This document shows, one piece after another, positions 1-64,000 of a stretch of DNA of 64,000 nucleotides. Where the stretch lies: assembly GCF_001937665.1 (NCBI RefSeq), contig NZ_MSKL01000029.1:1-64000 (forward strand), written 5' to 3'. A program made the translations under genes and the position numbers. The notes under the pieces are model-generated. The model saw only the letters and a program-made list of their open reading frames with translations, ran no database searches and was not told the DNA's origin. This DNA comes from Actinomyces oris. Lineage in GTDB: Bacteria; Actinomycetota; Actinomycetes; Actinomycetales; Actinomycetaceae. The first letter of the stretch is position 1; every line of letters starts with the position of its first letter.

Positions 1-2046
1 GTTGTCAGCCTTGCCACCGTTGTTGGCGTTATCAGCGGGGGCGTCCCCGGCACCGGGGACGGCGCCGCCGCCCCAGGCTACGTTGACCAGCGCACCGCGG
101 TTCACGGCGACGTTGGCGTTGACGCCGAGGGTCTTGGCGACGTCCTCAGACAGGGCGTGGCCGTTGCCGGAAGCGGGGCTGCCCTCCTTGAGGTGGAAGT
201 CCGAGGTCTTGTCCATCGGGTTGGCCGACTCCTTGACGAAGAACGGGTTGTTCTCCGGGGAGCCGTGCAGGTCCAGACCGTTGGACTCCTTACCGGCGGC
301 CTTGACGTTCGAGCTGGCCGTGAAGTCGGAGAGCTTCTCGGCGTTGACCGACTGAGTCTTGCGGTCGGCGCCGTAGTTCCACAGGACCGTGGTGGACAGG
401 GTCTGGGGGTTCTCGTGGCGGTAGTAGGCGTCGTAGTCGATGGTGGAAACCATCTCGTTGGCGTAGACCGCGCCGGAGCCGTCCTGGTTGGCCCCGCCGA
501 GGACCTGGACCATGGCCGAGTAGCGCCACGGGTCCCCGGGCATGGGGGTGGTCTGCTCGGAGGAGAAGATGTTGTTCATCACCGTGGTGTTGGTGGTGTC
601 CCAGCTCAGTCCGTGCTCGGCGCTCCACTTCTGCACCTGAGTGCACACACCCTGGGCGTTGCGGGCGTTGCAACCGTCGGAGCGGGTGTCCTCCTGGACC
701 CACAGGCTGGTGAGAGCGTGGGAGACGGTGTTGTTCCACACGCGGGTGTCATTGGACCCGGAGATGTGGATGCCGACACCCGCCCCGGCCACGATGTTGG
801 AGGCGATGAGGTTGTTGGAGGAGACCTCGTTGAAGATCGCCACCGGGACGTTGACGAAGTAGTTGCCAACGATCTCAGAGTCCATCACGCCCTCGTCGAA
901 CCAGACACCCGCAGCCCGGTTCTGGTCATAGGCCGTGGGGTCGGAGATGTCCACGCCGGTGGCCGAGTAGTCCACGGTGTTGTTGGCGAAGCGGATGTTC
1001 TTGGAGTGGGTGATCTTGGTGTCGGCCAGGGTGCAGTAGGCACCGCAGTCCTTCGTGATGAAGCCGGAGGTGTTGTTGTTCCTCCACAGGTTGTTCTCCA
1101 CCTTGGCTCCGCTGGAGTCATTGATGCCGAAGGCGTTGGAGCCGTTGTTCTCGAACAGGTTTTTCGAGACGACCGCGTTGGTCGAGTCGATGACCTGCAG
1201 CGCTCCCGCGGTCGAGGAGTAGCGGAAGGTGGAGTTCTCGATACGAGGAGCACCGTGCGCAGCCACGATCATTCCTCCACCGGAGATGGTGCCGATCTCA
1301 GGGTCGTTGTAGTCCCAACGCTGCACCGCGGAGTACTTCTCCACCGTCAGCCCGGACAGGGCGATGTTGTCGGCGTTGAAGGACAGCGCGCGAGAGTGCT
1401 GAACCACCTCGACCTGGTGCTGGTTGGGGTCGACGCCGATGACGTAGGAGGTGCCCCGGTGCGGCTTGACCTTGTAGCCGGCCTGGTTGTTGTTCGGGTT
1501 GTTCAAGGTGACCGGATCGGGGTCATCGACGAAGAAGGTGGACGCGGTGACCTCATCACGGCTGAGCACCTGGGTCAGGGGCTTGCCGTCGACGAACACC
1601 TGCTCGGGGTGAGCGGCGATACCTTCCTTGGCAGGGTCGGCGTTGATGGTGCAGACCGTGCAGAAGCGGACCATGTCCTTACCTGTGGACCACTTTCCGT
1701 CACCCCCCGCACTCCAGTTGGTGGGGACCTCGGCGCCGGTGAGGACCGGCTTGGCCCCCTCGGCCGCCTTGATGGTCACGCCCTTGTCCACGGCAAGCTC
1801 ACCCTCGCGGTAGGTGCCGTTGGCCAGCTCAATGGTGTCACCGTTGCCGACCTTCTTGAGGGCCGCCTTGATGGTCTGGAAGGGCTTCGCAGCGGATCCG
1901 TCTCCCGCGTCCGAGCCTCCTTCGGCTGAGACATGGATGGTGCTGCCGTCCGCAGCAGCGGCTTCTGGCGCGTGCGTGACGGCCAGAACAGGCGCCGACA
2001 GCGATAGAGCGAGTATCGCCATCTGGGCGACGATTCGACGCTTCAT
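1..2046 (-). CDS. Secreted right-handed parallel beta-helix protein (partial, C-terminus off window)
   Basis: At least 682 codons are open from an ATG at 2046, and the frame runs off the left edge. A GGAGAC ribosome site precedes the ATG. The N-terminus is a typical signal peptide: MKRR, a hydrophobic stretch (AQMAILALSLSAPVLA), then an Ala-rich cleavage region. The mature start (STIHVSAEGGSDAGDG, then KPFQTIKAAL) is the opening of DUF1565/pectate-lyase-like beta-helix proteins. The body is rich in Asn-ladder repeats (VENNLWRNNN, IVGNYFVNV, VWNNTVSH). The last visible part is Gly/Ala/Asn/Asp-rich, as in a linker to a wall anchor, but any sortase motif lies outside the window. Carbohydrate binding or lyase activity is the usual role of the fold. 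No catalytic residues can be assigned here. The large open frame on the other strand is a GC-rich shadow. Confidence 0.85.
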   Translation of the reverse strand, partial: MKRRIVAQMAILALSLSAPVLAVTHAPEAAAADGSTIHVSAEGGSDAGDGSAAKPFQTIKAALKKVGNGDTIELANGTYREGELAVDKGVTIKAAEGAKPVLTGAEVPTNWSAGGDGKWSTGKDMVRFCTVCTINADPAKEGIAAHPEQVFVDGKPLTQVLSRDEVTASTFFVDDPDPVTLNNPNNNQAGYKVKPHRGTSYVIGVDPNQHQVEVVQHSRALSFNADNIALSGLTVEKYSAVQRWDYNDPEIGTISGGGMIVAAHGAPRIENSTFRYSSTAGALQVIDSTNAVVSKNLFENNGSNAFGINDSSGAKVENNLWRNNNTSGFITKDCGAYCTLADTKITHSKNIRFANNTVDYSATGVDISDPTAYDQNRAAGVWFDEGVMDSEIVGNYFVNVPVAIFNEVSSNNLIASNIVAGAGVGIHISGSNDTRVWNNTVSHALTSLWVQEDTRSDGCNARNAQGVCTQVQKWSAEHGLSWDTTNTTVMNNIFSSEQTTPMPGDPWRYSAMVQVLGGANQDGSGAVYANEMVSTIDYDAYYRHENPQTLSTTVLWNYGADRKTQSVNAEKLSDFTASSNVKAAGKESNGLDLHGSPENNPFFVKESANPMDKTSDFHLKEGSPASGNGHALSEDVAKTLGVNANVAVNRGALVNVAWGGGAVPGAGDAPADNANNGGKADN

Positions 2047-2089
2047 GGTGTCTCCGTCTCCGTAGTGTGATCAGAACGCCGTTACCCTA

Positions 2090-2125
2090 CCGTGATAAAT
2101 TTTGTTTAGCATCCGTTATATCCGC
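2090..2125. promoter_or_regulatory. AT-rich stretch between divergent genes, probable promoter region
   Basis: This is a short AT-rich stretch in otherwise GC-rich DNA. It includes TTATAT at 2116-2121 and TGATAAATTTTG just before it. It lies between the leftward beta-helix gene and the rightward S4 gene and probably holds both promoters. I could not assign a convincing -35/-10 pair to either gene. Confidence 0.35.
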
Positions 2126-2232
2126 TTACTTCCGAGAGAGGCTTCTCTCACCGACGTCACAGTCACGGACCTGTCTCAGGTGCCACCTGGCCCGACGTGC
2201 GCTCCACACCCCCTTTCTGGAAGGATCAACCT

Positions 2233-2499
2233 ATGACGCACGCAACACCCCCGAACACATCGCGGTATCCGAATGTCTCAGTGTCTGGAAGCATCAAGCT
2301 CGGCCAGTTCCTCAAGCTGGCCGGCCTGGTGGAGGACGGCGCCGAGGCACGTATCGCCATCCAGTCCGGGGACGTCATGGTCAATGGCGCCACAGAGATG
2401 CGTCGTGGGTACCATCTTTCCGGCGGCGATGTGGTCGTCGTCGACCACCCCGCCGGCCAGGTCGGCGCCATTGTCGAACAGATGGGGCCCGAGGACTGA
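2233..2499 (+). CDS. Small S4-domain RNA-binding protein (YbcJ/YaaA type)
   Basis: 88 aa. An ATG at 2233 is preceded by GGAAGGA at good spacing. An in-frame GTG at 2197 has no ribosome site and would add 12 unconserved residues. Nearly the whole protein is an S4 fold: IKLGQFLKLAGLVEDG, then EARIAIQSGDVMVNG, then GGDVVVVD. Stand-alone S4 proteins of this size bind structured RNA, often rRNA or tRNA, and many are linked to ribosome quality control or translation. The gene ends 26 nt from the convergent BCCT transporter gene, and no terminator hairpin is visible between them. The exact substrate cannot be told from sequence. Confidence 0.8.
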   Translation: MTHATPPNTSRYPNVSVSGSIKLGQFLKLAGLVEDGAEARIAIQSGDVMVNGATEMRRGYHLSGGDVVVVDHPAGQVGAIVEQMGPED

Positions 2500-2525
2500 C
2501 CCCGGACCCCATCTACGGCGACGGC

Positions 2526-4529
2526 TTACCTGCTCTGCTCCCCGTCGAAGTCGGCAGTACCACCATCAGCACTGGCGTCGACGTCGGAAGCCGGTTCCCG
2601 CCCGACGTCGCCACAACCGCCCTGCTTGTCCTCGCTGGCAGCAGTGGAGGACAAGGTGGTATGCAGCTCGATGGTCTCGACCTCATGAGGCTCGTCGGCG
2701 GCCGTGACCGCAGTGGTCACCGAGTCGACCAGGACCTGGTTGGCCAGCGAGTGCCGCAGCAGCATGGGGTCATTGTTGAGGTCCCTGTAGAGCGAGACGC
2801 ATAGCAGCAGCATGACGAAGACGAAGGGCAGAGCCGAGACGATCGTGATGTCCCGCAGACCAGTGAGCACCTCCGCAGGATCGTCTCCTCCGGCGAGCAA
2901 CATGGCCGAGGCCACACCACCGGTGGCCACGCCCCAGAAGACGACCGTGAAACGGCTCGGCTCGATCGCACCCTTCTCCGAGAGCCCTCCCATGACGATG
3001 GAGGCCGAGTCCGCACCGGTGACGAAGAAGATCGCCACCAGGACGACCGCTAGCACCATGAGCACGATGAGGACCGCCCTGTGCACCGGCATGGCGTTGA
3101 GCAGGTCGAACAGGATGGTGTCGAAGTTCACGTCAGGTGTGCCGTCAGCCTTGAGATGGACGAGGGCGTCTGCCGCCCTCCCGGCGCGCTCGGCCCGCTC
3201 CTGGAGGCCAATGGCACCGCCGCCAAAGATGGCGAACCAGATGAGAGAGACGACCGAGGGGACGAACATGACCCCGGTAACGAATTGCCGGATGGTGCGG
3301 CCGCGCGAGATGCGGGCGATGAACATGCCCACGAAGGGCGTCCAGGAGATCCACCAGGCCCAGTAGAAGATCGTCCAGGAGGACAGCCACTCGGACATGT
3401 CCTTATTCCCGACTGCCGTGGTGCGTGAGGCCATGGCGGGCAGCTCATCGATGAAGTCGCCGATTGCCGAGGGGATGATGTTGAGGATGAACAGCGTGGG
3501 CCCTCCGACGAAGACGATGATTGCCAGAAGCACCGCCAGTACCATGTTGATGTTCGACAGCCACTGGATGCCCTTCTCGATACCGGAGATGGCCGAGGCG
3601 ACGAAGCAGGCGGTCAGGACCGCGATAATGGCGACGAGCATCCCCGAGCTCACCTTGTCGACGAGATTGGTCGACACCATGCCTCCCCCGATCTGCAGGG
3701 CCCCCAGCCCCAGGGAGCATGCGGATCCGAACAGGGTGGCGACGATCGCCAAAATATTGATGATGCGCCCACCGACCCCGTCAATGGCCTGCCGCCCGAA
3801 CAGGGAGGTGAACATCGCGGAGAAGAGCTGAGAGCGTCCCAGGCGGTAGGTCCCATAGGCCATTCCGAGCCCCACCAAGGCGTACATCGCCCACGGGTAG
3901 ATGGTCCAGTGGAACAGCGCGGTGCCCATCGCCGTGCTGGCGGCCTTGGCCGTCTGAGGATCGACGGTGTCCGGCGGGGGCGACATGTAGAAGTAGAGCG
4001 GCTCACCGACTCCGTAAAAAATCAGGCCGATCCCCATTCCGGTGGCGAACATCATGGAGACCCAGGAGCCGGTGGAGTACTCGGGCTCCTCGGCGTCCCC
4101 ACCCAGTGGAATCTTGCCGAACCGGGAGGCCGCGACGAAGACGATGAACACGACGAACAGGGTTGATGACAGGACGAACAGCCAGCCGAAGTTGCTGATC
4201 GTTCCCCCCAGGGCCCACTTGGAGACTCGCCCCAGCCCGTGCGGATCGACGAAACCCCACACCACGAACGCGATGGTCGCGGTCGCGGCGACGCCGAAGA
4301 CCACCTTGTCCATTCCCTCACCGATGTCATGAGGCTGGCGGGAGACCGATCTCCTCAGGCGCTCGAGCAGATGGCGCTGCCGCCGTTTCACGGTTGCCGG
4401 GGAGGTCTGGAAGGCCGGCGTGGCGGCCGCCGCGGCCTGGATGTTCTCCCCTGCCTGTTCTGTCTGCGGGCCGGCGTCCCGCTCCTCTTGCTGTGTCATC
4501 GTTGGAGGGTTCAGATCCTCGTCACTCAT
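2526..4529 (-). CDS. BCCT-family transporter (glycine betaine/choline/carnitine type)
   Basis: 667 aa from ATG 4529, which has GAGG seven bases upstream; a TTG one codon earlier is less likely. The BCCT family imports betaine, choline or carnitine, mostly with Na+, for osmoprotection. Family marks are GMGIGLIFYGVGEPLYFY in the TM3 region and the Trp-rich TM8 segment (WTIFYWAWWISWTPFVGMF) followed by ARISRGRTIRQF. About 12 membrane segments lie between residues ~75 and ~590. The N-terminal ~70 residues are hydrophilic and Gln/Glu/Ala-rich. The C-terminal ~80 residues are also hydrophilic. Such tails act as osmosensors in BetP, but these are not clearly alike. The substrate is inferred only from the family. 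Confidence 0.9.
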   Translation of the reverse strand: MSDEDLNPPTMTQQEERDAGPQTEQAGENIQAAAAATPAFQTSPATVKRRQRHLLERLRRSVSRQPHDIGEGMDKVVFGVAATATIAFVVWGFVDPHGLGRVSKWALGGTISNFGWLFVLSSTLFVVFIVFVAASRFGKIPLGGDAEEPEYSTGSWVSMMFATGMGIGLIFYGVGEPLYFYMSPPPDTVDPQTAKAASTAMGTALFHWTIYPWAMYALVGLGMAYGTYRLGRSQLFSAMFTSLFGRQAIDGVGGRIINILAIVATLFGSACSLGLGALQIGGGMVSTNLVDKVSSGMLVAIIAVLTACFVASAISGIEKGIQWLSNINMVLAVLLAIIVFVGGPTLFILNIIPSAIGDFIDELPAMASRTTAVGNKDMSEWLSSWTIFYWAWWISWTPFVGMFIARISRGRTIRQFVTGVMFVPSVVSLIWFAIFGGGAIGLQERAERAGRAADALVHLKADGTPDVNFDTILFDLLNAMPVHRAVLIVLMVLAVVLVAIFFVTGADSASIVMGGLSEKGAIEPSRFTVVFWGVATGGVASAMLLAGGDDPAEVLTGLRDITIVSALPFVFVMLLLCVSLYRDLNNDPMLLRHSLANQVLVDSVTTAVTAADEPHEVETIELHTTLSSTAASEDKQGGCGDVGREPASDVDASADGGTADFDGEQSR

Positions 4530-4836
4530 CAAATAACCTCATAGACAATACAGTCACCGACTGCTTGTGGACATCACGAGAGTATCAAGATGAAGACGGG
4601 ACGACACCTGAGAGCGAGCCGCCACGGAGTTTGCACGATTTCTGGAATGCCGCTTCAGAACCCGGATCCTCGTTCCTGGACACGGGTCCGCACCAGGAAC
4701 GAGCCGCTACGCGTCGCATATTGATCAGGATACGGCGAGATCACGAGCAGACATTCCGCAACGATGCCCGAGCAGGCCGGTGTCGCTTCGGCGGCTTCAC
4801 CTGGGCAGGCGATGACCGCTCGTCCGGAGAGGACCG
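4530..4836. other. Gene-free stretch between the dnaE end and the BCCT gene
   Basis: 307 nt hold the presumed promoter and leader of the BCCT gene and the 3' flank of dnaE, both leftward. The part at 4540-4620 is AT-richer than its surroundings. The only clear structure is the 11-bp inverted repeat listed separately. No reading frame here looks coding. Confidence 0.5.
4669..4703. terminator. 11-bp perfect inverted repeat, possible dnaE terminator or operator
   Basis: CTCGTTCCTGG (4669-4679) pairs perfectly with CCAGGAACGAG (4693-4703) around a 13-nt loop. It lies 134 nt past the dnaE stop. There is no T-tract on either side, so it could equally be an operator in the BCCT upstream region. Confidence 0.4.
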
Positions 4837-7800
4837 CTAGTGGCGCAGGCAACCCGGCCCGAGCAGGGCCTTGATGTCGGAGTAGAAGGCAGGAGAGGCC
4901 TCCACCCGCAGCGAGGCGTCCAGCTGGGTGCGCACCTCACGCCCTGGGCTGGTGAGCGTCAGGCGCACCGTCGATCCGCCGGGGTGCTTGGTGAGCACGT
5001 CCTTGAACTGCTCCACCAGCGGCCCGGTGCACCGGTTGGTGGGCAGGGTGATGAGGACCGCCTCGTGGGCGGCGCTGGAGATGTCCGGGATCGTCATCTC
5101 CTGGGCGTACAGGGCGACCTGCCCGTCACGCCGGTTGAGACGTCCGCGCACCGTCACCACCGTGTCCGGGGCCAGCATGGTGGAGACGGTCTGGTAGGTC
5201 TGGGGGAAGAAGAGCACCTCAACGCTTCCGGCCAGGTCCTCGACCTGGGCGATGGCCCACAGGTTGCCCTGCTTGGTGGTCTTACGGGTCAGCGAGGTGA
5301 TGAGTCCGGCGATGGTGACCATGGCGCCGTCGGGCAGCTCATCGTTCTCGTGGAGCTCGGAGATCTCCTTGTCCGCGAGCTTGCCGAGCAGTCCCTCCAG
5401 CCCCATGAGGGGGTGGTCGGAGACGTAGAGTCCCAGCATGTCGCGCTCGTAGGCGAGCTTGTCCTTCTTGTCCCACTCGGGCAGGTTGGGAACGTCGGAG
5501 GAGAAGACCGGGCCGTTGCCGAAGGGCGAGTCGTCGGCGTCGTCGGGACCGCCCATGAGGGAGGCGAACAGGTCGAACTGGCCGGCGGCCTCGTTGCGCT
5601 TGACACCGATGACCTCGTCGACGAAGTCCTCGTGACAGGCCTGCAGGGAACGCCGGGTGTGTCCCAGGGAGTCGAAGGCTCCGGCCTTGATGAGTGAGTC
5701 GATGGTGCGCTTGTTGCACACGACTGCGGGAACCTTGTCGAGGAAGTCCTCGAAGGAGGTGAACTCGCCCTTCTCCTCCCTGGCGGCGACGATCGCGTCG
5801 ACGACGTTGATGCCGACGTTGCGCACCGCGGACAGCCCGAAGCGCACGTCCTCGTCGACCGCGGAGAACTGGGCCCGTGAGGCGTTGACGTCCGGGGGCA
5901 GCACGGTGATGCCCATGTGGCGGCACTCCCCCAGGTAGACGGCCAGCTTGTCCTTGTTGTCCTTCTGGCTGGTGAGCAGGGCGGCCATGTACTCGGTGGG
6001 ATAGTGCGCCTTGAGGTAGGCCGTCCAGTAGGACACGACGCCGTAGGCGGCCGAGTGGGCCTTGTTGAAGGCGTACTTGGCGAAGGGGACGACGACGTCC
6101 CACAGGGTCTTGACGCTCTCCTTGGAGAAACCGGCCTGGACCATGCCGGCCTCGAACTCGACGAACATCTTGGCCAGGATGTCCATCTTCTTCTTACCCA
6201 TCGCCTTGCGCAGCGCGTCGGCCTTGCCCATGGAGAATCCCGCCAGGTCGGTGGCGATCTTCATGACCTGCTCCTGGTACACGATGAGACCGTGGGTGGT
6301 CCCCAGGATCGGGTCGAGGGCATCCTTGAGCTCGGGGTGGATCGGGACGACCTCCTGCAGGCCGTTCTTGCGCAGTGCGTAGTTGGTGTGAGACTCCGCC
6401 CCCATGGGGCCGGGCCGGTAGAGAGCACCGACGGCGGAGATGTCCTCGAAGTTGTCGGGCTTCATCAGGCGCAGCAGTGTGCGCATCCCCCCGCCGTCGA
6501 GCTGGAAGACGCCCAGGGTCTCACCGCGTGAGAGCAGCTCGTAGGTGGCGCGGTCATCGAGCTCGACGTGGTCGATGTCCAGGGCGGGTTTGCCGTTGGC
6601 GACGATGTTCTCCAGGGCGTCGGAGATGACCGTGAGGTTGCGCAGTCCCAGGAAGTCCATCTTGAGCAGGCCCAGGTGCTCGCAGGTGGGGTAGTCGAAC
6701 TGGGTGATGACGGCGCCGTCCTGCAGACGCTGCATCATGGGGATGATGTCGGTCAGGGTGGCCGAGGACATGATGACGGCGCAGGCGTGGACGCCCCACT
6801 GACGGGTCATGCCCTCCAGCCCCTTGGCCAGCTCGACGATCTTCTGGGCGTCGGGGTCCTCGGCGTGGAGCCTGCGGAACTCCTCGGCCTCGCCGTAGCG
6901 CTCGTCGTCGGGGTTGAAGATGCCCTTGATGGAGATGTCCTTGCCCTGGACCGAGGGGGGCATGGCCTTGGTGAGCCTGTCGCCGACCGCGTAGGGGTAG
7001 CCCATGACGCGGCTGGAGTCCTTCAAGGACTGCTTGGCCTTGATGACACCGTAGGTAACCACCTGGCTGATGCGGTCGGCGCCGTACTTCTCGCGCACGT
7101 ACTCGATGACCTCGTCGCGCCGGCGCTCGTCGAAGTCGACATCGATATCAGGCATGGAGATGCGCTCAGGATTGAGGAATCGCTCGAAGATGAGTCCGTG
7201 GCGCAGCGGGTTGAGCTCGGTGATGCCCATGGCGTAGGCGACCATGGACCCGGCTCCCGACCCGCGTCCCGGTCCGACCCGGATGCCGTGGGCCTTGGCC
7301 CAGTTGATGTAGTCGGCCACGACGAGGAAGTAGCCGGGGAATCCCATCTGGGTGATGACGCTGATCTCGTACTCGGCCTGCTTGCGGCAGTCCGCGGGGA
7401 TGTCACCGTTGAACCTGCGGTCCATGCCGCGCCAGCACTCCTTGATGAACCAGGACTCGTCGGTCTCCCCCTCGGGGACGGGGAAGGCCGGCATGTATGA
7501 GGCCCCCTCGTCCACGGTGCGGAAGTGCACCTCGCACTGCTCGGCCACGAGCAGGGTGTTGTCGCAGGCCTGAGGCATCTCGGAGAAGAGGCGGCGCATC
7601 TCGGAGCCGGGGCGCAGATAGTAGGTGTCGCCGTCGAACTTGAAGCGGTCGGGATCGGAGAGCACGGAGCCGGAGTTGATGCACAGCATCGCGTCCTGGA
7701 TGGTGCGGTCCTCGGGGCGCACATAGTGGGAGTCGTTGGTGGCCAGAAGCGGGGCTCCGAGCTCCTTGGCCATACGCAGCAGATCCTTGGTGACACGCTG

Positions 7801-8430
7801 CTCGATCTCCAGGCCGTGGTCCATGAGCTCGACGTAGAAGAACTCCTTGCCGAAGATGTCCTGAAGCTCCCCGGCAGTGCGCAGGGCCTCATCCCACTGG
7901 CCCAGCCGCAGACGGGTCTGGACTTCCGACGAGGGGCAGCCCGTAGAGCCGATGAGACCGTCCGCGTAGCGCGAGAGCAGCTCGCGGTCGATACGCGGTG
8001 CCTTGCCCCACTGGCCCTCCAGGGAGGCGAAGGAGTCCATGCGCATGAGGTTGTGCAGGCCCTCGTTGTTGCGAGAGAGCAGCGTCATGTGCGTGTAGGA
8101 GCCGCGGGCCGAGACGTCGTCGCTCCTCTGGGACTCGTCGCCCCAGAAGACACGGGTCTTGTCGAAGCGGGAGGTGCCCGGCGTCATGTAGGCCTCCACC
8201 CCGATGATGGGCTTGATGCCGGCGGCCTTGGCTGCCGCGTAGAACTCGTAGGCTCCGAACATGTAGCCGTGGTCGGTGATCGCCAGAGCGGGCTGTCCCA
8301 GCCGCTTGGCCTCGGCCACGTAGTCCTTGATCTTCCCGGCGCCGTCCAGCATGGAGTAGTCGGTGTGGACGTGGAGGTGGACGAAGTCGTCCTTGGGGGC
8401 TGCATCTTCCTGAGTGCTCATCTCCGCCAT
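4837..8430 (-). CDS. dnaE: DNA polymerase III subunit alpha
   Basis: 1197 aa, the usual DnaE length; the replicative polymerase catalytic subunit. An AGGA motif seven bases upstream supports the ATG at 8430. An internal ATG at codon 4 would have its ribosome site too close. The N-terminal PHP domain starts with HLHVHTDYSMLDGAGK (about residues 18-33) and ITDHGYMFG. The polymerase active site contains GPGRGSGAGS (386-395) and PDIDVDF (427-433), whose Asp pair is catalytic. The C-terminal part carries the OB-fold (MVTIAGLITSLTRKTTKQGN). The gene closes a long leftward block behind the panE-like reductase, with 180 nt between them, so it probably has its own promoter. No sign of damage. Confidence 0.97.
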   Translation of the reverse strand: MAEMSTQEDAAPKDDFVHLHVHTDYSMLDGAGKIKDYVAEAKRLGQPALAITDHGYMFGAYEFYAAAKAAGIKPIIGVEAYMTPGTSRFDKTRVFWGDESQRSDDVSARGSYTHMTLLSRNNEGLHNLMRMDSFASLEGQWGKAPRIDRELLSRYADGLIGSTGCPSSEVQTRLRLGQWDEALRTAGELQDIFGKEFFYVELMDHGLEIEQRVTKDLLRMAKELGAPLLATNDSHYVRPEDRTIQDAMLCINSGSVLSDPDRFKFDGDTYYLRPGSEMRRLFSEMPQACDNTLLVAEQCEVHFRTVDEGASYMPAFPVPEGETDESWFIKECWRGMDRRFNGDIPADCRKQAEYEISVITQMGFPGYFLVVADYINWAKAHGIRVGPGRGSGAGSMVAYAMGITELNPLRHGLIFERFLNPERISMPDIDVDFDERRRDEVIEYVREKYGADRISQVVTYGVIKAKQSLKDSSRVMGYPYAVGDRLTKAMPPSVQGKDISIKGIFNPDDERYGEAEEFRRLHAEDPDAQKIVELAKGLEGMTRQWGVHACAVIMSSATLTDIIPMMQRLQDGAVITQFDYPTCEHLGLLKMDFLGLRNLTVISDALENIVANGKPALDIDHVELDDRATYELLSRGETLGVFQLDGGGMRTLLRLMKPDNFEDISAVGALYRPGPMGAESHTNYALRKNGLQEVVPIHPELKDALDPILGTTHGLIVYQEQVMKIATDLAGFSMGKADALRKAMGKKKMDILAKMFVEFEAGMVQAGFSKESVKTLWDVVVPFAKYAFNKAHSAAYGVVSYWTAYLKAHYPTEYMAALLTSQKDNKDKLAVYLGECRHMGITVLPPDVNASRAQFSAVDEDVRFGLSAVRNVGINVVDAIVAAREEKGEFTSFEDFLDKVPAVVCNKRTIDSLIKAGAFDSLGHTRRSLQACHEDFVDEVIGVKRNEAAGQFDLFASLMGGPDDADDSPFGNGPVFSSDVPNLPEWDKKDKLAYERDMLGLYVSDHPLMGLEGLLGKLADKEISELHENDELPDGAMVTIAGLITSLTRKTTKQGNLWAIAQVEDLAGSVEVLFFPQTYQTVSTMLAPDTVVTVRGRLNRRDGQVALYAQEMTIPDISSAAHEAVLITLPTNRCTGPLVEQFKDVLTKHPGGSTVRLTLTSPGREVRTQLDASLRVEASPAFYSDIKALLGPGCLRH

Positions 8431-8610
8431 GCCCCCATCCTAGGCCCGCCCGGTGTCGTGTCTCCTGGAGGGGCAGAGCGCGCCGTCCGGTGGGAAGGCG
8501 GAGTTTCCCGGCCATGACGGGCCACTGCCGGTGTGGCGGGTAAGCCGGGTGAGAAATCCGCCGCCGGCGGGCGGCCTGCTCCCCTCCTGGTCCGAAGAGG
8601 CGTTCCGGAG

Positions 8611-9579
8611 TCAGCCGCGCGCCCGGGCGGCAGCCTCTCGCGGAGCCAGGACGCAGTGCGCAAGGTCGAGTACGGGGGTGGGCACGCCCGCCTCGTCGCC
8701 GGCGCGGCACACGGCACCGAGCTGGGCGTCGAACTCGCTGGGCAGACCTGAGGCGATGTCCCGCTGCATCGATGTGGTGGCGCCGGCCGGCTGGGCGTCG
8801 GCCATGCGCAGGGCCGCAGCGACCGGGTCGGGGGCGTCGTCGGTGGCCAGGTCGTGTCCCAGTGCCGCGGCGACGGCGACGACCTCGTGCACGGCCTGGG
8901 TGAAGGTGTCTCTCAGATCACTGCGCAGGACGCCGATAGGAGCGTTCGTGGCGGCACCGAGTGCTCCCTGAACGACGACGAAGGACACCTTGCGCCACAG
9001 CTCCGCCCAGATGGAGTCGGGGACCCAGGCGCGGATGCCTGCCGCCTGCAGGGCCTCGACGGCGGCGCTGCTGCGAGCAGTGGCACCGCCGTCCCACTCC
9101 CCCAGGGCCAGGGAGCCGGTGTTGCCGACAGTACCCACGGTGCCGGGCGAGATGATGGCGGAGTACACGCGGGCGACTCCGGGCAGGACGTGCTCCTTCC
9201 CGACGGCGTCGGCGAGCAGCTCGGGCGCGCTGATCCCGTTCTGGGTGGAGACGACGCCAGTGGTGGAGCCGGTCAGGCGCCTGAGAGCAGGAGCCAGCTG
9301 CGGCAGCGCATCGACCTTCGTGGTCACGAAGACCAGGTCCGGGTCACCGCCCAGAGTGCCGGTGAGAGCCACCGGGTCATCACTGGCCAGTGGTGTCTCG
9401 ATGCGGGCGGTCACGGTACCGGGCTCTCCTCCGGAGCAGTCGCGCAGCATCAGCCCGCCCGAGCGCAGGGCCGCCAGGGTGCGGCCGTGAACGAGGAACC
9501 CGACCTGCTGGCCACTGGCAGACAGGTGGGCGCCGAGCCATCCTCCGATGCCACCGGCACCGATGATGACGATACGCAT
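8611..9579 (-). CDS. panE: 2-dehydropantoate 2-reductase family protein (ketopantoate reductase)
   Basis: 322 aa. Start ATG 9579 with GAGGAG upstream. The Rossmann motif GAGGIGGWLGAHL sits at the extreme N-terminus, as in ApbA/PanE. TTKVDAL and STQNGI match the Lys and Asn segments used for substrate contact. The C-terminal helical domain follows (AELWRKVSFVVVQGALGAATNAPIGVL). PanE reduces ketopantoate to pantoate with NADPH in CoA synthesis, but the family includes paralogs of unproven substrate, so the exact reaction is inferred. The gene lies between a GNAT gene and dnaE, with no other pantothenate gene in the window. Confidence 0.8.
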   Translation of the reverse strand: MRIVIIGAGGIGGWLGAHLSASGQQVGFLVHGRTLAALRSGGLMLRDCSGGEPGTVTARIETPLASDDPVALTGTLGGDPDLVFVTTKVDALPQLAPALRRLTGSTTGVVSTQNGISAPELLADAVGKEHVLPGVARVYSAIISPGTVGTVGNTGSLALGEWDGGATARSSAAVEALQAAGIRAWVPDSIWAELWRKVSFVVVQGALGAATNAPIGVLRSDLRDTFTQAVHEVVAVAAALGHDLATDDAPDPVAAALRMADAQPAGATTSMQRDIASGLPSEFDAQLGAVCRAGDEAGVPTPVLDLAHCVLAPREAAARARG

Positions 9580-9645
9580 ACGTGTCTCCTCTCGGTCCTG
9601 GTGTCTTTCGCATGTGCACGCGTGCGCGGGTGTCAGCAGCCGGCC

Positions 9646-10284
9646 CTAGACGGTGCCGCCGTCACTGCCCGTGGCGATAACGGTGCTAACGATGCGGGCC
9701 ATGTCCTGGTGCCAGATGCCGGCGTCGAGGTAGCGGTGGCCGCTGAGGACCCGGTACCCGCAACGCTCGTAGAATCCCATCGCTCGCTCCTGGGCGGAGA
9801 GGACCACCTCCACGCTGGAGCGACCGGAGTGGCTCAGCGCGGTCTGCTCGAGGGCCGCGACGACGCGGGCCCCGAGCCCCGTACCGCGAGCGATGCTACG
9901 GACGGCCAGGCGTCCCAGATGGACCCGCCCGGGGTGCTCGGGCTCCAGCAGAATGCGCCCGGCACCCAGGGGCGTGCCATCGGCTCCGCTGGCAAGCAGG
10001 TGGATCGTGGTGGGCTCGTCGTCGCGGGCATCCATCTCCTGGACGAGGGGGACCGACTGCTCCCCCACGAAGACCTCCAGGCGAACGTCGGCCAGGGCCT
10101 TCCGCAACCGCTCGGCCGCAACCCCGGTCTGGTCACCGCGTGCGGTGGCGAAGACAACGGGCTCCTGGACCGACATGGCGGGACGGATCTCGAGGACGGG
10201 GGCTCCTGAGACCGCCTCGCCAGCGCTCGACCTCGCCGTCGGGCCCATGGCCGGGCGATGGACGTGATCAGTCACTGTGCTCAC
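9646..10284 (-). CDS. GNAT-family N-acetyltransferase
   Basis: 212 aa from a GTG at 10284 with GGAGG just upstream. The acetyl-CoA site is seen in LGRLAVRSIARGTGLGARVVAAL (the beta4-alpha3 Q/RxxGxG/A motif in the form RGTGLGA), and the C-terminal beta-bulge pattern is AMGFYERCGYRVLSGH. The layout (LRLEVFVGEQSVP-like start, then a hydrophobic core) resembles the ElaA-like GNATs. The first ~45 residues are hydrophilic and probably disordered. Acceptor unknown. It starts 21 nt after the pseudouridine synthase stop and is probably cotranscribed with lspA and the synthase. Confidence 0.85.
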   Translation of the reverse strand: MSTVTDHVHRPAMGPTARSSAGEAVSGAPVLEIRPAMSVQEPVVFATARGDQTGVAAERLRKALADVRLEVFVGEQSVPLVQEMDARDDEPTTIHLLASGADGTPLGAGRILLEPEHPGRVHLGRLAVRSIARGTGLGARVVAALEQTALSHSGRSSVEVVLSAQERAMGFYERCGYRVLSGHRYLDAGIWHQDMARIVSTVIATGSDGGTV

Positions 10285-10305
10285 TCACCTCCACGGCGAT
10301 CCCGT

Positions 10306-11226
10306 TCACGGCAGGCGCAGGACATCGAGGGCGTGGACGAGGTCGTCGGAGTAGTCGGAGGTGAAGACCATGTGCTCACCGGTGATGGGGTGGGCGATGC
10401 CGAGTTCACGGGCGTGGAGCCATTGGCGGATGAGACCGGTGCGCGCTGTCATGGCCGGATCGGCGCCGTAGGTGGCGTCTCCGACGCAGGGGTGGCCGAC
10501 GGCGGCCATGTGGACGCGGATCTGGTGAGTGCGTCCGGTCTCGAGGTGGATCTCGGCAAGGCAGGCCCCGGGCATCGCCTCGATGACGTCGTAGTGGGTG
10601 ATGGACTCGCGCCCGCCCTCGATGATGGCCATCTTCCACTCCCGGCTGGGGTGGCGGCCGACGGGTGCGTCGATCGTGCCGCTGGAGGGATCGAGATGGC
10701 CCTGAACCAGGGCGTGGTAGACCTTGTCCACCGTGTGCTCCCGGAAGGCGCGTTTGAGCACCGAGTAGGCCCGCTCCCCCTTGGCCACGATCATGACGCC
10801 CGAGGTGCCCACGTCCAGGCGCGAGACAATGCCCTGGCGCTCGGCGGCGCCTGAGGTGGCCACTCGGACGTGCATGGCTTTGAGAGCGCCGAGGACGTCG
10901 GGGCCGTCCCAGCCCATGGAGGGGTGTGCGGCCACACCTGCCGGCTTGTCGACGACGACGATGTCCTCGTCCTCATAGAGCAGCTCCATGCCCTCCACGG
11001 GAGTGGCGACCGGTTCGACGGGTCGAGGCTCGGGCAGGTCGACCTCAAGAAGCTCGCCCGCACGCAGACGGGCGGACTTGCCCAGGCTCTCACCGTTCCT
11101 GCGCACGTCACCGGCTTCGCACAGGTCCTCGACCCGGCTGCGGGACAGACCCGTCATCCGGGCCAGCGCGGCATCGACCCGCTCGCCGTCGAAGCCGTCG
11201 GGCACGGGCAGCAGACGCATGCTCAT
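10306..11226 (-). CDS. rluD: RluA/RluD-family 23S rRNA pseudouridine synthase
   Basis: 306 aa. An N-terminal S4 RNA-binding domain (about residues 13-75) is followed by the synthase domain. The catalytic motif is SRLDVGTSG with Asp138, an RLD signature in which Ser replaces the more usual His before it. [22 protein letters not shown] is the conserved C-terminal block, read here as segments of the same motif. RluD makes three pseudouridines in helix 69 of 23S rRNA, but the exact target cannot be told from sequence. The start ATG overlaps the lspA stop by 4 nt, so the two are translationally coupled. The lspA-rluD pair is common in bacteria. Confidence 0.88.
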
Positions 11227-12032
11227 TGCGGCTCCGCTGAGGTCGACTGCGCTGACACCCCGGAGGACCCCGATGAGTTCGAGGGGGTCTCACCATTGTC
11301 CTTCCGGCGGGATCGGGCTCCTCGGCGGGTTGAGGAAGCCATCGCGCCGCGCCCTCCGGTCTCCCGGTCGTCTTGGGATCCGGCGCGCGTGCCGTCGATC
11401 TCCCAGCCTCCCAGGGACAGGACGATGATGCCCGCGGCGGCCAGCACGATCGCGATGTCTGCCACGTTGCCCACGAAGTAGCCGCCGTAGTCGATGAAGT
11501 CGATGACGTGACCACGCAGGAAACCGGGCTCCCGCAGGAGACGATCGATGAGGTTGCCGACCGCCCCGCCGAGCACCAGGCCGAGAGCCACCGCCCAGGA
11601 GCGGGACGCCAGGTTCCGGGAGACACGGATGATGATGACCACGACCAAGGAGGCGATAAGCGCGAAGATCCACGTCTGCCCCGTGGCGAAGGAGAAGGCG
11701 GCACCCGGGTTGCGCACCAGAACCAGCCCCAGCACGCGACCGAGCAGCGCTGTGTGCTGGCCGTCGGCCAAGGCCGAGAGCGCCCATTGCTTGGTGGCCT
11801 GATCCACGACGATGATGACAACCGCCACCAGCCACAGCACGATCACCGGGAGGCGTTGGGACCATCTCCTGCCCGTCTCCCCATCCTCCTGCGACTTCAT
11901 GGATCTCTCCATGGCGCTGAAGGGATTATCTGTGGGCAGTGAGACAACGTTGTCAGTGTTACCGGTGCTGCCGGAGGCTTCCTCCACGGAGGAGGCAGGA
12001 TCGACGTGGTCAGGCATAGGGCTTTCTCGCAT
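11223..12032 (-). CDS. lspA: Lipoprotein signal peptidase (signal peptidase II)
   Basis: 269 aa, against about 160-200 in most species. It cleaves the signal peptide of diacylglyceryl-prolipoproteins in the membrane. The aspartyl catalytic pair lies in NLIDR (Asp163) and NVADIAI (Asp192). [11 protein letters not shown] and RNPGAAFSF are the other conserved blocks. Four membrane segments span ~61-210. The first ~58 residues are polar, and the last ~55 are a charged Ser/Arg/Gly-rich tail beyond the final membrane segment. Start choice is uncertain: the ATG at 12032 has a weak ribosome site, and another ATG lies at 12017. The gene overlaps the pseudouridine synthase gene by 4 nt. Confidence 0.92.
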
Positions 12033-12076
12033 TGTGCTCAGAGGAGAACGGGTGACGAATGGGCTGCGTACCCAGC

Positions 12077-12110
12077 GAAGGGCGGCGACCCGCGCGGGTC
12101 GCCGCCCTTC
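12077..12110 (-). terminator. 34-bp perfect palindrome, probable divIVA terminator
   Basis: The 17-base arm GAAGGGCGGCGACCCGC is followed at once by its exact reverse complement, so the RNA would form a very GC-rich hairpin. It lies 136 nt past the divIVA stop and 45 nt before the lspA start. There is no T-tract, as is common for actinobacterial terminators. Confidence 0.7.
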
Positions 12111-12245
12111 GTGGGAGGCCGTGTCACTGACGACTGGAGGAGCTGGACCATCCTGAGCGGATGGGGACCACTGTGATGGGGCTCCGTTGGCCAGTCCCTG
12201 AGGTGTTCACGGGGGTGAGCCGGGAGGCGATCACGGCCTGAAGGA

Positions 12246-12854
12246 TCACAGACCGGAGATGGTGCTCTCGCCGCCGTCCTCGACGTTGGCCAGCAGGTTC
12301 TGCAGGTAGCTCTTGAGACGGGTGCGGTAGTCGGACTCGAAGCGCCGCAGCTCGTCGATCTTCTGCTCGAGGGCGGAACGCTCCTTCTCCAGCTGGGCGA
12401 GGGTGCGGTTGCGCTGGTCCTCTGCCTCACGCACGATCTGCTCACCTGTGGAGCGGGCCTCGGTGACGATGCGCTCACCCTCAGCCTTACCGTTGGCGAC
12501 GTGCTCATCGTGGAGGCGCTGGGCCAGCTCGAGCATGCCGGATGCGGCGGCCGGGCCCTGACCGCCGGACTCGCCGGCAGAGACGGCCGGCATGGACATG
12601 GCAGGCTCTGCCTGAACCGGAGATACGGGGGAAGCGGGGGCAGAGGGGATGGCGGCCCCCTCGCCGAGCTGAGCCACTCGGCGGTTGGCGGCCTCGAGCT
12701 TGGCCTTGAGGTCGGCGTTCTCAGCCTCCAGCTGACGCATAGCCTCGACTACCTCGTCGAGGAACTCGTCGACCTCGTCCTGCTCGTAGCCCTCACGGAA
12801 CTTGGTCGCCTGGAACTTCTTGTTGAGGACGTCGTCTGCTGTCAGCAGCGTCAT
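12246..12854 (-). CDS. divIVA: Cell division/polar growth protein DivIVA (Wag31-like)
   Basis: 202 aa. The N-terminal DivIVA membrane-binding domain is clear: MTLLTADDVLNKKFQ, TKFREGYEQDEVDEFLDEVV, then a coiled coil (EAMRQLEAENADLKAKLEAANRRV). A Pro/Ala/Ser-rich linker (about residues 70-110) leads to a second long coiled coil (AQRLHDEHV to RLKSYLQNLL). In actinobacteria this protein marks curved membrane at poles and septa and recruits the growth machinery. The layout is that of Wag31. It follows sepF and yggT with a 165-nt gap carrying two palindromes, so it probably has its own promoter or processing site. Start ATG 12854. Confidence 0.95.
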   Translation of the reverse strand: MTLLTADDVLNKKFQATKFREGYEQDEVDEFLDEVVEAMRQLEAENADLKAKLEAANRRVAQLGEGAAIPSAPASPVSPVQAEPAMSMPAVSAGESGGQGPAAASGMLELAQRLHDEHVANGKAEGERIVTEARSTGEQIVREAEDQRNRTLAQLEKERSALEQKIDELRRFESDYRTRLKSYLQNLLANVEDGGESTISGL

Positions 12855-12927
12855 GGGTCGTCACCTCGGTGTCGTTACGGATAAGGTCACGAGCACCGGG
12901 CATCCGGTCACTCATGCGGACAGAGTA

Positions 12928-12946
12928 CCTGAACTCGAGGTTCAGG
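12928..12946. promoter_or_regulatory. Palindrome upstream of divIVA
   Basis: CCTGAAC-TCGAG-GTTCAGG has two perfect 7-bp arms and lies 74-92 nt upstream of the divIVA ATG. It could be an operator or a leader hairpin. It resembles a LexA box (GAAC-N4-GTTC), but the spacer is 5 nt rather than 4. Confidence 0.45.
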
Positions 12947-12964
12947 CCACATCAAGCGCGCTAT

Positions 12965-12980
12965 CTCACGCTGACGTGAG
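12965..12980. terminator. Short palindrome after yggT
   Basis: CTCACG-CTGA-CGTGAG forms a 6-bp stem with a 4-nt loop, 40 nt past the yggT stop. It could be a weak terminator or an RNA processing site between yggT and divIVA. Confidence 0.35.
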
Positions 12981-13019
12981 AACAGCACTCTAGCGGTTCG
13001 CTGACAACTTCACACCTGT

Positions 13020-13316
13020 TCAGATGAGAAGTCGGAGGAACCACTGAAGCACCCAGATCCCGAAGACCAGGACCAGGAAGCTCAGGTCGATACCGACCCC
13101 TCCCAGGCGCGCCATGGGAACCCTCTGACGGATCACTCGCAGAGGCGGATCCGTCAGAGCGTAGACAAGATTGGCCAGCACCAGGACGACCCCCTGGGGC
13201 CGCCACTGGCGGGCGAAGACCTGAATCCAGTCGAGTACGACCCTGACCAGGAGGATGAGGAAGTACAGGCTCAAAATGCTCGACAGGATCCCTGCCACTA
13301 CGGAGACGAGGTTCAC
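13020..13316 (-). CDS. yggT: YggT-family membrane protein (YlmG)
   Basis: 98 aa with two hydrophobic segments, VAGILSSILSLYFLILLVRVVLDWI near the N-terminus and LGGVGIDLSFLVLVFGIWVLQWF near the C-terminus. Between them is the family signature ALTDPPLRVIRQRVP. YlmG/YggT proteins are found beside sepF and divIVA in Gram-positive bacteria and influence septum or nucleoid distribution. The molecular role is not settled. It starts 12 nt after the sepF stop and is surely cotranscribed with it. Confidence 0.9.
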   Translation of the reverse strand: MNLVSVVAGILSSILSLYFLILLVRVVLDWIQVFARQWRPQGVVLVLANLVYALTDPPLRVIRQRVPMARLGGVGIDLSFLVLVFGIWVLQWFLRLLI

Positions 13317-13328
13317 GTCCCGGTCAGC

Positions 13329-13793
13329 TCAGCTCTGATTGAAGAAGCGGCCGCGAGCCTCGGCGACCTCACCGCCGTCGATCTCCACGCTGGCCGGAGT
13401 CAGCAGGAACACACGCGGGGTGACACGTTCGATAGCGCCGTGCAGGCCGAAGACCAGACCGGCGGAGAAGTCCACCATGCGACGCGCGTCAGACTCGCTC
13501 ATGCCGGTCAGGTTGATGATGACGGGGACTCCGTCACGGAAGGACTCGCCAATGATCCTGGCCTCGTTGTAGGTCGAGGGGTGAACCGTGACGATACGGC
13601 GAAGGTCCGGGGCAGCAGCAACGGGCTCGGGAGCAGCCGGGGCGGAGAAGTCCTCGTACCCGTCGTCAACGAAGTCCTGCTCGTGCTCCTGCACGGCGTA
13701 GCCCGCGTCGACAGCCTCATAGCTGTCCTCGTAGGTCTCCTCCTCCGGCTCCGAGTAGCCGAGGAAACTGGTCATACTGCGCAGCGCGCCCAT
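13329..13793 (-). CDS. sepF: Cell division protein SepF
   Basis: 154 aa. An N-terminal amphipathic membrane anchor (MGALRSMTSFLGYSEP) and an acidic linker (residues ~15-60) precede the SepF core. The core reads RRIVTVHPSTYNEARIIGE, then DGVPVIINLTGMSESDARRMVDFSAGLVFGL and FLLTPASVEI. SepF anchors FtsZ to the membrane and aligns filaments. In actinobacteria, which lack ftsA as here, it is the main Z-ring tether. It binds the C-terminal peptide of FtsZ, which is encoded about 1 kb upstream in the same block. Confidence 0.95.
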   Translation of the reverse strand: MGALRSMTSFLGYSEPEEETYEDSYEAVDAGYAVQEHEQDFVDDGYEDFSAPAAPEPVAAAPDLRRIVTVHPSTYNEARIIGESFRDGVPVIINLTGMSESDARRMVDFSAGLVFGLHGAIERVTPRVFLLTPASVEIDGGEVAEARGRFFNQS

Positions 13794-13945
13794 CTATCGC
13801 TCCTTGGTTCGTCCGGTCCCCTGCGTTCCGGATGTGCTGCGACGGTATCCGCCCCTGCGACACCGCACGGGGACCTCAACTCGGCGTGTCCCCCACCTCA
13901 GGTTTCAGGTAGGTCACGCCCAGGAGTCACTCAGCAGACTGGGCT

Positions 13946-14806
13946 TTACCTTGGAATTGCAACACCTGCCAGGCGGCCGGTCACTCCGTCCCGTCGGTAG
14001 GAGTAAAAGCGGGAGTCCTCGTACGTGCACCACTGGCCAGCACTGATGTGCCCAACGCCGGCACGCTCCAGCTGAGCGAGGACACCTGCCGCCACGTCGA
14101 GGCCCGGCGTGCCCCACGATGTGCGCGAGGCGCATGCAGGTTCGCGCTGCGCGGACAGCGCCAGCATGTCATCCGGGACCTCGTAGCAGGAGCCGCAGAT
14201 CGAGGGGCCCACTGCGGCCCACAGGTCAGCCGGCTCCGCTCCCGCACGCTGAAGGAAATCAATCGTGGCGGGAACGACGCCGTCGAGCATGCCTCGCCGC
14301 CCGGCGTGCACGGCCGCCGTCAGAGCACCATCCCGGGATGCCAGCAGGACGGGGACGCAGTCGGCCACGAGGACGCAGCACCCTGCAGACGCGTCGGCCG
14401 TCCGGGCATCCAGGACGAGTGCATCCGCCGTGGGAACCTCATCGACCTGGGCGGAGGACACAACGGCGGAGTGAACCTGGTTCATCCAGGCCAGGTGACG
14501 CCCCTGCTCAAGTCCAAGCAGCTCCTCAAGTCGACGACGGTGACAATGAACACGTTGCGGGTCATCTCCGACATGGAGCGCCAGGTTCCACCCGTCGTAG
14601 GCGGCCCCGTCCTCACGTCCACCGCTACCGTCTTCGGCTCCCCGAGCCTGAGTGCCGACGTCGTTCGGAGCGGAAACGGGACGAGCCCGCAGACCGCGGG
14701 TAGTGAAGTACCCACGGACCCGCGGGCCCAGATCCACTTCGATCAGGTCCGAAACCTCAACGGCGCTGGCGTCACACACGGCTGCAGTGTTCCCGGACAG
14801 CGGCAC
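13946..14806 (-). CDS. pgeF: Peptidoglycan editing factor / multicopper polyphenol oxidase-like (YfiH, YlmD)
   Basis: 286 aa. Metal and active-site marks of the laccase-domain (Cu-oxidase_4) family are all present: NQVHS, VADCVPVLLAS, AAVHAGRRGMLDGV and GPSICGSCYEVPDD, giving the His/Cys/His metal set. PgeF removes wrongly incorporated L-Ser from UDP-MurNAc stem peptides in E. coli; other members act as purine nucleoside phosphorylases or adenosine deaminases. The stop of ftsZ is 3 nt from its start, so the two are coupled. The N-terminus carries a ~35-residue variable insert rich in Gly/Asp. The next gene in the usual order (ylmE/yggS) is missing. Confidence 0.88.
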   Translation of the reverse strand: MPLSGNTAAVCDASAVEVSDLIEVDLGPRVRGYFTTRGLRARPVSAPNDVGTQARGAEDGSGGREDGAAYDGWNLALHVGDDPQRVHCHRRRLEELLGLEQGRHLAWMNQVHSAVVSSAQVDEVPTADALVLDARTADASAGCCVLVADCVPVLLASRDGALTAAVHAGRRGMLDGVVPATIDFLQRAGAEPADLWAAVGPSICGSCYEVPDDMLALSAQREPACASRTSWGTPGLDVAAGVLAQLERAGVGHISAGQWCTYEDSRFYSYRRDGVTGRLAGVAIPR

Positions 14807-14809
14807 CGT

Positions 14810-16183
14810 TCAGCGCAGGAAATCGGGCAGATCAATGCCGTCGTCGTCGGCGTCTACCCCGATCACCTGAGGAACCTCAAGATCGGAGACCGACTGCTGC
14901 TGCGCCGATACCGAGCCGTAAGAGCCGTAGGACTCATCCACATAGGCCGGCATGCTTCCCGACGAAAGCGCCTCGGCCGCACCGACCTCCGACAGATGCG
15001 CCGCGGCCGCCGGCGACGACGATGGCGGAGGAGCCAGCGGGACCGGACGAGTTACCGGGTTCTGGGCGGCATGGGCACCGCCGCGAGGAGCGGGAGCCGG
15101 GGGCAGGTCATCAACCGGGGAGGAGGGCACCGGCGGGACGGCGGCCGCCCGCGACAGTCGAGTCATCGGATCGGCCAGACCGCCGACAATCGGCTCGGAG
15201 TCGAAGCCGGCGGCGATGACCGTCACCCGTACCTCGTCGCCCAGGGCGCCATCGACAACGTTTCCGACGATGATGTTGGCCTCGGGGTGGACGGCCTCGC
15301 GCACCAGGTTGGCGGCCTCGTTCATCTCGAACAGGCCCAGGTCGGAGCCGCCCTGGAAGAAGAGCAGCACACCGTGGGCGCCGTCGATCGAGGTCTCGAG
15401 CAGCGGCGAGGCGATGGCCTCCTCAGTGGCCGTGATCGCACGTCCCTCACCAGTGGCCGAGCCGATACCCATGAGCGCGCTGCCGGCGCCCTGCATCACG
15501 GACTTGACGTCATTGAAGTCGACGTTGATGAGGCCGGGGGTGGTGATGAGTTCGGTGATGCCCTGAACACCCTGAAGAAGAACCTGGTCGGCCTGCTTGA
15601 AGGCGTCCACGACGGAGATGTTCTTGTCGGCGATCTGCAGGAGGCGGTCATTGGGGATGACGATGAGGGTATCGACTTCCTCGCGCAGCGCCTGGACGCC
15701 GTCCTCGGCCTGGGCCGAGCGGCGGCGCCCCTCGAAGGAGAAGGGACGGGTGACCACACCGATGGTCAGAGCGCCGATGCTCTTGGCCAGGCGGGCGACG
15801 ACGGGGGCCGCACCGGTGCCGGTGCCACCTCCCTCACCCGCGGTGACGAAGACCATGTCCGACCCGTCGAGGGCCTCACGGATCTCGGCCTCGTGGTCCT
15901 CGGCGGCCTTGCGGCCGATCGCCGGGTCGGCCCCCGCTCCCAGGCCTCGGGTCAGGTCCCGCCCGACGTCGAGCTTGACGTCAGCGTCGGACATGAGCAG
16001 CGCCTGGGCGTCGGTGTTCACGGCGATGAACTCCACGCCACGCAGATCGGCCTCGATCATGCGGTTGACGGCATTGACACCGCCACCGCCAACACCGACG
16101 ACCTTGATCTCTGCCTGGTAGTGCTGTGAGTCGTCCACAGCCATGCTCTCGACCACTGGCGTCCCCTCCGCGAGTTTCGTCAT
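14810..16183 (-). CDS. ftsZ: Cell division protein FtsZ
   Basis: 457 aa from the ATG at 16183, with AGAGGA just upstream. A TTG nine codons earlier and an ATG 13 codons later are alternatives. FtsZ is the tubulin-like GTPase of the Z-ring. [15 protein letters not shown] is the N-terminal nucleotide loop, [13 protein letters not shown] (near residue 120) is the tubulin signature, and [11 protein letters not shown] is the T7 loop with its catalytic Asp residues. A Pro/Ala-rich linker of about 120 residues ends in the conserved tail [11 protein letters not shown] that binds SepF and other partners. The leader contains an inverted repeat that may be a MerR-type site. Confidence 0.97.
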
Positions 16184-16217
16184 GAGTCCTCTGACGAGGA
16201 CTCCCCTCAAACCTCAA

Positions 16218-16232
16218 CCTCAAGTTAAGGTC
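16218..16232 (-). promoter_or_regulatory. Inverted repeat upstream of ftsZ (possible MerR/FtsR-type operator)
   Basis: On the coding strand the repeat reads ACCTTAA-C-TTGAGGT, with 6 of 7 positions matching between arms. It lies 35-49 nt upstream of the ftsZ ATG. TTGACC overlaps its upstream edge, and further TTGAGG-like copies follow (TTGAGG, TTTGAGG). The dyad form suits MerR-family regulators. FtsR, a MerR-type activator of ftsZ in Corynebacterium glutamicum, is the known precedent. That assignment is inference. Confidence 0.45.
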
Positions 16233-16451
16233 AATACTTATGTCATTCTCTGAACGACGGGCTTAACGCTATGAGACTTCCAGGACGTCGTATCGCATTG
16301 AAGCCCGGCGTGTTCGTGTGCAGTTGCCTGCGGATTCCCTGCTATATCGCTGCGATTTACCTGCAATAAACCTGAAGGAGCGAGTAGTGCATGCTGCTTT
16401 CCGCTCCACAGTCCCGTGAAGCGTCGTTCAGCGGTGGCGCGGAGGATCCGT

Positions 16452-17687
16452 TCAGGATGCCTGAGATGGTGCCGCGGCGGTCGTGGCCGCCCCGTCGGCG
16501 GACCGGGTGGTGGGGCGATGAGGCGATGAGACGTCGTAGACGGACGCAGTGGTCGTCATGAGAGTCGCCAGGACGCGCGCCTTGAGCCCGTTGTCCTGGC
16601 TGTTCCCCCAGACCACGCTCGCCCCGCTGGACAAGGTGAGTGTGACCTGTCCCGCCTCAGTGGCGCTTCCGCTGCTCACCTGCGCCAGAGTCTCAGGTGT
16701 GAGGGAGCCCACCACCTGGGTGACGGCGGCGACCTGCTTGGCTGAGATCCTCTGTGGCCCCGATGTCTGCGCAGCTGAGTCGGGCACGATGGTCACCAGC
16801 CCCGACGGCGCCTCGGAGACCCGTTCGAGGACCACGGCCTCGTTGTCGAGGACCTGGTAGCCGTCCGAGTCCTGCACGGTGGCCACCGGCACACGCATCG
16901 TCAGGTGCACCCGCAGCCCATGGGGCCAGGCCCTGGTCACCTGCGCCCGACGCACCCGGACCAGCTTGTCACTGACCTGGGTGGAGAGCCGGCCGGTGTC
17001 GAGCCGCAGCAACGAGTCGCCCTCGTACGAGGCCAGAACGTCACGGACCTGCTTATCGGAGACACTGCCGTCCGACCCCGCCACGGAGATCCTTCGGACC
17101 TGTAGGCCCAGGAGGGGTGAAAAGGCCAGGGCCCAGACCGTCAGAACGATGGCGAGCACAACAACGGCGGTCTTCACCGCCCTTGTCAGGCGCAACCGGC
17201 GCAAGGCGGTTTGACGCTCCTTGAGACGATCGGCGAGCCCGGTGGAGACAACCCGGTCGTCTCCTCTGGAAAGAGCCACCTGCCGGCGGCCGAACACTGT
17301 CAGCTCGGTGCTTGCTGCTCCATCGGGGCTGGAGGACGTCTCCTCAGGGCTGGTCCGGTTGGAACCTTCGCCGCTGCGGTGCGACGCGGGAGACGCGCCG
17401 GATGCGCCTCTCGACGTCGTCGGACGTCGAGGCCGCGAAGGCGCCGACGCGCCGCTGTTCGCGTCCCTGGATGTCCTGGAGGCGGCAGCGGTCCGGGGCC
17501 GCCTGACGGGAGCCGACGGACCGGCCTGCTCGGTCCCCCGATCCGTCGGGGTGCTCGTCGCTGACGGCCCCTGTGCCGAACGGGCGGGGCGCGGACGTCG
17601 GGGGCCGGAACGGCGCGGCGGGATGCTGGCCGGAGCGTCCTGAGCGAGGTTGGAGCGCTCGGGACGGGGGGCTGAGGGCTTCCTCAT
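16452..17687 (-). CDS. ftsQ: Cell division protein FtsQ (POTRA domain)
   Basis: 411 aa. The long N-terminal cytoplasmic part (~1-165) is Pro/Arg/Ser-rich and low complexity. One membrane segment (TAVVVLAIVLTVWALAF) follows, then the POTRA domain (VRRISVAGSDGSVSDKQVRDVL) and the FtsQ domain (VRRAQVTRAWPHGLRVHLTMRVPVA, then YQVLDNEAVVLERV). FtsQ is the bitopic divisome scaffold that links FtsB/FtsL to the early proteins. The start ATG overlaps the murC stop by 4 nt. The 268 nt between its stop and the ftsZ start hold the likely ftsZ promoters. Confidence 0.93.
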   Translation of the reverse strand: MRKPSAPRPERSNLAQDAPASIPPRRSGPRRPRPARSAQGPSATSTPTDRGTEQAGPSAPVRRPRTAAASRTSRDANSGASAPSRPRRPTTSRGASGASPASHRSGEGSNRTSPEETSSSPDGAASTELTVFGRRQVALSRGDDRVVSTGLADRLKERQTALRRLRLTRAVKTAVVVLAIVLTVWALAFSPLLGLQVRRISVAGSDGSVSDKQVRDVLASYEGDSLLRLDTGRLSTQVSDKLVRVRRAQVTRAWPHGLRVHLTMRVPVATVQDSDGYQVLDNEAVVLERVSEAPSGLVTIVPDSAAQTSGPQRISAKQVAAVTQVVGSLTPETLAQVSSGSATEAGQVTLTLSSGASVVWGNSQDNGLKARVLATLMTTTASVYDVSSPHRPTTRSADGAATTAAAPSQAS

Positions 17688-19258
17688 GCCCGCTCGCCTC
17701 GGTCTTCAGGTGAGGAGGCTGCACCGCCCTCACGCGCCGCCAGGTCGGTCAGTACCGTGGCGGCGAGTTCTGTGACGTCTCCGGCCCCGACTGTCAGCAG
17801 CAGGTCACCGGGGCGCGCCAGGTCGGCCACCGTGTGCGCGGCGTCGAGGCGCTCGGCGACGAATCTGGCTCTGCCACCGGGGACCTCCTGGGCGACCGTG
17901 TTTCCTGTGACACCGGGGAAGTCCGACTGCGTCTCTCGAGCGGGGTAGACATCCGTGATGACGACGGCGTCAGCCAGGGCAAGTGCCTGTCCGAAGCGGT
18001 CGGCGAAGGCCCTGGTACGGGAGAACAGGTGCGGCTGGAACAGAACCAGGACCCGGCCTCCGCGCTCCTGGGCCACGCCCCGCGCCGTACGCAGCAGTGC
18101 CTCGATCTCCGTGGGGTGGTGGGCGTAGTCGTCGATGACGCGCACGCCGTCGACCTCGCCCCTGTCCTCGAAACGCCGGCCCGTACCTCCGAACGCTCCC
18201 AGTGCCCGGGCCATTCGGACGGGTTCGACGCCGAGCTCGATGCCCGCGGCCCAGGCGCCGGCGGCGTCGAGGGCCACATGGTCGCCGGGCACGGCAAGCA
18301 CAAGCTCAACCGGGCTGTGGACCGCCTCCTCGCCGGTGCCGCCGGCGGGCGCACGGTCGGTCGCCGCGGTGAGGGTCAGCAGCGCATGAGTGGTTGAGGC
18401 TCCGCGATCCTGGATATCCAGGTGGACGTGTCCCTCCCCCACGAGCGCTCCGCCGGGGAGGGTGTCGGGGCCTCCGAAGGAGTAGGTGACCACGCGCAGG
18501 CCCTCGGCGGCTGCGGACTGCGCCAGACGCAGTGCGCCGGCGTCGGCGGCGCAGGCAACCAGGAGCCCCCCGGGCACCAGACGGTGAGCAAAGTCGACGA
18601 ATGCCTCCTCGAAGGCCTCCGCGGTGCCGTAGCTGTCGAGGTGGTCGGGCTCGACGTTGGTGACGATCTCCACGCGGGGCGAGTAGTTGAGGAAGGAGCG
18701 GTCGGACTCATCGGCCTCCGCGACCAGGGCGGGACCGCTCCCCAGGTGGGCTCCGGTCCCCAGGGCCCGCACGACCCCGCCGATGGCGAAGGAGGGGTCG
18801 GCGCCGGCATCCGTGAGGGCCTCGGCGAGCATGCCTGAGGTCGTCGTCTTGCCGTGCGCACCCGCCACGGCGACGAAGTCCAGCCCCTGAGCGGCCAGGG
18901 CCAGCGCCTGAGACCGGTGGATGACCTCCTGGTCCCGCCGGCGGGCCTCAGCGAGCTCCGGGTTGGTCTCCTTGATCGCGGTCGACACCACGACTGTGCT
19001 CCGCTCGGGAACGTGTGCGGCGTCATGCCCCAGGTGGGTCGTGATGCCCAGGTCGGTCAGGTGGTCGAAGGCGGGACCGCCACGGGCGTCGGAGCCGGAG
19101 ACCCGGGCCCCACGGGCGGCGAGAAGCTGAGCGACCACGCTCATCCCCGCTCCCCCGATACCAATGAGGTGAAAGGCCCTGTCTGCCAGCGTGCATTGGT
19201 CGCCGCCGGCCGGCCGGCCGGCGGTGCGGGAGCTGTCCTGGGATGTCGTGGCGGTCAT
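17684..19258 (-). CDS. murC: UDP-N-acetylmuramate--L-alanine ligase
   Basis: 524 aa. MurC adds the first residue (L-Ala) of the stem peptide to UDP-MurNAc. The N-terminal nucleotide-sugar site has GIGGAGMS (33-40), the ATP loop is GAHGKTTTSG (133-142), and EADESDRSFLNYSP and NVEPDHLDSYGT are the central-domain motifs. DDYAHHPTEIEALL and FQPHLFSRTRAF mark the C-terminal domain. The start overlaps the murG stop by 4 nt and the stop overlaps ftsQ by 4 nt. The murG-murC-ftsQ order is typical of actinobacteria. Confidence 0.97.
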   Translation of the reverse strand: MTATTSQDSSRTAGRPAGGDQCTLADRAFHLIGIGGAGMSVVAQLLAARGARVSGSDARGGPAFDHLTDLGITTHLGHDAAHVPERSTVVVSTAIKETNPELAEARRRDQEVIHRSQALALAAQGLDFVAVAGAHGKTTTSGMLAEALTDAGADPSFAIGGVVRALGTGAHLGSGPALVAEADESDRSFLNYSPRVEIVTNVEPDHLDSYGTAEAFEEAFVDFAHRLVPGGLLVACAADAGALRLAQSAAAEGLRVVTYSFGGPDTLPGGALVGEGHVHLDIQDRGASTTHALLTLTAATDRAPAGGTGEEAVHSPVELVLAVPGDHVALDAAGAWAAGIELGVEPVRMARALGAFGGTGRRFEDRGEVDGVRVIDDYAHHPTEIEALLRTARGVAQERGGRVLVLFQPHLFSRTRAFADRFGQALALADAVVITDVYPARETQSDFPGVTGNTVAQEVPGGRARFVAERLDAAHTVADLARPGDLLLTVGAGDVTELAATVLTDLAAREGGAASSPEDRGERA

Positions 19259-20514
19259 GCCGCATTCTCCTCATCAGTGGGAGTGCCGTGGATGGAGGCG
19301 CACTGCTGGATGAGGGCGGCCAAGCGTGCCGCCGCATCCTGGACGCCGGTGGAGGCAGCGGCCCGGGCCATGGCGGCCTGCCGCTCAGGGTCGGAGATGA
19401 GCATCGCGAAGTCAAGGATGTCGGAGGGCGTGAGATCGGCGTCGAGCACCATGCGTCCGCCTCCTGAGGCCAGGACGTCAGCCGCGTTGAGACGTTGCTC
19501 CCCGTTGCCGATCGGCAAGGGGACGTAGAGCGCTGGAAGTCCCAGAGCCGTGATCTCTGCGACGGTACCGGCGCCGGACCGGCACAGGACTCCGTCGGCG
19601 CAGGCGTAGGCCTGTTCCATCGTGGTCAGGTAGTCGAGCACGTGGTACCGCCCAGTGAGGTCCTCCGCAGCACCTGAGGCCACTGCCGCCTCGAGAGCGG
19701 CGCGCACCGGGGCGTCCTTGTCCTTACCGGTCAGGTGCAGCACCTGCAGTCCGGTGGGCAGGGAGCCCAGCGACTCACTCAGAACCTCGTTGAGATGCTG
19801 GGCCCCCAGGGAGCCGCCCGTCACCAACAGCGTGGGCAGGTCGGGGTCGAGTCCCAGTGCCTGCGCACCCTCGACGCGAGCCCGGCGCGTCCCCTCGCTC
19901 GTGGCCCTCTGCGCCACCAGGGTGGCGATGGCCGGGCGCAGCGGCAGTCCTGTGACCTCGGTGCGTCCCTTGGATGCCTTGAGGCGGGTGGAGGCGAAGG
20001 TCAGGGCGACCGCCTGAGCCCAGGACGCCCCCAGTCGGTTGGCCAGCCCCGGGCGGGCGTTCTGCTCATGGATGACGACCGGTACGCCGGCCTTCCTGGC
20101 GGCCAGGTAGGCCGGGGTCGACACGTAGCCGCCGAAACCGACGACGACGTCGGCCCTGACCGTCTCAATGGCCTCGGTGGCCGCGCTGATCGCCTTCCCC
20201 AGCCGGTGCGGCAGACGCAGCAGGTCACCGCTCGGGCGCCGAGGCAGAGGGACCCTGGGAACGAGCGCCAGCTCGAAGCCGGCCTCGGGCACCAGCCGAT
20301 TCTCCAGTCCTTCGGCGGTCCCCAGGACGAGGATCTGCGTACGAGGATCGCCGCCCAGGGCCGGGTCCTGCAGGGCCGCGGCCGTGGCCAGCAACGGGTT
20401 GACATGGCCGGCAGTGCCCCCACCGGCCAGCAGTACCCGCAACGGCCGGGGCCGCTCCGCGCCGCTGGGACCCACCTGCTGGGGCGAGTTTGCGCTCTCA
20501 CTTGTCTCGGGCAC
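19255..20514 (-). CDS. murG: UDP-GlcNAc:lipid I N-acetylglucosaminyltransferase MurG
   Basis: 419 aa from the GTG at 20514, chosen because AAGGAGG lies just upstream; an upstream TTG (20532) overlaps that ribosome site. MurG adds GlcNAc to lipid I to make lipid II on the inner membrane face. LLAGGGTAGHVNPLLATAAAL is the N-terminal Gly-rich loop, VVGFGGYVSTPAYLAA and VIHEQNARPGLANRLGA the acceptor side, and VTGGSLGAQHLN and CRSGAGTVAEITALGLPAL the UDP-GlcNAc site. The start lies 17 nt inside the ftsW 3' end, and the stop overlaps murC by 4 nt. Confidence 0.96.
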   Translation of the reverse strand: MPETSESANSPQQVGPSGAERPRPLRVLLAGGGTAGHVNPLLATAAALQDPALGGDPRTQILVLGTAEGLENRLVPEAGFELALVPRVPLPRRPSGDLLRLPHRLGKAISAATEAIETVRADVVVGFGGYVSTPAYLAARKAGVPVVIHEQNARPGLANRLGASWAQAVALTFASTRLKASKGRTEVTGLPLRPAIATLVAQRATSEGTRRARVEGAQALGLDPDLPTLLVTGGSLGAQHLNEVLSESLGSLPTGLQVLHLTGKDKDAPVRAALEAAVASGAAEDLTGRYHVLDYLTTMEQAYACADGVLCRSGAGTVAEITALGLPALYVPLPIGNGEQRLNAADVLASGGGRMVLDADLTPSDILDFAMLISDPERQAAMARAAASTGVQDAAARLAALIQQCASIHGTPTDEENAA

Positions 20515-22033
20515 GGTTCCTCCTTGGGACAATCACTGCCAGGGAACGACGCAGCGCCCCGGGACTCGTGGACAGGGCCTCCTGCGCGCCGGGTTCGTGG
20601 CGCGCGAAGGCGAGAAGCACCCCGATGGCCAGGAGGACCGACACCAGCGCGGTCCCTCCACGGCTGACGAGGGGAAGCGGGACTCCCAGCACCGGCAGCG
20701 CGCCGGTGACGACCCCCATGTTGATGATCGCCTGCCCCACGATCCACGCACCGATGGCCGAGGTCGTGGCCACGACGTACGTGGAGGTGTGACGTCTCAT
20801 GAGCCGCAGGCAGCAAGCACCGATGGCGGCGAACAGGGCGATGACGACGAGCGTACCCACCAGTCCGAACTCCTCACCGAGCACGGCGAAGATGTAGTCG
20901 GAGTCGGCCTGGGTGAGGTAGCCCCACTTCTGGCGCGAGGATCCCGGTCCCACCCCGAGCCAGCCTCCGGTCCCCAGCGCCCACATCCCGTGCTTGGGTT
21001 GGTATCCCACGCCCGTGGGGTCCGCGCCCTCGGGATGGATCCAGGCGGTGATCCGGGCGCGCCGGTTGGCGCTGAGCATGGAGGCGGCCGCGAACATGAC
21101 GACGCCACCGGCACCCAGGAGGGCGAACCAGCGCTTCCTCATTCCCCCCACCCACAGGGCTCCGGCGACGATGCTCACCAGAATGATGACGGTTCCCAGA
21201 TCCTGTCCGCCGAAGACAGTCAGGATCGCAACGGCGACGCCGCACCAGCCCGCCGCCCACACCCGGTCGCGAGGGCGCTTGTCCGTGTACCAGGTCACCA
21301 GGGTGCCCAGGACCAGGGCGAGGGCCACCTTGATGAACTCCGAGGGCTGGGCCGTGCCGACCCCCGGGACCTGGATCCAGTTGCGGTTGCCGTAGACGTT
21401 GACACCGATGGGCGTGAACACCAGGCACTGCATGGCGATCGTCAGCACCAGGAGGACCCAGGCCATCCGCGGGAACCAGGACAGCGGTATGCGGGAGACC
21501 CCCACCATGCCCAGGGTCCCCACCGCCGCGAAGATGAGGTACTTGGCGAAGTCGGTGAAGGCGTTGCCACCGTTGGCGGCAACAGTCACCGACTGCACGG
21601 AGAAGACCATGATGAGTCCGAAGGTCTCCAGCACCAGGGTGGAGACGAGCAGGCAGTAGTAGGTCAGAGTCACCTGCTCGGAGCTCCGAGCGGAGTCGGG
21701 CCCGCCGGCTGAGGGACGCCGACGACGCTTCTGAGAGGCACCATCGACCTGGGAGCCCCCATCACCGTCCCAGGGCCGCGAGAGCCGCTCGCCCCAGTGC
21801 GCCAGGCGCCTGCGCCAGGCGTCACGCAGGCGATCACGCGACCCCGTGGGCAGTGAGCCGGATGGCTTCCTCGGCTGCTTGGACGGCGTGGCCGTCCCCC
21901 TCCGGGGCGCGGTCCGCTCCTGCTTGCGACCGGCGCCGGCCTCTTGTGGCGAACGTGCGGACGCCCGCGAGGAGCCTGACGAGGAGGGGGTCGACGAGCG
22001 GGGAGCGGTTGCCGAGGTGGACCCGGTCTTCAC
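20498..22033 (-). CDS. ftsW: Septal peptidoglycan polymerase FtsW (SEDS family)
   Basis: 511 aa. The N-terminal ~125 residues are Ser/Arg/Pro-rich and cytoplasmic. The SEDS core has about ten membrane segments, starting TYYCLLVSTLVLETFGLIMVFS. Conserved blocks include NWIQVPGVGTAQPSEFIKVALAL, GTVIILVSIVAGALWVGG, LTQADSDYIFAVLGEEFGLVG and LPLVSRGGTALVSVLLAIGVLL, the last being the family signature. FtsW polymerises glycan from lipid II together with its class B PBP partner, encoded about 6 kb upstream as ftsI. The start overlaps murD by 4 nt. Confidence 0.96.
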   Translation of the reverse strand: MKTGSTSATAPRSSTPSSSGSSRASARSPQEAGAGRKQERTAPRRGTATPSKQPRKPSGSLPTGSRDRLRDAWRRRLAHWGERLSRPWDGDGGSQVDGASQKRRRRPSAGGPDSARSSEQVTLTYYCLLVSTLVLETFGLIMVFSVQSVTVAANGGNAFTDFAKYLIFAAVGTLGMVGVSRIPLSWFPRMAWVLLVLTIAMQCLVFTPIGVNVYGNRNWIQVPGVGTAQPSEFIKVALALVLGTLVTWYTDKRPRDRVWAAGWCGVAVAILTVFGGQDLGTVIILVSIVAGALWVGGMRKRWFALLGAGGVVMFAAASMLSANRRARITAWIHPEGADPTGVGYQPKHGMWALGTGGWLGVGPGSSRQKWGYLTQADSDYIFAVLGEEFGLVGTLVVIALFAAIGACCLRLMRRHTSTYVVATTSAIGAWIVGQAIINMGVVTGALPVLGVPLPLVSRGGTALVSVLLAIGVLLAFARHEPGAQEALSTSPGALRRSLAVIVPRRNRARDK

Positions 22034-23589
22034 AGCTGCTCCTGGTCGCCGGAGGCGTCCGTGTCCCGGCCGCCATCGCTCCGGGTGTAGGCCTGGGCTT
22101 CGGCGGCGAACAGGTCACCGCGCTGGGCGTAGGACGTGAACTGGTCCCAGGAGGCGCAGGCAGGGGCCAGTATGACGGTGTCACCACTGCGGGCCATGGC
22201 ACCGGCGGCCTCCACGGCCGCGGCGCTCACCTGCTCGGCGGTGCCGTCACTGACGCGGGTGACGGGCAGGCCGGGGGCCTCCCGCTCCAGAGCCGCCAGG
22301 ATGTCGTCCTGGTCCTTACCGATGACCACGGCGCCGCGCAGGTGGGGGCGCACCGTGCGGACCAGATCGAAGAACTGGGCGCCCTTGGTGTCACCGCCGC
22401 AGATCCAGACGCCGGTCCCCTGCGGCAGAGAGGTCAGCGCGGCCTCGGCGGAGTGCGGGTTGGTGGCCTTGGAGTCGTCGACCCAGGCAATGCCGTCCGC
22501 CTCGGCGACGGTGACGATCCGGTGGGCTCCGGGACTGTAGGCGCGCAGTCCGGCCACGACCGCCTCCGGGTCGACTCCGGCCGCACGGGCCAGTGCGGCG
22601 GCCGCCAGGGCGTCGGCCAGCAGGTGCGCGGGAAGGTTCTGGGCGCGCCGCCCTGGCGCCAGGTGCGCGAGGTCGGCGGTGGTGGCCAGCTCGATGCCAC
22701 TGGAGCGTCGCTGGGCGTGGAAGGCGCGGTCGACCAGCAGGTCCTCGACCATGCCGACCTGTCCCAGCGCCGGAGCGGCCAGGGTGAAGCCGACAGCGCG
22801 ACAGCCCTCGACGACGTCGGCCTGACGGACCATGTCCTCGGTGGTGGCGTCGGCGAGGTTGTAGACGGCGGCCAGCCGGGTGCGGGAGTAGACGCGGGCC
22901 TTGTCCTGGGCGTACGCCTCCAGACCCCCGTGCCAGTCGAGGTGGTCGGCGGCCAGGTTGAGGCAGGCCGAGGCCAGGGGCGCCAGGGTCCTGGTGGTGT
23001 GGAGCTGGAAGCTGGACAGCTCCACGGCCAGGGCGTCGGCGCTGCCGGCGAGGACCGCCTCAATGACGGGGGTACCGATGTTGCCGACGGCCGGGGCCGT
23101 GAGCCCCTGGGCCGCCAGGATCGCCGAGAGCATGCTGACCGTGGTGGTCTTGCCGTCCGTACCGGTCAGAGTCAGCCAGGGGACGTCCGGACGCGATGAG
23201 TCCTGCTGGATCCTCCAGGCCAGCTCGACCTCGCTCCAGGTCTCGATACCCGCCGCCTCAGCGCTTCGCAGGACCGGCCCGGTGGCCGGGACTCCGGGCG
23301 AGACGACGAGGAGCCGCGCCGGTGAGTCCGCCAGGGCGGCAGCGGTCGCCTCAGCGTCGGCGATCGTGGTGGAGGCCACGGGGGTCTCCAGCGTCTCGAT
23401 GGAGGACTCACGGCTGTCGAAGACGTGGATGCGGGCCCCCAGTGTGGCCAGGGCATCGACGACGGCGCGCCCGGTGCGCCCGAGTCCGACGACGACCACG
23501 TGGGCGCCGTCGAGCTGGTCGCTCAGGGACCCGCCGGGGCCGGTGACGGCGCTGGGCGGATCACCGGGGACTTCAGTCAGACTGGTCAC
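22030..23589 (-). CDS. murD: UDP-N-acetylmuramoyl-L-alanine--D-glutamate ligase
   Basis: 519 aa, GTG start at 23589. MurD adds D-Glu to UDP-MurNAc-L-Ala. The N-terminal Rossmann-like motif is VVGLGRTGRAVVDAL, VSPGVPATGPVL is the UMP-binding segment, GTDGKTTT (143-150) is the ATP loop, and ELSSFQLHTT and LNLAADHLDWHGG are central-domain motifs. DDSKATNPHSAEAAL marks the C-terminal domain. It lies between mraY (105-nt gap) and ftsW (4-nt overlap). Confidence 0.97.
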   Translation of the reverse strand: MTSLTEVPGDPPSAVTGPGGSLSDQLDGAHVVVVGLGRTGRAVVDALATLGARIHVFDSRESSIETLETPVASTTIADAEATAAALADSPARLLVVSPGVPATGPVLRSAEAAGIETWSEVELAWRIQQDSSRPDVPWLTLTGTDGKTTTVSMLSAILAAQGLTAPAVGNIGTPVIEAVLAGSADALAVELSSFQLHTTRTLAPLASACLNLAADHLDWHGGLEAYAQDKARVYSRTRLAAVYNLADATTEDMVRQADVVEGCRAVGFTLAAPALGQVGMVEDLLVDRAFHAQRRSSGIELATTADLAHLAPGRRAQNLPAHLLADALAAAALARAAGVDPEAVVAGLRAYSPGAHRIVTVAEADGIAWVDDSKATNPHSAEAALTSLPQGTGVWICGGDTKGAQFFDLVRTVRPHLRGAVVIGKDQDDILAALEREAPGLPVTRVSDGTAEQVSAAAVEAAGAMARSGDTVILAPACASWDQFTSYAQRGDLFAAEAQAYTRSDGGRDTDASGDQEQL

Positions 23590-23694
23590 GGTGCGGGCTC
23601 ACGCTCCTGGTTCCTCGCTGCTCCTCGCCGGGCGGCCGGCGGGATATGACTGCATCAATGGTTCGTCGGGTCGCAGAGGCCCGAGCATCCCGGC

Positions 23695-24795
23695 TCACCC
23701 GAAGATGAGCTGGCGCAGGTACTCGGCGTAGAAGAGTCCGAGTCCCGCGATGACGCACAGGCCGGCGATGATCCAGAAGCGGATCACCACATTGACCTCG
23801 GTCCATCCTCCCAGTTCGAAGTGGTGATGCAGTGGAGCCATGCGGAAGACGCGTCGGCCTGTCGACTTGAACGAGACGATCTGGATGATGTCGCTCATGA
23901 CCTCGGCCAGGAAGAGTCCGCCCAGGATGACGGCGAGGAACTCGGTGCGGGTAAGGATCGACAGGCCGGCGACGGCCCCTCCCAGGGCCAGCGACCCGGT
24001 GTCGCCCATGAAGATCTTGGCCGGTGAGGCGTTCCACCACAGGAAGCCGAAGCAGGCACCCATGAGGGCGGCGGCGATCATGGCCAGATCTCGTGGGTCC
24101 CTGACCTGGTAGCAGGTGGTGGGGACCATGGTCTCGTGGCCGTAGTTGCAGGACTGGTTCGTCTGCCACACCCCGATGAGCGTGTAGGCGCCGAAGACCA
24201 TGGCGGAGGCGCCGGCGGCCAGTCCGTCGAGACCGTCGGTGAGGTTGACGGCGTTGGACCAGGCGGTGATGAGGAAGTTGGCCCACAGGATGAACAGGAT
24301 GAGCCCGACGACGCTGCCGGCAAAGGCCAGATTGATCGCCGAGTCCCGGGCGAAGGAGATCCGGGTGGAGGCGGGGGTGAGCCCGTTGCGGTCCGCGAAG
24401 TGCAGGGCCGCCACCGAGAATCCGATACCGATGAGCGCCTGCCCCACGATCTTCTGCCAGGCCCGCAGCCCCAGGGAGCGCTGCTTGGAGATCTTCTCGA
24501 AGTCGTCCAGGAATCCGATGAGCCCGAGCCCGACGATGAGGAAGAGCAGCAGGACCCCGGAGGCGCGCGGAGTGCGCAGCTGGGTGAGATTGGCCAGGGT
24601 GTATCCCAGGACGGTGGAGATGATGATGACGAGGCCGCCCATGGTCGGCGTGCCGCGCTTGGTGAAGTGTCCCTGGGGGCCGTCCTGGCGGATGAACTGT
24701 CCGTACTCCTTGGCGTGGAGGTAGCGGATGAGCAGAGGGGTCCCCAACAGGGTGCCCACCAGTCCGACCACGCCGGAGATGAGGATGGCGGTCAT
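23695..24795 (-). CDS. mraY: Phospho-N-acetylmuramoyl-pentapeptide-transferase
   Basis: 366 aa, start ATG 24795 with AAGGAGG upstream. MraY transfers phospho-MurNAc-pentapeptide to undecaprenyl phosphate to make lipid I. Ten membrane segments are visible. Conserved residues sit in GTPTMGGLVIIIS, LIGFLDDFEK (the DD pair), TAWSNAVNLTDGLDGLAAG, FMGDTGSLALGG and the His-rich loop FRMAPLHHHFELGGW near the C-terminus. Its start codon overlaps the murF stop by 4 nt. The ATG-side Lys-rich loop (KEYGQFIRQDGPQGHFTKRG) is also typical. Confidence 0.97.
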   Translation of the reverse strand: MTAILISGVVGLVGTLLGTPLLIRYLHAKEYGQFIRQDGPQGHFTKRGTPTMGGLVIIISTVLGYTLANLTQLRTPRASGVLLLFLIVGLGLIGFLDDFEKISKQRSLGLRAWQKIVGQALIGIGFSVAALHFADRNGLTPASTRISFARDSAINLAFAGSVVGLILFILWANFLITAWSNAVNLTDGLDGLAAGASAMVFGAYTLIGVWQTNQSCNYGHETMVPTTCYQVRDPRDLAMIAAALMGACFGFLWWNASPAKIFMGDTGSLALGGAVAGLSILTRTEFLAVILGGLFLAEVMSDIIQIVSFKSTGRRVFRMAPLHHHFELGGWTEVNVVIRFWIIAGLCVIAGLGLFYAEYLRQLIFG

Positions 24796-26231
24796 CGGGG
24801 ACGAACCTCCTTGAGGTGATCGGCCAGGCGCCAGGCGCCCGAGCCGTTGGAGCCCTTGACCAGGACGGCGTCGCCGTCGGACAGCAGGGCGTCGATCTGG
24901 GAGATGGCGGTCGCGGCGTCATCGAAGCCGACGACCTCGACCCCTCGCGCCCCGGCCGCCTCGAGTGCCTCCTGGGTGGAGCCGATGCCGATGAGCATAG
25001 CGGCTCCGGCTTGGGCCGCTAGCTCTCCGGTGCGCGCGTGATCGGCGGCCGAGGACTCCCCCAGCTCGAGCATCTCGGAAACCACGACGACGCGACGCCG
25101 GTCCCCGGCCAGAGCCGGCAGTACGGCCAGCGCCGCCGTCATGGAGTCGATGTTGGCGTTGTAGGAGTCGTCGATAAGGAGAAGATCCCCACCGAGCTCC
25201 GACACATCCATGCGGTGGGGGCTCTCGATGCTCACGGAGCAGAGCCTCTCGGCGATGAGCTCCGGGGCGATCCCTGCGGCCAGGGCCAGTCCCGCGGCGG
25301 CCAGGGCGTTGGCGACGTTGTGAGCGCCGGCGACTGCCAGCTGGACGCGTCGGGGGGCGTCCAGACCGGGCAGGTGAAGGTCGAAGGCAGCTCGGGCGGC
25401 CGCGTCCAAGTCCACGTTCTCGGCCCTCAGGTCGGCCGCCCGACCTTGGGCGGAGAAGGTGAGGACCTGTGCCGGTGCGAGCTCGGCCATGGCTGCGGCG
25501 CGGGCGTCGTCGGCGTTGAGGACGGCGGTTCCTTCGGGCCGCAGGCCGGCGATGATCTCCGCCTTGGCCGCGGCGACGCCCTCGATGGAGCCGAAACCGC
25601 CCATGTGGGCGTGGCCGATCATGAGGACCCCGGCCGCGTCCAGGGGGGCGATGTCGGTGAGGTAGGCGATGTGCCCGGGCCCGGAGGCCCCCATCTCCAG
25701 GACGAGGTAGCGGGTGGACTCGTCGGCCTCCAGCACGGTCAGCGGCAGGCCGATCTCGTTGTTGAAGCTGGCCCTGGGGGCCACCGTGGGGCCGGAGGCG
25801 GCCAGGAGCTGACGGGTGAGGTCCTTAGTGGTGGTCTTGCCCACCGAGCCGGTCATCGCCACCACGGTGAGACACTCACCGCGCTCGGCCGCGGCCCGGC
25901 GCAGAGCGTCCAGGTGGGTACGGGCCAGCGCGCCGAGGGCCGTCACGGTGTCCTCCACGAGGACGAGCCCCATGGACGGCTCCTCGGTCCGCCCCTGAGA
26001 CAGCCCGCTGCGGGCGGCCTCCAGGTCGGAGACGATGGCTCCGACGGCGCCCAGGGCTCCGGCCGATCCCAGGTGGGCGTGGCCGTCGGTGCGTTCGCCG
26101 TGAACGGCGACGAACAGCGAGCCCTCGGCGGCCTGACGCGAGTCGGTGACGACCGGTCCGGTCACGGGGGCGTCCGGGCCGATGAGTCTGCCGCCGACGG
26201 CGGCCGCGATCTGACTCAGGCTGAGCCTCAT
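24792..26231 (-). CDS. murF: UDP-N-acetylmuramoyl-tripeptide--D-alanyl-D-alanine ligase
   Basis: 479 aa from the ATG at 26231 (MRLSLSQIAAAV), which overlaps the murE stop by 4 nt. The open frame extends further upstream, but only as a shadow of murE. MurF adds D-Ala-D-Ala to the UDP-MurNAc-tripeptide. The ATP loop is GSVGKTTTK (128-136). LEMGASGPGHIAYLTDIAPLDA, IDDSYNANIDSMTAAL and VLVKGSNGSGAW are further family blocks. Confidence 0.96.
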   Translation of the reverse strand: MRLSLSQIAAAVGGRLIGPDAPVTGPVVTDSRQAAEGSLFVAVHGERTDGHAHLGSAGALGAVGAIVSDLEAARSGLSQGRTEEPSMGLVLVEDTVTALGALARTHLDALRRAAAERGECLTVVAMTGSVGKTTTKDLTRQLLAASGPTVAPRASFNNEIGLPLTVLEADESTRYLVLEMGASGPGHIAYLTDIAPLDAAGVLMIGHAHMGGFGSIEGVAAAKAEIIAGLRPEGTAVLNADDARAAAMAELAPAQVLTFSAQGRAADLRAENVDLDAAARAAFDLHLPGLDAPRRVQLAVAGAHNVANALAAAGLALAAGIAPELIAERLCSVSIESPHRMDVSELGGDLLLIDDSYNANIDSMTAALAVLPALAGDRRRVVVVSEMLELGESSAADHARTGELAAQAGAAMLIGIGSTQEALEAAGARGVEVVGFDDAATAISQIDALLSDGDAVLVKGSNGSGAWRLADHLKEVRPR

Positions 26232-27814
26232 GCCCGTCCCCATTTCTCCTCGACGGCCTCGGCCATCACGGGCGCGTCGTTGTAGCGGATGAACTCCCCG
26301 GCCATCTCCAGGAAGGGCTCGTGCCCCTTCCCGGTGACGATGACAGTGTCGTCGGGTTCGCACAGCTCGACGCCCCTACGCACGGCGTCGCCGCGCCAGG
26401 TGGTGATCTCCTCGACATCCTTCAGGTCGGGGCGCACGCCGCGCACCCCCTCCAGGATGGCGTCGCGGATGAGCTGGGGGTCCTCGCTGCGGGGGTTCTC
26501 GTCGGTGACGACCAGAACGTCCGCCAGGCGGGCGCACACCTCGCCCAGCATGGGCCGCTTGCCCTGGTCGCGGTCGCCGTCGGAGCCGAAGACCACGATG
26601 AGACGGCCCGGGGTGATGGGACGCACGGCCTTGAGGGCCAGTTCCATGGCCTCGGGGGTGTGGGCGAAGTCGACGATGCACAGGCCGCGTCGGCCGTCGC
26701 GCTGGCTGATGCGCTGCATGCGGCCGGGGATGTTGTGGGCACCGGCCAGGGCGGCGGCGGCCGTGGCGGCGGGCACCCCCGCACGGATGGCCATGACCAG
26801 GGCCAAAGCGGCGTTCTGGACGTTGACAAGTCCGGGCAGGGGGCAGGACGCCTCGATCTGCTCGCCGTCGGGCCCGTGAAGGGTGAAGGTGGTGGCGGAG
26901 TCGGTCAGGGAGACGGCGGCGTCACTGACCCACCAGTCGGCGGGAGTGTCACCGGGGTAGGCGCGCACGCGGTCGATCTCGATGGGTGCCTCGGCGGCCA
27001 GAGCGGCGCCCCACTGGTCATCGACGCAGACCACGCCACGGCGGGCGTGCTCGGGGGTGAACAGCTGCGCCTTGGCCTCGAGGTAGCCCTCCATGGTCTT
27101 GTGGAAGTCGAGGTGGTCGCGCTGGAGGTTGGTGAAGCCGGCGACGTCGACGACGAGGCCGTCGAGGCGGTGCAGGACGATGGCGTGGCTGGAGGCCTCC
27201 AGGGAGGCGGCGCCGACCCTGTCCTCCACGGCCAGGGCCATCATCCGCTGCAGGACGGGGGCCTCGACGGTGGTGCGCGGGGACTCCACGGAGTGCTCCC
27301 CCACGCGCAGCTCGACGGTTCCGGCCACCATGCAGCCGCCGACGTGGGCGGACAGGATCGCGTCGAGGAAGTAGGCGGTGGTCGTCTTGCCGTTGGTCCC
27401 GGTGACGGCGGTGGTGATCAGACCGCGAGCCGGGTGGTGGTAGGCCTCGGCACTCAAGGGGCCGACGACGGCACGGGGGTCGTCGTGCACAAGGACCGGG
27501 GTACCGGGAGCGGACTCGTGGACGATCCGGGCTCCGTCAGCATCGGTCAGGACGGCAACGGCACCGGAGGCGATGGCCTCGGCGGCGAAGCGGGCGCCGT
27601 GGGCGGTGAAACCGGGCAGCCCCACGAAGAGCTCGCCCGGGGCGGTGTCGGCGGAGTCGACACTGACCCCCAGGATGCTCAGGTCGTTGAGGGTGGCGGC
27701 ATCCTCAGCTGAGGCGGGAGCCAGGGAGAAGCGCTCGCTCAGGGTACTGATGGGGATGGGACCATTGGAGCTCGGCCGTAGGGCGGCGGCCGACTCGTAG
27801 GCGTGGTTGCTCAT
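26228..27814 (-). CDS. murE: UDP-N-acetylmuramoyl-tripeptide synthetase (MurE ligase)
   Basis: 528 aa. MurE adds the third residue of the stem peptide, meso-DAP or L-Lys/L-Orn depending on species. The ATP loop is GTNGKTTT (139-146). LEASSHAIVLHRLDGL, NLQRDHLDFHKTMEGY and the carbamylated-lysine region EAKAQLF (Lys248) follow. The specificity loop reads DENPRSEDP (438-446) and has the Arg that DAP-adding enzymes use, although oral Actinomyces are usually described as having Lys or Orn at this position. The substrate is therefore left open. The 108-nt gap to ftsI holds no clear hairpin. Confidence 0.95.
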   Translation of the reverse strand: MSNHAYESAAALRPSSNGPIPISTLSERFSLAPASAEDAATLNDLSILGVSVDSADTAPGELFVGLPGFTAHGARFAAEAIASGAVAVLTDADGARIVHESAPGTPVLVHDDPRAVVGPLSAEAYHHPARGLITTAVTGTNGKTTTAYFLDAILSAHVGGCMVAGTVELRVGEHSVESPRTTVEAPVLQRMMALAVEDRVGAASLEASSHAIVLHRLDGLVVDVAGFTNLQRDHLDFHKTMEGYLEAKAQLFTPEHARRGVVCVDDQWGAALAAEAPIEIDRVRAYPGDTPADWWVSDAAVSLTDSATTFTLHGPDGEQIEASCPLPGLVNVQNAALALVMAIRAGVPAATAAAALAGAHNIPGRMQRISQRDGRRGLCIVDFAHTPEAMELALKAVRPITPGRLIVVFGSDGDRDQGKRPMLGEVCARLADVLVVTDENPRSEDPQLIRDAILEGVRGVRPDLKDVEEITTWRGDAVRRGVELCEPDDTVIVTGKGHEPFLEMAGEFIRYNDAPVMAEAVEEKWGRA

Positions 27815-27922
27815 AGTTCCTCAATCTATCGCGACCTTCCACTGTCGATGTTCCACAAGAGCATCTCCGGCCTACTTCGCCGAGGTGCTGGTGGTCACGC
27901 TTCTCTCACCCCATACACCACC

Positions 27923-29722
27923 TCACTGGCTCGCGTCCCGCTCGCCACCGGCTCCGTTCCGAGCGGCCTGAGCCGCCACGACGCTCGGGTCCGGGGCGAT
28001 ATTGAGGGCCTGCATGGCGGCCAGAGCCACCTCCCGGAAGACGGGGGCGGCAACGGTGCCTCCATAGATTCCCTCGGGCCGGTTGACGATGACCGCGATG
28101 GCCAGCACCGGGTTGCGGGCCGGCAGGAAGCCGACGAAGGAGGCCACAGTGGAGTCGTCGGTGAGGATCTCGGTGGTTCCGGTCTTACCGGCCACCAGGT
28201 ATCCGTTGATGGAGGCGGACTCCGCGGTGCCGCCCTCCTGGGTGACGCCGATGAGCATCTCAGTGAGGGTCTTGGCAGTCGCCTCAGAGATGACCCGCAC
28301 CCCCTCGGGGCGGGTCTGCGGAGTCTCCTTGCCGTCGGCATCGATCCAGGCGTCGATGACGCGCGGGGCCACGCGCACGCCCTTGTTGGCCACGGTGGCC
28401 AGTACCTGGAGGGACTGGAGGGTGGTGCCGGCGACGCCCTGCCCGAACATCGTGGTGTAGCGGGTGCGGTCGTCCCAGGAGCTGGGCGGGTAGAGGATGC
28501 CGTCGGACTCCGCCGGCATCTCGATGCCGGTGGCCTGCCCCCAGCCGAAGCGCTTCATGTAGTCGTAGCGGACATCGTCGGAGACCTTCTCGCCGATCTG
28601 CACGGTGCCGACGTTGGACGACTCCGCCAGGACACCGGCGGTGGTCATCGTCTGGGTCTCGTGCTCGTGGGCGTCCTTGAAGGTCTGCCCACTGGCCGAG
28701 GACCAGGTGTAGGGGATGGTCCAGGTGTCCTCGGGCTTGACCGCCCCCTCCTCCAGAGCGGTGGCGAAGGTGACGACCTTCCCGACGCTTCCGGGCTCGA
28801 AGACGGCCTGGACGCTGCGGGCGGTGCGGTTCTCCTCGGATGTGGCTGAGGGATCGGAGGGGTCGACCGAGTTGGAGTCGGCCAGGACCACGACCTTGCC
28901 GGTGGCCGGCTCCATGGCCATGACGATGCCCCAGTCCGCGTGCTGGGCGGCGACCGTTCGGTCGATGGTCTCCTGGGCGATGGACTGCAGGTCGGGATTA
29001 AGGGTGGTGCGCACCGTGGCGCCGGGCCGGGCAGGCTTGTCCTCCTGCTCACCGGTGGGGATGATGACGCCGCTGCGCCCGACCTCCTCGCTTCCCTTGC
29101 CGTCGGTTCCCGTGAGGTGCTTGTTCTGGGTGAGCTCGAGCCCGGCCGCCCCGATGAGCTCGCGGTTGTGCTCGCCCTCGTGGGTGAAGCCCAGGACGTT
29201 GCCGGCCACGGTCCCGGCCGGGTAGGTGCGTCGGGTGCGCTGGTCGGGCTCAACCCCGGAGATGTCCAGGGCCTTGATCTTTCGCCAGGTGTCAGGAGAT
29301 ACCTCCTGGGCGATGACCTCGTAGCTCCGGTTGCCCACGAGCTTGGCTCCGAGCTCAAGAGGATCGACGTTGAGGATCGGTGCGAGCTGGGCCGCGACCG
29401 CCGCCGCCCCGTAGTCGACGACGACCTCCTCGTTGACGCCGGTGGATTCGTTGAAGCGCATCTCAGTGCGCTCGTACTGAGCGATGAGGGGCTGGTTGAC
29501 GCCGACGTCGTAGCTGACTGCCGAGGAGGCCAGGACGGTACCGTCCCGACCGGTGATGTCACCTCGGGGGGCTCGGTTGACCCAGGTGACCGTACGCTCG
29601 GCCTTCGCCTTCTCAGCAAGCTCCGGTCCGTCAACCGCCTGGACGTAGACGGTGCGCCCGGCCAGCGCGGAGAACACGAGCAGCCCTCCGAGCTGGAGGG
29701 CCTGACGACGCGAAGGATTCAC
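27923..29722 (-). CDS. ftsI: Septal class B penicillin-binding protein (FtsI/PBP3)
   Basis: 599 aa from a GTG at 29722. It is the peptidoglycan transpeptidase of the divisome and partner of FtsW. One membrane anchor (LQLGGLLVFSALAGRTVYVQA) is followed by the PBP dimer domain (RGDITGRDGTVLASS) and the transpeptidase domain. Active-site motifs are SVGK (Ser312, Lys315), SSN (368-370) and KTG (513-515). Length and order match FtsI of other actinobacteria. It starts 6 nt after the ftsL-like stop. No PASTA domain is present at the C-terminus, unlike in SpoVD- or PonA2-type proteins. Confidence 0.95.
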   Translation of the reverse strand: MNPSRRQALQLGGLLVFSALAGRTVYVQAVDGPELAEKAKAERTVTWVNRAPRGDITGRDGTVLASSAVSYDVGVNQPLIAQYERTEMRFNESTGVNEEVVVDYGAAAVAAQLAPILNVDPLELGAKLVGNRSYEVIAQEVSPDTWRKIKALDISGVEPDQRTRRTYPAGTVAGNVLGFTHEGEHNRELIGAAGLELTQNKHLTGTDGKGSEEVGRSGVIIPTGEQEDKPARPGATVRTTLNPDLQSIAQETIDRTVAAQHADWGIVMAMEPATGKVVVLADSNSVDPSDPSATSEENRTARSVQAVFEPGSVGKVVTFATALEEGAVKPEDTWTIPYTWSSASGQTFKDAHEHETQTMTTAGVLAESSNVGTVQIGEKVSDDVRYDYMKRFGWGQATGIEMPAESDGILYPPSSWDDRTRYTTMFGQGVAGTTLQSLQVLATVANKGVRVAPRVIDAWIDADGKETPQTRPEGVRVISEATAKTLTEMLIGVTQEGGTAESASINGYLVAGKTGTTEILTDDSTVASFVGFLPARNPVLAIAVIVNRPEGIYGGTVAAPVFREVALAAMQALNIAPDPSVVAAQAARNGAGGERDASQ

Positions 29723-29728
29723 AGGCGC

Positions 29729-30193
29729 CTACTTCCCGGTCTTGGGGGCATGGGCGGGAGTTCCCTCGGTGAGCTGCCCCTTGTTGACGTCGACGACGCC
29801 GGGCGCAGCGGCGGGCACCATCCCCAGCTCCTTGGCGCGGCCGGCCAGCGCGTCGGGTGCCGATGCCTCCTGGACCTGGGTGCGCAGCGTCTCGACGTGG
29901 TCCTCAGCGACGTTGAGCTCGACCTGCTTCTCCTTCATCCGGTAGGCGGTGTCGGCCATCTTGGCGTTGAGGAGCATCGATGTGATGAGAGCACCGGCCA
30001 GCACGAAGATGATGAGGGAGAGGAAGGGGAGGGACGATGAGGCCGCTCGGGAGGAGCCGCTGACGACGCGCAGCTGGGGCCGCTTGACGGAGCCCGCCTC
30101 CGCGCGCCCCTGGGTGCTGGTGGAACCACTTGCCTGGGCGGTGCGCCGCGTCGCGATTGGGCGGGTGACTCGAGCAGTAGCAGTGGCGCTCAT
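29729..30193 (-). CDS. ftsL: FtsL-like bitopic division protein
   Basis: 154 aa from the ATG at 30193, with GGGAAGG upstream. The open frame extends to 30496, but that part overlaps rsmH and is not coding. A basic Thr/Arg/Ser-rich cytoplasmic N-terminus (~1-65) leads to one membrane segment (LPFLSLIIFVLAGALITSMLL) and a coiled coil (YRMKEKQVELNVAEDHVETLRTQ is the region; ~23 residues). The tail is Gly/Pro/Ala-rich. Position between rsmH and ftsI, single membrane pass and coiled coil identify FtsL, which with FtsB/DivIC activates FtsW-FtsI. Sequence conservation in this family is very low, so the name rests mainly on context. Confidence 0.82.
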   Translation of the reverse strand: MSATATARVTRPIATRRTAQASGSTSTQGRAEAGSVKRPQLRVVSGSSRAASSSLPFLSLIIFVLAGALITSMLLNAKMADTAYRMKEKQVELNVAEDHVETLRTQVQEASAPDALAGRAKELGMVPAAAPGVVDVNKGQLTEGTPAHAPKTGK

Positions 30194-30259
30194 CAATGTG
30201 CCTTCCCTGTGGCGTAGCTGGACTGGTGTGGATGGACGATGGTGCAGTGGAAGTCGATG

Positions 30260-30274
30260 ACCGTCTGGGACGGT
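30260..30274. promoter_or_regulatory. Short palindrome between rsmH and ftsL
   Basis: ACCGTC-TGG-GACGGT has perfect 6-bp arms and lies 67-81 nt before the ftsL ATG in the 109-nt gap after rsmH. It could be an operator or an RNA hairpin. Confidence 0.25.
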
Positions 30275-30302
30275 CTGCCGACGTCTGGAACGGAGGGCCC
30301 GC

Positions 30303-31430
<1,128 letters not shown>

Positions 31431-31702
31431 GAGGCGTGCTCCTTTCTGGTGCTGGCTCGGCACCTGGTCCGGGTACCTGGCTGGTTCTCAGTTGCTGTTG
31501 GGTCCTCGACGTCCGCCGCTCACGCTCCCCGAGGAACCGGGGGGGCGGCCATCTCACCAGGACTCCTCCCGTGGTTCCGGCGCCGGGGAAGAGGCGTCGG
31601 ACTCGACATCGGGCGGAGACCTCACGAGATGGTTCGCCAGAGCCCTGATGGCGTCTGCGTGCGGTCCGTCGGGTTTGTTCAGTTGTCGAGAAGGTCGCGG
31701 TG

Positions 31703-32134
31703 TCAGAAGAAGCCCGGGATGATCTCCTCGGCCGTATCGGCGAAGACCTGTTCCTGAGCCTCCAGGTAGGTGCTCCAGGACTCGGAGTCCCAGATCTCCA
31801 CCCGGGCGCCGGCCCCGATCACCGCCAGGTCCTTCTTCAGGCCCGCGTAGGCCCTCAGTGGCGCAGGCAGCGTGATACGCCCCTGCTTGTCCGGGATCTG
31901 CGAGTCCGCCCCCGAGAGCATGACGCGCACATAGTCGCGCGCCTGTTTCTGAGCGAGGGGGGCCTCACGCAGCTGGGCATACATGCGCTCGAACTCGGCG
32001 GCGGTGAAGGCGTACAGGCAGTGCTCCTGACCCCGGGTCAGAACCACGCCGCCCGCAAGCTCTTCACGGAACTTCGCCGGGAGGATGAGACGGCCCTTCT
32101 CGTCCAGCTTGGGTGCATGCGTCCCCAGGAACAT
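31703..32134 (-). CDS. mraZ: Transcriptional regulator MraZ
   Basis: 143 aa from the ATG at 32134, preceded by AAGGAGGTGGCTC, a strong ribosome site. MraZ carries two AbrB-like swapped-hairpin domains: [25 protein letters not shown] and [26 protein letters not shown], each with the DxKGR/DKQGR signature (parts of longer motifs). It binds short direct repeats upstream of its own gene and represses or tunes the dcw cluster. Matching GTGGNG repeats lie just upstream. A 272-nt gap separates its stop from rsmH. Confidence 0.95.
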
Positions 32135-32167
32135 GAGCCACCTCCTTCCCCTCGACGACCCCGTGCA

Positions 32168-32203
32168 CCCCACCCTACTCCACTTCCCTCCCTTTTCTCC
32201 CAC
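32168..32203 (-). promoter_or_regulatory. MraZ-box array 1 (mraZ operator)
   Basis: Read leftward: GTGGGA (from 32203), a weak copy (AGGGAG region, from 32193), GTGGAG (from 32183) and GTGGGG (from 32173). The boxes are 10 bp apart, one helical turn, and point in the same direction as mraZ. The last box is 34 nt from the mraZ ATG. Known MraZ sites are short G-rich direct repeats with a 10-bp period. Confidence 0.75.
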
Positions 32204-32231
32204 CCCTCCCCTTCGAGAGCATCACAACTAC

Positions 32232-32261
32232 ATATCACCGACGGCACCACCACCGCCGCAA
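32232..32261 (-). promoter_or_regulatory. Possible mraZ promoter
   Basis: TTGCGG (32261-32256) is followed after 18 nt by TGATAT (32237-32232), leftward. This is a weak match to a vegetative promoter and is offered mainly because it lies just upstream of the first box array. Confidence 0.3.
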
Positions 32262-32312
32262 CCCCCTCACTCTTCGTTGGAATGACAGCGATCCAGCACC
32301 TTGGGAAGCGGA

Positions 32313-32339
32313 GTGGAGGAAGGTGGAGGACGGGTGGAG
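32313..32339 (+). promoter_or_regulatory. MraZ-box array 2, opposite orientation
   Basis: GTGGAG occurs at 32313, 32323 and 32334 on the plus strand (10- and 11-bp steps), with a weak GGGA copy near 32303. It points away from mraZ and no rightward gene follows. Confidence 0.6.
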
Positions 32340-32643
32340 GGAGGCGTTCACCACCACCTTCCTCGGCGTGGTGGACATACAGGAAAAAAGCAGAATCCAC
32401 TCGGCCCGCATGTAGAGTTCCGGTAGGGCTCAGGACTTCTGCAGAGAGGCACGAGGAGAGCCGCGGTGCTCTTCCCGAAGCCTCCTGAAATCCGATGAAA
32501 TCCTTGGAATCTCGACGACTATCCCCGGGCTCGCGGGGTCTGCCGAGCGCTGATCGGGTCCTCCATACGCTCAGGTCCTGCCTCGAACGGGTGAGCGTTG
32601 GAGACAGGACCTGTCGAGTCGTACCAGCGGGAGGGATGCGGGG

Positions 32644-32688
32644 GTGGGGGGAAGTGGGGGAAGTGGAGGAAGGTGGAGACCGGTGTGC
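32644..32688 (+). promoter_or_regulatory. MraZ-box array 3, opposite orientation
   Basis: GTGGGG at 32644 and 32654, GTGGAG at 32663 and 32673, and a weak GTGTGC at 32683, giving 9- to 10-bp steps on the plus strand. It lies just past the DUF3040 stop and about 450 nt from the array next to mraZ. Confidence 0.6.
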
Positions 32689-32759
32689 ACTGACGCGGCC
32701 TGAGGGACGCAGGGATGCGGACGGAGAAGATCAGGGAGGGAGAGGGGGATGTGAGCCGG

Positions 32760-33173
32760 TCAGTCCTCGGAGTCGCGCCTGCGATCCCAGCGCTCGGACT
32801 GGCGGTCCATGAAGGAGGAGCGCTTCTTCCCTCTGTTCCCATCCCTGGCTGGCCTGCCTCGACCTGCCGCGGGCCGCCGTGAGCTCGTAGAGCTCTCGAC
32901 CCGGGTCAGTGCCAGCGCGACACCGCCGACGGCTACGAGGAAGCCCGCGACCCCCAGCAGGATGGAGAGGACGTTGTGGGGCACCGAGACCCCCGCGATG
33001 AGAAGGGCCAGACCGACCAGGACCAGGGCCACGCCGCCCCCGATATGGCGGGGCGAGGGGCGTGAGAGCCGACGCTCCTCACGCTGGAACGTCTGAGCCA
33101 GTTCGGGGTCATCCTCATGGAGCTGCGATTCCAGGTCTCGCAGGACCTGCTGCTCTCGCTCTGACAGTGCCAT
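32760..33173 (-). CDS. DUF3040 membrane protein
   Basis: 137 aa. Of two adjacent ATGs, the second (33173) has better spacing to AAGGAG. The family opening MALSEREQQVLRDLESQL is followed by DPELAQTF, then two membrane segments (GGVALVLVGLALLIAGVSV and VLSILLGVAGFLVAVGGVALAL), then a basic tail (~95-137). DUF3040 proteins are small actinobacterial membrane proteins almost always encoded between dinB and mraZ, as here. Their function is not known. The position suggests a link to growth or wall synthesis, but that is inference. Confidence 0.9.
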   Translation of the reverse strand: MALSEREQQVLRDLESQLHEDDPELAQTFQREERRLSRPSPRHIGGGVALVLVGLALLIAGVSVPHNVLSILLGVAGFLVAVGGVALALTRVESSTSSRRPAAGRGRPARDGNRGKKRSSFMDRQSERWDRRRDSED

Positions 33174-33364
33174 CATGCTCCTTGCTTCCGGGCGGGGCCG
33201 GGGATCTGCGCCGTAGTTGCCAGGATAGGCGCTATGGCGGCTCAGGAGAAACTCTCCTGAGCGGTTGGACCGGACCGATCCGGGGCGGAACCGCCCTCCT
33301 GCCCTGATCGGCCTCGTCCGGGGATCGTCCGACTCAGTGCCTCCATCGTGACGGTCTCCCGTCG

Positions 33365-34645
33365 CTACTGCGACTCGCTCACGTCATCCGGCCCTTGTCG
33401 CCTCGCCTCGTCGGGCGGTGTCCGGGCGGCCCCGTCTCCCGGCAGGAGGCTGGCAGGGGCCAGCGCGTGTGCGCCCCACCTGCGGCGTACGGCGTCGGCA
33501 ACCCGCTCGGAGGCGCCGCGCCGAGGATCCTCGTCCAGGAGGAGCTGCACACCGTCGTCGAGACGCAGCAGTCCCTCGACCCGCACCCCCAGGAGGCGAA
33601 AGCCTCCGGGTGGGGTGGGCAGGGCGGAGTAGAGCGAGGAGACGGTCTCCCAGATGTCCTGAGCGAGGTCGGTGGGAGTGGCCAGGGTGCGTGATCGGGT
33701 GACGGTGGTGAAGTCGGCCCCTCGGGCCTTGAGAACGGCGACACGGCAGCGCAGGTCTGCCGCGCGCAGGCGTGCGGCGCACTGGTGGGTCTGGTCCAGC
33801 AGTACCCGTCGGGCGTGCTCCCGGTCGGTGAGGGTCTCGAAGAAGGTCGTCTCGGTCCCCACCGACTTCTCCTCACGCACCGGCTCCACCCGGCGGGGGT
33901 CGACACCGTGGGACAGCTCGTGCAGGTGGCGTCCGGCGGCCCGGCCGAGGATCCTCTCCAGGTGGCGCACGTCGGTGCCTGCCAACGTGCGCACGTCCTT
34001 GATCCCCCACCTGGCCAGGACCTCCTGCGTTCGGGCGCCCACACCCCACAGTGCCCCGACCGGCAGCACGTTGAGGAAGTCCTGCGTGGCGCCGGCCGGC
34101 ACCAGGAGCAGACCATCGGGCTTGGCGTGGGAGGAGGCGAGCTTGGCGATGAACTTGGTGGAGGCAATGCCCACCGAGGCCGGAACACCCACTCGCCGGC
34201 GTATCTCGGTGCGGATCCACCGGCCGATGGTCACCGGAGAGCCCATGCGGCGCCTGGCCCCGGTCACGTCCAGAAAGGCCTCGTCGATACTCACCTTCTC
34301 CAGGACGGGGGTGACCTCCGCCAGGACGGCCATGACCTGGGCGGAGACCTGGGAGTAGAGGCCGTGACGTACGGGCAGGACCACGGCATGGGGGCAGCGC
34401 CGGGATGCCTCTGCCATGGACATCGCCGAGGAGACGCCGAAGGCGCGGGCCTCGTAGGAGGCGGCCGAGACGACGCCCCTGCCGTCGCGGCCGCCGACGA
34501 TGACGGGGCGGCCGACCAGCTCGGGGTGCTCGAGGAGCTCGACCGAGGCGAAGAAGGCATCCATGTCGACGTGGATGATGGGGGTGGCGGAGTCATCGTC
34601 CCCCCAGGACCGGCGCGCGGCCTGGGAACGGGGCGCCCTGCTCAT
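33365..34645 (-). CDS. dinB: DNA polymerase IV (Y family)
   Basis: 426 aa from ATG 34645, which has GAGGAGG five bases upstream; the frame is open 41 codons further but overlaps the divergent promoter region. It carries out translesion synthesis. HVDMDAFFASVE (Asp27, Asp29) and VSIDEAFLDVTG (Asp121, Glu122) form the metal-binding active site. SYEARAFGVSSAMSM and GIASTKFIAKLAS are family blocks, and the little-finger domain follows (KSVGTETTFFETL). No beta-clamp motif could be named with certainty at the C-terminus. No LexA box was seen in the 86-nt gap to the divergent gene. Confidence 0.94.
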   Translation of the reverse strand: MSRAPRSQAARRSWGDDDSATPIIHVDMDAFFASVELLEHPELVGRPVIVGGRDGRGVVSAASYEARAFGVSSAMSMAEASRRCPHAVVLPVRHGLYSQVSAQVMAVLAEVTPVLEKVSIDEAFLDVTGARRRMGSPVTIGRWIRTEIRRRVGVPASVGIASTKFIAKLASSHAKPDGLLLVPAGATQDFLNVLPVGALWGVGARTQEVLARWGIKDVRTLAGTDVRHLERILGRAAGRHLHELSHGVDPRRVEPVREEKSVGTETTFFETLTDREHARRVLLDQTHQCAARLRAADLRCRVAVLKARGADFTTVTRSRTLATPTDLAQDIWETVSSLYSALPTPPGGFRLLGVRVEGLLRLDDGVQLLLDEDPRRGASERVADAVRRRWGAHALAPASLLPGDGAARTPPDEARRQGPDDVSESQ

Positions 34646-34731
34646 CTCCACCTCCTCAACGAGTGCGACGTGCTCACCGGTTGGCAGGACCAGATGAGTC
34701 TCCTGCGCTCCTCTCAGGCTACCGTGGGGCT

Positions 34732-35568
34732 GTGACACGCAGACGCAGGGCCTCCCGCGCCCCGGCACTGACCGACCTGCCCTCAGGCCCGGTGAGCACC
34801 TCCTGCGCCACGGCCGAGCTGGTGGCGCGAGACACCGGGATCCTTCTCATGCTGGACGGCGCGGAGTCCTCATTCCTGGACCTGCGCGACCCCTCCCACC
34901 TGGATTTCGAGTACCACCAGCAGATGGACGCGGTACTCACGGCGTTGCGCGGCGAGGGCGGTTCTGTCAGGGCACTCCACCTGGGTGGGGCTGGTTGCGC
35001 CCTGGCCAGGGCGTGGGACGTGACCCGACCCGGCTCCCAGCAGGTCGCCGTCGAGATCGACGAGATCCTCGCGGACCGGGTGCGAACCTGGTTCGACCTG
35101 CCCCGATCCCCCAGGCTGCGGATCCGGGTCGGCGACGCCGCCGAGGTGGTTACTGGGCTGCGGCCCGGCCAGTGGGACGTCGTGGTGCGGGACGTGTTCA
35201 ACGGCGGAGGCGTGCCTGCCTCCTGCAGGAGCCAGGAGTTCCTCGACTCCTGCCTCAGGGCACTGGCGCCTGGCGGACTGCTGCTGGTCAACACCGCCTC
35301 CGTGCCACGCGCACAGACGGGCGCCGAGATCGCAGCGCTCACCAGCGTCCTGGACGGGGACACCTCCCGCGCGCTCATCGTCGCCGACCCCGCCGCGATG
35401 CGTGGCCGGCGTCGAGGCAACCTGGTGCTGGTGGCCCGCCAGGATCCCTTCACGGCGAGCGAGCTCGAGGAGGTCGAGCGCGCGGTGCGTCGCCTGCCGC
35501 TGCCGGTGCGCACCTGGACGTTCAACGACGCCGCGGTACCGCGTCCCGAGAGCGGCCGGACCCGCTAG
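34732..35568 (+). CDS. Spermidine synthase-like methyltransferase-fold protein
   Basis: 278 aa from a GTG at 34732. The start is uncertain; the open frame goes upstream to 34663 towards dinB. ESSFLDLRDPSHLDFEYHQQMDAVL matches the N-terminal part of spermidine synthase-like proteins (DP-HLxFEY form). ALHLGGAGCALARAW is the SAM/dcSAM loop, VAVEIDEILADRVR and RIRVGDAAEVVTGL follow, and WDVVVRDVFNGGGVP replaces the DxxDP active-site loop. The usual catalytic Asp pattern is altered, so it may be a methyltransferase-fold protein of another function rather than a true polyamine enzyme. This gene shape is common in actinobacteria. It is divergent from dinB. Confidence 0.78.
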   Translation: MTRRRRASRAPALTDLPSGPVSTSCATAELVARDTGILLMLDGAESSFLDLRDPSHLDFEYHQQMDAVLTALRGEGGSVRALHLGGAGCALARAWDVTRPGSQQVAVEIDEILADRVRTWFDLPRSPRLRIRVGDAAEVVTGLRPGQWDVVVRDVFNGGGVPASCRSQEFLDSCLRALAPGGLLLVNTASVPRAQTGAEIAALTSVLDGDTSRALIVADPAAMRGRRRGNLVLVARQDPFTASELEEVERAVRRLPLPVRTWTFNDAAVPRPESGRTR

Positions 35569-35611
35569 AGGGGGCCAACCGGCCAGACCGGCTCGGGCCG
35601 CTCAGCAACGC

Positions 35612-36550
35612 TCAGCCCCCGGGGCCGGGGTTCCAGCCCTGGGGTCCCAGGTCCCCGGAGTCGTTGGCCTCCAGGAATGCCTCCAGGCGGGCACCGATCT
35701 CGTCGGCGCTGGGCAGGTTGAGGATCGGCGCGGAGGTGTCGACCTCACCGATGGCGATCTTGGGAGCCATGGCATCGTACTGGGCCTCCAGGGCCGATAC
35801 GACGGCGCTGACCTCCGGCTGCTGGGCGGCCTCGGCGTTGATCTCGGCGCGGTTGATGCTGGCGGCGGCCTCGAGGTCCCCCACTGGCAGCGCCAGGCCG
35901 GTGGCCTGCACGACGGCGGTCAGCAGTGCCGAGGCCCCCTGCGGGAACTCGTCGCGGGCCACGTAGTGCGGGATCGCGGCCGAGACTCCCCGGGAGTCCA
36001 GGCCCAGCTCGCCCAGCCGCAGCTCCAGATAGGCCGACATCGACCCGGGCAGCTCGACATGTCCGAAGAGCTCGGGCTGGTTGGGCAGCAGGTCGGGCTG
36101 GCTGCCGTGATGGTGCACGTAGGTCGGACGCGTGTGGGGCACGGCCATGGGGACGCCGCTCATGCCGATGGCCTGGCTCACGCCCATGGAGACGGCCAGG
36201 TGGGCCACGGCTCCGACGAACTCGTCCCAGCGGTAGTCCGGCTCGCTGCCGTGGAGCAGGAGGACGTCCTCGCCGTCGTCGTCATGGAGGAGATCCAGGA
36301 CCAGCTCGGGCATGATGACTGAGGAGTAGTTGTTGTGGACGAAGGTCATCGTGGGACGCCTGGCGCGGTAGTCCACGAGGGCGTCGATGTCGAAGGTGGC
36401 GACACGCTCACTGGGAAGTGTCATGAGCAGCTGGTCGACGGCCAGGGCGCCGGCGTTGCCGGCGTCCATGGCGCCCTCGAAGTGGTGGATGAGGACCCTC
36501 GGGGAGATCGGCTGATCCGCGGGGTGCTGGATGGTGAACAGTGGTCTCAC
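35612..36550 (-). CDS. PAC2-family protein
   Basis: 312 aa from a GTG at 36550, chosen for the strong AGGAGGAG about eight bases upstream; an ATG at 36604 has poor support. The PAC2 fold is seen from LIHHFEGAMDAGNAGALAVDQLL through VLLLHGSEPDYRWDEFVGAV and IGMSGVPMAVPHTRP to PHYVARDEFPQGASALLTAV. In eukaryotes and archaea this fold includes proteasome assembly chaperones and DUF75 ATP-grasp-linked proteins. In actinobacteria its role is unproven. The helicase gene is divergent from it across a 503-nt gap that holds a strong hairpin. Confidence 0.85.
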   Translation of the reverse strand: MRPLFTIQHPADQPISPRVLIHHFEGAMDAGNAGALAVDQLLMTLPSERVATFDIDALVDYRARRPTMTFVHNNYSSVIMPELVLDLLHDDDGEDVLLLHGSEPDYRWDEFVGAVAHLAVSMGVSQAIGMSGVPMAVPHTRPTYVHHHGSQPDLLPNQPELFGHVELPGSMSAYLELRLGELGLDSRGVSAAIPHYVARDEFPQGASALLTAVVQATGLALPVGDLEAAASINRAEINAEAAQQPEVSAVVSALEAQYDAMAPKIAIGEVDTSAPILNLPSADEIGARLEAFLEANDSGDLGPQGWNPGPGG

Positions 36551-36608
36551 GAGCCCGTCTCCTCCTGTCTGGTCTGATTCATCCTCTTCATCCTCCCGCG
36601 GCATGGGC

Positions 36609-36650
36609 CCGTCGGTCTCGCCCGACCTGACGGTCGGGCGAGACCGACGG
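36609..36650. terminator. 19-bp perfect hairpin upstream of PAC2 gene
   Basis: CCGTCGGTCTCGCCCGACC pairs perfectly with its reverse complement across a TGAC tetraloop. It has the form of a terminator without a T-tract, but no gene on either strand ends just before it. It lies 59 nt upstream of the PAC2 start, so it could be a leader structure or end an unannotated RNA. Confidence 0.6.
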
Positions 36651-36720
36651 CGCCGAGGAGAGCGTGTCCGTGTCGTGCAATGGTCTCAGCATGGTCTTGG
36701 TTCGTTGCCCGGAGCGGCCC

Positions 36721-36753
36721 CGTCTCAGTCACGTCTCAGTCGTGTCTCGGTCG
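36721..36753. repeat. Three-copy 11-bp tandem repeat
   Basis: CGTCTCAGTCA, CGTCTCAGTCG and TGTCTCGGTCG follow one another. The period is one helical turn, as in a repeated binding site. It lies about 300 nt upstream of the helicase start. Confidence 0.6.
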
Positions 36754-37053
36754 AGCAACGTCGAGTGACCTCGGCTCAGTGACACGATTCGGCGTTTTAT
36801 CAGGATTCGTCCGGGTGAGTGCCCGGGAACGGTGGTTAGCGTCCTGGGCACTCCTGCCAACACCTTCTGGATTGTCGATGTTCCCACCCGCGCCGGGTTC
36901 GGGCGGCTTGTTCGCCCTCGGCGTCCCCGTCGGGGCGTCAGCAGGAGAATAATGGGTCGACCGTACTGAAGCCATCACCGACCCCAGTACCCGTCAGCGT
37001 CAACCAGAGCCGGTCAGCGCGCCCTACGCGCCTGCCGACCAGAACCAGAACCG

Positions 37054-39663
37054 ATGCGAGGCCTTGTGAGTCAGACGATCCCCTCTCCCCCACCGCACTC
37101 CCAGCGGGAAGCGTCTCAGCGGGCGGAGGAAGATGCGGGCAGCGTCCGCGAGCGCGAGATGCGCGGTGAGCAGGTTGTCGTCGACCTCGCCTACAGCGAG
37201 CTGGACCGTCAGCTGGCTCAGGCCCGTCACTCCCTTGCCCGCACCGAGGCCCAGGGCGTCAGCGGCACCCACCAGTCTCGTGGAGAGCGGGACGCCTACG
37301 CCGTGCACTACTCGTCACTGGTCTCCTCCCTGGAGGGAGTTGAGGACCGTCTGGTCTTCGGACGGATGGACATGAGCGGGTCACCCGATGACGCACCGGA
37401 CTCAGGAGCCTCCGGGAAGGCCTCTGCCTCCCCCACGGGCTCCGGTAAGGGCGCGGCGGGAGGCTCCTCCCCGGTGACTGATGGGGGGCGGCGTCACTAC
37501 GTGGGTCGTATCGGCCTGCAGGACGCTCAGCACCGTGAGGTGATCCTGGACTGGCGCGCCCCTCTGGCCCGGGCCTTCTATCAGGCCACGGCCTCCCAGC
37601 CCATGGGGCTGGTGCGTCGGCGGCATATCGATACCCGGGCCCGCCAGGTGCTCGGGGTGGAGGACGAGGTCCTGGATCTGACCGCCCTGGAGGCCGGCGA
37701 GGCCCCGGCAGGTTCGTCCGGGACCGCCGTGGCTGCCGGGCAGCTGCAGGGCGAGGGGGCGCTCATCGCCGCGATGTCCAGCGCCCGTGACGGCCGTATG
37801 GGTGACATCGTGGCCACGATCCAGGCCGAGCAGGACCGGGTCGTCACCTCCTCGGGCCGGGGTGTGCTCGTGGTCCAGGGCGGTCCGGGAACGGGTAAGA
37901 CGGCGGTGGCGCTGCACCGGGTGGCCTACCTGTTCTACTCCGAGCGCGAGCGCCTGGAGCGCTCCGGCGTGCTCCTGGTGGGACCGTCTCGTACCTTCCT
38001 GCGCTACGTGGAACAGGTACTTCCCTCCCTGGGCGAGACGGGGGTGGTCTCCACGACGATCGGCGACCTGGTCCCCGGGGTGCGGGCCGCGGCGCAGGAG
38101 GACGCCCGGATCGCCGAGCTCAAGGGACGCTCCCTGTGGGTCAAGGCCCTGGAGCGGGCTGTGCGGGGCCTGCAGCGCGTCCCGGAGGCTCCACGTGAGA
38201 TCGAGGTGCAGGGTGTGCGTCTGTCGCTGAAACCCGACGACGTGCGTGAGGCCGCCTCACGGGCCCGTCGGGGCGGCAAGCCCCACAACCTGGCCCGCGA
38301 GGCATTCGTGATCTGGCTTCTGGAGCGCCTGACCGACCAGTACGCGGAGGCCACGAACCAGGACGCCTCGGACGCCGACACGCGCGCCTGGATCCGTGAG
38401 GACATCCGTACCGCCCGCGACGCCCGCCGGGAGATCAACCTGTGCTGGATGCCGACGACGCCCCAGGGGCTGCTGGAGCGGCTGTGGAGCCGGCCATCCC
38501 TCCTGGAGCAGGTGGCGCCCTCCTTGAGCGAGCAGGAGCGCGAGCTGCTGCGCCGTGAGCCGGGAAGCGGACTGACCGCGGCGGACATTCCCCTCATTGA
38601 CGAGCTGGCCGAGCTGCTGGGCCCCAGTGAGGACGCCCAGGCCCGGCGCGCCCGGCTGGAGGCCCGCCGCCGCGAGGACCTGGTGGCCTACGCGGCCCAG
38701 GCGATCGAGTCCCAGGAGCTGGGCGATGGGATGGTCAGTGCCGAGATGCTGGCCGACCGGGTCTCCCAGAGCGGTCCCACTCTCACTCTGGCTGAGCGGG
38801 CCCGGGCGGATCGGACATGGACCTACGGGCACGTCGTCGTCGATGAGGCCCAGGAGCTGGGCACCATGGCGTGGCGGGCACTGGCGCGTCGCTGCCCGGT
38901 GCGCTCCTTCACGGTAGTGGGAGACCTGGCCCAGTACTCGGGTCCCCACGCCCCGGGCAGCTGGGGCGAGGTGCTGACCGCACTGGGGACGGCGTCGACC
39001 CAGGAGGCTGAGGGCCGCTCCTGCTCGCAGTCCCGTCACCGGGCCCGTTCGCGCTCGCGGCAGAGCAGGCAGTCGGGGCGCTCGCGAGGCGGGTCGACCC
39101 CACTGCGCGAGGAGGCGCTCAGCGTCTGCTACCGCACGCCGGCCACGATCATGGAGGTGGCAGAGGAGACGGTGGCGCATCTGGGTCATCCGCCGGTCTA
39201 CCCGGTGCGCTCGGTGCGCGACCTGCCGGACTGTCTGGAGGTCACGGACCTGTCGCAGTCCCCTCAGGGCGCACAGGCCGATGCCTGGGCGGGATTCCTG
39301 CGCGAGGTCGTCGTCCAGGAGTCGGCCCGCCTGGATGAGCAGGTGGGTACCGGCGTCGGGCGTATCGCGGTCATCTCCCCCTCCCCCGGCCGCACGAAGG
39401 CGCTGCTGCGCCAGGACGCGGACCTGGCCGCGGCGATGGAGGCGCCGGGAGGCGATGTGCTGCGCTCGCGGCTGCTGGTGGTTGACCCGGTGCTGTCCAA
39501 GGGGCTGGAGTTCGACGTCGTGGTGCTCGTCGACCCGGCTGAGGTCGGTGAGCGCAGCGCGGGCGACCTGTACGTGGCGATGACTCGCCCCACGCGCCGC
39601 CTGCGGGTGGTCAGCCGCCTGCCTCTGCCCCGGGGCCTGGAGCCGCGTTCCAGCAACCGGTGA
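37054..39663 (+). CDS. HelD/HelR-type UvrD-like helicase (RNA polymerase recycling ATPase)
   Basis: 869 aa. The start is ATG 37054 without a clear ribosome site; GTG 37066 has GCGAGG upstream. The N-terminal coiled coil (~35-75) and the YVGRIGLQDAQHREVILDW block, followed by RAPLARAFY, are typical of HelD-type proteins. Walker A is GGPGTGKTAV (from about residue 276), Walker B VVVDEAQELG (~594) and motif III VVGDLAQYSG. Actinobacterial HelD removes stalled RNA polymerase from DNA, and HelR of Streptomyces gives rifamycin tolerance by displacing the drug. The exact role here is inferred. A Ser/Arg/Gln-rich stretch at about 650-690 interrupts the helicase core just before NYRTP-like CYRTPATIMEVAEE. 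Confidence 0.88.
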   Translation: MRGLVSQTIPSPPPHSQREASQRAEEDAGSVREREMRGEQVVVDLAYSELDRQLAQARHSLARTEAQGVSGTHQSRGERDAYAVHYSSLVSSLEGVEDRLVFGRMDMSGSPDDAPDSGASGKASASPTGSGKGAAGGSSPVTDGGRRHYVGRIGLQDAQHREVILDWRAPLARAFYQATASQPMGLVRRRHIDTRARQVLGVEDEVLDLTALEAGEAPAGSSGTAVAAGQLQGEGALIAAMSSARDGRMGDIVATIQAEQDRVVTSSGRGVLVVQGGPGTGKTAVALHRVAYLFYSERERLERSGVLLVGPSRTFLRYVEQVLPSLGETGVVSTTIGDLVPGVRAAAQEDARIAELKGRSLWVKALERAVRGLQRVPEAPREIEVQGVRLSLKPDDVREAASRARRGGKPHNLAREAFVIWLLERLTDQYAEATNQDASDADTRAWIREDIRTARDARREINLCWMPTTPQGLLERLWSRPSLLEQVAPSLSEQERELLRREPGSGLTAADIPLIDELAELLGPSEDAQARRARLEARRREDLVAYAAQAIESQELGDGMVSAEMLADRVSQSGPTLTLAERARADRTWTYGHVVVDEAQELGTMAWRALARRCPVRSFTVVGDLAQYSGPHAPGSWGEVLTALGTASTQEAEGRSCSQSRHRARSRSRQSRQSGRSRGGSTPLREEALSVCYRTPATIMEVAEETVAHLGHPPVYPVRSVRDLPDCLEVTDLSQSPQGAQADAWAGFLREVVVQESARLDEQVGTGVGRIAVISPSPGRTKALLRQDADLAAAMEAPGGDVLRSRLLVVDPVLSKGLEFDVVVLVDPAEVGERSAGDLYVAMTRPTRRLRVVSRLPLPRGLEPRSSNR

Positions 39664-39702
39664 GCCGGATCGCACACGGTTGTCAACGGCACTGACCGCG
39701 CA

Positions 39703-39726
39703 GGTTACGCCACCGTAGGTTACGGT
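39703..39726 (+). promoter_or_regulatory. Direct repeat and palindrome upstream of first acyl-CoA ligase
   Basis: GGTTACG occurs at 39703 and again 15 nt later. The second copy is part of the palindrome ACCGTA-GGT-TACGGT (39712-39726). It lies about 100 nt upstream of the first acyl-CoA ligase start and is a candidate operator. The regulator is unknown. Confidence 0.45.
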
Positions 39727-39822
39727 TGCTCCTGACTTCTCGTCGTCGCGCCGTGCGGCACCCGCGGCGGGCGAGACCTTCTCCGGCAGGGGAAGGCTCA
39801 CGGCAGACAAGGGGGAAGACCC

Positions 39823-41739
39823 ATGAGTGCTTCACGCACGTCGGTACCCGCGTTCACTGACGACGCCGCATCGGCGACCGGTTCAGGCGCCTCTCGGGAT
39901 GAGGCCCTCAACGCCGTCTACCGGCAGGCCGGGGTGCCCTCCACGATCCCGGAGGTCAGCGAGCCCCTGTCCTGCATGCTGCGTGACGCCGCCCGGGACT
40001 TCCCGGACCGGGTGGCCCTGGACTTCCTGGGCGCCACCACCACGTACTCCCAGTTGGAGAACCAGGTGGCACGGGCCGCCGAGTCCCTGCGGGGCTTGGG
40101 GGTCGGGCGCGGAGACGTCGTCGGGGTCATTCTTCCCAACTGTCCTCAGCACGTGGTCGTGGCCTACGCAGCCTGGCGCATCGGGGCGATCGTGGCCGAG
40201 CACAACCCGTTGGCGCCCGCCGCCCAGCTGCGCGAGCAGTTCCACATCCACCGCGGGCGTGTCATCATCGCCTGGGAGAAGACCCTCGAGCGCCTCGTGG
40301 CGGCAGTGGGTTCCCTGGAGGCGGCCGGCCTGGGGGGCCTGAGCGTGTACTCGGTGGACCTGTCCCGTCATCTCCCACTGCGCAGCCGCCTGGCCCTGAG
40401 GCTGCCAGCGGCCGCCGCCCGCACCCAGCGCCGAGAGCTGCGCGGCAGGGTACCGGCCGGGGTGCGCTCCTGGGACGACCTGGCCGCCTCCGCCATCCCC
40501 TTGGCCACAGGATTCCCGCTGCCGAGCGTCTCGGAGGCGGCGGCTCTGCTGTACACCGGGGGGACGACGGGAACTCCCAAGGCCGTGTGCCTCAGCCATG
40601 AGAACCTGCGCTCCAACGCTGAGATGTCCTTGGCCTGGGCGTCTCGCACCACGAGTGCGGGCAAGGAGACCTTCTACGCCGTCCTGCCCTTCTTCCACGC
40701 CTTCGGCATGTCTCTGTCGTTGCTGTGCGCGGTGGGGCTGGCCGCCACCCAGGTGGTACTGCCCAAGTTCGGGGCGGACCTGGTGCTGGCCGCCTGGAAG
40801 CGGCGCCCGGCCACCTTCTTCCCGGGGGTGCCGGTGATGTTCGACCGTCTGGTGACCCGAGCGCGGGCCACGGGAGCGAATCTGTCCTCCTGCAAGATCG
40901 CCGTGTGCGGGGCCGCCCCCAACCCGCTGGCGGTGGCGCAGGCCTGGGAGGAGGCCACCGGCGGCACCATCATCGAAGGCTACGGGATGACCGAGTCCTC
41001 CCCCATCATCCTGGGCAACCCGATCTCGCCGGCGCGTCGACCCGGCACCCTCGGGGTGCCCTACCCCTCCACCCAGGTGCGTCTGGTGGACCCCGAGGAC
41101 GTCGAGCGCGAGGTGGCCCCCGGTGAGGTCGGCGAGCTGCTGGCCCGCGGCCCCCAGGTCTTCATCGGCTATTGGGACAACCCCGAGGAGAGCGCCGAGG
41201 TGCTGCTGGACGGGGGCTGGCTGCGCACGGGCGACCTGGTGCGCCAGGAGGCGGACGGCTTCTACGTCATCGCCGACCGCCGCAAGGAGCTCATCATCTC
41301 GGGGGGCTTCAACATTTACCCCACGGAGGTGGAGGCCGCGGTCCGCTCGATGCCGCAGGTGGAGGACGTCGCCGTCGTCGGGCTGCCGGCCGAGGCCGGT
41401 AACGAGTCCGTCGTTGCCGCGATCCTGCCCAAGGAGGGCCAGACGGTCACCCTGGAGCAGGTGCGCGAGTGGGCGGCCAAGAACCTGTCCAACTACGCCC
41501 TGCCGCGCCAGATCGCGATCCTGACCGAGATGCCCCGATCCCAGATCGGCAAGGTGCTGCGGCGCGTGGTGCGCGACGAGCTCCTGGCGGCCCGTGAGGC
41601 GGCCTCCGGGGCGGCGACGGCCGCGGCCGTCTCCATCGTTGAGCACTTCCCCGGCAGGAGTGACCGCAAGGAGAGCAGTAAGCAGGAGGCCGGCCAGGAC
41701 GGCAAGGCCGGGCCCCAGGGCGATGCAGCATACCGCTGA
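39823..41739 (+). CDS. fadD: AMP-binding long-chain-fatty-acid--CoA ligase (first copy)
   Basis: 638 aa from ATG 39823 with a GGGGGAAG motif upstream. It activates fatty acids to acyl-AMP and then acyl-CoA. YTGGTTGTPKAVCLSHENL (residues ~243-261) is the P-loop-like ATP motif, GYGMTESSPIILGNP the adenylate motif, WLRTGDLVRQEADGFYVIADR the hinge region, and SQIGKVLRRVVRDEL the catalytic-Lys segment. The C-terminal ~50 residues (EAASGAATAAA, then a charged tail) go beyond the usual family end. A close paralog follows 61 nt later. The chain length preferred cannot be told. Confidence 0.9.
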   Translation: MSASRTSVPAFTDDAASATGSGASRDEALNAVYRQAGVPSTIPEVSEPLSCMLRDAARDFPDRVALDFLGATTTYSQLENQVARAAESLRGLGVGRGDVVGVILPNCPQHVVVAYAAWRIGAIVAEHNPLAPAAQLREQFHIHRGRVIIAWEKTLERLVAAVGSLEAAGLGGLSVYSVDLSRHLPLRSRLALRLPAAAARTQRRELRGRVPAGVRSWDDLAASAIPLATGFPLPSVSEAAALLYTGGTTGTPKAVCLSHENLRSNAEMSLAWASRTTSAGKETFYAVLPFFHAFGMSLSLLCAVGLAATQVVLPKFGADLVLAAWKRRPATFFPGVPVMFDRLVTRARATGANLSSCKIAVCGAAPNPLAVAQAWEEATGGTIIEGYGMTESSPIILGNPISPARRPGTLGVPYPSTQVRLVDPEDVEREVAPGEVGELLARGPQVFIGYWDNPEESAEVLLDGGWLRTGDLVRQEADGFYVIADRRKELIISGGFNIYPTEVEAAVRSMPQVEDVAVVGLPAEAGNESVVAAILPKEGQTVTLEQVREWAAKNLSNYALPRQIAILTEMPRSQIGKVLRRVVRDELLAAREAASGAATAAAVSIVEHFPGRSDRKESSKQEAGQDGKAGPQGDAAYR

Positions 41740-41800
41740 AGGCCCGCCCTTAAGACCGCAGCCGTTCCAGATCACCTGACTGTTTTCTCTCCCCCACACC

Positions 41801-43615
41801 GTGACAGCCCTATCCGACCCCACAGACATGAGTGACAGCACCACTATCGACGCCGGCGCCTCGCCGCAGCAGGCCACCCAGGACCACCGCCACTACCTGC
41901 GCCCTCACTACCAGCCCGGCATCCCCGCGGCGATCGAGGTTCCCGACGCACCTTTGAGCGAGCTGCTGGAGACCGCGGCGCGGTTCTACCCCGACCGGGT
42001 CGCCATCGACTTCCTGGGCGCGGCGATGACCTACCGCGAACTGCTGGAGGCCTCGGAGCGCGCGGCGCAGGTGCTGCGGACCTCGGGGGTGCACAAGGGC
42101 GACCGGGTGGCTCTCATCATGCCGAACTGTCCGCAGCACGCCGTTGCCCTCTACGGGGCGCTGCGCATCGGCGCAATCGTGGCCGAGCACAACCCGCTGG
42201 CGCCCGCCGAGGAGATCCGATCCCAGCTGGATGCTCACGGAGCCCGCGTCGTCATCGTGTGGGAGAAGGGCGTCGATCTCGTCACGGCTCCCGCCACTGG
42301 TTCGCGTGACGGCGGCGATGCGCTCCAGGGACGCACGGTCTTCAGCGTGGATCTCTCGGCGGCGATGCCGAAACGCCTGCGCGCCGCGCTGCGTCTCCCG
42401 GTGGAGCGGGCCCGTCGGCAGCGGGCCGCATTCCGGGCCCAGAGCCTGCCGGCGGGTGTGCGCTCCTGGGACAAGGAGGTGGCCGGCGCTCACCGGATCC
42501 CCTCGCGCTTCCCCTACCCGGCCGGCTCCGATGTGGCGGTCCTGCTGCACACCGGTGGGACGACCGGCACGCCCAAGGCGGCGATGCTCACGCACACCAA
42601 TCTGCGGGCCAACGCCAACCAGGCCATCGCCTGGGTGCCGATGCTGCACGAGGGCGGGGAGAACTTCCTGTGCCTGCTGCCCTTCTTCCACGCCTTCGGG
42701 CTGACCTTCAACCTCTTCTGCGCGGTGCAGAAGGCCGCCACCCAGGTGATGCTGCCCAAGTTCTCGGTGGATCAGGTCCTCGCCGCGCACGAGCGGCGCC
42801 CCTTCACCTTCTTCGTCGGCGTGCCGGTCATGTTCGAACGGATCCTCGACGGCGCCCAGAAGCGGGGCACGAGCCTTGGCACCCTGCGCTATGGGGTGTG
42901 CGGGGCGGCCCCGATGCCGCCGGAGGTCGGGGCGCGATGGGAGAAGGCGACCGGCGGGTTCTTCGTCGAGGGCTATGGCATGACTGAGACGAGTCCGATC
43001 GTCGCGGGCACGCCCATGGGGCCCTCGCGCCGCCTGGGGGCGCTGGGCCTGCCCTTCCCGTCCACGGACGTGCGCGTCGTCGACCCCGAGGAGCCGGACC
43101 CCGACCGGGAGGTCACCGACGGCGAGCCGGGCGAGCTGCTGGTGCGTGGCCCGCAGGTCTTCGCCGGCTACTGGGAGGATGAGGCAGCCACGCAGGCCGC
43201 GATGCTGCCGGGTGGGTGGCTGCGCACGGGCGACATCGTGCGCAGGGACGACTCCTTCCTGTGGATGGCCGACCGCAAGCGCGAGCTGATCCTCACTGGC
43301 GGATTCAACGTCTACCCCAGTCAGGTGGAGGCGGCGATCCGCTCTATGAAGGGCGTGGCCGACGTCGCGGTGGTGGGTCTTCCCGACGGCGCCAAGGGCG
43401 AGCTCGTGTGCGCCGCTGTGGTTCTCACCGAGGGGACCGAGCCGGGGTCGGTGACCCTGGAGGCGGTGCGGGAGCACGCCGAGCGGACGGTCCCGCGCTA
43501 CGCGCTGCCGCACCGCCTGGAGGTCATTGAGGAGATGCCACGCTCCCAGATCGGCAAGATCCTGCGTCGCGTCGTGCGCGAGCGGGTACTCGAAAGAACC
43601 GCGGAAAGGGACTGA
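41801..43615 (+). CDS. fadD: AMP-binding long-chain-fatty-acid--CoA ligase (second copy)
   Basis: 604 aa from a GTG at 41801; an ATG at 41828 is an alternative, and neither has a good ribosome site. Same family and layout as the preceding gene: HTGGTTGTPKAAMLTHTNL (~249-267), GYGMTETSPIVAGTP, WLRTGDIVRRDDSFLWMADRKRELI (motif parts) and SQIGKILRRVVRERV. Two tandem copies point to gene duplication. The differing sequence around residues 165-215 suggests different acyl substrates. It converges with the glycosylase gene across 40 nt. Confidence 0.88.
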   Translation: MTALSDPTDMSDSTTIDAGASPQQATQDHRHYLRPHYQPGIPAAIEVPDAPLSELLETAARFYPDRVAIDFLGAAMTYRELLEASERAAQVLRTSGVHKGDRVALIMPNCPQHAVALYGALRIGAIVAEHNPLAPAEEIRSQLDAHGARVVIVWEKGVDLVTAPATGSRDGGDALQGRTVFSVDLSAAMPKRLRAALRLPVERARRQRAAFRAQSLPAGVRSWDKEVAGAHRIPSRFPYPAGSDVAVLLHTGGTTGTPKAAMLTHTNLRANANQAIAWVPMLHEGGENFLCLLPFFHAFGLTFNLFCAVQKAATQVMLPKFSVDQVLAAHERRPFTFFVGVPVMFERILDGAQKRGTSLGTLRYGVCGAAPMPPEVGARWEKATGGFFVEGYGMTETSPIVAGTPMGPSRRLGALGLPFPSTDVRVVDPEEPDPDREVTDGEPGELLVRGPQVFAGYWEDEAATQAAMLPGGWLRTGDIVRRDDSFLWMADRKRELILTGGFNVYPSQVEAAIRSMKGVADVAVVGLPDGAKGELVCAAVVLTEGTEPGSVTLEAVREHAERTVPRYALPHRLEVIEEMPRSQIGKILRRVVRERVLERTAERD

Positions 43616-43655
43616 TCGGCCGCGGCACCGGTTGCCTCCGATACCGCCCCAGGGC

Positions 43656-44096
43656 TTAAAGTGCCCGCTCCCAGGGCTCGACGTCGCCGGGGACGAGCCG
43701 GAAGATCGGGTGCGGCTCAAGCCGCTCGGGCAGGGGCAGGAGCTCGGGGGCGCGCCCGGCCAGCTTGGCCTCAAGGTGCCTGCGCTCCAGGTCCATCTGG
43801 CCATCTGTGACCGTCAGGCTGACACCGGTGCACTCGGCCTCGGGCAGGTCGATGCGGGAGGCGTCGAAGCGGTAGCCGCGCCGGACGGCCTCCCGACGCA
43901 GTCCCCAGAGGTAGGCGCCGACCGCCACCGCGGGGGTGACCGGTTCGGGGGCGGCGCGGAAGCGTTCGAGCTGGGGGTGGTTGCGGTAGCCGCGGGTGCG
44001 TCCGGCCAGGACCGCCTGGGCCAGCAGCGACTCGCGCCAGCAGGCCACCAGGCCCGCACGGTCCAGGTGGCGCGGGTGCAGCGACCACATGCGCAT
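43656..44096 (-). CDS. Pyrimidine dimer DNA glycosylase-family protein
   Basis: 146 aa from the ATG at 44096, which has GGGAGGG upstream; the open frame further upstream overlaps dapA. The opening MRMWSLHPRHLDRAGLVACWRE, read as MRMWSLHP, LDRAGLVA and CWRESLLAQ, and RTRGYRNHPQLERF match the bacterial Pyr_excise family related to T4 endonuclease V. Arg21-Glu22 align with the T4 Arg22-Glu23 pair. T4 uses an N-terminal Thr after Met removal, whereas here residue 2 is Arg, so the chemistry may differ. It lies 22 nt behind dapA and is probably cotranscribed. Confidence 0.75.
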   Translation of the reverse strand: MRMWSLHPRHLDRAGLVACWRESLLAQAVLAGRTRGYRNHPQLERFRAAPEPVTPAVAVGAYLWGLRREAVRRGYRFDASRIDLPEAECTGVSLTVTDGQMDLERRHLEAKLAGRAPELLPLPERLEPHPIFRLVPGDVEPWERAL

Positions 44097-44118
44097 GGCG
44101 GGCCCTCCCTGCCGGTTC

Positions 44119-45015
44119 TCAGAGAAGCCCGGAGGCGGCCAGGACCTCGCGCAGGGCGGCGACCTCGGCCTCCTCGGCCCGCACGAGGGGCAGGCGTAGG
44201 GCGGGGCTCGGCAGGCGTCCCTGGAGGTGCAGGGCCTCCTTGGCCATGACGGCCCCCTGCCCGCCACCCATGATGGCGTGCACGAGGGGGCGCAGGCTCC
44301 GGGCGAGGGTGCGGGCGCTGGCCAGGTCTCCGGCGTCGACGGCGCCGATCATCTGGCGCCAGGAGTGGGCGTCGGCGTGGGCGGCCACGGAGATGACGCC
44401 GGAGGCACCGTGGGTGAGCCAGGCGAAGTTGAGGCCGTCATCGCCGGAGTAGTACTCCAGGCCGGTGGACTCCATGCGCTGGAAGCCCTGCTCGACGTCG
44501 CCGGTGGCATCCTTGACGGCCTTGACGCGGGGGTTCTCGGCCAGGCGGGCCAGGGTCTCCTCGGTGATCTTCACGCCGGTGCGCCCGGGGATGTCGTAGA
44601 CCATGACGGGCAGGTCGGTGGCCTCAACAACGGCATTGATGTGCCGGTAGACACCTTCCTGGCTGGGGCGGTTGTAGTAGGGGGCGTTGATGAGCAGGCC
44701 CTCGGCGCCGGCCTCCTGGGAGGCCACGCCGATGCGCACCGCGTGGGCGGTGTCGTTGGAGCCGGCGCCGGCCATGATCATGGCGCGGCCGGCCAGGGCG
44801 TCCTTGACCTGGCGGATCAGCTCCTGCTTCTCGGGAGTGTGGGTGGTCGGGGACTCACCGGTGGTGCCCGAAAGGAGGATCAGGTCGGCGCCGTCGTCGA
44901 CCAGGCTGACCGCCAGGGCACGGGCGGCGTCGAAGTCGACCTCCCCACTGGGCGTGAAGGGGGTGACCATGGCGACGCCGACGGAACCGAAGCTGCGGGA
45001 GGGGGCTGCGCTCAT
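44119..45015 (-). CDS. dapA: 4-hydroxy-tetrahydrodipicolinate synthase
   Basis: 298 aa. DapA condenses pyruvate and aspartate semialdehyde in lysine/DAP synthesis. GVAMVTPFTPSGEVDFDA opens the TIM barrel. LLSGTTGESPTT is the pyruvate/substrate segment, VMVYDIPGRTGV carries the catalytic Tyr140, and VKAVKDATGD carries the Schiff-base Lys168. Length and motifs are those of a complete enzyme. dapB lies about 920 nt upstream on the same strand, split from it by a rightward GNAT gene, and probably shares no transcript with it. Confidence 0.96.
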   Translation of the reverse strand: MSAAPSRSFGSVGVAMVTPFTPSGEVDFDAARALAVSLVDDGADLILLSGTTGESPTTHTPEKQELIRQVKDALAGRAMIMAGAGSNDTAHAVRIGVASQEAGAEGLLINAPYYNRPSQEGVYRHINAVVEATDLPVMVYDIPGRTGVKITEETLARLAENPRVKAVKDATGDVEQGFQRMESTGLEYYSGDDGLNFAWLTHGASGVISVAAHADAHSWRQMIGAVDAGDLASARTLARSLRPLVHAIMGGGQGAVMAKEALHLQGRLPSPALRLPLVRAEEAEVAALREVLAASGLL

Positions 45016-45134
45016 GGCGCCACCCTAACGCGCACCGCGCCCCCAGCGGTCCCCTTCTCATGATCTGTCACATAGGCGTATGCATTCCCGGCTGCGCTCA
45101 GGGCCCCGTCAGGGCCGTCACTTAGGCTCGGTCC

Positions 45135-45893
45135 ATGACCTCCTCGACCCCCGCGCCCGCATCGCCCTCATCGCCCTCCGGGAGCCGGGACGGCTCCGTC
45201 CTGGGCGCCGATCCGCTGGCCGGGCTGAGCCCAGACCTGGACGCGCGCACGCCGCATGACCACTCCCACAGCGCTCACGACTGTGCGGAGCATGATCATG
45301 AAGGCCCCCAGACACCGGCAGGCTTCGTGCGCCCGGCCCGGATGGAGGACTTGATGGCGATCGGGCAGGTCCAGGCCGCCACCATGCTGGCCTCCCTGGA
45401 GGCCGGCCACACCGCCGAGCACAGTGCACCCCTGCCCGAGGGGGTGCGGGCGATGATCGCCGCCCCCGTCATCGCGGCGGGCTGGGAAACGGCGGTGAGC
45501 GCGCCGCCTTCGACCGAGCACCACGTCCTGGTGGCCACCACCGCCCAGCCAGACGCCGAGAGCCGGACGGTGGTGGGCCTGCTGGGCCTGGCCCCCACCC
45601 AGTCCATGGACGCCGAGGGCCACGTCGACGAGGCCGGGGTGCAGGCCGTGGAGGTCACGGCCCTGGGCGTGGAGCCGGCCAGTCAGCGCCGGGGACACGG
45701 CTCCCGGCTCCTGGCGGCCGCCGTGGACCTGGCCCGTCAGGACGGCGCCAGAGCGCTCGTGGCCTGGGCGGTGCGCGGGGACGAGTCGATCCGCCGGCTC
45801 CTGACCTCGGTCGGCATGGCACCCACCGGGGCCCACCGGGTGCTCGGCGTCGGCGAGGGCATCACCGAGGACTGCTGGGCGGCCTCGCTGTAG
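45135..45893 (+). CDS. GNAT-family N-acetyltransferase with His-rich N-terminus
   Basis: 252 aa, ATG 45135. The C-terminal half is a GNAT domain: VEVTALGVEPASQRRGHGSRLLAAA has the acetyl-CoA loop QRRGHGS, and ESIRRLLTSVGMAPTGAHRV the family end. The first ~60 residues include a His/Asp/Cys cluster (HDHSHSAHDCAEHDHE) that could bind a metal. Acceptor unknown. The gene is inserted on the opposite strand between dapA and dapB. Confidence 0.8.
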   Translation: MTSSTPAPASPSSPSGSRDGSVLGADPLAGLSPDLDARTPHDHSHSAHDCAEHDHEGPQTPAGFVRPARMEDLMAIGQVQAATMLASLEAGHTAEHSAPLPEGVRAMIAAPVIAAGWETAVSAPPSTEHHVLVATTAQPDAESRTVVGLLGLAPTQSMDAEGHVDEAGVQAVEVTALGVEPASQRRGHGSRLLAAAVDLARQDGARALVAWAVRGDESIRRLLTSVGMAPTGAHRVLGVGEGITEDCWAASL

Positions 45894-45935
45894 CGCCTCA
45901 CCGCTCCTGCCCGGCTGGCGCCCCCTCCCTGCGTC

Positions 45936-46688
45936 TTAGAGGTCGAGCAGGGCGTCCAGACCGATGGTCAGACCGGGGCGGCTGGAGACCTGCCGTACGG
46001 CGAGAACCACACCGGGCATGAAGGAGGCCCGGTCGAAGGAGTCGGTGCGGATGGTCAGCTGCTCGCCGGGGTTGCCGAGCACGACCTCCTCGTGGGCGGT
46101 CAGCCCCCGCAGGCGCACGGCGTGGACGTGGACGCCGTCGACGACCGCCCCGCGAGCGCCGTCGGGGTCGGTCTGCGTGGCGTCCGGCATGGCACCCAGG
46201 CCCGCCTCGGCGCGGGCAGCGGCGATGCCCTGAGCGGTGGCGACCGCGGTGCCCGAGGGCGCGTCAACCTTGTTCGGGTGGTGGAGCTCGATGACCTCGG
46301 CGGACTCGAAGTAGGGGGCGGCCTTCGCGGCGAAGCTCATGGCCAGCACGGCGGACAGGGCGAAGTTCGGGGCGATGAGGACGCTGCGGCCGGCGGCCTC
46401 GGGCTGGGCCAGGTGCTCACGGATGCGCCCGTAGGACTCCTCGGTCCAGCCGGTGGTGCCCACGACGACGTCCACCCCGGCGTCGAGCAGGGCATGGACG
46501 TTGGCCTCTGTGACGCTGGGGACGGTGAAGTCGACAGCGACATCGGCGCCCGCCAGGTGCTCAGCGTCGAGGGTGTCCCCCACGTCCAGGCGGGCCACGA
46601 GCTCAAGGCCCTTGGCGTCCTGGACCGCCTGACAGACGGTCGATCCCATGCGCCCGGCGGCGCCCACAACAGCTACGCGAATCGTCAT
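45936..46688 (-). CDS. dapB: 4-hydroxy-tetrahydrodipicolinate reductase
   Basis: 250 aa. DapB follows DapA in lysine/DAP synthesis. The N-terminal dinucleotide motif is VAVVGAAGRMGSTV, VDFTVPSVTEAN follows, and VVGTTGWTEES is the next block. The catalytic segment is VIELHHPNKVDAPSGTA (His-His...Lys-x-Asp-x-Pro-Ser-Gly-Thr). It ends with GVVLAVRQVSSRPGLTIGLDALL. Gap to the convergent GNAT gene is 42 nt, with no hairpin seen. Confidence 0.96.
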   Translation of the reverse strand: MTIRVAVVGAAGRMGSTVCQAVQDAKGLELVARLDVGDTLDAEHLAGADVAVDFTVPSVTEANVHALLDAGVDVVVGTTGWTEESYGRIREHLAQPEAAGRSVLIAPNFALSAVLAMSFAAKAAPYFESAEVIELHHPNKVDAPSGTAVATAQGIAAARAEAGLGAMPDATQTDPDGARGAVVDGVHVHAVRLRGLTAHEEVVLGNPGEQLTIRTDSFDRASFMPGVVLAVRQVSSRPGLTIGLDALLDL

Positions 46689-46714
46689 GGCCCCACCCTA
46701 GCGACTCACTCACC

Positions 46715-47005
46715 CACCACGAGGTCACGTCCGCCTCCCGACACCGTCTCCAGGCCCTGACCACTGACGGCATCCGCCCGCTGGCCATGGACGTGACCGA
46801 CAATGCCTCCATGAGCGCCGGCGTGAACCGCATCCTGGAGGAGACCGGTCGCATCGACGTCCTGGTCAACAACGCCGGCTACGGCTCCTACGGGGCCATC
46901 GAGGACGTCCCGCTCGACGAGGCCCGCCGCCAGTTCGAGGTCAACGTCTTCGGTCTGGCCCGCCTCACCCAGTTCATCGGTGCCGCCTTCGGCTTCCGTC
47001 GCTGA
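46715..47005 (+). pseudogene. Truncated short-chain dehydrogenase/reductase
   Basis: The open part reads like the middle of an SDR: HEVTSASRHRLQALTTDGIRP in an upstream frame, then LAMDVTDNASMSAGV, then RIDVLVNNAGYGSYGAIEDV and FEVNVFGLARLTQ. It lacks the N-terminal GxxxGIG cofactor motif and ends (IGAAFGFRR) before the catalytic Ser/Tyr-x3-Lys. No start codon at a suitable place precedes it. It is a decayed remnant between dapB and the M16 peptidase. Confidence 0.75.
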
Positions 47006-47039
47006 GCGACGGGCCCACGTAACCCCGCCAGCACCTGGG

Positions 47040-47205
47040 GCCGACGACTGGAATCAGCCTGTCGGTGTCCATATCGGAGACAAAGGACCTCCACCTCTTA
47101 GAGCGCAGGCTGGAGAACCTTGGAATCATGCGGTTGCGCATCGGCTGGATGAGAGCGATCCGCGCCTTTGTCACCGATTTGGACATTCAGCCTCTCTTCT
47201 GACTC
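47040..47205 (+). pseudogene. Possible second gene remnant (C-terminal fragment)
   Basis: A short open frame ending in a stop at 47203 could encode a tail such as LHLLERRLENLGIMRLRIGW, then MRAIRAFVTDLDIQPLF. Its lower GC and protein-like residue mix set it apart from its surroundings. No family was recognised. It may be the end of a gene lost with the SDR remnant. Confidence 0.3.
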
Positions 47206-47255
47206 CTGCGGTGTTCGATGAGCGGGTCATGGGCCCCGTCGGTTGTCGGCAGCAG

Positions 47256-48677
47256 TCAGTCGACCGGGCCCACGAGGATGCGGGCGCGCTTCTGCTCCAC
47301 CAGCCAGGCGGCCATCTCCCGGACCTCCTCGGGGGTGACGGCCTCCAGGCGGCGCAGGTTCTCCTCCATGGAGCGCAGGCGCCCGGTGACGACCTCGGCC
47401 CGCCCCAGGCGACCCATGCGCGCCAGGGAGTCCTCTCCCCCGAGGACCATGGCCCCGCGCAGCTGGCCGCGGGCGCGCATCATCTCCCGCTCGGTGACGC
47501 CGTGCTCGGCGAGCTTCTCGAACTCACCGATCATGACGGCGCACACCTCGTCGACGTCGCCGGGGGCGCAGCCCGCGTAGAGCCCGAAGGCTCCGGCGCC
47601 GGCGTAGGAGGTGTCGAAGGCGTAGGTGGTGTAGGCCAGGCCCCGCTTCTCGCGTACCTCCTGGAACAGGCGCGAGGACATGCCCCCGCCTAGGATGGTG
47701 GTGAGCACGCTCATGGCCCAGCGCCGCTCGTCGCGCACGGCGATGCCCTGGCAGGTCAGGTACAGGTGGGTCTGCTCGCTCTCGCGCGGGACGGTGATGT
47801 CGTGGACGTCCAGGGGCGCGAAGGGCTCGATCTCGAAGCGGCGCTCGCGCGGGACGGCGTCAGGTGAGGCGTCCCAGCCGGCCGCGGCCAGATCGGCCAG
47901 GACCCGCTCGCAGACCTCGTCGTGGTCAACGGCGCCGGCGGCGGCCACCACGAGGGTGTCGGAGGCGTAGGTGCGCTTGTAGTGCTCCCACACGGCGTCA
48001 CGCGGGACGGCGGTGACGGTCTCGTTGGTGCCGCCGATGGGGCGGCCCAGCGGCGTGTCCTCACCGAAGGCGGCACGGGCGAAGGCCTCCTGGGCGACGT
48101 CGGCGGGGTCGTCGGCGGCGTCGGCCAGCTCGGAGACGATGACGCCGCGCTCGGTCTCGACGTCGGTGGGCTCCAGGAGGGAGGAGGTCACCATGTCGGC
48201 GAGCACGTCGAGGGCCTGCATGCTGTCGGGGGCGAGCACGCGGGCGTAGTAGGAGGTGTGCTCCTTGGAGGTGGCGGCGTTGGACTCCCCGCCGATCATG
48301 TCGAAGGCCTCGGCGATGTCGTGGGCGTCGCGCGTGGCGGTGCCTTTGAACAGCAGGTGCTCCAGGAAGTGGGTGGAGCCCTCCTGGCCGGGCACTTCGT
48401 CGCGGCTGCCGACGCCGAACCACATGCCGATCGAGGCCGATCGCAGCCCCGGCACGGACTCGGTGATGACGCGCACCCCTCCGGGCAGGACGGAGCGGCG
48501 GGTGAGCGCACCGTCGTCGTGCAGGGTCAGCTCGGTGCCATCGCGGCCGGGCCGCCCGCGCCCGAGATCCACCTCGGCGTAGTCGGTCGGGCTCGAGGAC
48601 TCCCCGGTCGCGGGGGTCGAGGAGGGTTGAGAGGCCGCCTGCCGGCCTGATCCGGCGCGCATGTCTGGGTTGGTCAC
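47256..48677 (-). CDS. M16-family zinc peptidase (processing peptidase-like)
   Basis: 473 aa from a GTG at 48677. The inverted zinc motif is HFLEH (His103, Glu106, His107), with the second-Glu ligand in RGVIVSEL (Glu183). GGESNAATSKEHTSYYARVL and RGQLRGAMVLGGEDS are further family blocks. M16 peptidases of this type next to pnp and dapB are conserved in actinobacteria. Their substrates are not well known. A polar ~50-residue N-terminus precedes the domain. The order pnp, M16, dapB here is the usual one. Confidence 0.92.
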   Translation of the reverse strand: MTNPDMRAGSGRQAASQPSSTPATGESSSPTDYAEVDLGRGRPGRDGTELTLHDDGALTRRSVLPGGVRVITESVPGLRSASIGMWFGVGSRDEVPGQEGSTHFLEHLLFKGTATRDAHDIAEAFDMIGGESNAATSKEHTSYYARVLAPDSMQALDVLADMVTSSLLEPTDVETERGVIVSELADAADDPADVAQEAFARAAFGEDTPLGRPIGGTNETVTAVPRDAVWEHYKRTYASDTLVVAAAGAVDHDEVCERVLADLAAAGWDASPDAVPRERRFEIEPFAPLDVHDITVPRESEQTHLYLTCQGIAVRDERRWAMSVLTTILGGGMSSRLFQEVREKRGLAYTTYAFDTSYAGAGAFGLYAGCAPGDVDEVCAVMIGEFEKLAEHGVTEREMMRARGQLRGAMVLGGEDSLARMGRLGRAEVVTGRLRSMEENLRRLEAVTPEEVREMAAWLVEQKRARILVGPVD

Positions 48678-48766
48678 CCGCGAAGACTAGCGGGCGAGCG
48701 GGCCCACTGTCGTTCCCCTACCCGGCCGCGCCCTGCCGCGCGCAGCGAACGCGCTCCCCGATGACG

Positions 48767-48809
48767 ACGGTGTCCCCGCCCGGCCCAGGGGACCGAGCGG
48801 GGACACCGT
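48767..48809 (-). terminator. Hairpin after pnp
   Basis: ACGGTGTCCCCGC (48767-48779) pairs with GCGGGGACACCGT (48797-48809), a perfect 13-bp stem with a 17-nt loop. It starts 38 nt past the pnp stop. No T-tract. Confidence 0.75.
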
Positions 48810-48846
48810 GAATACACGTCAGTCGGCTAGCGCCGCTGAACGGGGC

Positions 48847-51219
48847 TCACTCCTCCTCGGAGGAGTCGGCACTGCGCATGCGTCGACGGCGCGGACGGCG
48901 CTCACGGCGGGGCTGCTCGCCGTCGCCGTCCCTGCTCTCACGGCTCTCGCGCTCGCGGCGCGGACCGTTATCGCGGGCGGCCTTGCGGGCCACCTCGCCC
49001 TCGGCCTCGGCGGCGAGCTGCTCGTCAGTGAGGACCGCGTGCAGGCTCAGCTTGCCGCGCTGGTCGATCTCGGCCAGCTCGACCTGGACCTTGTCACCCA
49101 CGTTCAGGACGTCCTCGACGTTCTCCACACGCTTGCCGCCGACGAGCCGGCGGATCTGGGAGATGTGGAGCAGGCCGTCCTTGCCGGGGGTCAGCGAGAC
49201 GAAGGCGCCGAAGGTTGTGGTCTTGACCACGGTGCCCACGAAGCGCTCGCCGATCTCAGGCATCTGCGGGTTGGCGATGGCGTTGACGGCGTCGCGGGCG
49301 GCCTCGGCCGAGGGACCGTCGGAGGCGCCGATGTAGACGGTGCCGTCGTCCTCGACCGTGAGGTCCGCGCCGGTGTCCTCCTGGATCTGGTTGATCATCT
49401 TGCCCTTGGGGCCAATGACCTCGCCGATCTTGTCCACCGGGATGCGCACGGCCAGGACGCGCGGGGCCGTGGGGGCCATCTCGTCGGGGGCGTCGATGGC
49501 CTGGGCCAGGACGTCGAGGATGAACAGGCGGGCGTCGCGGGCCTGACCGAGCGCGCCGGCCAGCACCTCGGAGGGCAGACCGTCGAGCTTGGTGTCCAGC
49601 TGGAGGGCCGTGATGAAGTCGCGGGTTCCGGCGACTTTGAAGTCCATGTCCCCGAAGGCGTCCTCGGAGCCGAGGATGTCGGTGAGGGTGGCCCACTTGG
49701 TCTCGCCGTCGATGACCTCGTGCATGAGGCCCATGGCGATACCGGCCACGGGCGCACGCAGCGGGACACCGGCGTTGAGCAGGGAGAGCGTGGAGGCGCA
49801 CACCGAACCCATGGAGGTCGAGCCGTTGGAGCCCAGGGCCTCGGAGACCTGGCGGATCGCGTAGGGGAAGTCCTCGCGAGTGGGCAGGACGGGCACGATG
49901 GCCCGCTCGGCCAGGTTGCCGTGGCCGATCTCGCGGCGCTTGGGGGCGCCCACGCGGCCGGTCTCTCCGGTGGAGAAGGGCGGGAAGTTGTAGTTGTGCA
50001 TGTAGCGCTTGTGGGTGACCGGGGAGAGGTCGTCCACCTGCTGCTCCATGCGCAGCATGTTGAGGGTGGTCACGCCCAGGATCTGGGTCTCACCGCGCTC
50101 GAAGATGGCCGAGCCGTGCACGCGGGGCAGGACCTCGACCTCGGCGGCCAGGGTGCGGATGTCCTTCAGGCCGCGCCCGTCCATGCGCACGCCCTCGGTG
50201 AGGGTGCGGTGGCGCACGATCTTCTTGGTCACGGAGCGGAAGGCGGCCTTGAGGGCCTTGGTGTCCTCCTCGGTGGGGAAGGACTCGGCGAGCTCGGCCA
50301 GGACCTCGTCGCGCACGGCGTCGGTGGCCAGGTCGCGGGCCTGCTTGCCCTCGGTGGCGATGGCGTCGGCCAGGCCGTGGGCCTCGGCGGCCTTCTCGAC
50401 GGCGTCGTACTGCTCGTCGGAGTAGTCCAGGTAGAGGGGGAACTCGGCGGTGGGCTTCGAGGCGTGCTGGGCGACCTCGAGCTGGGCCTCGCACAGGGCC
50501 TTGATGTGGGGCTTGGCGGCCTCCAGCCCCTCTGCGACGACGGCCTCGGTGGGGGCCACGGCCCCGGCGTTGATGAGCTCCCAGGCGTGCTCGGTGGCGC
50601 CGGCCTCGACCATCATGATGGCGACGTCGCCGGACTCCAGGACGCGGCCGGCCACCACCATCTGGAAGGTGGCGCGCTGCTGCTCGGAGTAGCGGGGGAA
50701 GGCCACCCAGTGCCCGTCGATGAGGGCCAGGCGGGTGCCGGCCACGGGCCCGGAGAAGGGCAGACCGGCGATCTGGGTGGACATCGAGGCGGCGTTGATG
50801 GCCAGGACGTCGTAGTCGTCGTCGGGGTGGATGGCCAGGACGGTCTCAACGACCTGGACCTCGTTGCGCAGGCCCTTGACGAAGGAGGGGCGCAGCGGGC
50901 GGTCGATGAGGCGGCAGGCCAGGATGGCGGCGGTGCCGGCGCGGCCCTCACGGCGGAAGAAGGAGCCGGGGATGCGACCGGCGGCGTACTGGCGCTCCTC
51001 GACGTCCACAGTCAGGGGGAAGAAGTCGAACTGGTCCTTGGGGTGCTTGCCCACGGTGGTGGCTGACAGGACGGCGGTCTCACCGTCGAGGTAGGCCATG
51101 GCGCTTCCGGCGGCCTGCTTGGCCAGGCGGCCCGTCTCGAAGCGCACCACGCGCTTGCCGAAGGAGCCGTTGTCGATCACTGCCTCGGCGGCGGTGACCT
51201 CGGGGTCGTCAATGAACAT
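48847..51219 (-). CDS. pnp: Polyribonucleotide nucleotidyltransferase (PNPase)
   Basis: 790 aa, start ATG 51219. PNPase degrades RNA 3' to 5' with phosphate. Two RNase PH domains are seen: [21 protein letters not shown] and [22 protein letters not shown] in the first, [20 protein letters not shown] and [22 protein letters not shown] in the second. The KH domain follows ([20 protein letters not shown]), then the S1 domain ([20 protein letters not shown]). The last ~50 residues are a basic Arg/Glu-rich tail, as in other actinobacteria. A hairpin just upstream of the start may control its mRNA. Confidence 0.97.
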
Positions 51220-51649
51220 GAAGTCTCTTTCTCGCGATCGTCGTGCCGGGTCCGTGGCCTTCGATCGAGGCCCACGGAGCCGAGTCCTGCCACACGCAGA
51301 TCTCCATGATCCAACGGCGCGAGCGCGGTTCCGGAGGCCACCACCGAAAACCGACGGGGCCGGCCGCTCCCCGGGTCTCTTCCCGGAGGCGGACTGCGAC
51401 TCCCCCGTACTCCTGGTCGGCTCACACGCTGGGAGAGCATCGAAGAACCGTGGCGAGTACCCAAGGGCGCAGCCGCGCAGATTCTATCGTGCGCGGCCTC
51501 ATGATGCCGATCAGCGCCACCGGATGCCACGTGAGATGGGACGCGCGGAACCGTTGACTTCCTGGACCGGGCTCGCCCGATCGTGACAGAGTGGTGACCA
51601 ACGGCAGGACGAAGCAGTCCTGTCTCGTTTCTTCTCAGGAGTGTCAACG
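51220..51649. other. Divergent promoter region between pnp and fucO
   Basis: 430 nt between divergent genes. It holds the pnp leader with the hairpin listed separately and the fucO upstream region. TTGACT at 51554 could be a -35 for fucO, but no good -10 follows at 17 nt. No coding frame was recognised. Confidence 0.45.
51252..51277 (-). promoter_or_regulatory. Hairpin in pnp 5' leader
   Basis: CCGTGG(C)CT pairs with AGGCCCACGG, with one bulge and a TCGATCG loop, 33 nt upstream of the pnp start. Leader hairpins cut by RNase III control pnp in E. coli, and the same could happen here. Confidence 0.4.
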
Positions 51650-52801
51650 ATGACCCACCGCATGATCTTCAACCAGACCGGCTACTTCGGCAGGGGCGCG
51701 ATCGCCCATATCGCCCCCGAGATCACCCGCCGGGGCCTGACCAAGGCCTTCATCGTCACCGACCCGGTCCTGGCCGACAACGGCACCGCCGCCCGTATCA
51801 CTGACCTGCTCGACGAGGCCGGCATCGGCTGGGAGGTCTTCTCCGACGTCGCCCCCAACCCGCCGATCGAGAAGGTCCAGGCCGGTCTGGCCGCCTTCCG
51901 CGCCTCGGGCGCCGACGTGCTCATCGGCCTGGGCGGGGGCTCGCCCCAGGACACGTGCAAGGCGATCTCGGTCATCGCCACCAACCCCGACTTCGAGGAC
52001 GTGCTGAGCCTGGAGGGCCTGTCCCCCACCACCAGGCCGGGCGTGCCGATCATCGGCGTGCCCACCACCGCCGGTACGGCCAGCGAGACCACCATCAACT
52101 ACGTCATCACCGACACCGCCAAGCAGCGCAAGTTCGTGTGCGTCGACCCCCACGACATCCCGGTCCTGGCCATCGTGGACCCCGACCTCATGGACGGCAT
52201 GCCCCGCTCACTCAAGGTCGCCACCGGGCTGGACGCCCTCACCCACGCCATCGAGGGATACATCACGCCGGGTGCGTGGGAGCTCTCCGACGCCCTGTGC
52301 CTGCGTTCCATCCAGATGATCGCGGCGAACCTGCGGGCCGCTGCCGACGGGGACGCCGACGCCGTCGAGCAGATGGGCCTGGCCGCCTACATCAACGGCA
52401 TGGCCTACTCCAACGTCGGGCTCGGCCTGGTCCACGGCATGGCCCACCCTCTGGGCGGGCGCTACAACGCCCCGCACGGGGTCGCCAACGGGATCCTCCT
52501 GGCACCGGTCATGGCCTTCAACGCCGAGCACACCGGGGAGAAGTATCGCGATATCGCTGAGGCCTTCGGGGTCGAGGGGGCCCGGACGATGCCACTGGAG
52601 GAGGCGCGCTCCGCGGCCGTGGAGGCCGTGGCCGAGCTGACGCGGGAGCTGGGCAACCCCACCCGGCTCTCCGAGGTCGGAGTGGAGGCCGACGGCATCG
52701 AGGCCCTGACCGACGATGCCTTCGCCGACGTGTGCACGCCGGGCAACCCACGCCCTGCGACCCGCGAGGACATCAAGGCGCTCTACACCTCACTGCTCTG
52801 A
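51650..52801 (+). CDS. fucO: Lactaldehyde reductase / iron-dependent alcohol dehydrogenase (FucO type)
   Basis: 383 aa from the ATG at 51650, with AGGAG nine bases upstream; a GTG at 51641 overlaps the ribosome site. FucO converts lactaldehyde to 1,2-propanediol with NADH. The protein is close to E. coli FucO all along: GGGSPQDTCKAIS, LSLEGLSPTTRPGVPI, KFVCVDPHDIP, GLDALTHAIEGYITPGAW and GLGLVHGMAHPLGGRYN with PHGVANG. Iron ligands Asp195, His199, His262 and His276 match E. coli D196, H200, H263, H277. No other fucose or rhamnose gene is nearby. It sits on the opposite strand between rpsO and pnp. Confidence 0.9.
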   Translation: MTHRMIFNQTGYFGRGAIAHIAPEITRRGLTKAFIVTDPVLADNGTAARITDLLDEAGIGWEVFSDVAPNPPIEKVQAGLAAFRASGADVLIGLGGGSPQDTCKAISVIATNPDFEDVLSLEGLSPTTRPGVPIIGVPTTAGTASETTINYVITDTAKQRKFVCVDPHDIPVLAIVDPDLMDGMPRSLKVATGLDALTHAIEGYITPGAWELSDALCLRSIQMIAANLRAAADGDADAVEQMGLAAYINGMAYSNVGLGLVHGMAHPLGGRYNAPHGVANGILLAPVMAFNAEHTGEKYRDIAEAFGVEGARTMPLEEARSAAVEAVAELTRELGNPTRLSEVGVEADGIEALTDDAFADVCTPGNPRPATREDIKALYTSLL

Positions 52802-52825
52802 GCGTAGGCGAAGCGTCCCGGAAAC

Positions 52826-52869
52826 GCCGTGCGGCCCGGCTCCCCTTACAGGGTGCCGGGCCGCACGGC
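52826..52869. terminator. Bidirectional hairpin between fucO and rpsO
   Basis: GCCGTGCGGCCCGGC (52826-52840) pairs perfectly with GCCGGGCCGCACGGC (52855-52869), loop 14 nt. It is 24 nt past the fucO stop and 18 nt past the rpsO stop on the other strand, so it can serve both genes. No T-tract. Confidence 0.85.
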
Positions 52870-52887
52870 TCGAGGCTGTCAGCGCGC

Positions 52888-53157
52888 TCAGCGGCGGATG
52901 CCGAGGCGGGCGATGAGGGCACGGTAGCGCTCGATGTCCTCCTTCATGAGGTAGTCGAGCAGGCGACGGCGCTTACCGATGAGCAGGTAGAGGCCGCGAC
53001 GCGAGTGGTGGTCGTGGGCGTGGCCCTTGAAGTGCTCGGTGAGGTTGGAGATGCGCTCGGTGAGGATGGCGACCTGGACCTCCGGGGAGCCCGTGTCACC
53101 CTCGTGGGTGGCGTACTCGGCGATGATCTCTTGCTTGCGCTCTGCGGTAACCGACAT
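52888..53157 (-). CDS. rpsO: 30S ribosomal protein S15
   Basis: 89 aa, the usual S15 length, from ATG 53157 with GAAGGAG upstream. S15 binds the 16S rRNA central domain early in 30S assembly. [36 protein letters not shown] and [20 protein letters not shown] are the family blocks. An in-frame ATG 29 codons upstream is not used. The usual neighbour pnp is separated here by fucO. A hairpin lies just after its stop. Confidence 0.98.
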
Positions 53158-53373
53158 GCGGACTCCTTCGGGTCTCGTTGCACGGAGCGCCGGGGCAGGT
53201 TCTCCCGGGCATGAGGTATCCGTGGCCGATCGACGGCCCGCCAACCTTACCAGCGCCGCTTCCCTCCATTCACGTCAGAGGCTGTGCGAACCGGCACAAT
53301 TGCAGGTCTGAAGCGGGATGTCGTTCGGGCTCGACGACGAGCGCCCCGCGATGGCCCCGCCCCGCCCCCAGAG

Positions 53374-54420
53374 CTACTGCGCGGTGACGTCCTCGGGACG
53401 GATCGGCTCGGGGACCGGCACTCCCAGAATCCGGGCGGTGTCCTCGATATCGGCGCGCATCTGGACCAGGAGCGCATCGAGCCCGTCGAAGGCGAGCATG
53501 GGGCGCAGGCGCTCCACGAGCTCGATCCCCACCTCCTCGCCGTAGAGGTTGAGGTCGGCACGTCCCAGGACGTGGGCCTCGACGGTGCGTTGGGGGACGT
53601 CGTCGAAGGTGGGATTGGTTCCGATCGAGATGGCGGCGGGCAGCCGCTGGACGTCGCCTTCGTCTGCACAGCCGCGAATCAGCCAGCCGGCGTAGACCCC
53701 GTCGGGCGGCACGACGCCGGCGGTGGCGGCCTCCAGGTTGGCGGTGGGGAACCCGAGCTCGCGGCCGCGGCGCAGGCCTCGCACGACGATGCCGCGCAGC
53801 CGGTGGGGACGACCCAGGACCTGGCTTACCTGCCCCATGTCCCCGTCCTTGAGGCACTGGCGGATCCACGTCGAGGACCAGCGCCGCCCCTCGTCGGAGC
53901 GGATGGTGGAGACGATCTCCACCGCGAAGCCGTCGTCGTGACCGATCTGCTCCAGGGTGGCGGCGTCCCCGGCGTTGTGCCGGCCGAAGCGAACGTCGTC
54001 GCCGACGACGACCGCGCGGGCCCCGAGCAGCTCCTCCAGCCAGGTGCGCACGAAGTCCTGCGGGCTCTGGGCGGCGAAGTCGAGGGTGTAGGTGATGACC
54101 AGGACCGCGTCGAGACCAAGGTCCTTGAGAGAGGCCAGGCGGTCGGTCAGGGAGGCGATGAGGGGCAGGTCGGCCTCGGGCTGGTGGACGCTGCGGGGGT
54201 GGGGGTCGAAGGTGACCGCGACGGCCAGGGGCCGCCGGCCGTCGCCGGCGAGCTCGTCGGCCAGCTCGACGACACGTCCCAGGACCGCCTGATGCCCGCG
54301 GTGGACGCCGTCGAAGATGCCCATCGTGACCACCGCACCCGGTCCTTCCGGAGCGCTCAGGCTCGCTGGCACCTGCTCGGCGCCGTACCAGACCTCCACT
54401 GTCGCTGTTCCTGCTCTCAT
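53374..54420 (-). CDS. ribF: Bifunctional riboflavin kinase/FAD synthetase
   Basis: 348 aa from ATG 54420. A GTG at 54399 (VEVWYG) has a better-placed AGGA and may be the true start. RibF phosphorylates riboflavin to FMN and adenylates it to FAD. VTMGIFDGVHRGHQAVL is the nucleotidyltransferase motif. VTFDPHPRS, VVVGDDVRFGRHN and TWIRQCLKDG belong to the same domain. GRELGFPTANLE, PPDGVYAGW and AISIGTNPTFDD form the kinase domain. Position near rpsO and truB is usual in actinobacteria. Confidence 0.94.
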   Translation of the reverse strand: MRAGTATVEVWYGAEQVPASLSAPEGPGAVVTMGIFDGVHRGHQAVLGRVVELADELAGDGRRPLAVAVTFDPHPRSVHQPEADLPLIASLTDRLASLKDLGLDAVLVITYTLDFAAQSPQDFVRTWLEELLGARAVVVGDDVRFGRHNAGDAATLEQIGHDDGFAVEIVSTIRSDEGRRWSSTWIRQCLKDGDMGQVSQVLGRPHRLRGIVVRGLRRGRELGFPTANLEAATAGVVPPDGVYAGWLIRGCADEGDVQRLPAAISIGTNPTFDDVPQRTVEAHVLGRADLNLYGEEVGIELVERLRPMLAFDGLDALLVQMRADIEDTARILGVPVPEPIRPEDVTAQ

Positions 54421-54562
54421 CGGCCCGTGGGGCGCACCGCGCCCTGTCTGCATCCGCATCCGCACGCTCCCGCCCACCCCGCCGGGTCGGGAGAGGTGCT
54501 TGCGCGGGACAACCCTGCCACGGGGGCGCCGCCGGATGCGAACCAGCCACCCTCGACACGCC

Positions 54563-54591
54563 TTGACGCGTTTCGACCGTCAGTCTATTCT
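54563..54591 (+). promoter_or_regulatory. Promoter of ABC transporter operon
   Basis: TTGACG (54563-54568), 17-nt spacer, TATTCT (54586-54591): a good vegetative promoter. It lies 95 nt upstream of the permease ATG. Confidence 0.7.
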
Positions 54592-54597
54592 CAATAC

Positions 54598-54610
54598 CGA
54601 CTGCCAGTCG
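54598..54610 (+). promoter_or_regulatory. Operator-like palindrome at the transcription start
   Basis: CGACTG-C-CAGTCG is a perfect 13-bp palindrome starting 7 nt after the -10, where the transcript should begin. A half-similar site (CGACCGTCAGTC) lies in the promoter spacer. Binding here would block transcription, as TetR-, PadR- or MarR-type repressors do. No regulator gene is adjacent. Confidence 0.55.
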
Positions 54611-54686
54611 ATTAGCGTTAAGAACCGTTCCCTCACCTGGGAAAGAGCCCGCAAGACCGAGGACAGACTCCAAGGAGGCTGCTGTC

Positions 54687-57017
54687 ATGCTGATGCGACT
54701 TCTCAAGGCGGACCTGGCGCGCGGTGCCGTCGTGGCCGCCACTCTGACCGCCCTCATCGCTTTGGCGGCCACACTGATGTCGGCCGGGACGTCCCTGGTC
54801 GTGGACAGCCTGTCGGCGACGCAACGGCTCTCGCAGCGGGCCAAGCTGCCGGACCTGGTGCAGATGCACTCCGGCCGGATCGACGACCGCGACCTGCAGG
54901 CGATCGAGACGTGGATGCAGGCGCGCAGCGAGGTCACCGACCACGAAGTCATCAAGAGCCTGCCGGTGGCGCGCCAGGAGCTGTCCATCAACGGTGTCAA
55001 CCAGTCCGAGTCCTACAACGAGCCTGCCTTCGTCACCTCCCCCAAGCACCTCGACCTCCTGCTCGACGACGATGGCAACCCCGTCAGCCCGGGGCCGGGA
55101 GAGGTGGTCCTGCCGATCCACTACCGGGCGATCAAGAGCGCCGAGGTCGGTGACACCGTGACCGTCAGCAGCGGCGGCAAGACAACGACCCTGACCGTTG
55201 TGGGATTCGCACGCGACGCCCAGATGAATGCCGCCATGATCCCCTCCAAGCGCCTGGTGGTCTCGCCAGAGGACTTCTCCGCCCTGGAGCAGCAGATCAC
55301 CGAGCCCGAGTACCTCATTGAGATGGCCCTGACCAGCTCCGCCCGTCCCGGCGGCGTCATCGACGCCTACAAGGAGGCGGGTCTGCCCAGTAACGGCATC
55401 AACGTCAACGCCTCGATGATCCAGTTCATGAACTCACTCAACGCCATGCTCATCGTGGCCGTGGCCCTGGTGGTGGCGATCATTCTGGCGGTTGTCGCCG
55501 TCCTCGCCCTGCGCTACACGGTGCTCGCCGCCGTCGAGACGGACCTGGCCCAGATCGCGGTGCTCAAGGCCATCGGGGCACCACTGAGGCGGATACGCCG
55601 CCTCTACGTGGCCAAGTACCTGGCTCTGTCAGCACTGGGGGCGACCCTGGGCTACGTGGCAGGCCAGCCCCTGGCTGCCGCCCTGGAGGCCCCGACGACC
55701 CTCTACCTGGGTCGGCCCCCGACAACCCTGTGGAGCGTGGGACTGCCGATCCTCACGGTGCTGGGTCTGGCACTCGGAGTCATCGGCTTCACCTGGTTGG
55801 CCCTGCGGCGCATCGGCCATATCTCGGCCATCGAGGCCCTGCGCAGCGGCACCAGCGCCTCCCTGCGCCCGCGCCGGCAGCACTGGAGACTGACATCCCT
55901 TCGCCGCCTCCCGGTTCAGGCATGGCTCGGGGCGCGCGAGGCGCTGCGCCCCTCCAATGCCCTGATGCTCGGTGTCCTGGCGCTGTGCACCTTCACCATG
56001 GTGCTGCCGTCGAATGTCTCCTCCACCCTGAACGACCCCCGTGTGGCCACCTACCTGGGGGCCGGTCGGGCCGATCTACGCATCGACGTGCGCGCCGGGG
56101 TCCAGGACCTGGCCGCCGTTGAGAAGGCCGTCGACTCCGACCCTCGCGTCACCCGGCACGCCACCATGCTGCGCCGCAACTACAAGATGTCCACGGCCGC
56201 CGGCGGCTGGGAGACAGCGCTCATCGATATCGGGGACCATGAGGCCTTCCCCATGGAGTACCTCTCCGGGCGCGCTCCCGCCACCGACGACGAGGTCGCC
56301 CTGTCCTACAGCCAGGCCCAGGACGCGGGCGCCAAGGAGGGATCCACGGTCACCGTCAAGACCGCCGACGGCGACAAGGACCTGACGGTCACGGGTGTCT
56401 ACCAGGACATCACCAATAACGGGCACACCGCCAAGGCCACCTTCGACGACGGTACCCCCGCGCTGTGGCAGATCGTCTACGCCGACGCCGGCTCCCCCCA
56501 ACAGGCCAGTGCCCTCGCCAAGCAGCTGAGCGGCCAGTACCCGGGGATCCAGGCGATCAGCATGAATCAGTACGCCGCCCAGTTCTTCGGGGCCACCGGC
56601 TCCCAGGTCCGCGTCGTCACCACGCTGGCCTGCGTCATCGCGCTGGGGCTGTCCTTCCTCATCACGATGCTGTTCACCGTCCTCATCGTCTCACGGGAGC
56701 GGCCTCAGATCGGCGTCCTGATGGCGCTGGGGTGCACCAGGCGGGCCGTTGCGGGGCAGTACCTCATCCGTTTCGGCCTCCTGGCGCTGGTGGGGACCGC
56801 CCTGGGGCTCCTGGGGGCCTCCACTCTGGGCAGCCCCGCGATCGGGACGGTCATGGCCTCGCGCGGAGCCCCCGACCTTCAGCTCCTTCCCAACTGGTGG
56901 CTGGTCGGACTCGTCCTGCCGGGGGCACTGCTGGCCACCGTCGTCGGCGCCGTCGCCCTGGCACTCAGACGCTTGCGCACCATGCCCCTGACCATGACCC
57001 TGACCACCGGCGAGTAA
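54687..57017 (+). CDS. ABC transporter permease with two FtsX-type domains
   Basis: 776 aa, ATG 54687 with AAGGAGG nine bases upstream. The MacB/FtsX-type layout is: a first membrane segment after MLMRLLKADLARG, a large outer domain (~50-250), a three-pass FtsX domain (IVAVALVVAIILAVVAVLALRY and following), a second segment after ARRQH-like linker (ALMLGVLALCTFTMVL), a second outer domain (~455-645), and a final FtsX domain (VTTLACVIALGLSFLITMLF on). Such proteins work with an ATPase in lipid, peptide or antibiotic export, or in mechanotransmission. The ATPase gene starts 11 nt later. Confidence 0.9.
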   Translation: MLMRLLKADLARGAVVAATLTALIALAATLMSAGTSLVVDSLSATQRLSQRAKLPDLVQMHSGRIDDRDLQAIETWMQARSEVTDHEVIKSLPVARQELSINGVNQSESYNEPAFVTSPKHLDLLLDDDGNPVSPGPGEVVLPIHYRAIKSAEVGDTVTVSSGGKTTTLTVVGFARDAQMNAAMIPSKRLVVSPEDFSALEQQITEPEYLIEMALTSSARPGGVIDAYKEAGLPSNGINVNASMIQFMNSLNAMLIVAVALVVAIILAVVAVLALRYTVLAAVETDLAQIAVLKAIGAPLRRIRRLYVAKYLALSALGATLGYVAGQPLAAALEAPTTLYLGRPPTTLWSVGLPILTVLGLALGVIGFTWLALRRIGHISAIEALRSGTSASLRPRRQHWRLTSLRRLPVQAWLGAREALRPSNALMLGVLALCTFTMVLPSNVSSTLNDPRVATYLGAGRADLRIDVRAGVQDLAAVEKAVDSDPRVTRHATMLRRNYKMSTAAGGWETALIDIGDHEAFPMEYLSGRAPATDDEVALSYSQAQDAGAKEGSTVTVKTADGDKDLTVTGVYQDITNNGHTAKATFDDGTPALWQIVYADAGSPQQASALAKQLSGQYPGIQAISMNQYAAQFFGATGSQVRVVTTLACVIALGLSFLITMLFTVLIVSRERPQIGVLMALGCTRRAVAGQYLIRFGLLALVGTALGLLGASTLGSPAIGTVMASRGAPDLQLLPNWWLVGLVLPGALLATVVGAVALALRRLRTMPLTMTLTTGE

Positions 57018-57028
57018 GGAGAGACAGA

Positions 57029-57823
57029 ATGCGCGCCTCCACCCCATCGGGCTCTTCAATGCGCACCGGCTCAGCAGCCGGGCAATCGGCTCTGCGGGCC
57101 CAGCACCTGACCAAGAGCTACCACTCCCCCGTTCTGCGAGACCTCGACCTGGATGTCGCGCAAGGGCAGTTCGTCGCCATCATGGGGCCCTCCGGGTCCG
57201 GGAAGTCCACCCTCCTGCACTGCCTGAGCGGTATGGACCGGCCCGATGCCGGCTCGGTGCTCCTGGGCGGCCAGGACATCACGAGCCTGAGTGAGAAGGA
57301 GCTGGCGGCGCTACGACTGACGCGTTTCGGATTCGTCTTCCAGCAGGCGCACTTCATGACCACCCTGTGCCTGCTGGACAACATCGTCCTGCCCGGGTTC
57401 CTGGCGGGTCTGCGCCCGCGCCCCGAGGTCACGGCGCGCGGAGAGGAGCTGATGGGGCGCATGGGGATCGCCGAGCTGGCCGCCAGCGGCGTCACCGAGG
57501 TCTCCGGAGGCCAGCTGCAGCGCGCCGGCATCTGCCGGGCCCTCATCAACGACCCCGGGATCGTCTTCGCCGACGAGCCCACCGGAGCGCTCAACTCCGC
57601 CACCGCGCTGCAGATCCTCGACCTGCTCGGGGAGATTCACGCCTCGGGAACGACTCTGGTCATGGTCACCCACGACACCCAGGTGGCGGCCCGGGCCGAC
57701 CGCGTCCTGGTGCTCGTGGACGGGCAGATCACGGAGGACCTGGCCCTGGGCCGATACGTGGAGGCTGAGGGGCCCTCACGCCTGACGACGGTCACCGAGG
57801 CCCTCCAGCACCACAGCGTGTGA
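57029..57823 (+). CDS. ABC transporter ATP-binding protein (LolD/MacB type)
   Basis: 264 aa from ATG 57029 with AAGGAGAG upstream. Walker A is GPSGSGKSTLLHCL. The Q-loop region is FGFVFQQAHFM. The ABC signature is VSGGQLQRAGICRAL, with Gly-Gln in place of the more usual Gly-Glu in some members. Walker B is GIVFADEPTGALN, and the switch His is VMVTHDT. A ~30-residue Ser/Gly-rich N-terminus precedes the domain. The partner permease is directly upstream. Exported substrate unknown. Confidence 0.93.
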   Translation: MRASTPSGSSMRTGSAAGQSALRAQHLTKSYHSPVLRDLDLDVAQGQFVAIMGPSGSGKSTLLHCLSGMDRPDAGSVLLGGQDITSLSEKELAALRLTRFGFVFQQAHFMTTLCLLDNIVLPGFLAGLRPRPEVTARGEELMGRMGIAELAASGVTEVSGGQLQRAGICRALINDPGIVFADEPTGALNSATALQILDLLGEIHASGTTLVMVTHDTQVAARADRVLVLVDGQITEDLALGRYVEAEGPSRLTTVTEALQHHSV

Positions 57824-57832
57824 CGGGCCGGT

Positions 57833-58135
57833 TCAGTGGCCTCCGCAGCCGCAGCCGCCACCGCTCGAGGCGGAGGCGGAGACATCGCGCAGGCCCAGCA
57901 GGTTGCCGGCCTTGTGCCCGGGGGTGATGCCCTGCGGCGCGGCCGCCCCCAGCGCCGTCGTCACCGCTGAGGCGATCGCGACGGCGTCGACGTTCTCCGG
58001 GGAGGTCTGTGCGGGCTCCGGCCGGTAGCCCTCTCCCACCGGCTGGGCGACTGCGGGAGCGGCGGCCCGCTCGTCCTGCTCATTGCGCTTGCCGTGCCCG
58101 CCGCATCCGCAGCGGCACCCGCCGGTCTGGCTCAT
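57833..58135 (-). CDS. Small Cys/His protein with CGCGGH at both ends
   Basis: 100 aa from the second of two ATGs (58135), which has better spacing to GAGGAGAC. The first 14 residues are MSQTGGCRCGCGGH and the last nine GGGCGCGGH. Between them is an Ala/Pro-rich stretch with one conserved-looking helix (VDAVAIASAVTTALGAA) and HKAGNLLGLRDVSA. The duplicated Cys-x-Cys-Gly-Gly-His ends suggest binding of a metal. No family could be named. It is on the same strand as truB and converges with the ABC ATPase gene. Confidence 0.75.
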   Translation of the reverse strand: MSQTGGCRCGCGGHGKRNEQDERAAAPAVAQPVGEGYRPEPAQTSPENVDAVAIASAVTTALGAAAPQGITPGHKAGNLLGLRDVSASASSGGGCGCGGH

Positions 58136-58207
58136 CATGTCTCCTCACGGAAAGGTACTCATCGTGTGTGCTCTCGCCGGACGGGCCGGCGGCCCGTTGT
58201 ACGCGTC

Positions 58208-59323
58208 TCAGGCCGGGTCCAGGACCAGCACCGGGCGCGCACGTGGGCCCTGGTGCCTCAACAGTGCCACGAGGCGCCCACTGGGAGCGAATCCGGCCAC
58301 GACGCGTTGCTCGGCTGCCCCTTGGGTGGTCGGCGGTCGCCTGCCGCCGGGGGCCTCGGCCCGCTCCAGGACCCTCGCGTCGAGAGGCTGACCGTAGCGC
58401 AGTGCGCGCGCCTCCTCCTCCGTGAGGACCAGCTGCTCGAAGCAGCGCCGGGCGACCTCCTCCAGCGGGACCGTAGCGACCCCGCGAGGCTCGGTGGCGG
58501 AGGCATCGGCCTCAACCTGCTCGGACAGGTCCTCCAGGGTGCGGGCCTCGTCGATGCCGAAGGGGCCGACTGCGGTGCGCCGCAGCGCGGTCAGATGAGC
58601 CCCGCAGCCCAGTGCCCGCCCCAGGTCCCGGGCCAGGGCGCGCACGTAGGTGCCTGAGGAGCAGGAGACAAGGATGTCGACGTCCACGGCCTCCACCGTG
58701 CCTCCGCCATCGGTCTGGGGACCGTCGACGTCGACGATCGCCTTTCGGGGCCCTCCTGCCAGGCGCAGCTCGTGGATGGTGACAGGCCTGGCCCGCAGCT
58801 CGACGTCCTGCCCGTCTCTGACTCGCTTGTAGGCTCGCACGCCGTCGACCTTGATGGCGGAGACCGCACTGGGCACCTGCTGGATCTGTCCGGTCAACCC
58901 CGTCAGCACCTCCTGGAGGCGGTCCTCGGGAAGGTCGTCGATCCGGCAGCCGCGGGCTTGGGTGATCTCCCCGTCGGCATCCTCCGTCGTGGTCTCCGCC
59001 CCCAGACGGATGGTGGCCTCGTAGGTCTTGTCAGCCCCCACCAGGTAGGTGAGGAACCGAGTGGCGCGCCCGATGCCCAGCAGCAGCAGGCCGGTGGCCA
59101 TGGGGTCGAGGGTTCCGGCATGCCCCACCTTGCGGGTGGCGGCCAGGCGGCGGGTGGCGCCGACGACGTCGTGGCTGGTCAGCCCTTGGGGCTTGTCCAC
59201 CACAAGGATCCCGTCGGAGGCCGGGACGGCACCGCGAGCGACGTCGGGGCGACGACGTACGCGGTCGTGGCCGCTATCGCGACCGGACAGCCCCACCGGC
59301 TCAGCCCACTCGGAGGCGTTCAC
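58208..59323 (-). CDS. truB: tRNA pseudouridine(55) synthase
   Basis: 371 aa, GTG start 59323 that overlaps the rbfA stop as GTGA. TruB makes pseudouridine 55 in the tRNA T-loop. [17 protein letters not shown] and [16 protein letters not shown] (catalytic Asp73) are the family blocks, with [20 protein letters not shown] and [16 protein letters not shown] further on. The first ~35 residues are not conserved. The C-terminal ~50 residues form an actinobacterial extension (PUA-like region, [15 protein letters not shown]). Confidence 0.95.
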
Positions 59324-59808
59324 AGGCCCTCGGCATCCGTTGCGGATTCCTGATCGGTCTCCTCGGCCTCCGGGGCGCCGTCCTCGGTCTGCTCGTCATG
59401 ACGGTAGGGGTCGGCGTCACCGGCGTAGGTGGCCCCCTCAGCGACCTTGGCGATCTGAGCGTCACGCACCCGGGCCTGAGCCAGGGCGTCCTCCAGGGTC
59501 TTGGCGGTGGTGGGAAGGGCGTCGAGCTGGAAGGACAGTGAGGGGGTCAGGCGGATACCGAGGGCCTTGCCCACCTCGGAGCGGATGAGTCCCTTGGCTG
59601 AGCGCAGCGCCTTGGCCGTCTCCTCGCGCTCCTCATCGCTGCCGTAGACGGTGTAGAAGATGGTCGCCTGCTGCAGGTCGCCGGTGACACGGACGTCGGT
59701 GACGGTGACGAAACCCAGGCGCGGATCCTTGATACGCCCCTGAAGGAGGCGGGCGACGGTCTCATGAATGCGGTCGGCGACCTTGCGGGCGCGGGCGGCG
59801 TCGGCCAT
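59320..59808 (-). CDS. rbfA: Ribosome-binding factor A
   Basis: 162 aa, ATG 59808. RbfA helps mature the 16S rRNA 5' end and cold adaptation. [40 protein letters not shown], read in parts as [24 protein letters not shown] and ATIFYTVYG, and [20 protein letters not shown] are the family blocks. The C-terminal ~45 residues are acidic (Glu/Asp/Gln-rich), as often in actinobacteria. Coupled to truB by a 4-nt overlap. Confidence 0.95.
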
Positions 59809-60007
59809 GGCGGGGCTCCTTCACGTGCGGGGGCCGGGTCTGTGAGGCCCAGGACTGAGCGATCGGGACCGATCTCGGCGCGCCGTCCTCACCCGCGAAA
59901 GAGCGAGACCTTCCGAGGCAGTCCAGTGCGCCTCACTATGCTACGCGGAGCAGCGACGCGGCCACCGCCGCCATCCCCGAGCGCGAACGGATCAGGAACA
60001 GATCACA

Positions 60008-61054
60008 ATGAGCTCCTCCCCCAGTGCATCCTCCTTGGAACCTGAAGCCTCCGCGACGCCGGGCTCTCCGGCAGGCGCCCGGGGGCCCGCGTCGGCCTCC
60101 GGGGTGCTTGACGGTACCGGGATGGCCCTGGTCATCGGCTGCTACACCCTCTGGGGCGCCTTCCCTCTCTACTTCCACCTGTTGTCCGCGGCCGGCAGTG
60201 TGGAGATCATCGGTCACCGGATCGTGTGGACCCTGGGCACCTGTCTGACGCTCATCGTCGCGCGCCGCCGTTGGGCAAGCCTTGCCCGCGTCTGCCGCAC
60301 GCCCCGACTGCTGGGGGCGCTGACCGCCTGCGGACTCCTGGTGTCGGTCAACTGGCTCGTCTACGTCTACGGCGTCAACACCGCACGCACGGCCGACGCG
60401 GCCCTGGGCTACTTCATCAACCCGCTGGTGACGGTGGCACTGGCCTCGCTGGTGCTGCGCGAGCGCCTGCGGCCGGCGCACCGGGTCTCGCTCGCGCTGG
60501 CGGGCGTCGCCGTGGCCCTCCTGGTGGTGCTCCAGGGCTCGTTGCCGTGGATCTCCCTGGTACTGGCCTTCTCCTTCGCCCTGTACGGACTGGTCAAGAA
60601 GAGGATCGGCCCCGAGGTGGACGCTCTGAGCGGGCTTGCGGTGGAGAGCGCCGTCGTGTCTCCCCTCGCGCTCGCCTACCTGGGTCACATGGCCTGGCAG
60701 GGGCAGTCGGTCTGGCAGGCCCCCGACCAGGGCTGGCAGATCATGGCGCTGCTCGTGGTGGCCGGCCCGGTCACGGCCGTGCCCCTGCTGCTCTTCGCAG
60801 CAGGGACCAGGCGGGTGCCGTTGTCGGTGGTGGGAATGAGTCAGTACATCGCGCCGACCATCCAGTTCCTGCTGGCCTGGGGCGCCTTCCATGAGCGGAT
60901 CCTGCCGGCCCGCTGGGCGGCCATGGTGCTGGTGTGGGCGGCGGTTGCGGTCTTCATCGGTGACGCGGTGCGCCAGCTCATTCGCCGTCCTCGTCCTCGT
61001 CAGCGTCCGGCAGAGCGACCTGGGAGCCGAAGCGCTCCAGGAGCGGGCCGATGA
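60008..61054 (+). CDS. rarD: EamA/RarD-family transporter
   Basis: 348 aa, ATG 60008. Ten membrane segments of the drug/metabolite transporter superfamily. GMALVIGCYTLWGAFPLYF and EIIGHRIVWTL are RarD marks, with NWLVYVYGVNTARTADAALGYFINPLV and YIAPTIQFLLAW also typical. RarD is named for a chloramphenicol-sensitive phenotype and its substrate is unknown. The basic C-terminal ~30 residues are encoded in the same DNA as the 3' end of the SPFH gene on the other strand (77-nt overlap). Confidence 0.9.
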   Translation: MSSSPSASSLEPEASATPGSPAGARGPASASGVLDGTGMALVIGCYTLWGAFPLYFHLLSAAGSVEIIGHRIVWTLGTCLTLIVARRRWASLARVCRTPRLLGALTACGLLVSVNWLVYVYGVNTARTADAALGYFINPLVTVALASLVLRERLRPAHRVSLALAGVAVALLVVLQGSLPWISLVLAFSFALYGLVKKRIGPEVDALSGLAVESAVVSPLALAYLGHMAWQGQSVWQAPDQGWQIMALLVVAGPVTAVPLLLFAAGTRRVPLSVVGMSQYIAPTIQFLLAWGAFHERILPARWAAMVLVWAAVAVFIGDAVRQLIRRPRPRQRPAERPGSRSAPGAGR

Positions 61055-61778
61055 TGTCCATCGGCAAAGGGAAGACAACCGTGGAGTTCTGGTCGGCGCC
61101 GAGTTCCAGAAGGGTCTGCAGGTAGCGCAGCTGGAGGGAGGCCGGGGACTTGGAGAGTGTGTCCGCCGCCTGGCGCAGCTCCTCGGAGGCCTGGAGCTCA
61201 CCGCGGGCATTGATGATCTTGGCGCGGCGCTCGCGCTCGGCCTCGGCACCGCGGGCCATGGCCCGCTGCATCTGCTCGGGGATCTCCACGTCCTTGATCT
61301 CGACGACGCTGACCTCCACGCCCCAGGGCTCGGTGAGCTTCTCGATGATGTCGCGCAGGTCGGCGTTCAGGGCGCTGCGGTGGGCGAGCACGGTGTCCAG
61401 GTCGACCCGGCCCAGGACGGATCTCAGTGTGGTCTGCGCGATCTGGGAGGTGGCGATCGCGTAGTTCTCCACTGCCATGACGGCTTTGACAGGGTCGGTG
61501 ACGTTGAACAGGACGACGGCGTTGACGCGCGCCGGCACATTGTCCTCAGTGATGACCTCCTGGGGCGGAATGGTCAGGGTGACCACTCGGGTGTCGACCC
61601 GCACCAGGCGCTCGAGGAAGGGGACGACCAGATGCAGACCGGGTTCGTAGACGGGTCGTAGTCGCCCCAGCCTGAAGACGATGCCCCGCTCGTACTGGGT
61701 GATGATCTTGAGAGATAGTGCCAGGGCGAGTAGGACGAGGACGGCCAGGGCCACGATGGCGGTGGTGAGAGTAGTCAT
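60978..61778 (-). CDS. SPFH/band-7 protein (slipin/stomatin-like)
   Basis: 266 aa, ATG 61778. An N-terminal membrane segment (AIVALAVLVLLALALSLKIITQYERGIVFRLG region) is followed by the band-7 domain: YEPGLHLVVPFLERLVRVDTR, VTLTIPPQEVITEDNVPARVNAVV, and a coiled C-terminal half (AEAERERRAKIINARGE). SPFH proteins form membrane microdomain scaffolds, often with an NfeD-type partner, not seen here. The last residues are acidic (DADEDEDGE). It converges with rarD, with overlap. Confidence 0.92.
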   Translation of the reverse strand: MTTLTTAIVALAVLVLLALALSLKIITQYERGIVFRLGRLRPVYEPGLHLVVPFLERLVRVDTRVVTLTIPPQEVITEDNVPARVNAVVLFNVTDPVKAVMAVENYAIATSQIAQTTLRSVLGRVDLDTVLAHRSALNADLRDIIEKLTEPWGVEVSVVEIKDVEIPEQMQRAMARGAEAERERRAKIINARGELQASEELRQAADTLSKSPASLQLRYLQTLLELGADQNSTVVFPLPMDIIGPLLERFGSQVALPDADEDEDGE

Positions 61779-61828
61779 GGAGGGTCCTTCAGGAGGGTGA
61801 GTCGAAGCGGCTCAGTGGTGGGGCCGGA

Positions 61829-62770
61829 TCATCTGCTTGTGGTGTCGGTGGCCTCGTTCCACACCGAGGACCATGAGCGCCGGGCTCCGCCGCGAGCACC
61901 ATCGCCGACATCGACAGAGCCGAGCTCGGCGCCGGTGACCGGGACTCGCTTGCGGGTGCGCAGGGCGGTGACGCGACGCAGCTCGGGCTCTGCGGAGACG
62001 GCAGTCCCGCTGTCCGCCTTCCCGGCGCCGTCGGAGTCGGCAAGGAAGGGGACGCGCACGGTCCGCCCCGTTGCTGCCGCACGAGCCTGAGCGGCGGCGA
62101 TCGCCTCGGCCGCCTCACGCACCGAGCGGTAACCCGAGGGGCGTGAGGAGATCGTCACTGGCACCGGCCCGGTTGAGGCGGCGCTCGCCGAGCGACGGAC
62201 CTCCTCGGCCTCGAGGTACTCCTTGGAGCCGACGTGGGGCAGGTGGGCCGGCGCGTTGTCGGGGGTGTTCCACAGATGGCGGGCCAGCGGCAGGACTCCG
62301 GCGACAATGACGACGACGGTCGTCGTGCCCAGGACGATGAGGTCGCCGGTGGCGTGAAAGGCCATCATGAGCAGCATCGGAATGAAGACACCGACGCAGG
62401 TGATGACCAGGCCCACACCGCGATGGAAGCGTCCGGCGTCGGAGTAGGGCCACGGGTCGACGGGCCGGGTGATCTCCCGCGGACCGGGGGTGGGCGAGCA
62501 GCTGTCCTTGGACGGACAGCGCCCGCAGATAGCATGAGCCCCCTCGTAGCGGATGACGCGCTTATCCGGGTCGAAGGCGGTGGGCCAGAGCCACTGGTCC
62601 TCGTGGCACCTCCAGCCGTCGACGTCGTCGTGGTACATGAAGTCCGAGTGCCGCCAGGACATCGAGTGCCGGGCGCTGCGCGAGCCGAGGACGTCCACGA
62701 CCCACCCAGCGGCCAGCATGATGAGCGCGTAGGCGGAGACGAGCCATACGCTCAGGTCGGGTGAGTCCAT
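61829..62770 (-). CDS. Membrane protein with WhiB-like cysteine signature, next to NO reductase
   Basis: 313 aa, ATG 62770, which overlaps the NO reductase stop by 1 nt, so the two are surely cotranscribed. One membrane segment (~8-29) is followed by a loop with four cysteines at 55, 82, 85 and 91, spaced C-x26-C-x2-C-x5-C. Two more segments lie at ~118-138 and ~143-165, then a long hydrophilic Ala/Ser/Arg-rich tail. The spacing is the one that binds a [4Fe-4S] cluster in WhiB-family regulators, but the WhiB GVWGG turn is absent. Basic residues after the first segment place the Cys loop on the cytoplasmic side. No known family was recognised with confidence. A role in NO reductase assembly, electron transfer or NO sensing is inference. 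Confidence 0.75.
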   Translation of the reverse strand: MDSPDLSVWLVSAYALIMLAAGWVVDVLGSRSARHSMSWRHSDFMYHDDVDGWRCHEDQWLWPTAFDPDKRVIRYEGAHAICGRCPSKDSCSPTPGPREITRPVDPWPYSDAGRFHRGVGLVITCVGVFIPMLLMMAFHATGDLIVLGTTTVVVIVAGVLPLARHLWNTPDNAPAHLPHVGSKEYLEAEEVRRSASAASTGPVPVTISSRPSGYRSVREAAEAIAAAQARAAATGRTVRVPFLADSDGAGKADSGTAVSAEPELRRVTALRTRKRVPVTGAELGSVDVGDGARGGARRSWSSVWNEATDTTSR

Positions 62771-63999
62771 CAGTCGTTCAGCTCCGCGCGCTCACCACGC
62801 CAGGCTTTGCGCCCACCCTGGATCTCCTCGTAGAGGGCGTCCTCGGCGAAGGTGTCCACCGTCCGTCCACGACGCCAGTTCCTCAGTCCCAGGAAGGCGA
62901 TGTAGAGGTAGGGCAGGACTCCGCCGATGATGAAGATGAGGTCTCCGGGCATCCGCCCCCACTCGATGATCGTGTTGACCGAGTTGGTGACGTAGGTGAG
63001 CTGGCGGGCCTCGAAGTAGCCAGTGCCCACCGAGTAGCGCAGCTGGAGGATGCCCAGCGGTAGCAGGGTGGCGAAGCACATCCAGGCCAGGCCGATGTTG
63101 AGGCTCCAGAAGGAGGTCTTGGCGAGTCTCTCGGGCCACTTGTCGGCCGGCACCAGGTAGCGCAGGGCGAACATTCCCAGCGCCAGCGCCATGAAGCCGT
63201 AGACGCCCATCATGGAGGCGTGGGCGTGGTTGGCCGTCAGCGCGGTCCCGATCTCGTAGTAGGACACGATGGGCAGGTTGACCAGGAAGCCGAAGACACC
63301 GGCCCCTAGGAAGTTCCAGAAGCCGACGGCCATGAGGAACATGACGGCCCAGCGGTGCGGGAAGGGGCCCGCCTCCTTGCCGTGGCGGTTGGCGCCCAGC
63401 TGCATGAAGGCCCATGCCTCCACCGTCAGGAAGGTCAGGGGGATCACCTCGGCGGCTGAGAAGAAGGCGCCCAGGGCCATGTGCTCCACCGGCGTGCCGG
63501 AGAAGTAGAGGTGGTGCATGGTGCCGATGACGCCGCCTGCGGAGTACAGGATGATGTCCATGAAGATGATGCCCAGCGCGATCCTCTCCCGGACGACGCC
63601 CAGGAGGACGAACACGTAGGCGACCATGACGGTGGTGAACAGCTCGAGGAAGTCCTCGACCCACAGGTGCACCACCCAGAAGCGCCAGAACTCGGCGACG
63701 GTGACGTGGGTACCGGTGCGCGCCATCATCCCCACGGCGTAGAAGGCGGGGATAGCCAGGGCTGCGAACATGAACAGCCAGGGCATGTTCGCCACGTGCT
63801 CGTTGCTCAGGCGCGACCGCATGGCGCGCCAGATGATGAACACCCAGACGAACAGGGCCAGGGTGAGCAGCACCTGGAAGACGAAGGGAAGGTCGAGATA
63901 CTCCCACTGCTGGGAGAACAGCGGCCCCTTGGCCCAGCTCAGGCCGTGCTGGCTGGCGCCCTCCGCCAGACAGGACAGGACGACGACGACCGTGGCCGC
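62770..63999 (-). CDS. norB: Quinol-dependent nitric oxide reductase, large subunit (partial, N-terminus off window)
   Basis: 409 C-terminal residues, open at the right edge. It reduces NO to N2O at a haem b3/non-haem iron site in the membrane. The heme-copper-oxidase fold is clear: about ten membrane segments, LWVEDFLELFTTVMVAYVFVLL, IGTMHHLYFSGTPVEHMALG with its His pair, and ALTANHAHASMMGVYGFMALAL with the haem-ligand His region. The opening seen here (LAEGASQHGLSWAKGPLF, then QQWEYLDLPFVFQVLL) is that of qNor C-terminal halves. It probably serves NO detoxification, since no other denitrification gene is in view. The next gene encodes the Cys-motif membrane protein. Confidence 0.93.
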   Translation of the reverse strand, partial: AATVVVVLSCLAEGASQHGLSWAKGPLFSQQWEYLDLPFVFQVLLTLALFVWVFIIWRAMRSRLSNEHVANMPWLFMFAALAIPAFYAVGMMARTGTHVTVAEFWRFWVVHLWVEDFLELFTTVMVAYVFVLLGVVRERIALGIIFMDIILYSAGGVIGTMHHLYFSGTPVEHMALGAFFSAAEVIPLTFLTVEAWAFMQLGANRHGKEAGPFPHRWAVMFLMAVGFWNFLGAGVFGFLVNLPIVSYYEIGTALTANHAHASMMGVYGFMALALGMFALRYLVPADKWPERLAKTSFWSLNIGLAWMCFATLLPLGILQLRYSVGTGYFEARQLTYVTNSVNTIIEWGRMPGDLIFIIGGVLPYLYIAFLGLRNWRRGRTVDTFAEDALYEEIQGGRKAWRGERAELND

Positions 64000-64000
64000 G

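Follow-up and report, generated by a model that had tools for sequence, protein, structure and literature searches.

What is encoded directly after norB in Actinomyces oris, and what could a nitric oxide (NO) reductase gain from such a neighbor? The window, a stretch of 64,000 nucleotides, ends within norB and carries a set of three genes:

62770..64000, minus strand: 3' part of norB, quinol-type NO reductase; the gene extends to contig position 65112
61829..62770, minus strand: qNOR partner gene, 313 aa, an intact ORF with an ATG start, for which homologs were found
60978..61778, minus strand: SPFH/band-7 gene, 266 aa, third gene of the set; best NCBIfam match HflK

The name norB had been given in the first-pass annotation, and it proved right. 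The full gene (contig 62773-65112, 780 aa) runs past the window end, and its product matches in Pfam the NorB cytochrome-c-like domain (1.6e-54) and COX1 (9.6e-50). The fusion of these two domains makes it a one-chain quinol-type NO reductase (qNOR). The A of the partner ATG is the final base of the norB TGA stop, and the 1-nt overlap read earlier from the sequence is thus borne out by the coordinates. The first-pass annotation names no strand; the plus-strand translation of 61829-62770 contains four stops. The SPFH gene starts 50 nt beyond the partner gene, with which it presumably forms one operon; its HflK match in NCBIfam (1.6e-23) lies below the cut-off. Divergent from norB, on the part of the contig past the window end (L008:5486-7057, plus strand), there is a gene for a 523-aa protein in which a cytochrome b561-like membrane part is joined to a molybdopterin oxidoreductase domain. 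This protein is encoded beside norB in 11 of 14 loci of the same genus (L080-L093). Elsewhere in the window, a minus-strand ORF of 101 aa (57833-58138) is rich in Cys, Gly, and His at both ends (GGCRCGCGGH ... GGGCGCGGH) and matches no model of Pfam or NCBIfam with E up to 1.

The product of the partner gene can be divided into five parts:

62687..62743, minus strand: predicted TM1, residues 10-28, from hydropathy; helix 6-41 in the structure model
62456..62641, minus strand: Cys4 domain, residues 44-105 (C55, C82, C85, C91), by sequence a homolog of the Cys4 region in IS1182 / DDE_Tnp_1_6 transposases
62417..62455, minus strand: juxtamembrane motif DPWPxSExxRFHRG, residues 106-118; the core WPxSExxRFH is also found in a Cys-less short form
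62285..62416, minus strand: predicted TM2-TM3 hairpin (119-137, 144-162), from hydropathy and the model
61832..62284, minus strand: C-terminal tail, residues 163-313, varying in length and sequence among relatives

The protein has a fifth cysteine at position 125. The four others had been described as lying between membrane segments in the spacing C-x26-C-x2-C-x5-C, and their positions and the hydropathy profile, which puts them between predicted TM1 and TM2, agree with this. They had also been expected to be conserved, and they are invariant in an alignment of 29 relatives (29/29), while Cys125 is a cysteine in five of the 29. The spacing is exact in all 29, so the cysteine pattern is not due to chance. 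The selective constraint is concentrated in the same region. When the window gene was compared with four orthologs of the same genus, omega was 0.038, 0.057, 0.053, and 0.095 at residues 36-118, 0.15-0.84 in the N-terminal and TM2-TM3 membrane segments that flank the Cys domain (four comparisons), and 0.27-0.53 in the C-terminal tail (three comparisons). Hence, the Cys domain and the motif behind it are the part under the strongest purifying selection. We considered whether the gene could be a transposase remnant or a pseudogene and dropped this idea, because the frame is intact, omega in the domain is 0.04-0.10, and several families have the gene after norB.

Where would the domain be placed in the cell? 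The mean number of K+R is 3.4 at residues 29-43, 0.1 at 1-9, and 0.2 at 138-143, and the positive charge at 29-43 would put the Cys domain and the tail in the cytoplasm. A structure model of residues 1-195 has a pLDDT of 83.9. Modeled alone, the Cys domain reaches 75.8 and shows two short helices, bearing C82-C91, with strands on either side. Fold searches gave no match with E <= 0.001, either for the whole membrane model (PDB) or for the domain model (PDB and viral libraries), and sequence searches of the PDB revealed no credible relative (best E 0.27).

How regularly does the partner accompany qNOR? In the family sample (200 genomes), 20 genomes match the partner. One of these (G044) was set aside as spurious, the match being a 60-aa frame with two stops (E 5.7e-4). 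The other 19 are exactly the 19 genomes with a qNOR, although shared presence in close relatives does not count as independent evidence. Partner matches were found in 14 of 396 genomes of the order sample and in 17 of 396 genomes of the phylum sample. Seven of the latter 17 are in genomes with a qNOR (the copy in G740 ends after the RFHRG motif), two are gene pieces in fragmentary MAGs with no norB in reach (G861, G913), and the other eight comprise matches to the domain alone, transposase frames, and a WhiB protein (G912). The search for norB covered the family and phylum samples. In the phylum sample (396 genomes), it gave nine genomes with a strong qNOR match (E below 1e-200), of which seven have the partner. 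The remaining two, G602 and G805, belong to one genus and have a lone qNOR with 57-58% identity to norB; no partner or SPFH gene was detectable in the fetched stretches around it (L110 and L111). A tenth genome, G231, has two divergent qNOR pieces.

The homologs had been expected next to norB, and this is where they lie. We fetched 36 loci (L063-L098), i.e., the long and partial homologs of the three samples minus the window's own, with G138 included twice and with gene starts that are estimates. Both genes are present in 34 of the 36, and in 33 of these 34 the partner comes directly after norB, on the same strand and within 120 nt. The sole interrupted pair (L068) has an IS21 transposase gene (L068:7565-9127) between norB and the partner. 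Of the 34 loci with both genes, 31 have the SPFH gene next, on the same strand (two of them after a gap of 221-290 nt); no SPFH gene was detected in the three pair-bearing loci from outside the class (L075-L077). The two loci beyond the 34, L078 and L079, have no norB. In L078, from a fragmentary MAG, the partner gene lacks its 5' end and lies beside unrelated genes (L078:2146-2664); a 554-aa minus-strand ORF on the same contig is SPFH-like by eye only. The six named relatives are all from Actinomyces. Overall, the presence and the position of the partner follow qNOR, which it accompanies in many of the actinobacteria examined.

Plasmids revealed a variant of this arrangement. On the Streptomyces plasmid NBC_00271 (L176), a protein of 129 aa is encoded after qNOR, with a 4-nt overlap. 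It has TM1, the WPHSExxRFH motif, and TM2-TM3, and the Cys4 domain is wholly missing; 32 of 67 residues are identical to those of one long member. Close relatives of this short form were found in two of 150 genomes of one genus (E 7.9e-26 and 6.3e-25), probably Streptomyces, and both follow qNOR (L190, L191). Six more matches among the 150 genomes are weak (E 0.001-0.008). Two further Streptomyces plasmid records match the short form (E 5e-16, in two pieces, and 2e-17) and have no norB within 5 kb on either side, an indication that the short form need not always accompany qNOR. Hence, the membrane scaffold is common to the qNOR loci of both forms, and the Cys domain can be absent. Was this domain gained or lost? 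A tree of 35 qNORs, built without eight near-copies of the same genus and without L078 and L079, which have no norB, has an unresolved backbone and gives no time order for the two forms. Beyond Actinomycetota, the deliberate search was of plasmid records: 73 match norB (E <= 1e-40), of which 60 were listed and four viewed. A plasmid search with the window protein returned one record only, on translation a transposase-like piece; having missed the short form, that search is insensitive to it.

The finding of a conserved cysteine domain inside a membrane protein raises an additional question: where does it come from? The NCBIfam model of IS1182 transposases (NF033551) is matched by all 29 members (E up to 1, best 5e-13). 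Its match to the window protein (3.8e-5) spans residues 34-105 and covers model positions 348-418 of 488 only; with 22.8 bits where the cut-off is 270, this is no full-length IS1182 match. PF13751 is matched by 20 of the 29 members (E up to 1, best 3.6e-5), and the window protein itself has no match to it in Pfam at E up to 1. A profile-profile comparison (hhalign) with 11 transposase rows aligned 63 columns (probability 99.4, E 1.6e-21); the search for these rows had used the partner profile or protein, which tilts hhalign toward similarity, a bias of which the NCBIfam result is free. None of 100 column shuffles that kept the Cys and the gappy columns reached the score. The 11 rows come from 16 candidates. 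We left out L058, a WhiB protein, L061, of which 34 residues matched, and L118, L144, and L145. The last three, two IS1182 proteins of relatives, align with the partner profile along just 21 residues (E about 0.04), pointing to a distant rather than a close tie to them. When the rows were scanned whole (10 of 11, omitting L113), six passed the IS1182 cut-off with 308-350 bits and the other four, which are partial frames, had IS1182 as their best NCBIfam match; DDE_Tnp_1_6 (PF13751) matches all 10.

In the joint alignment of 36 rows of both kinds, the residues F, C, L, Y, C, C, C, and R are invariant, and the partner is 30% identical to the first transposase row. Both kinds share CxxC-x5-C. The first gap differs in that it is fixed at C-x26-C in the partner and ranges from 24 to 34 in the transposase rows. 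Moreover, the partner domain sits between membrane helices, without the remainder of the transposase, and its net charge is -3.1 (29 rows) versus +3.5 in the transposases (11 rows), which speaks against DNA binding. Judged from sequence, IS1182-family transposases have in their Cys4 region a homolog of the whole domain of about 63 residues. Other databases were less informative. UPF0179 (PF03684), possibly a further relative of the Cys4 loop, has a match in a transposase frame (L051:1429-1764; 0.00067) and weak ones in three partner proteins (best 0.22). In PHROGs, the window protein has no match, and two relatives weakly match phrog_8928 (6.1e-5 and 2e-4), a family of unknown function.

How could such a protein serve qNOR? 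The reading we lean to, tentatively and with somewhat less than an even chance of being right, is that the partner is a dedicated three-helix accessory of qNOR whose cytoplasmic Cys4 metal site stabilizes or regulates the enzyme, perhaps together with the SPFH protein. The three membrane helices and the motif at the membrane edge would dock the partner beside qNOR, and the loop between TM1 and TM2 would hold a compact Cys4 domain on the cytoplasmic side. This domain may bind one metal center, either Zn or a [4Fe-4S] cluster, with a slight lean to the cluster, and could act as a switch of the stability or activity of qNOR rather than as a catalytic part. The partner and the HflK-like SPFH protein would then probably help, under NO stress, to assemble the reductase or to control its quality. 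Gene order, co-occurrence, the invariant cysteines, the homology of the domain, and the selection are established by the data, whereas the topology (read from the charge bias), the metal, physical contact with qNOR, and the role are inferred. Some observations speak against an accessory role: the SPFH gene is absent from L075-L077, the gene pieces in G861 and G913 have no norB in reach, and the Cys domain can be absent. Furthermore, PMC9976466 reports a single-gene qNOR to be active without further genes, with none needed for FeB insertion and NorQD not required; together with the lone qNORs of G602 and G805, this indicates that qNOR can do without the partner.

An alternative, which we consider unlikely, is that the protein senses NO: nitrosylation of a putative cytosolic [4Fe-4S] cluster would turn the activity of qNOR, or its turnover via the SPFH protein, up or down. 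Apart from the linkage of the gene to an NO-consuming enzyme, this idea draws on a likeness to WhiB/Wbl proteins (PF02467), which also have four cysteines, the last three as CxxC-x5-C, and a first gap of 21-30 (32 rows) against 26 in the partner. The two share a local loop, xVCxxCPVxxxC. A profile-profile comparison with the 32 WhiB rows aligned 24 columns only, around CxxCPxxxxC (probability 82, E 1e-5), and this score was not attained in any of 100 shuffles in which the Cys columns stayed fixed. Hence, the likeness does not come from the cysteines alone, and the loop may bind a cluster in a similar way. Weak matches to PF02467 were found in 13 of the 29 members (E up to 1, best 0.0014); the window protein has none at E up to 1. 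Conversely, the partner profile picked up a WhiB-family protein in L058 (E 6.8e-5; PF02467 1.1e-22), so that the likeness of the loop is visible from both sides.

The first-pass annotation had spoken of a WhiB-like signature, and of this the cysteine spacing and the likeness of the 24-column loop stand. Membership of the WhiB family does not, and we ruled it out: there are only 24 alignable columns, three predicted TM helices, and no significant Pfam match, and neither the window protein nor the family consensus contains GVWGG, named as a characteristic WhiB motif in PMC5741622. The partner domain is thus of the IS1182 kind, with a WhiB-like loop that is additional, perhaps by convergence. Against the sensor idea, a Zn site would not sense NO in this way, and the predicted fold is beta-rich in a model of moderate confidence, unlike WhiB1, described as helical in PMC5741622.

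Could the metal have a more modest function? A structural zinc, with the Cys4 site merely holding a small beta domain that docks qNOR or the SPFH protein, seems to us rather doubtful. The homologs of the domain are DDE transposases of the IS1182 type, where a structural metal would do, and the reversal of the surface charge relative to these transposases fits a docking domain. However, CxxC-x5-C with one distant Cys is typical of [4Fe-4S] sites (WhiB, EndoIII, AddB, Cas4) and is not known to be typical of zinc ribbons.

We dropped, as very improbable, the possibility that the domain is an electron donor, relaying electrons to qNOR or the quinone pool from a reductant in the cytosol. The gene adjoins that of a respiratory enzyme, the protein has four conserved cysteines, and a ferredoxin-like frame lies some kilobases off in two of seven loci read by eye (L063 and L077, there beside a narG-like frame). 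However, qNOR takes its electrons from quinol, the short form lacks the Cys domain, and no dehydrogenase or ferredoxin frame recurs at one place in these seven loci, of which the first 90 residues of each frame were read. A membrane-tethered DNA-binding regulator retaining the DNA-handling role of the transposase domain was dropped as hardly credible, since the homology to a region of a DNA transposase that suggests it comes with a reversed charge and without the remainder of that transposase.

The dedicated accessory that we favor has precedents of a different kind. NorE, NorF, NorQ, and NorD are accessory proteins encoded with the gene of the cytochrome-c-type NO reductase, and the partner resembles them in being encoded with an NO reductase gene. 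It differs from them in going with qNOR, for which NorQD is reportedly not required (PMC9976466, from which the role of NorQ and NorD is also taken). In Pfam, the window protein lacks any COX3, AAA+, or VWA hit, even with E allowed up to 1. According to PMC8692524, qNOR is the product of one gene "existing alone or in a small operon." No described function had been known to the first-pass annotation for such a norB partner, and we likewise found no description of the protein in the open-access literature, to which our search was mostly confined. What is new here is a respiratory accessory protein that carries, in a new place, a domain known from transposases. A bolder and quite doubtful scenario would be that a respiratory partner protein acquired, between two of its membrane helices, a Cys4 module that transposases also have, and that this module lost a basic, presumably DNA-facing surface and now holds an NO-reactive [4Fe-4S] cluster that tunes qNOR from the cytoplasm, with the Streptomyces-type lineage keeping a version without the sensor.

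If the accessory role is true, qNOR has in several actinobacterial families a partner whose Cys domain is its best conserved part, and this protein would be a missing piece of actinobacterial NO detoxification. The partner domain also offers a handle on the identity of the metal that IS1182-type transposases bind in their Cys4 region.
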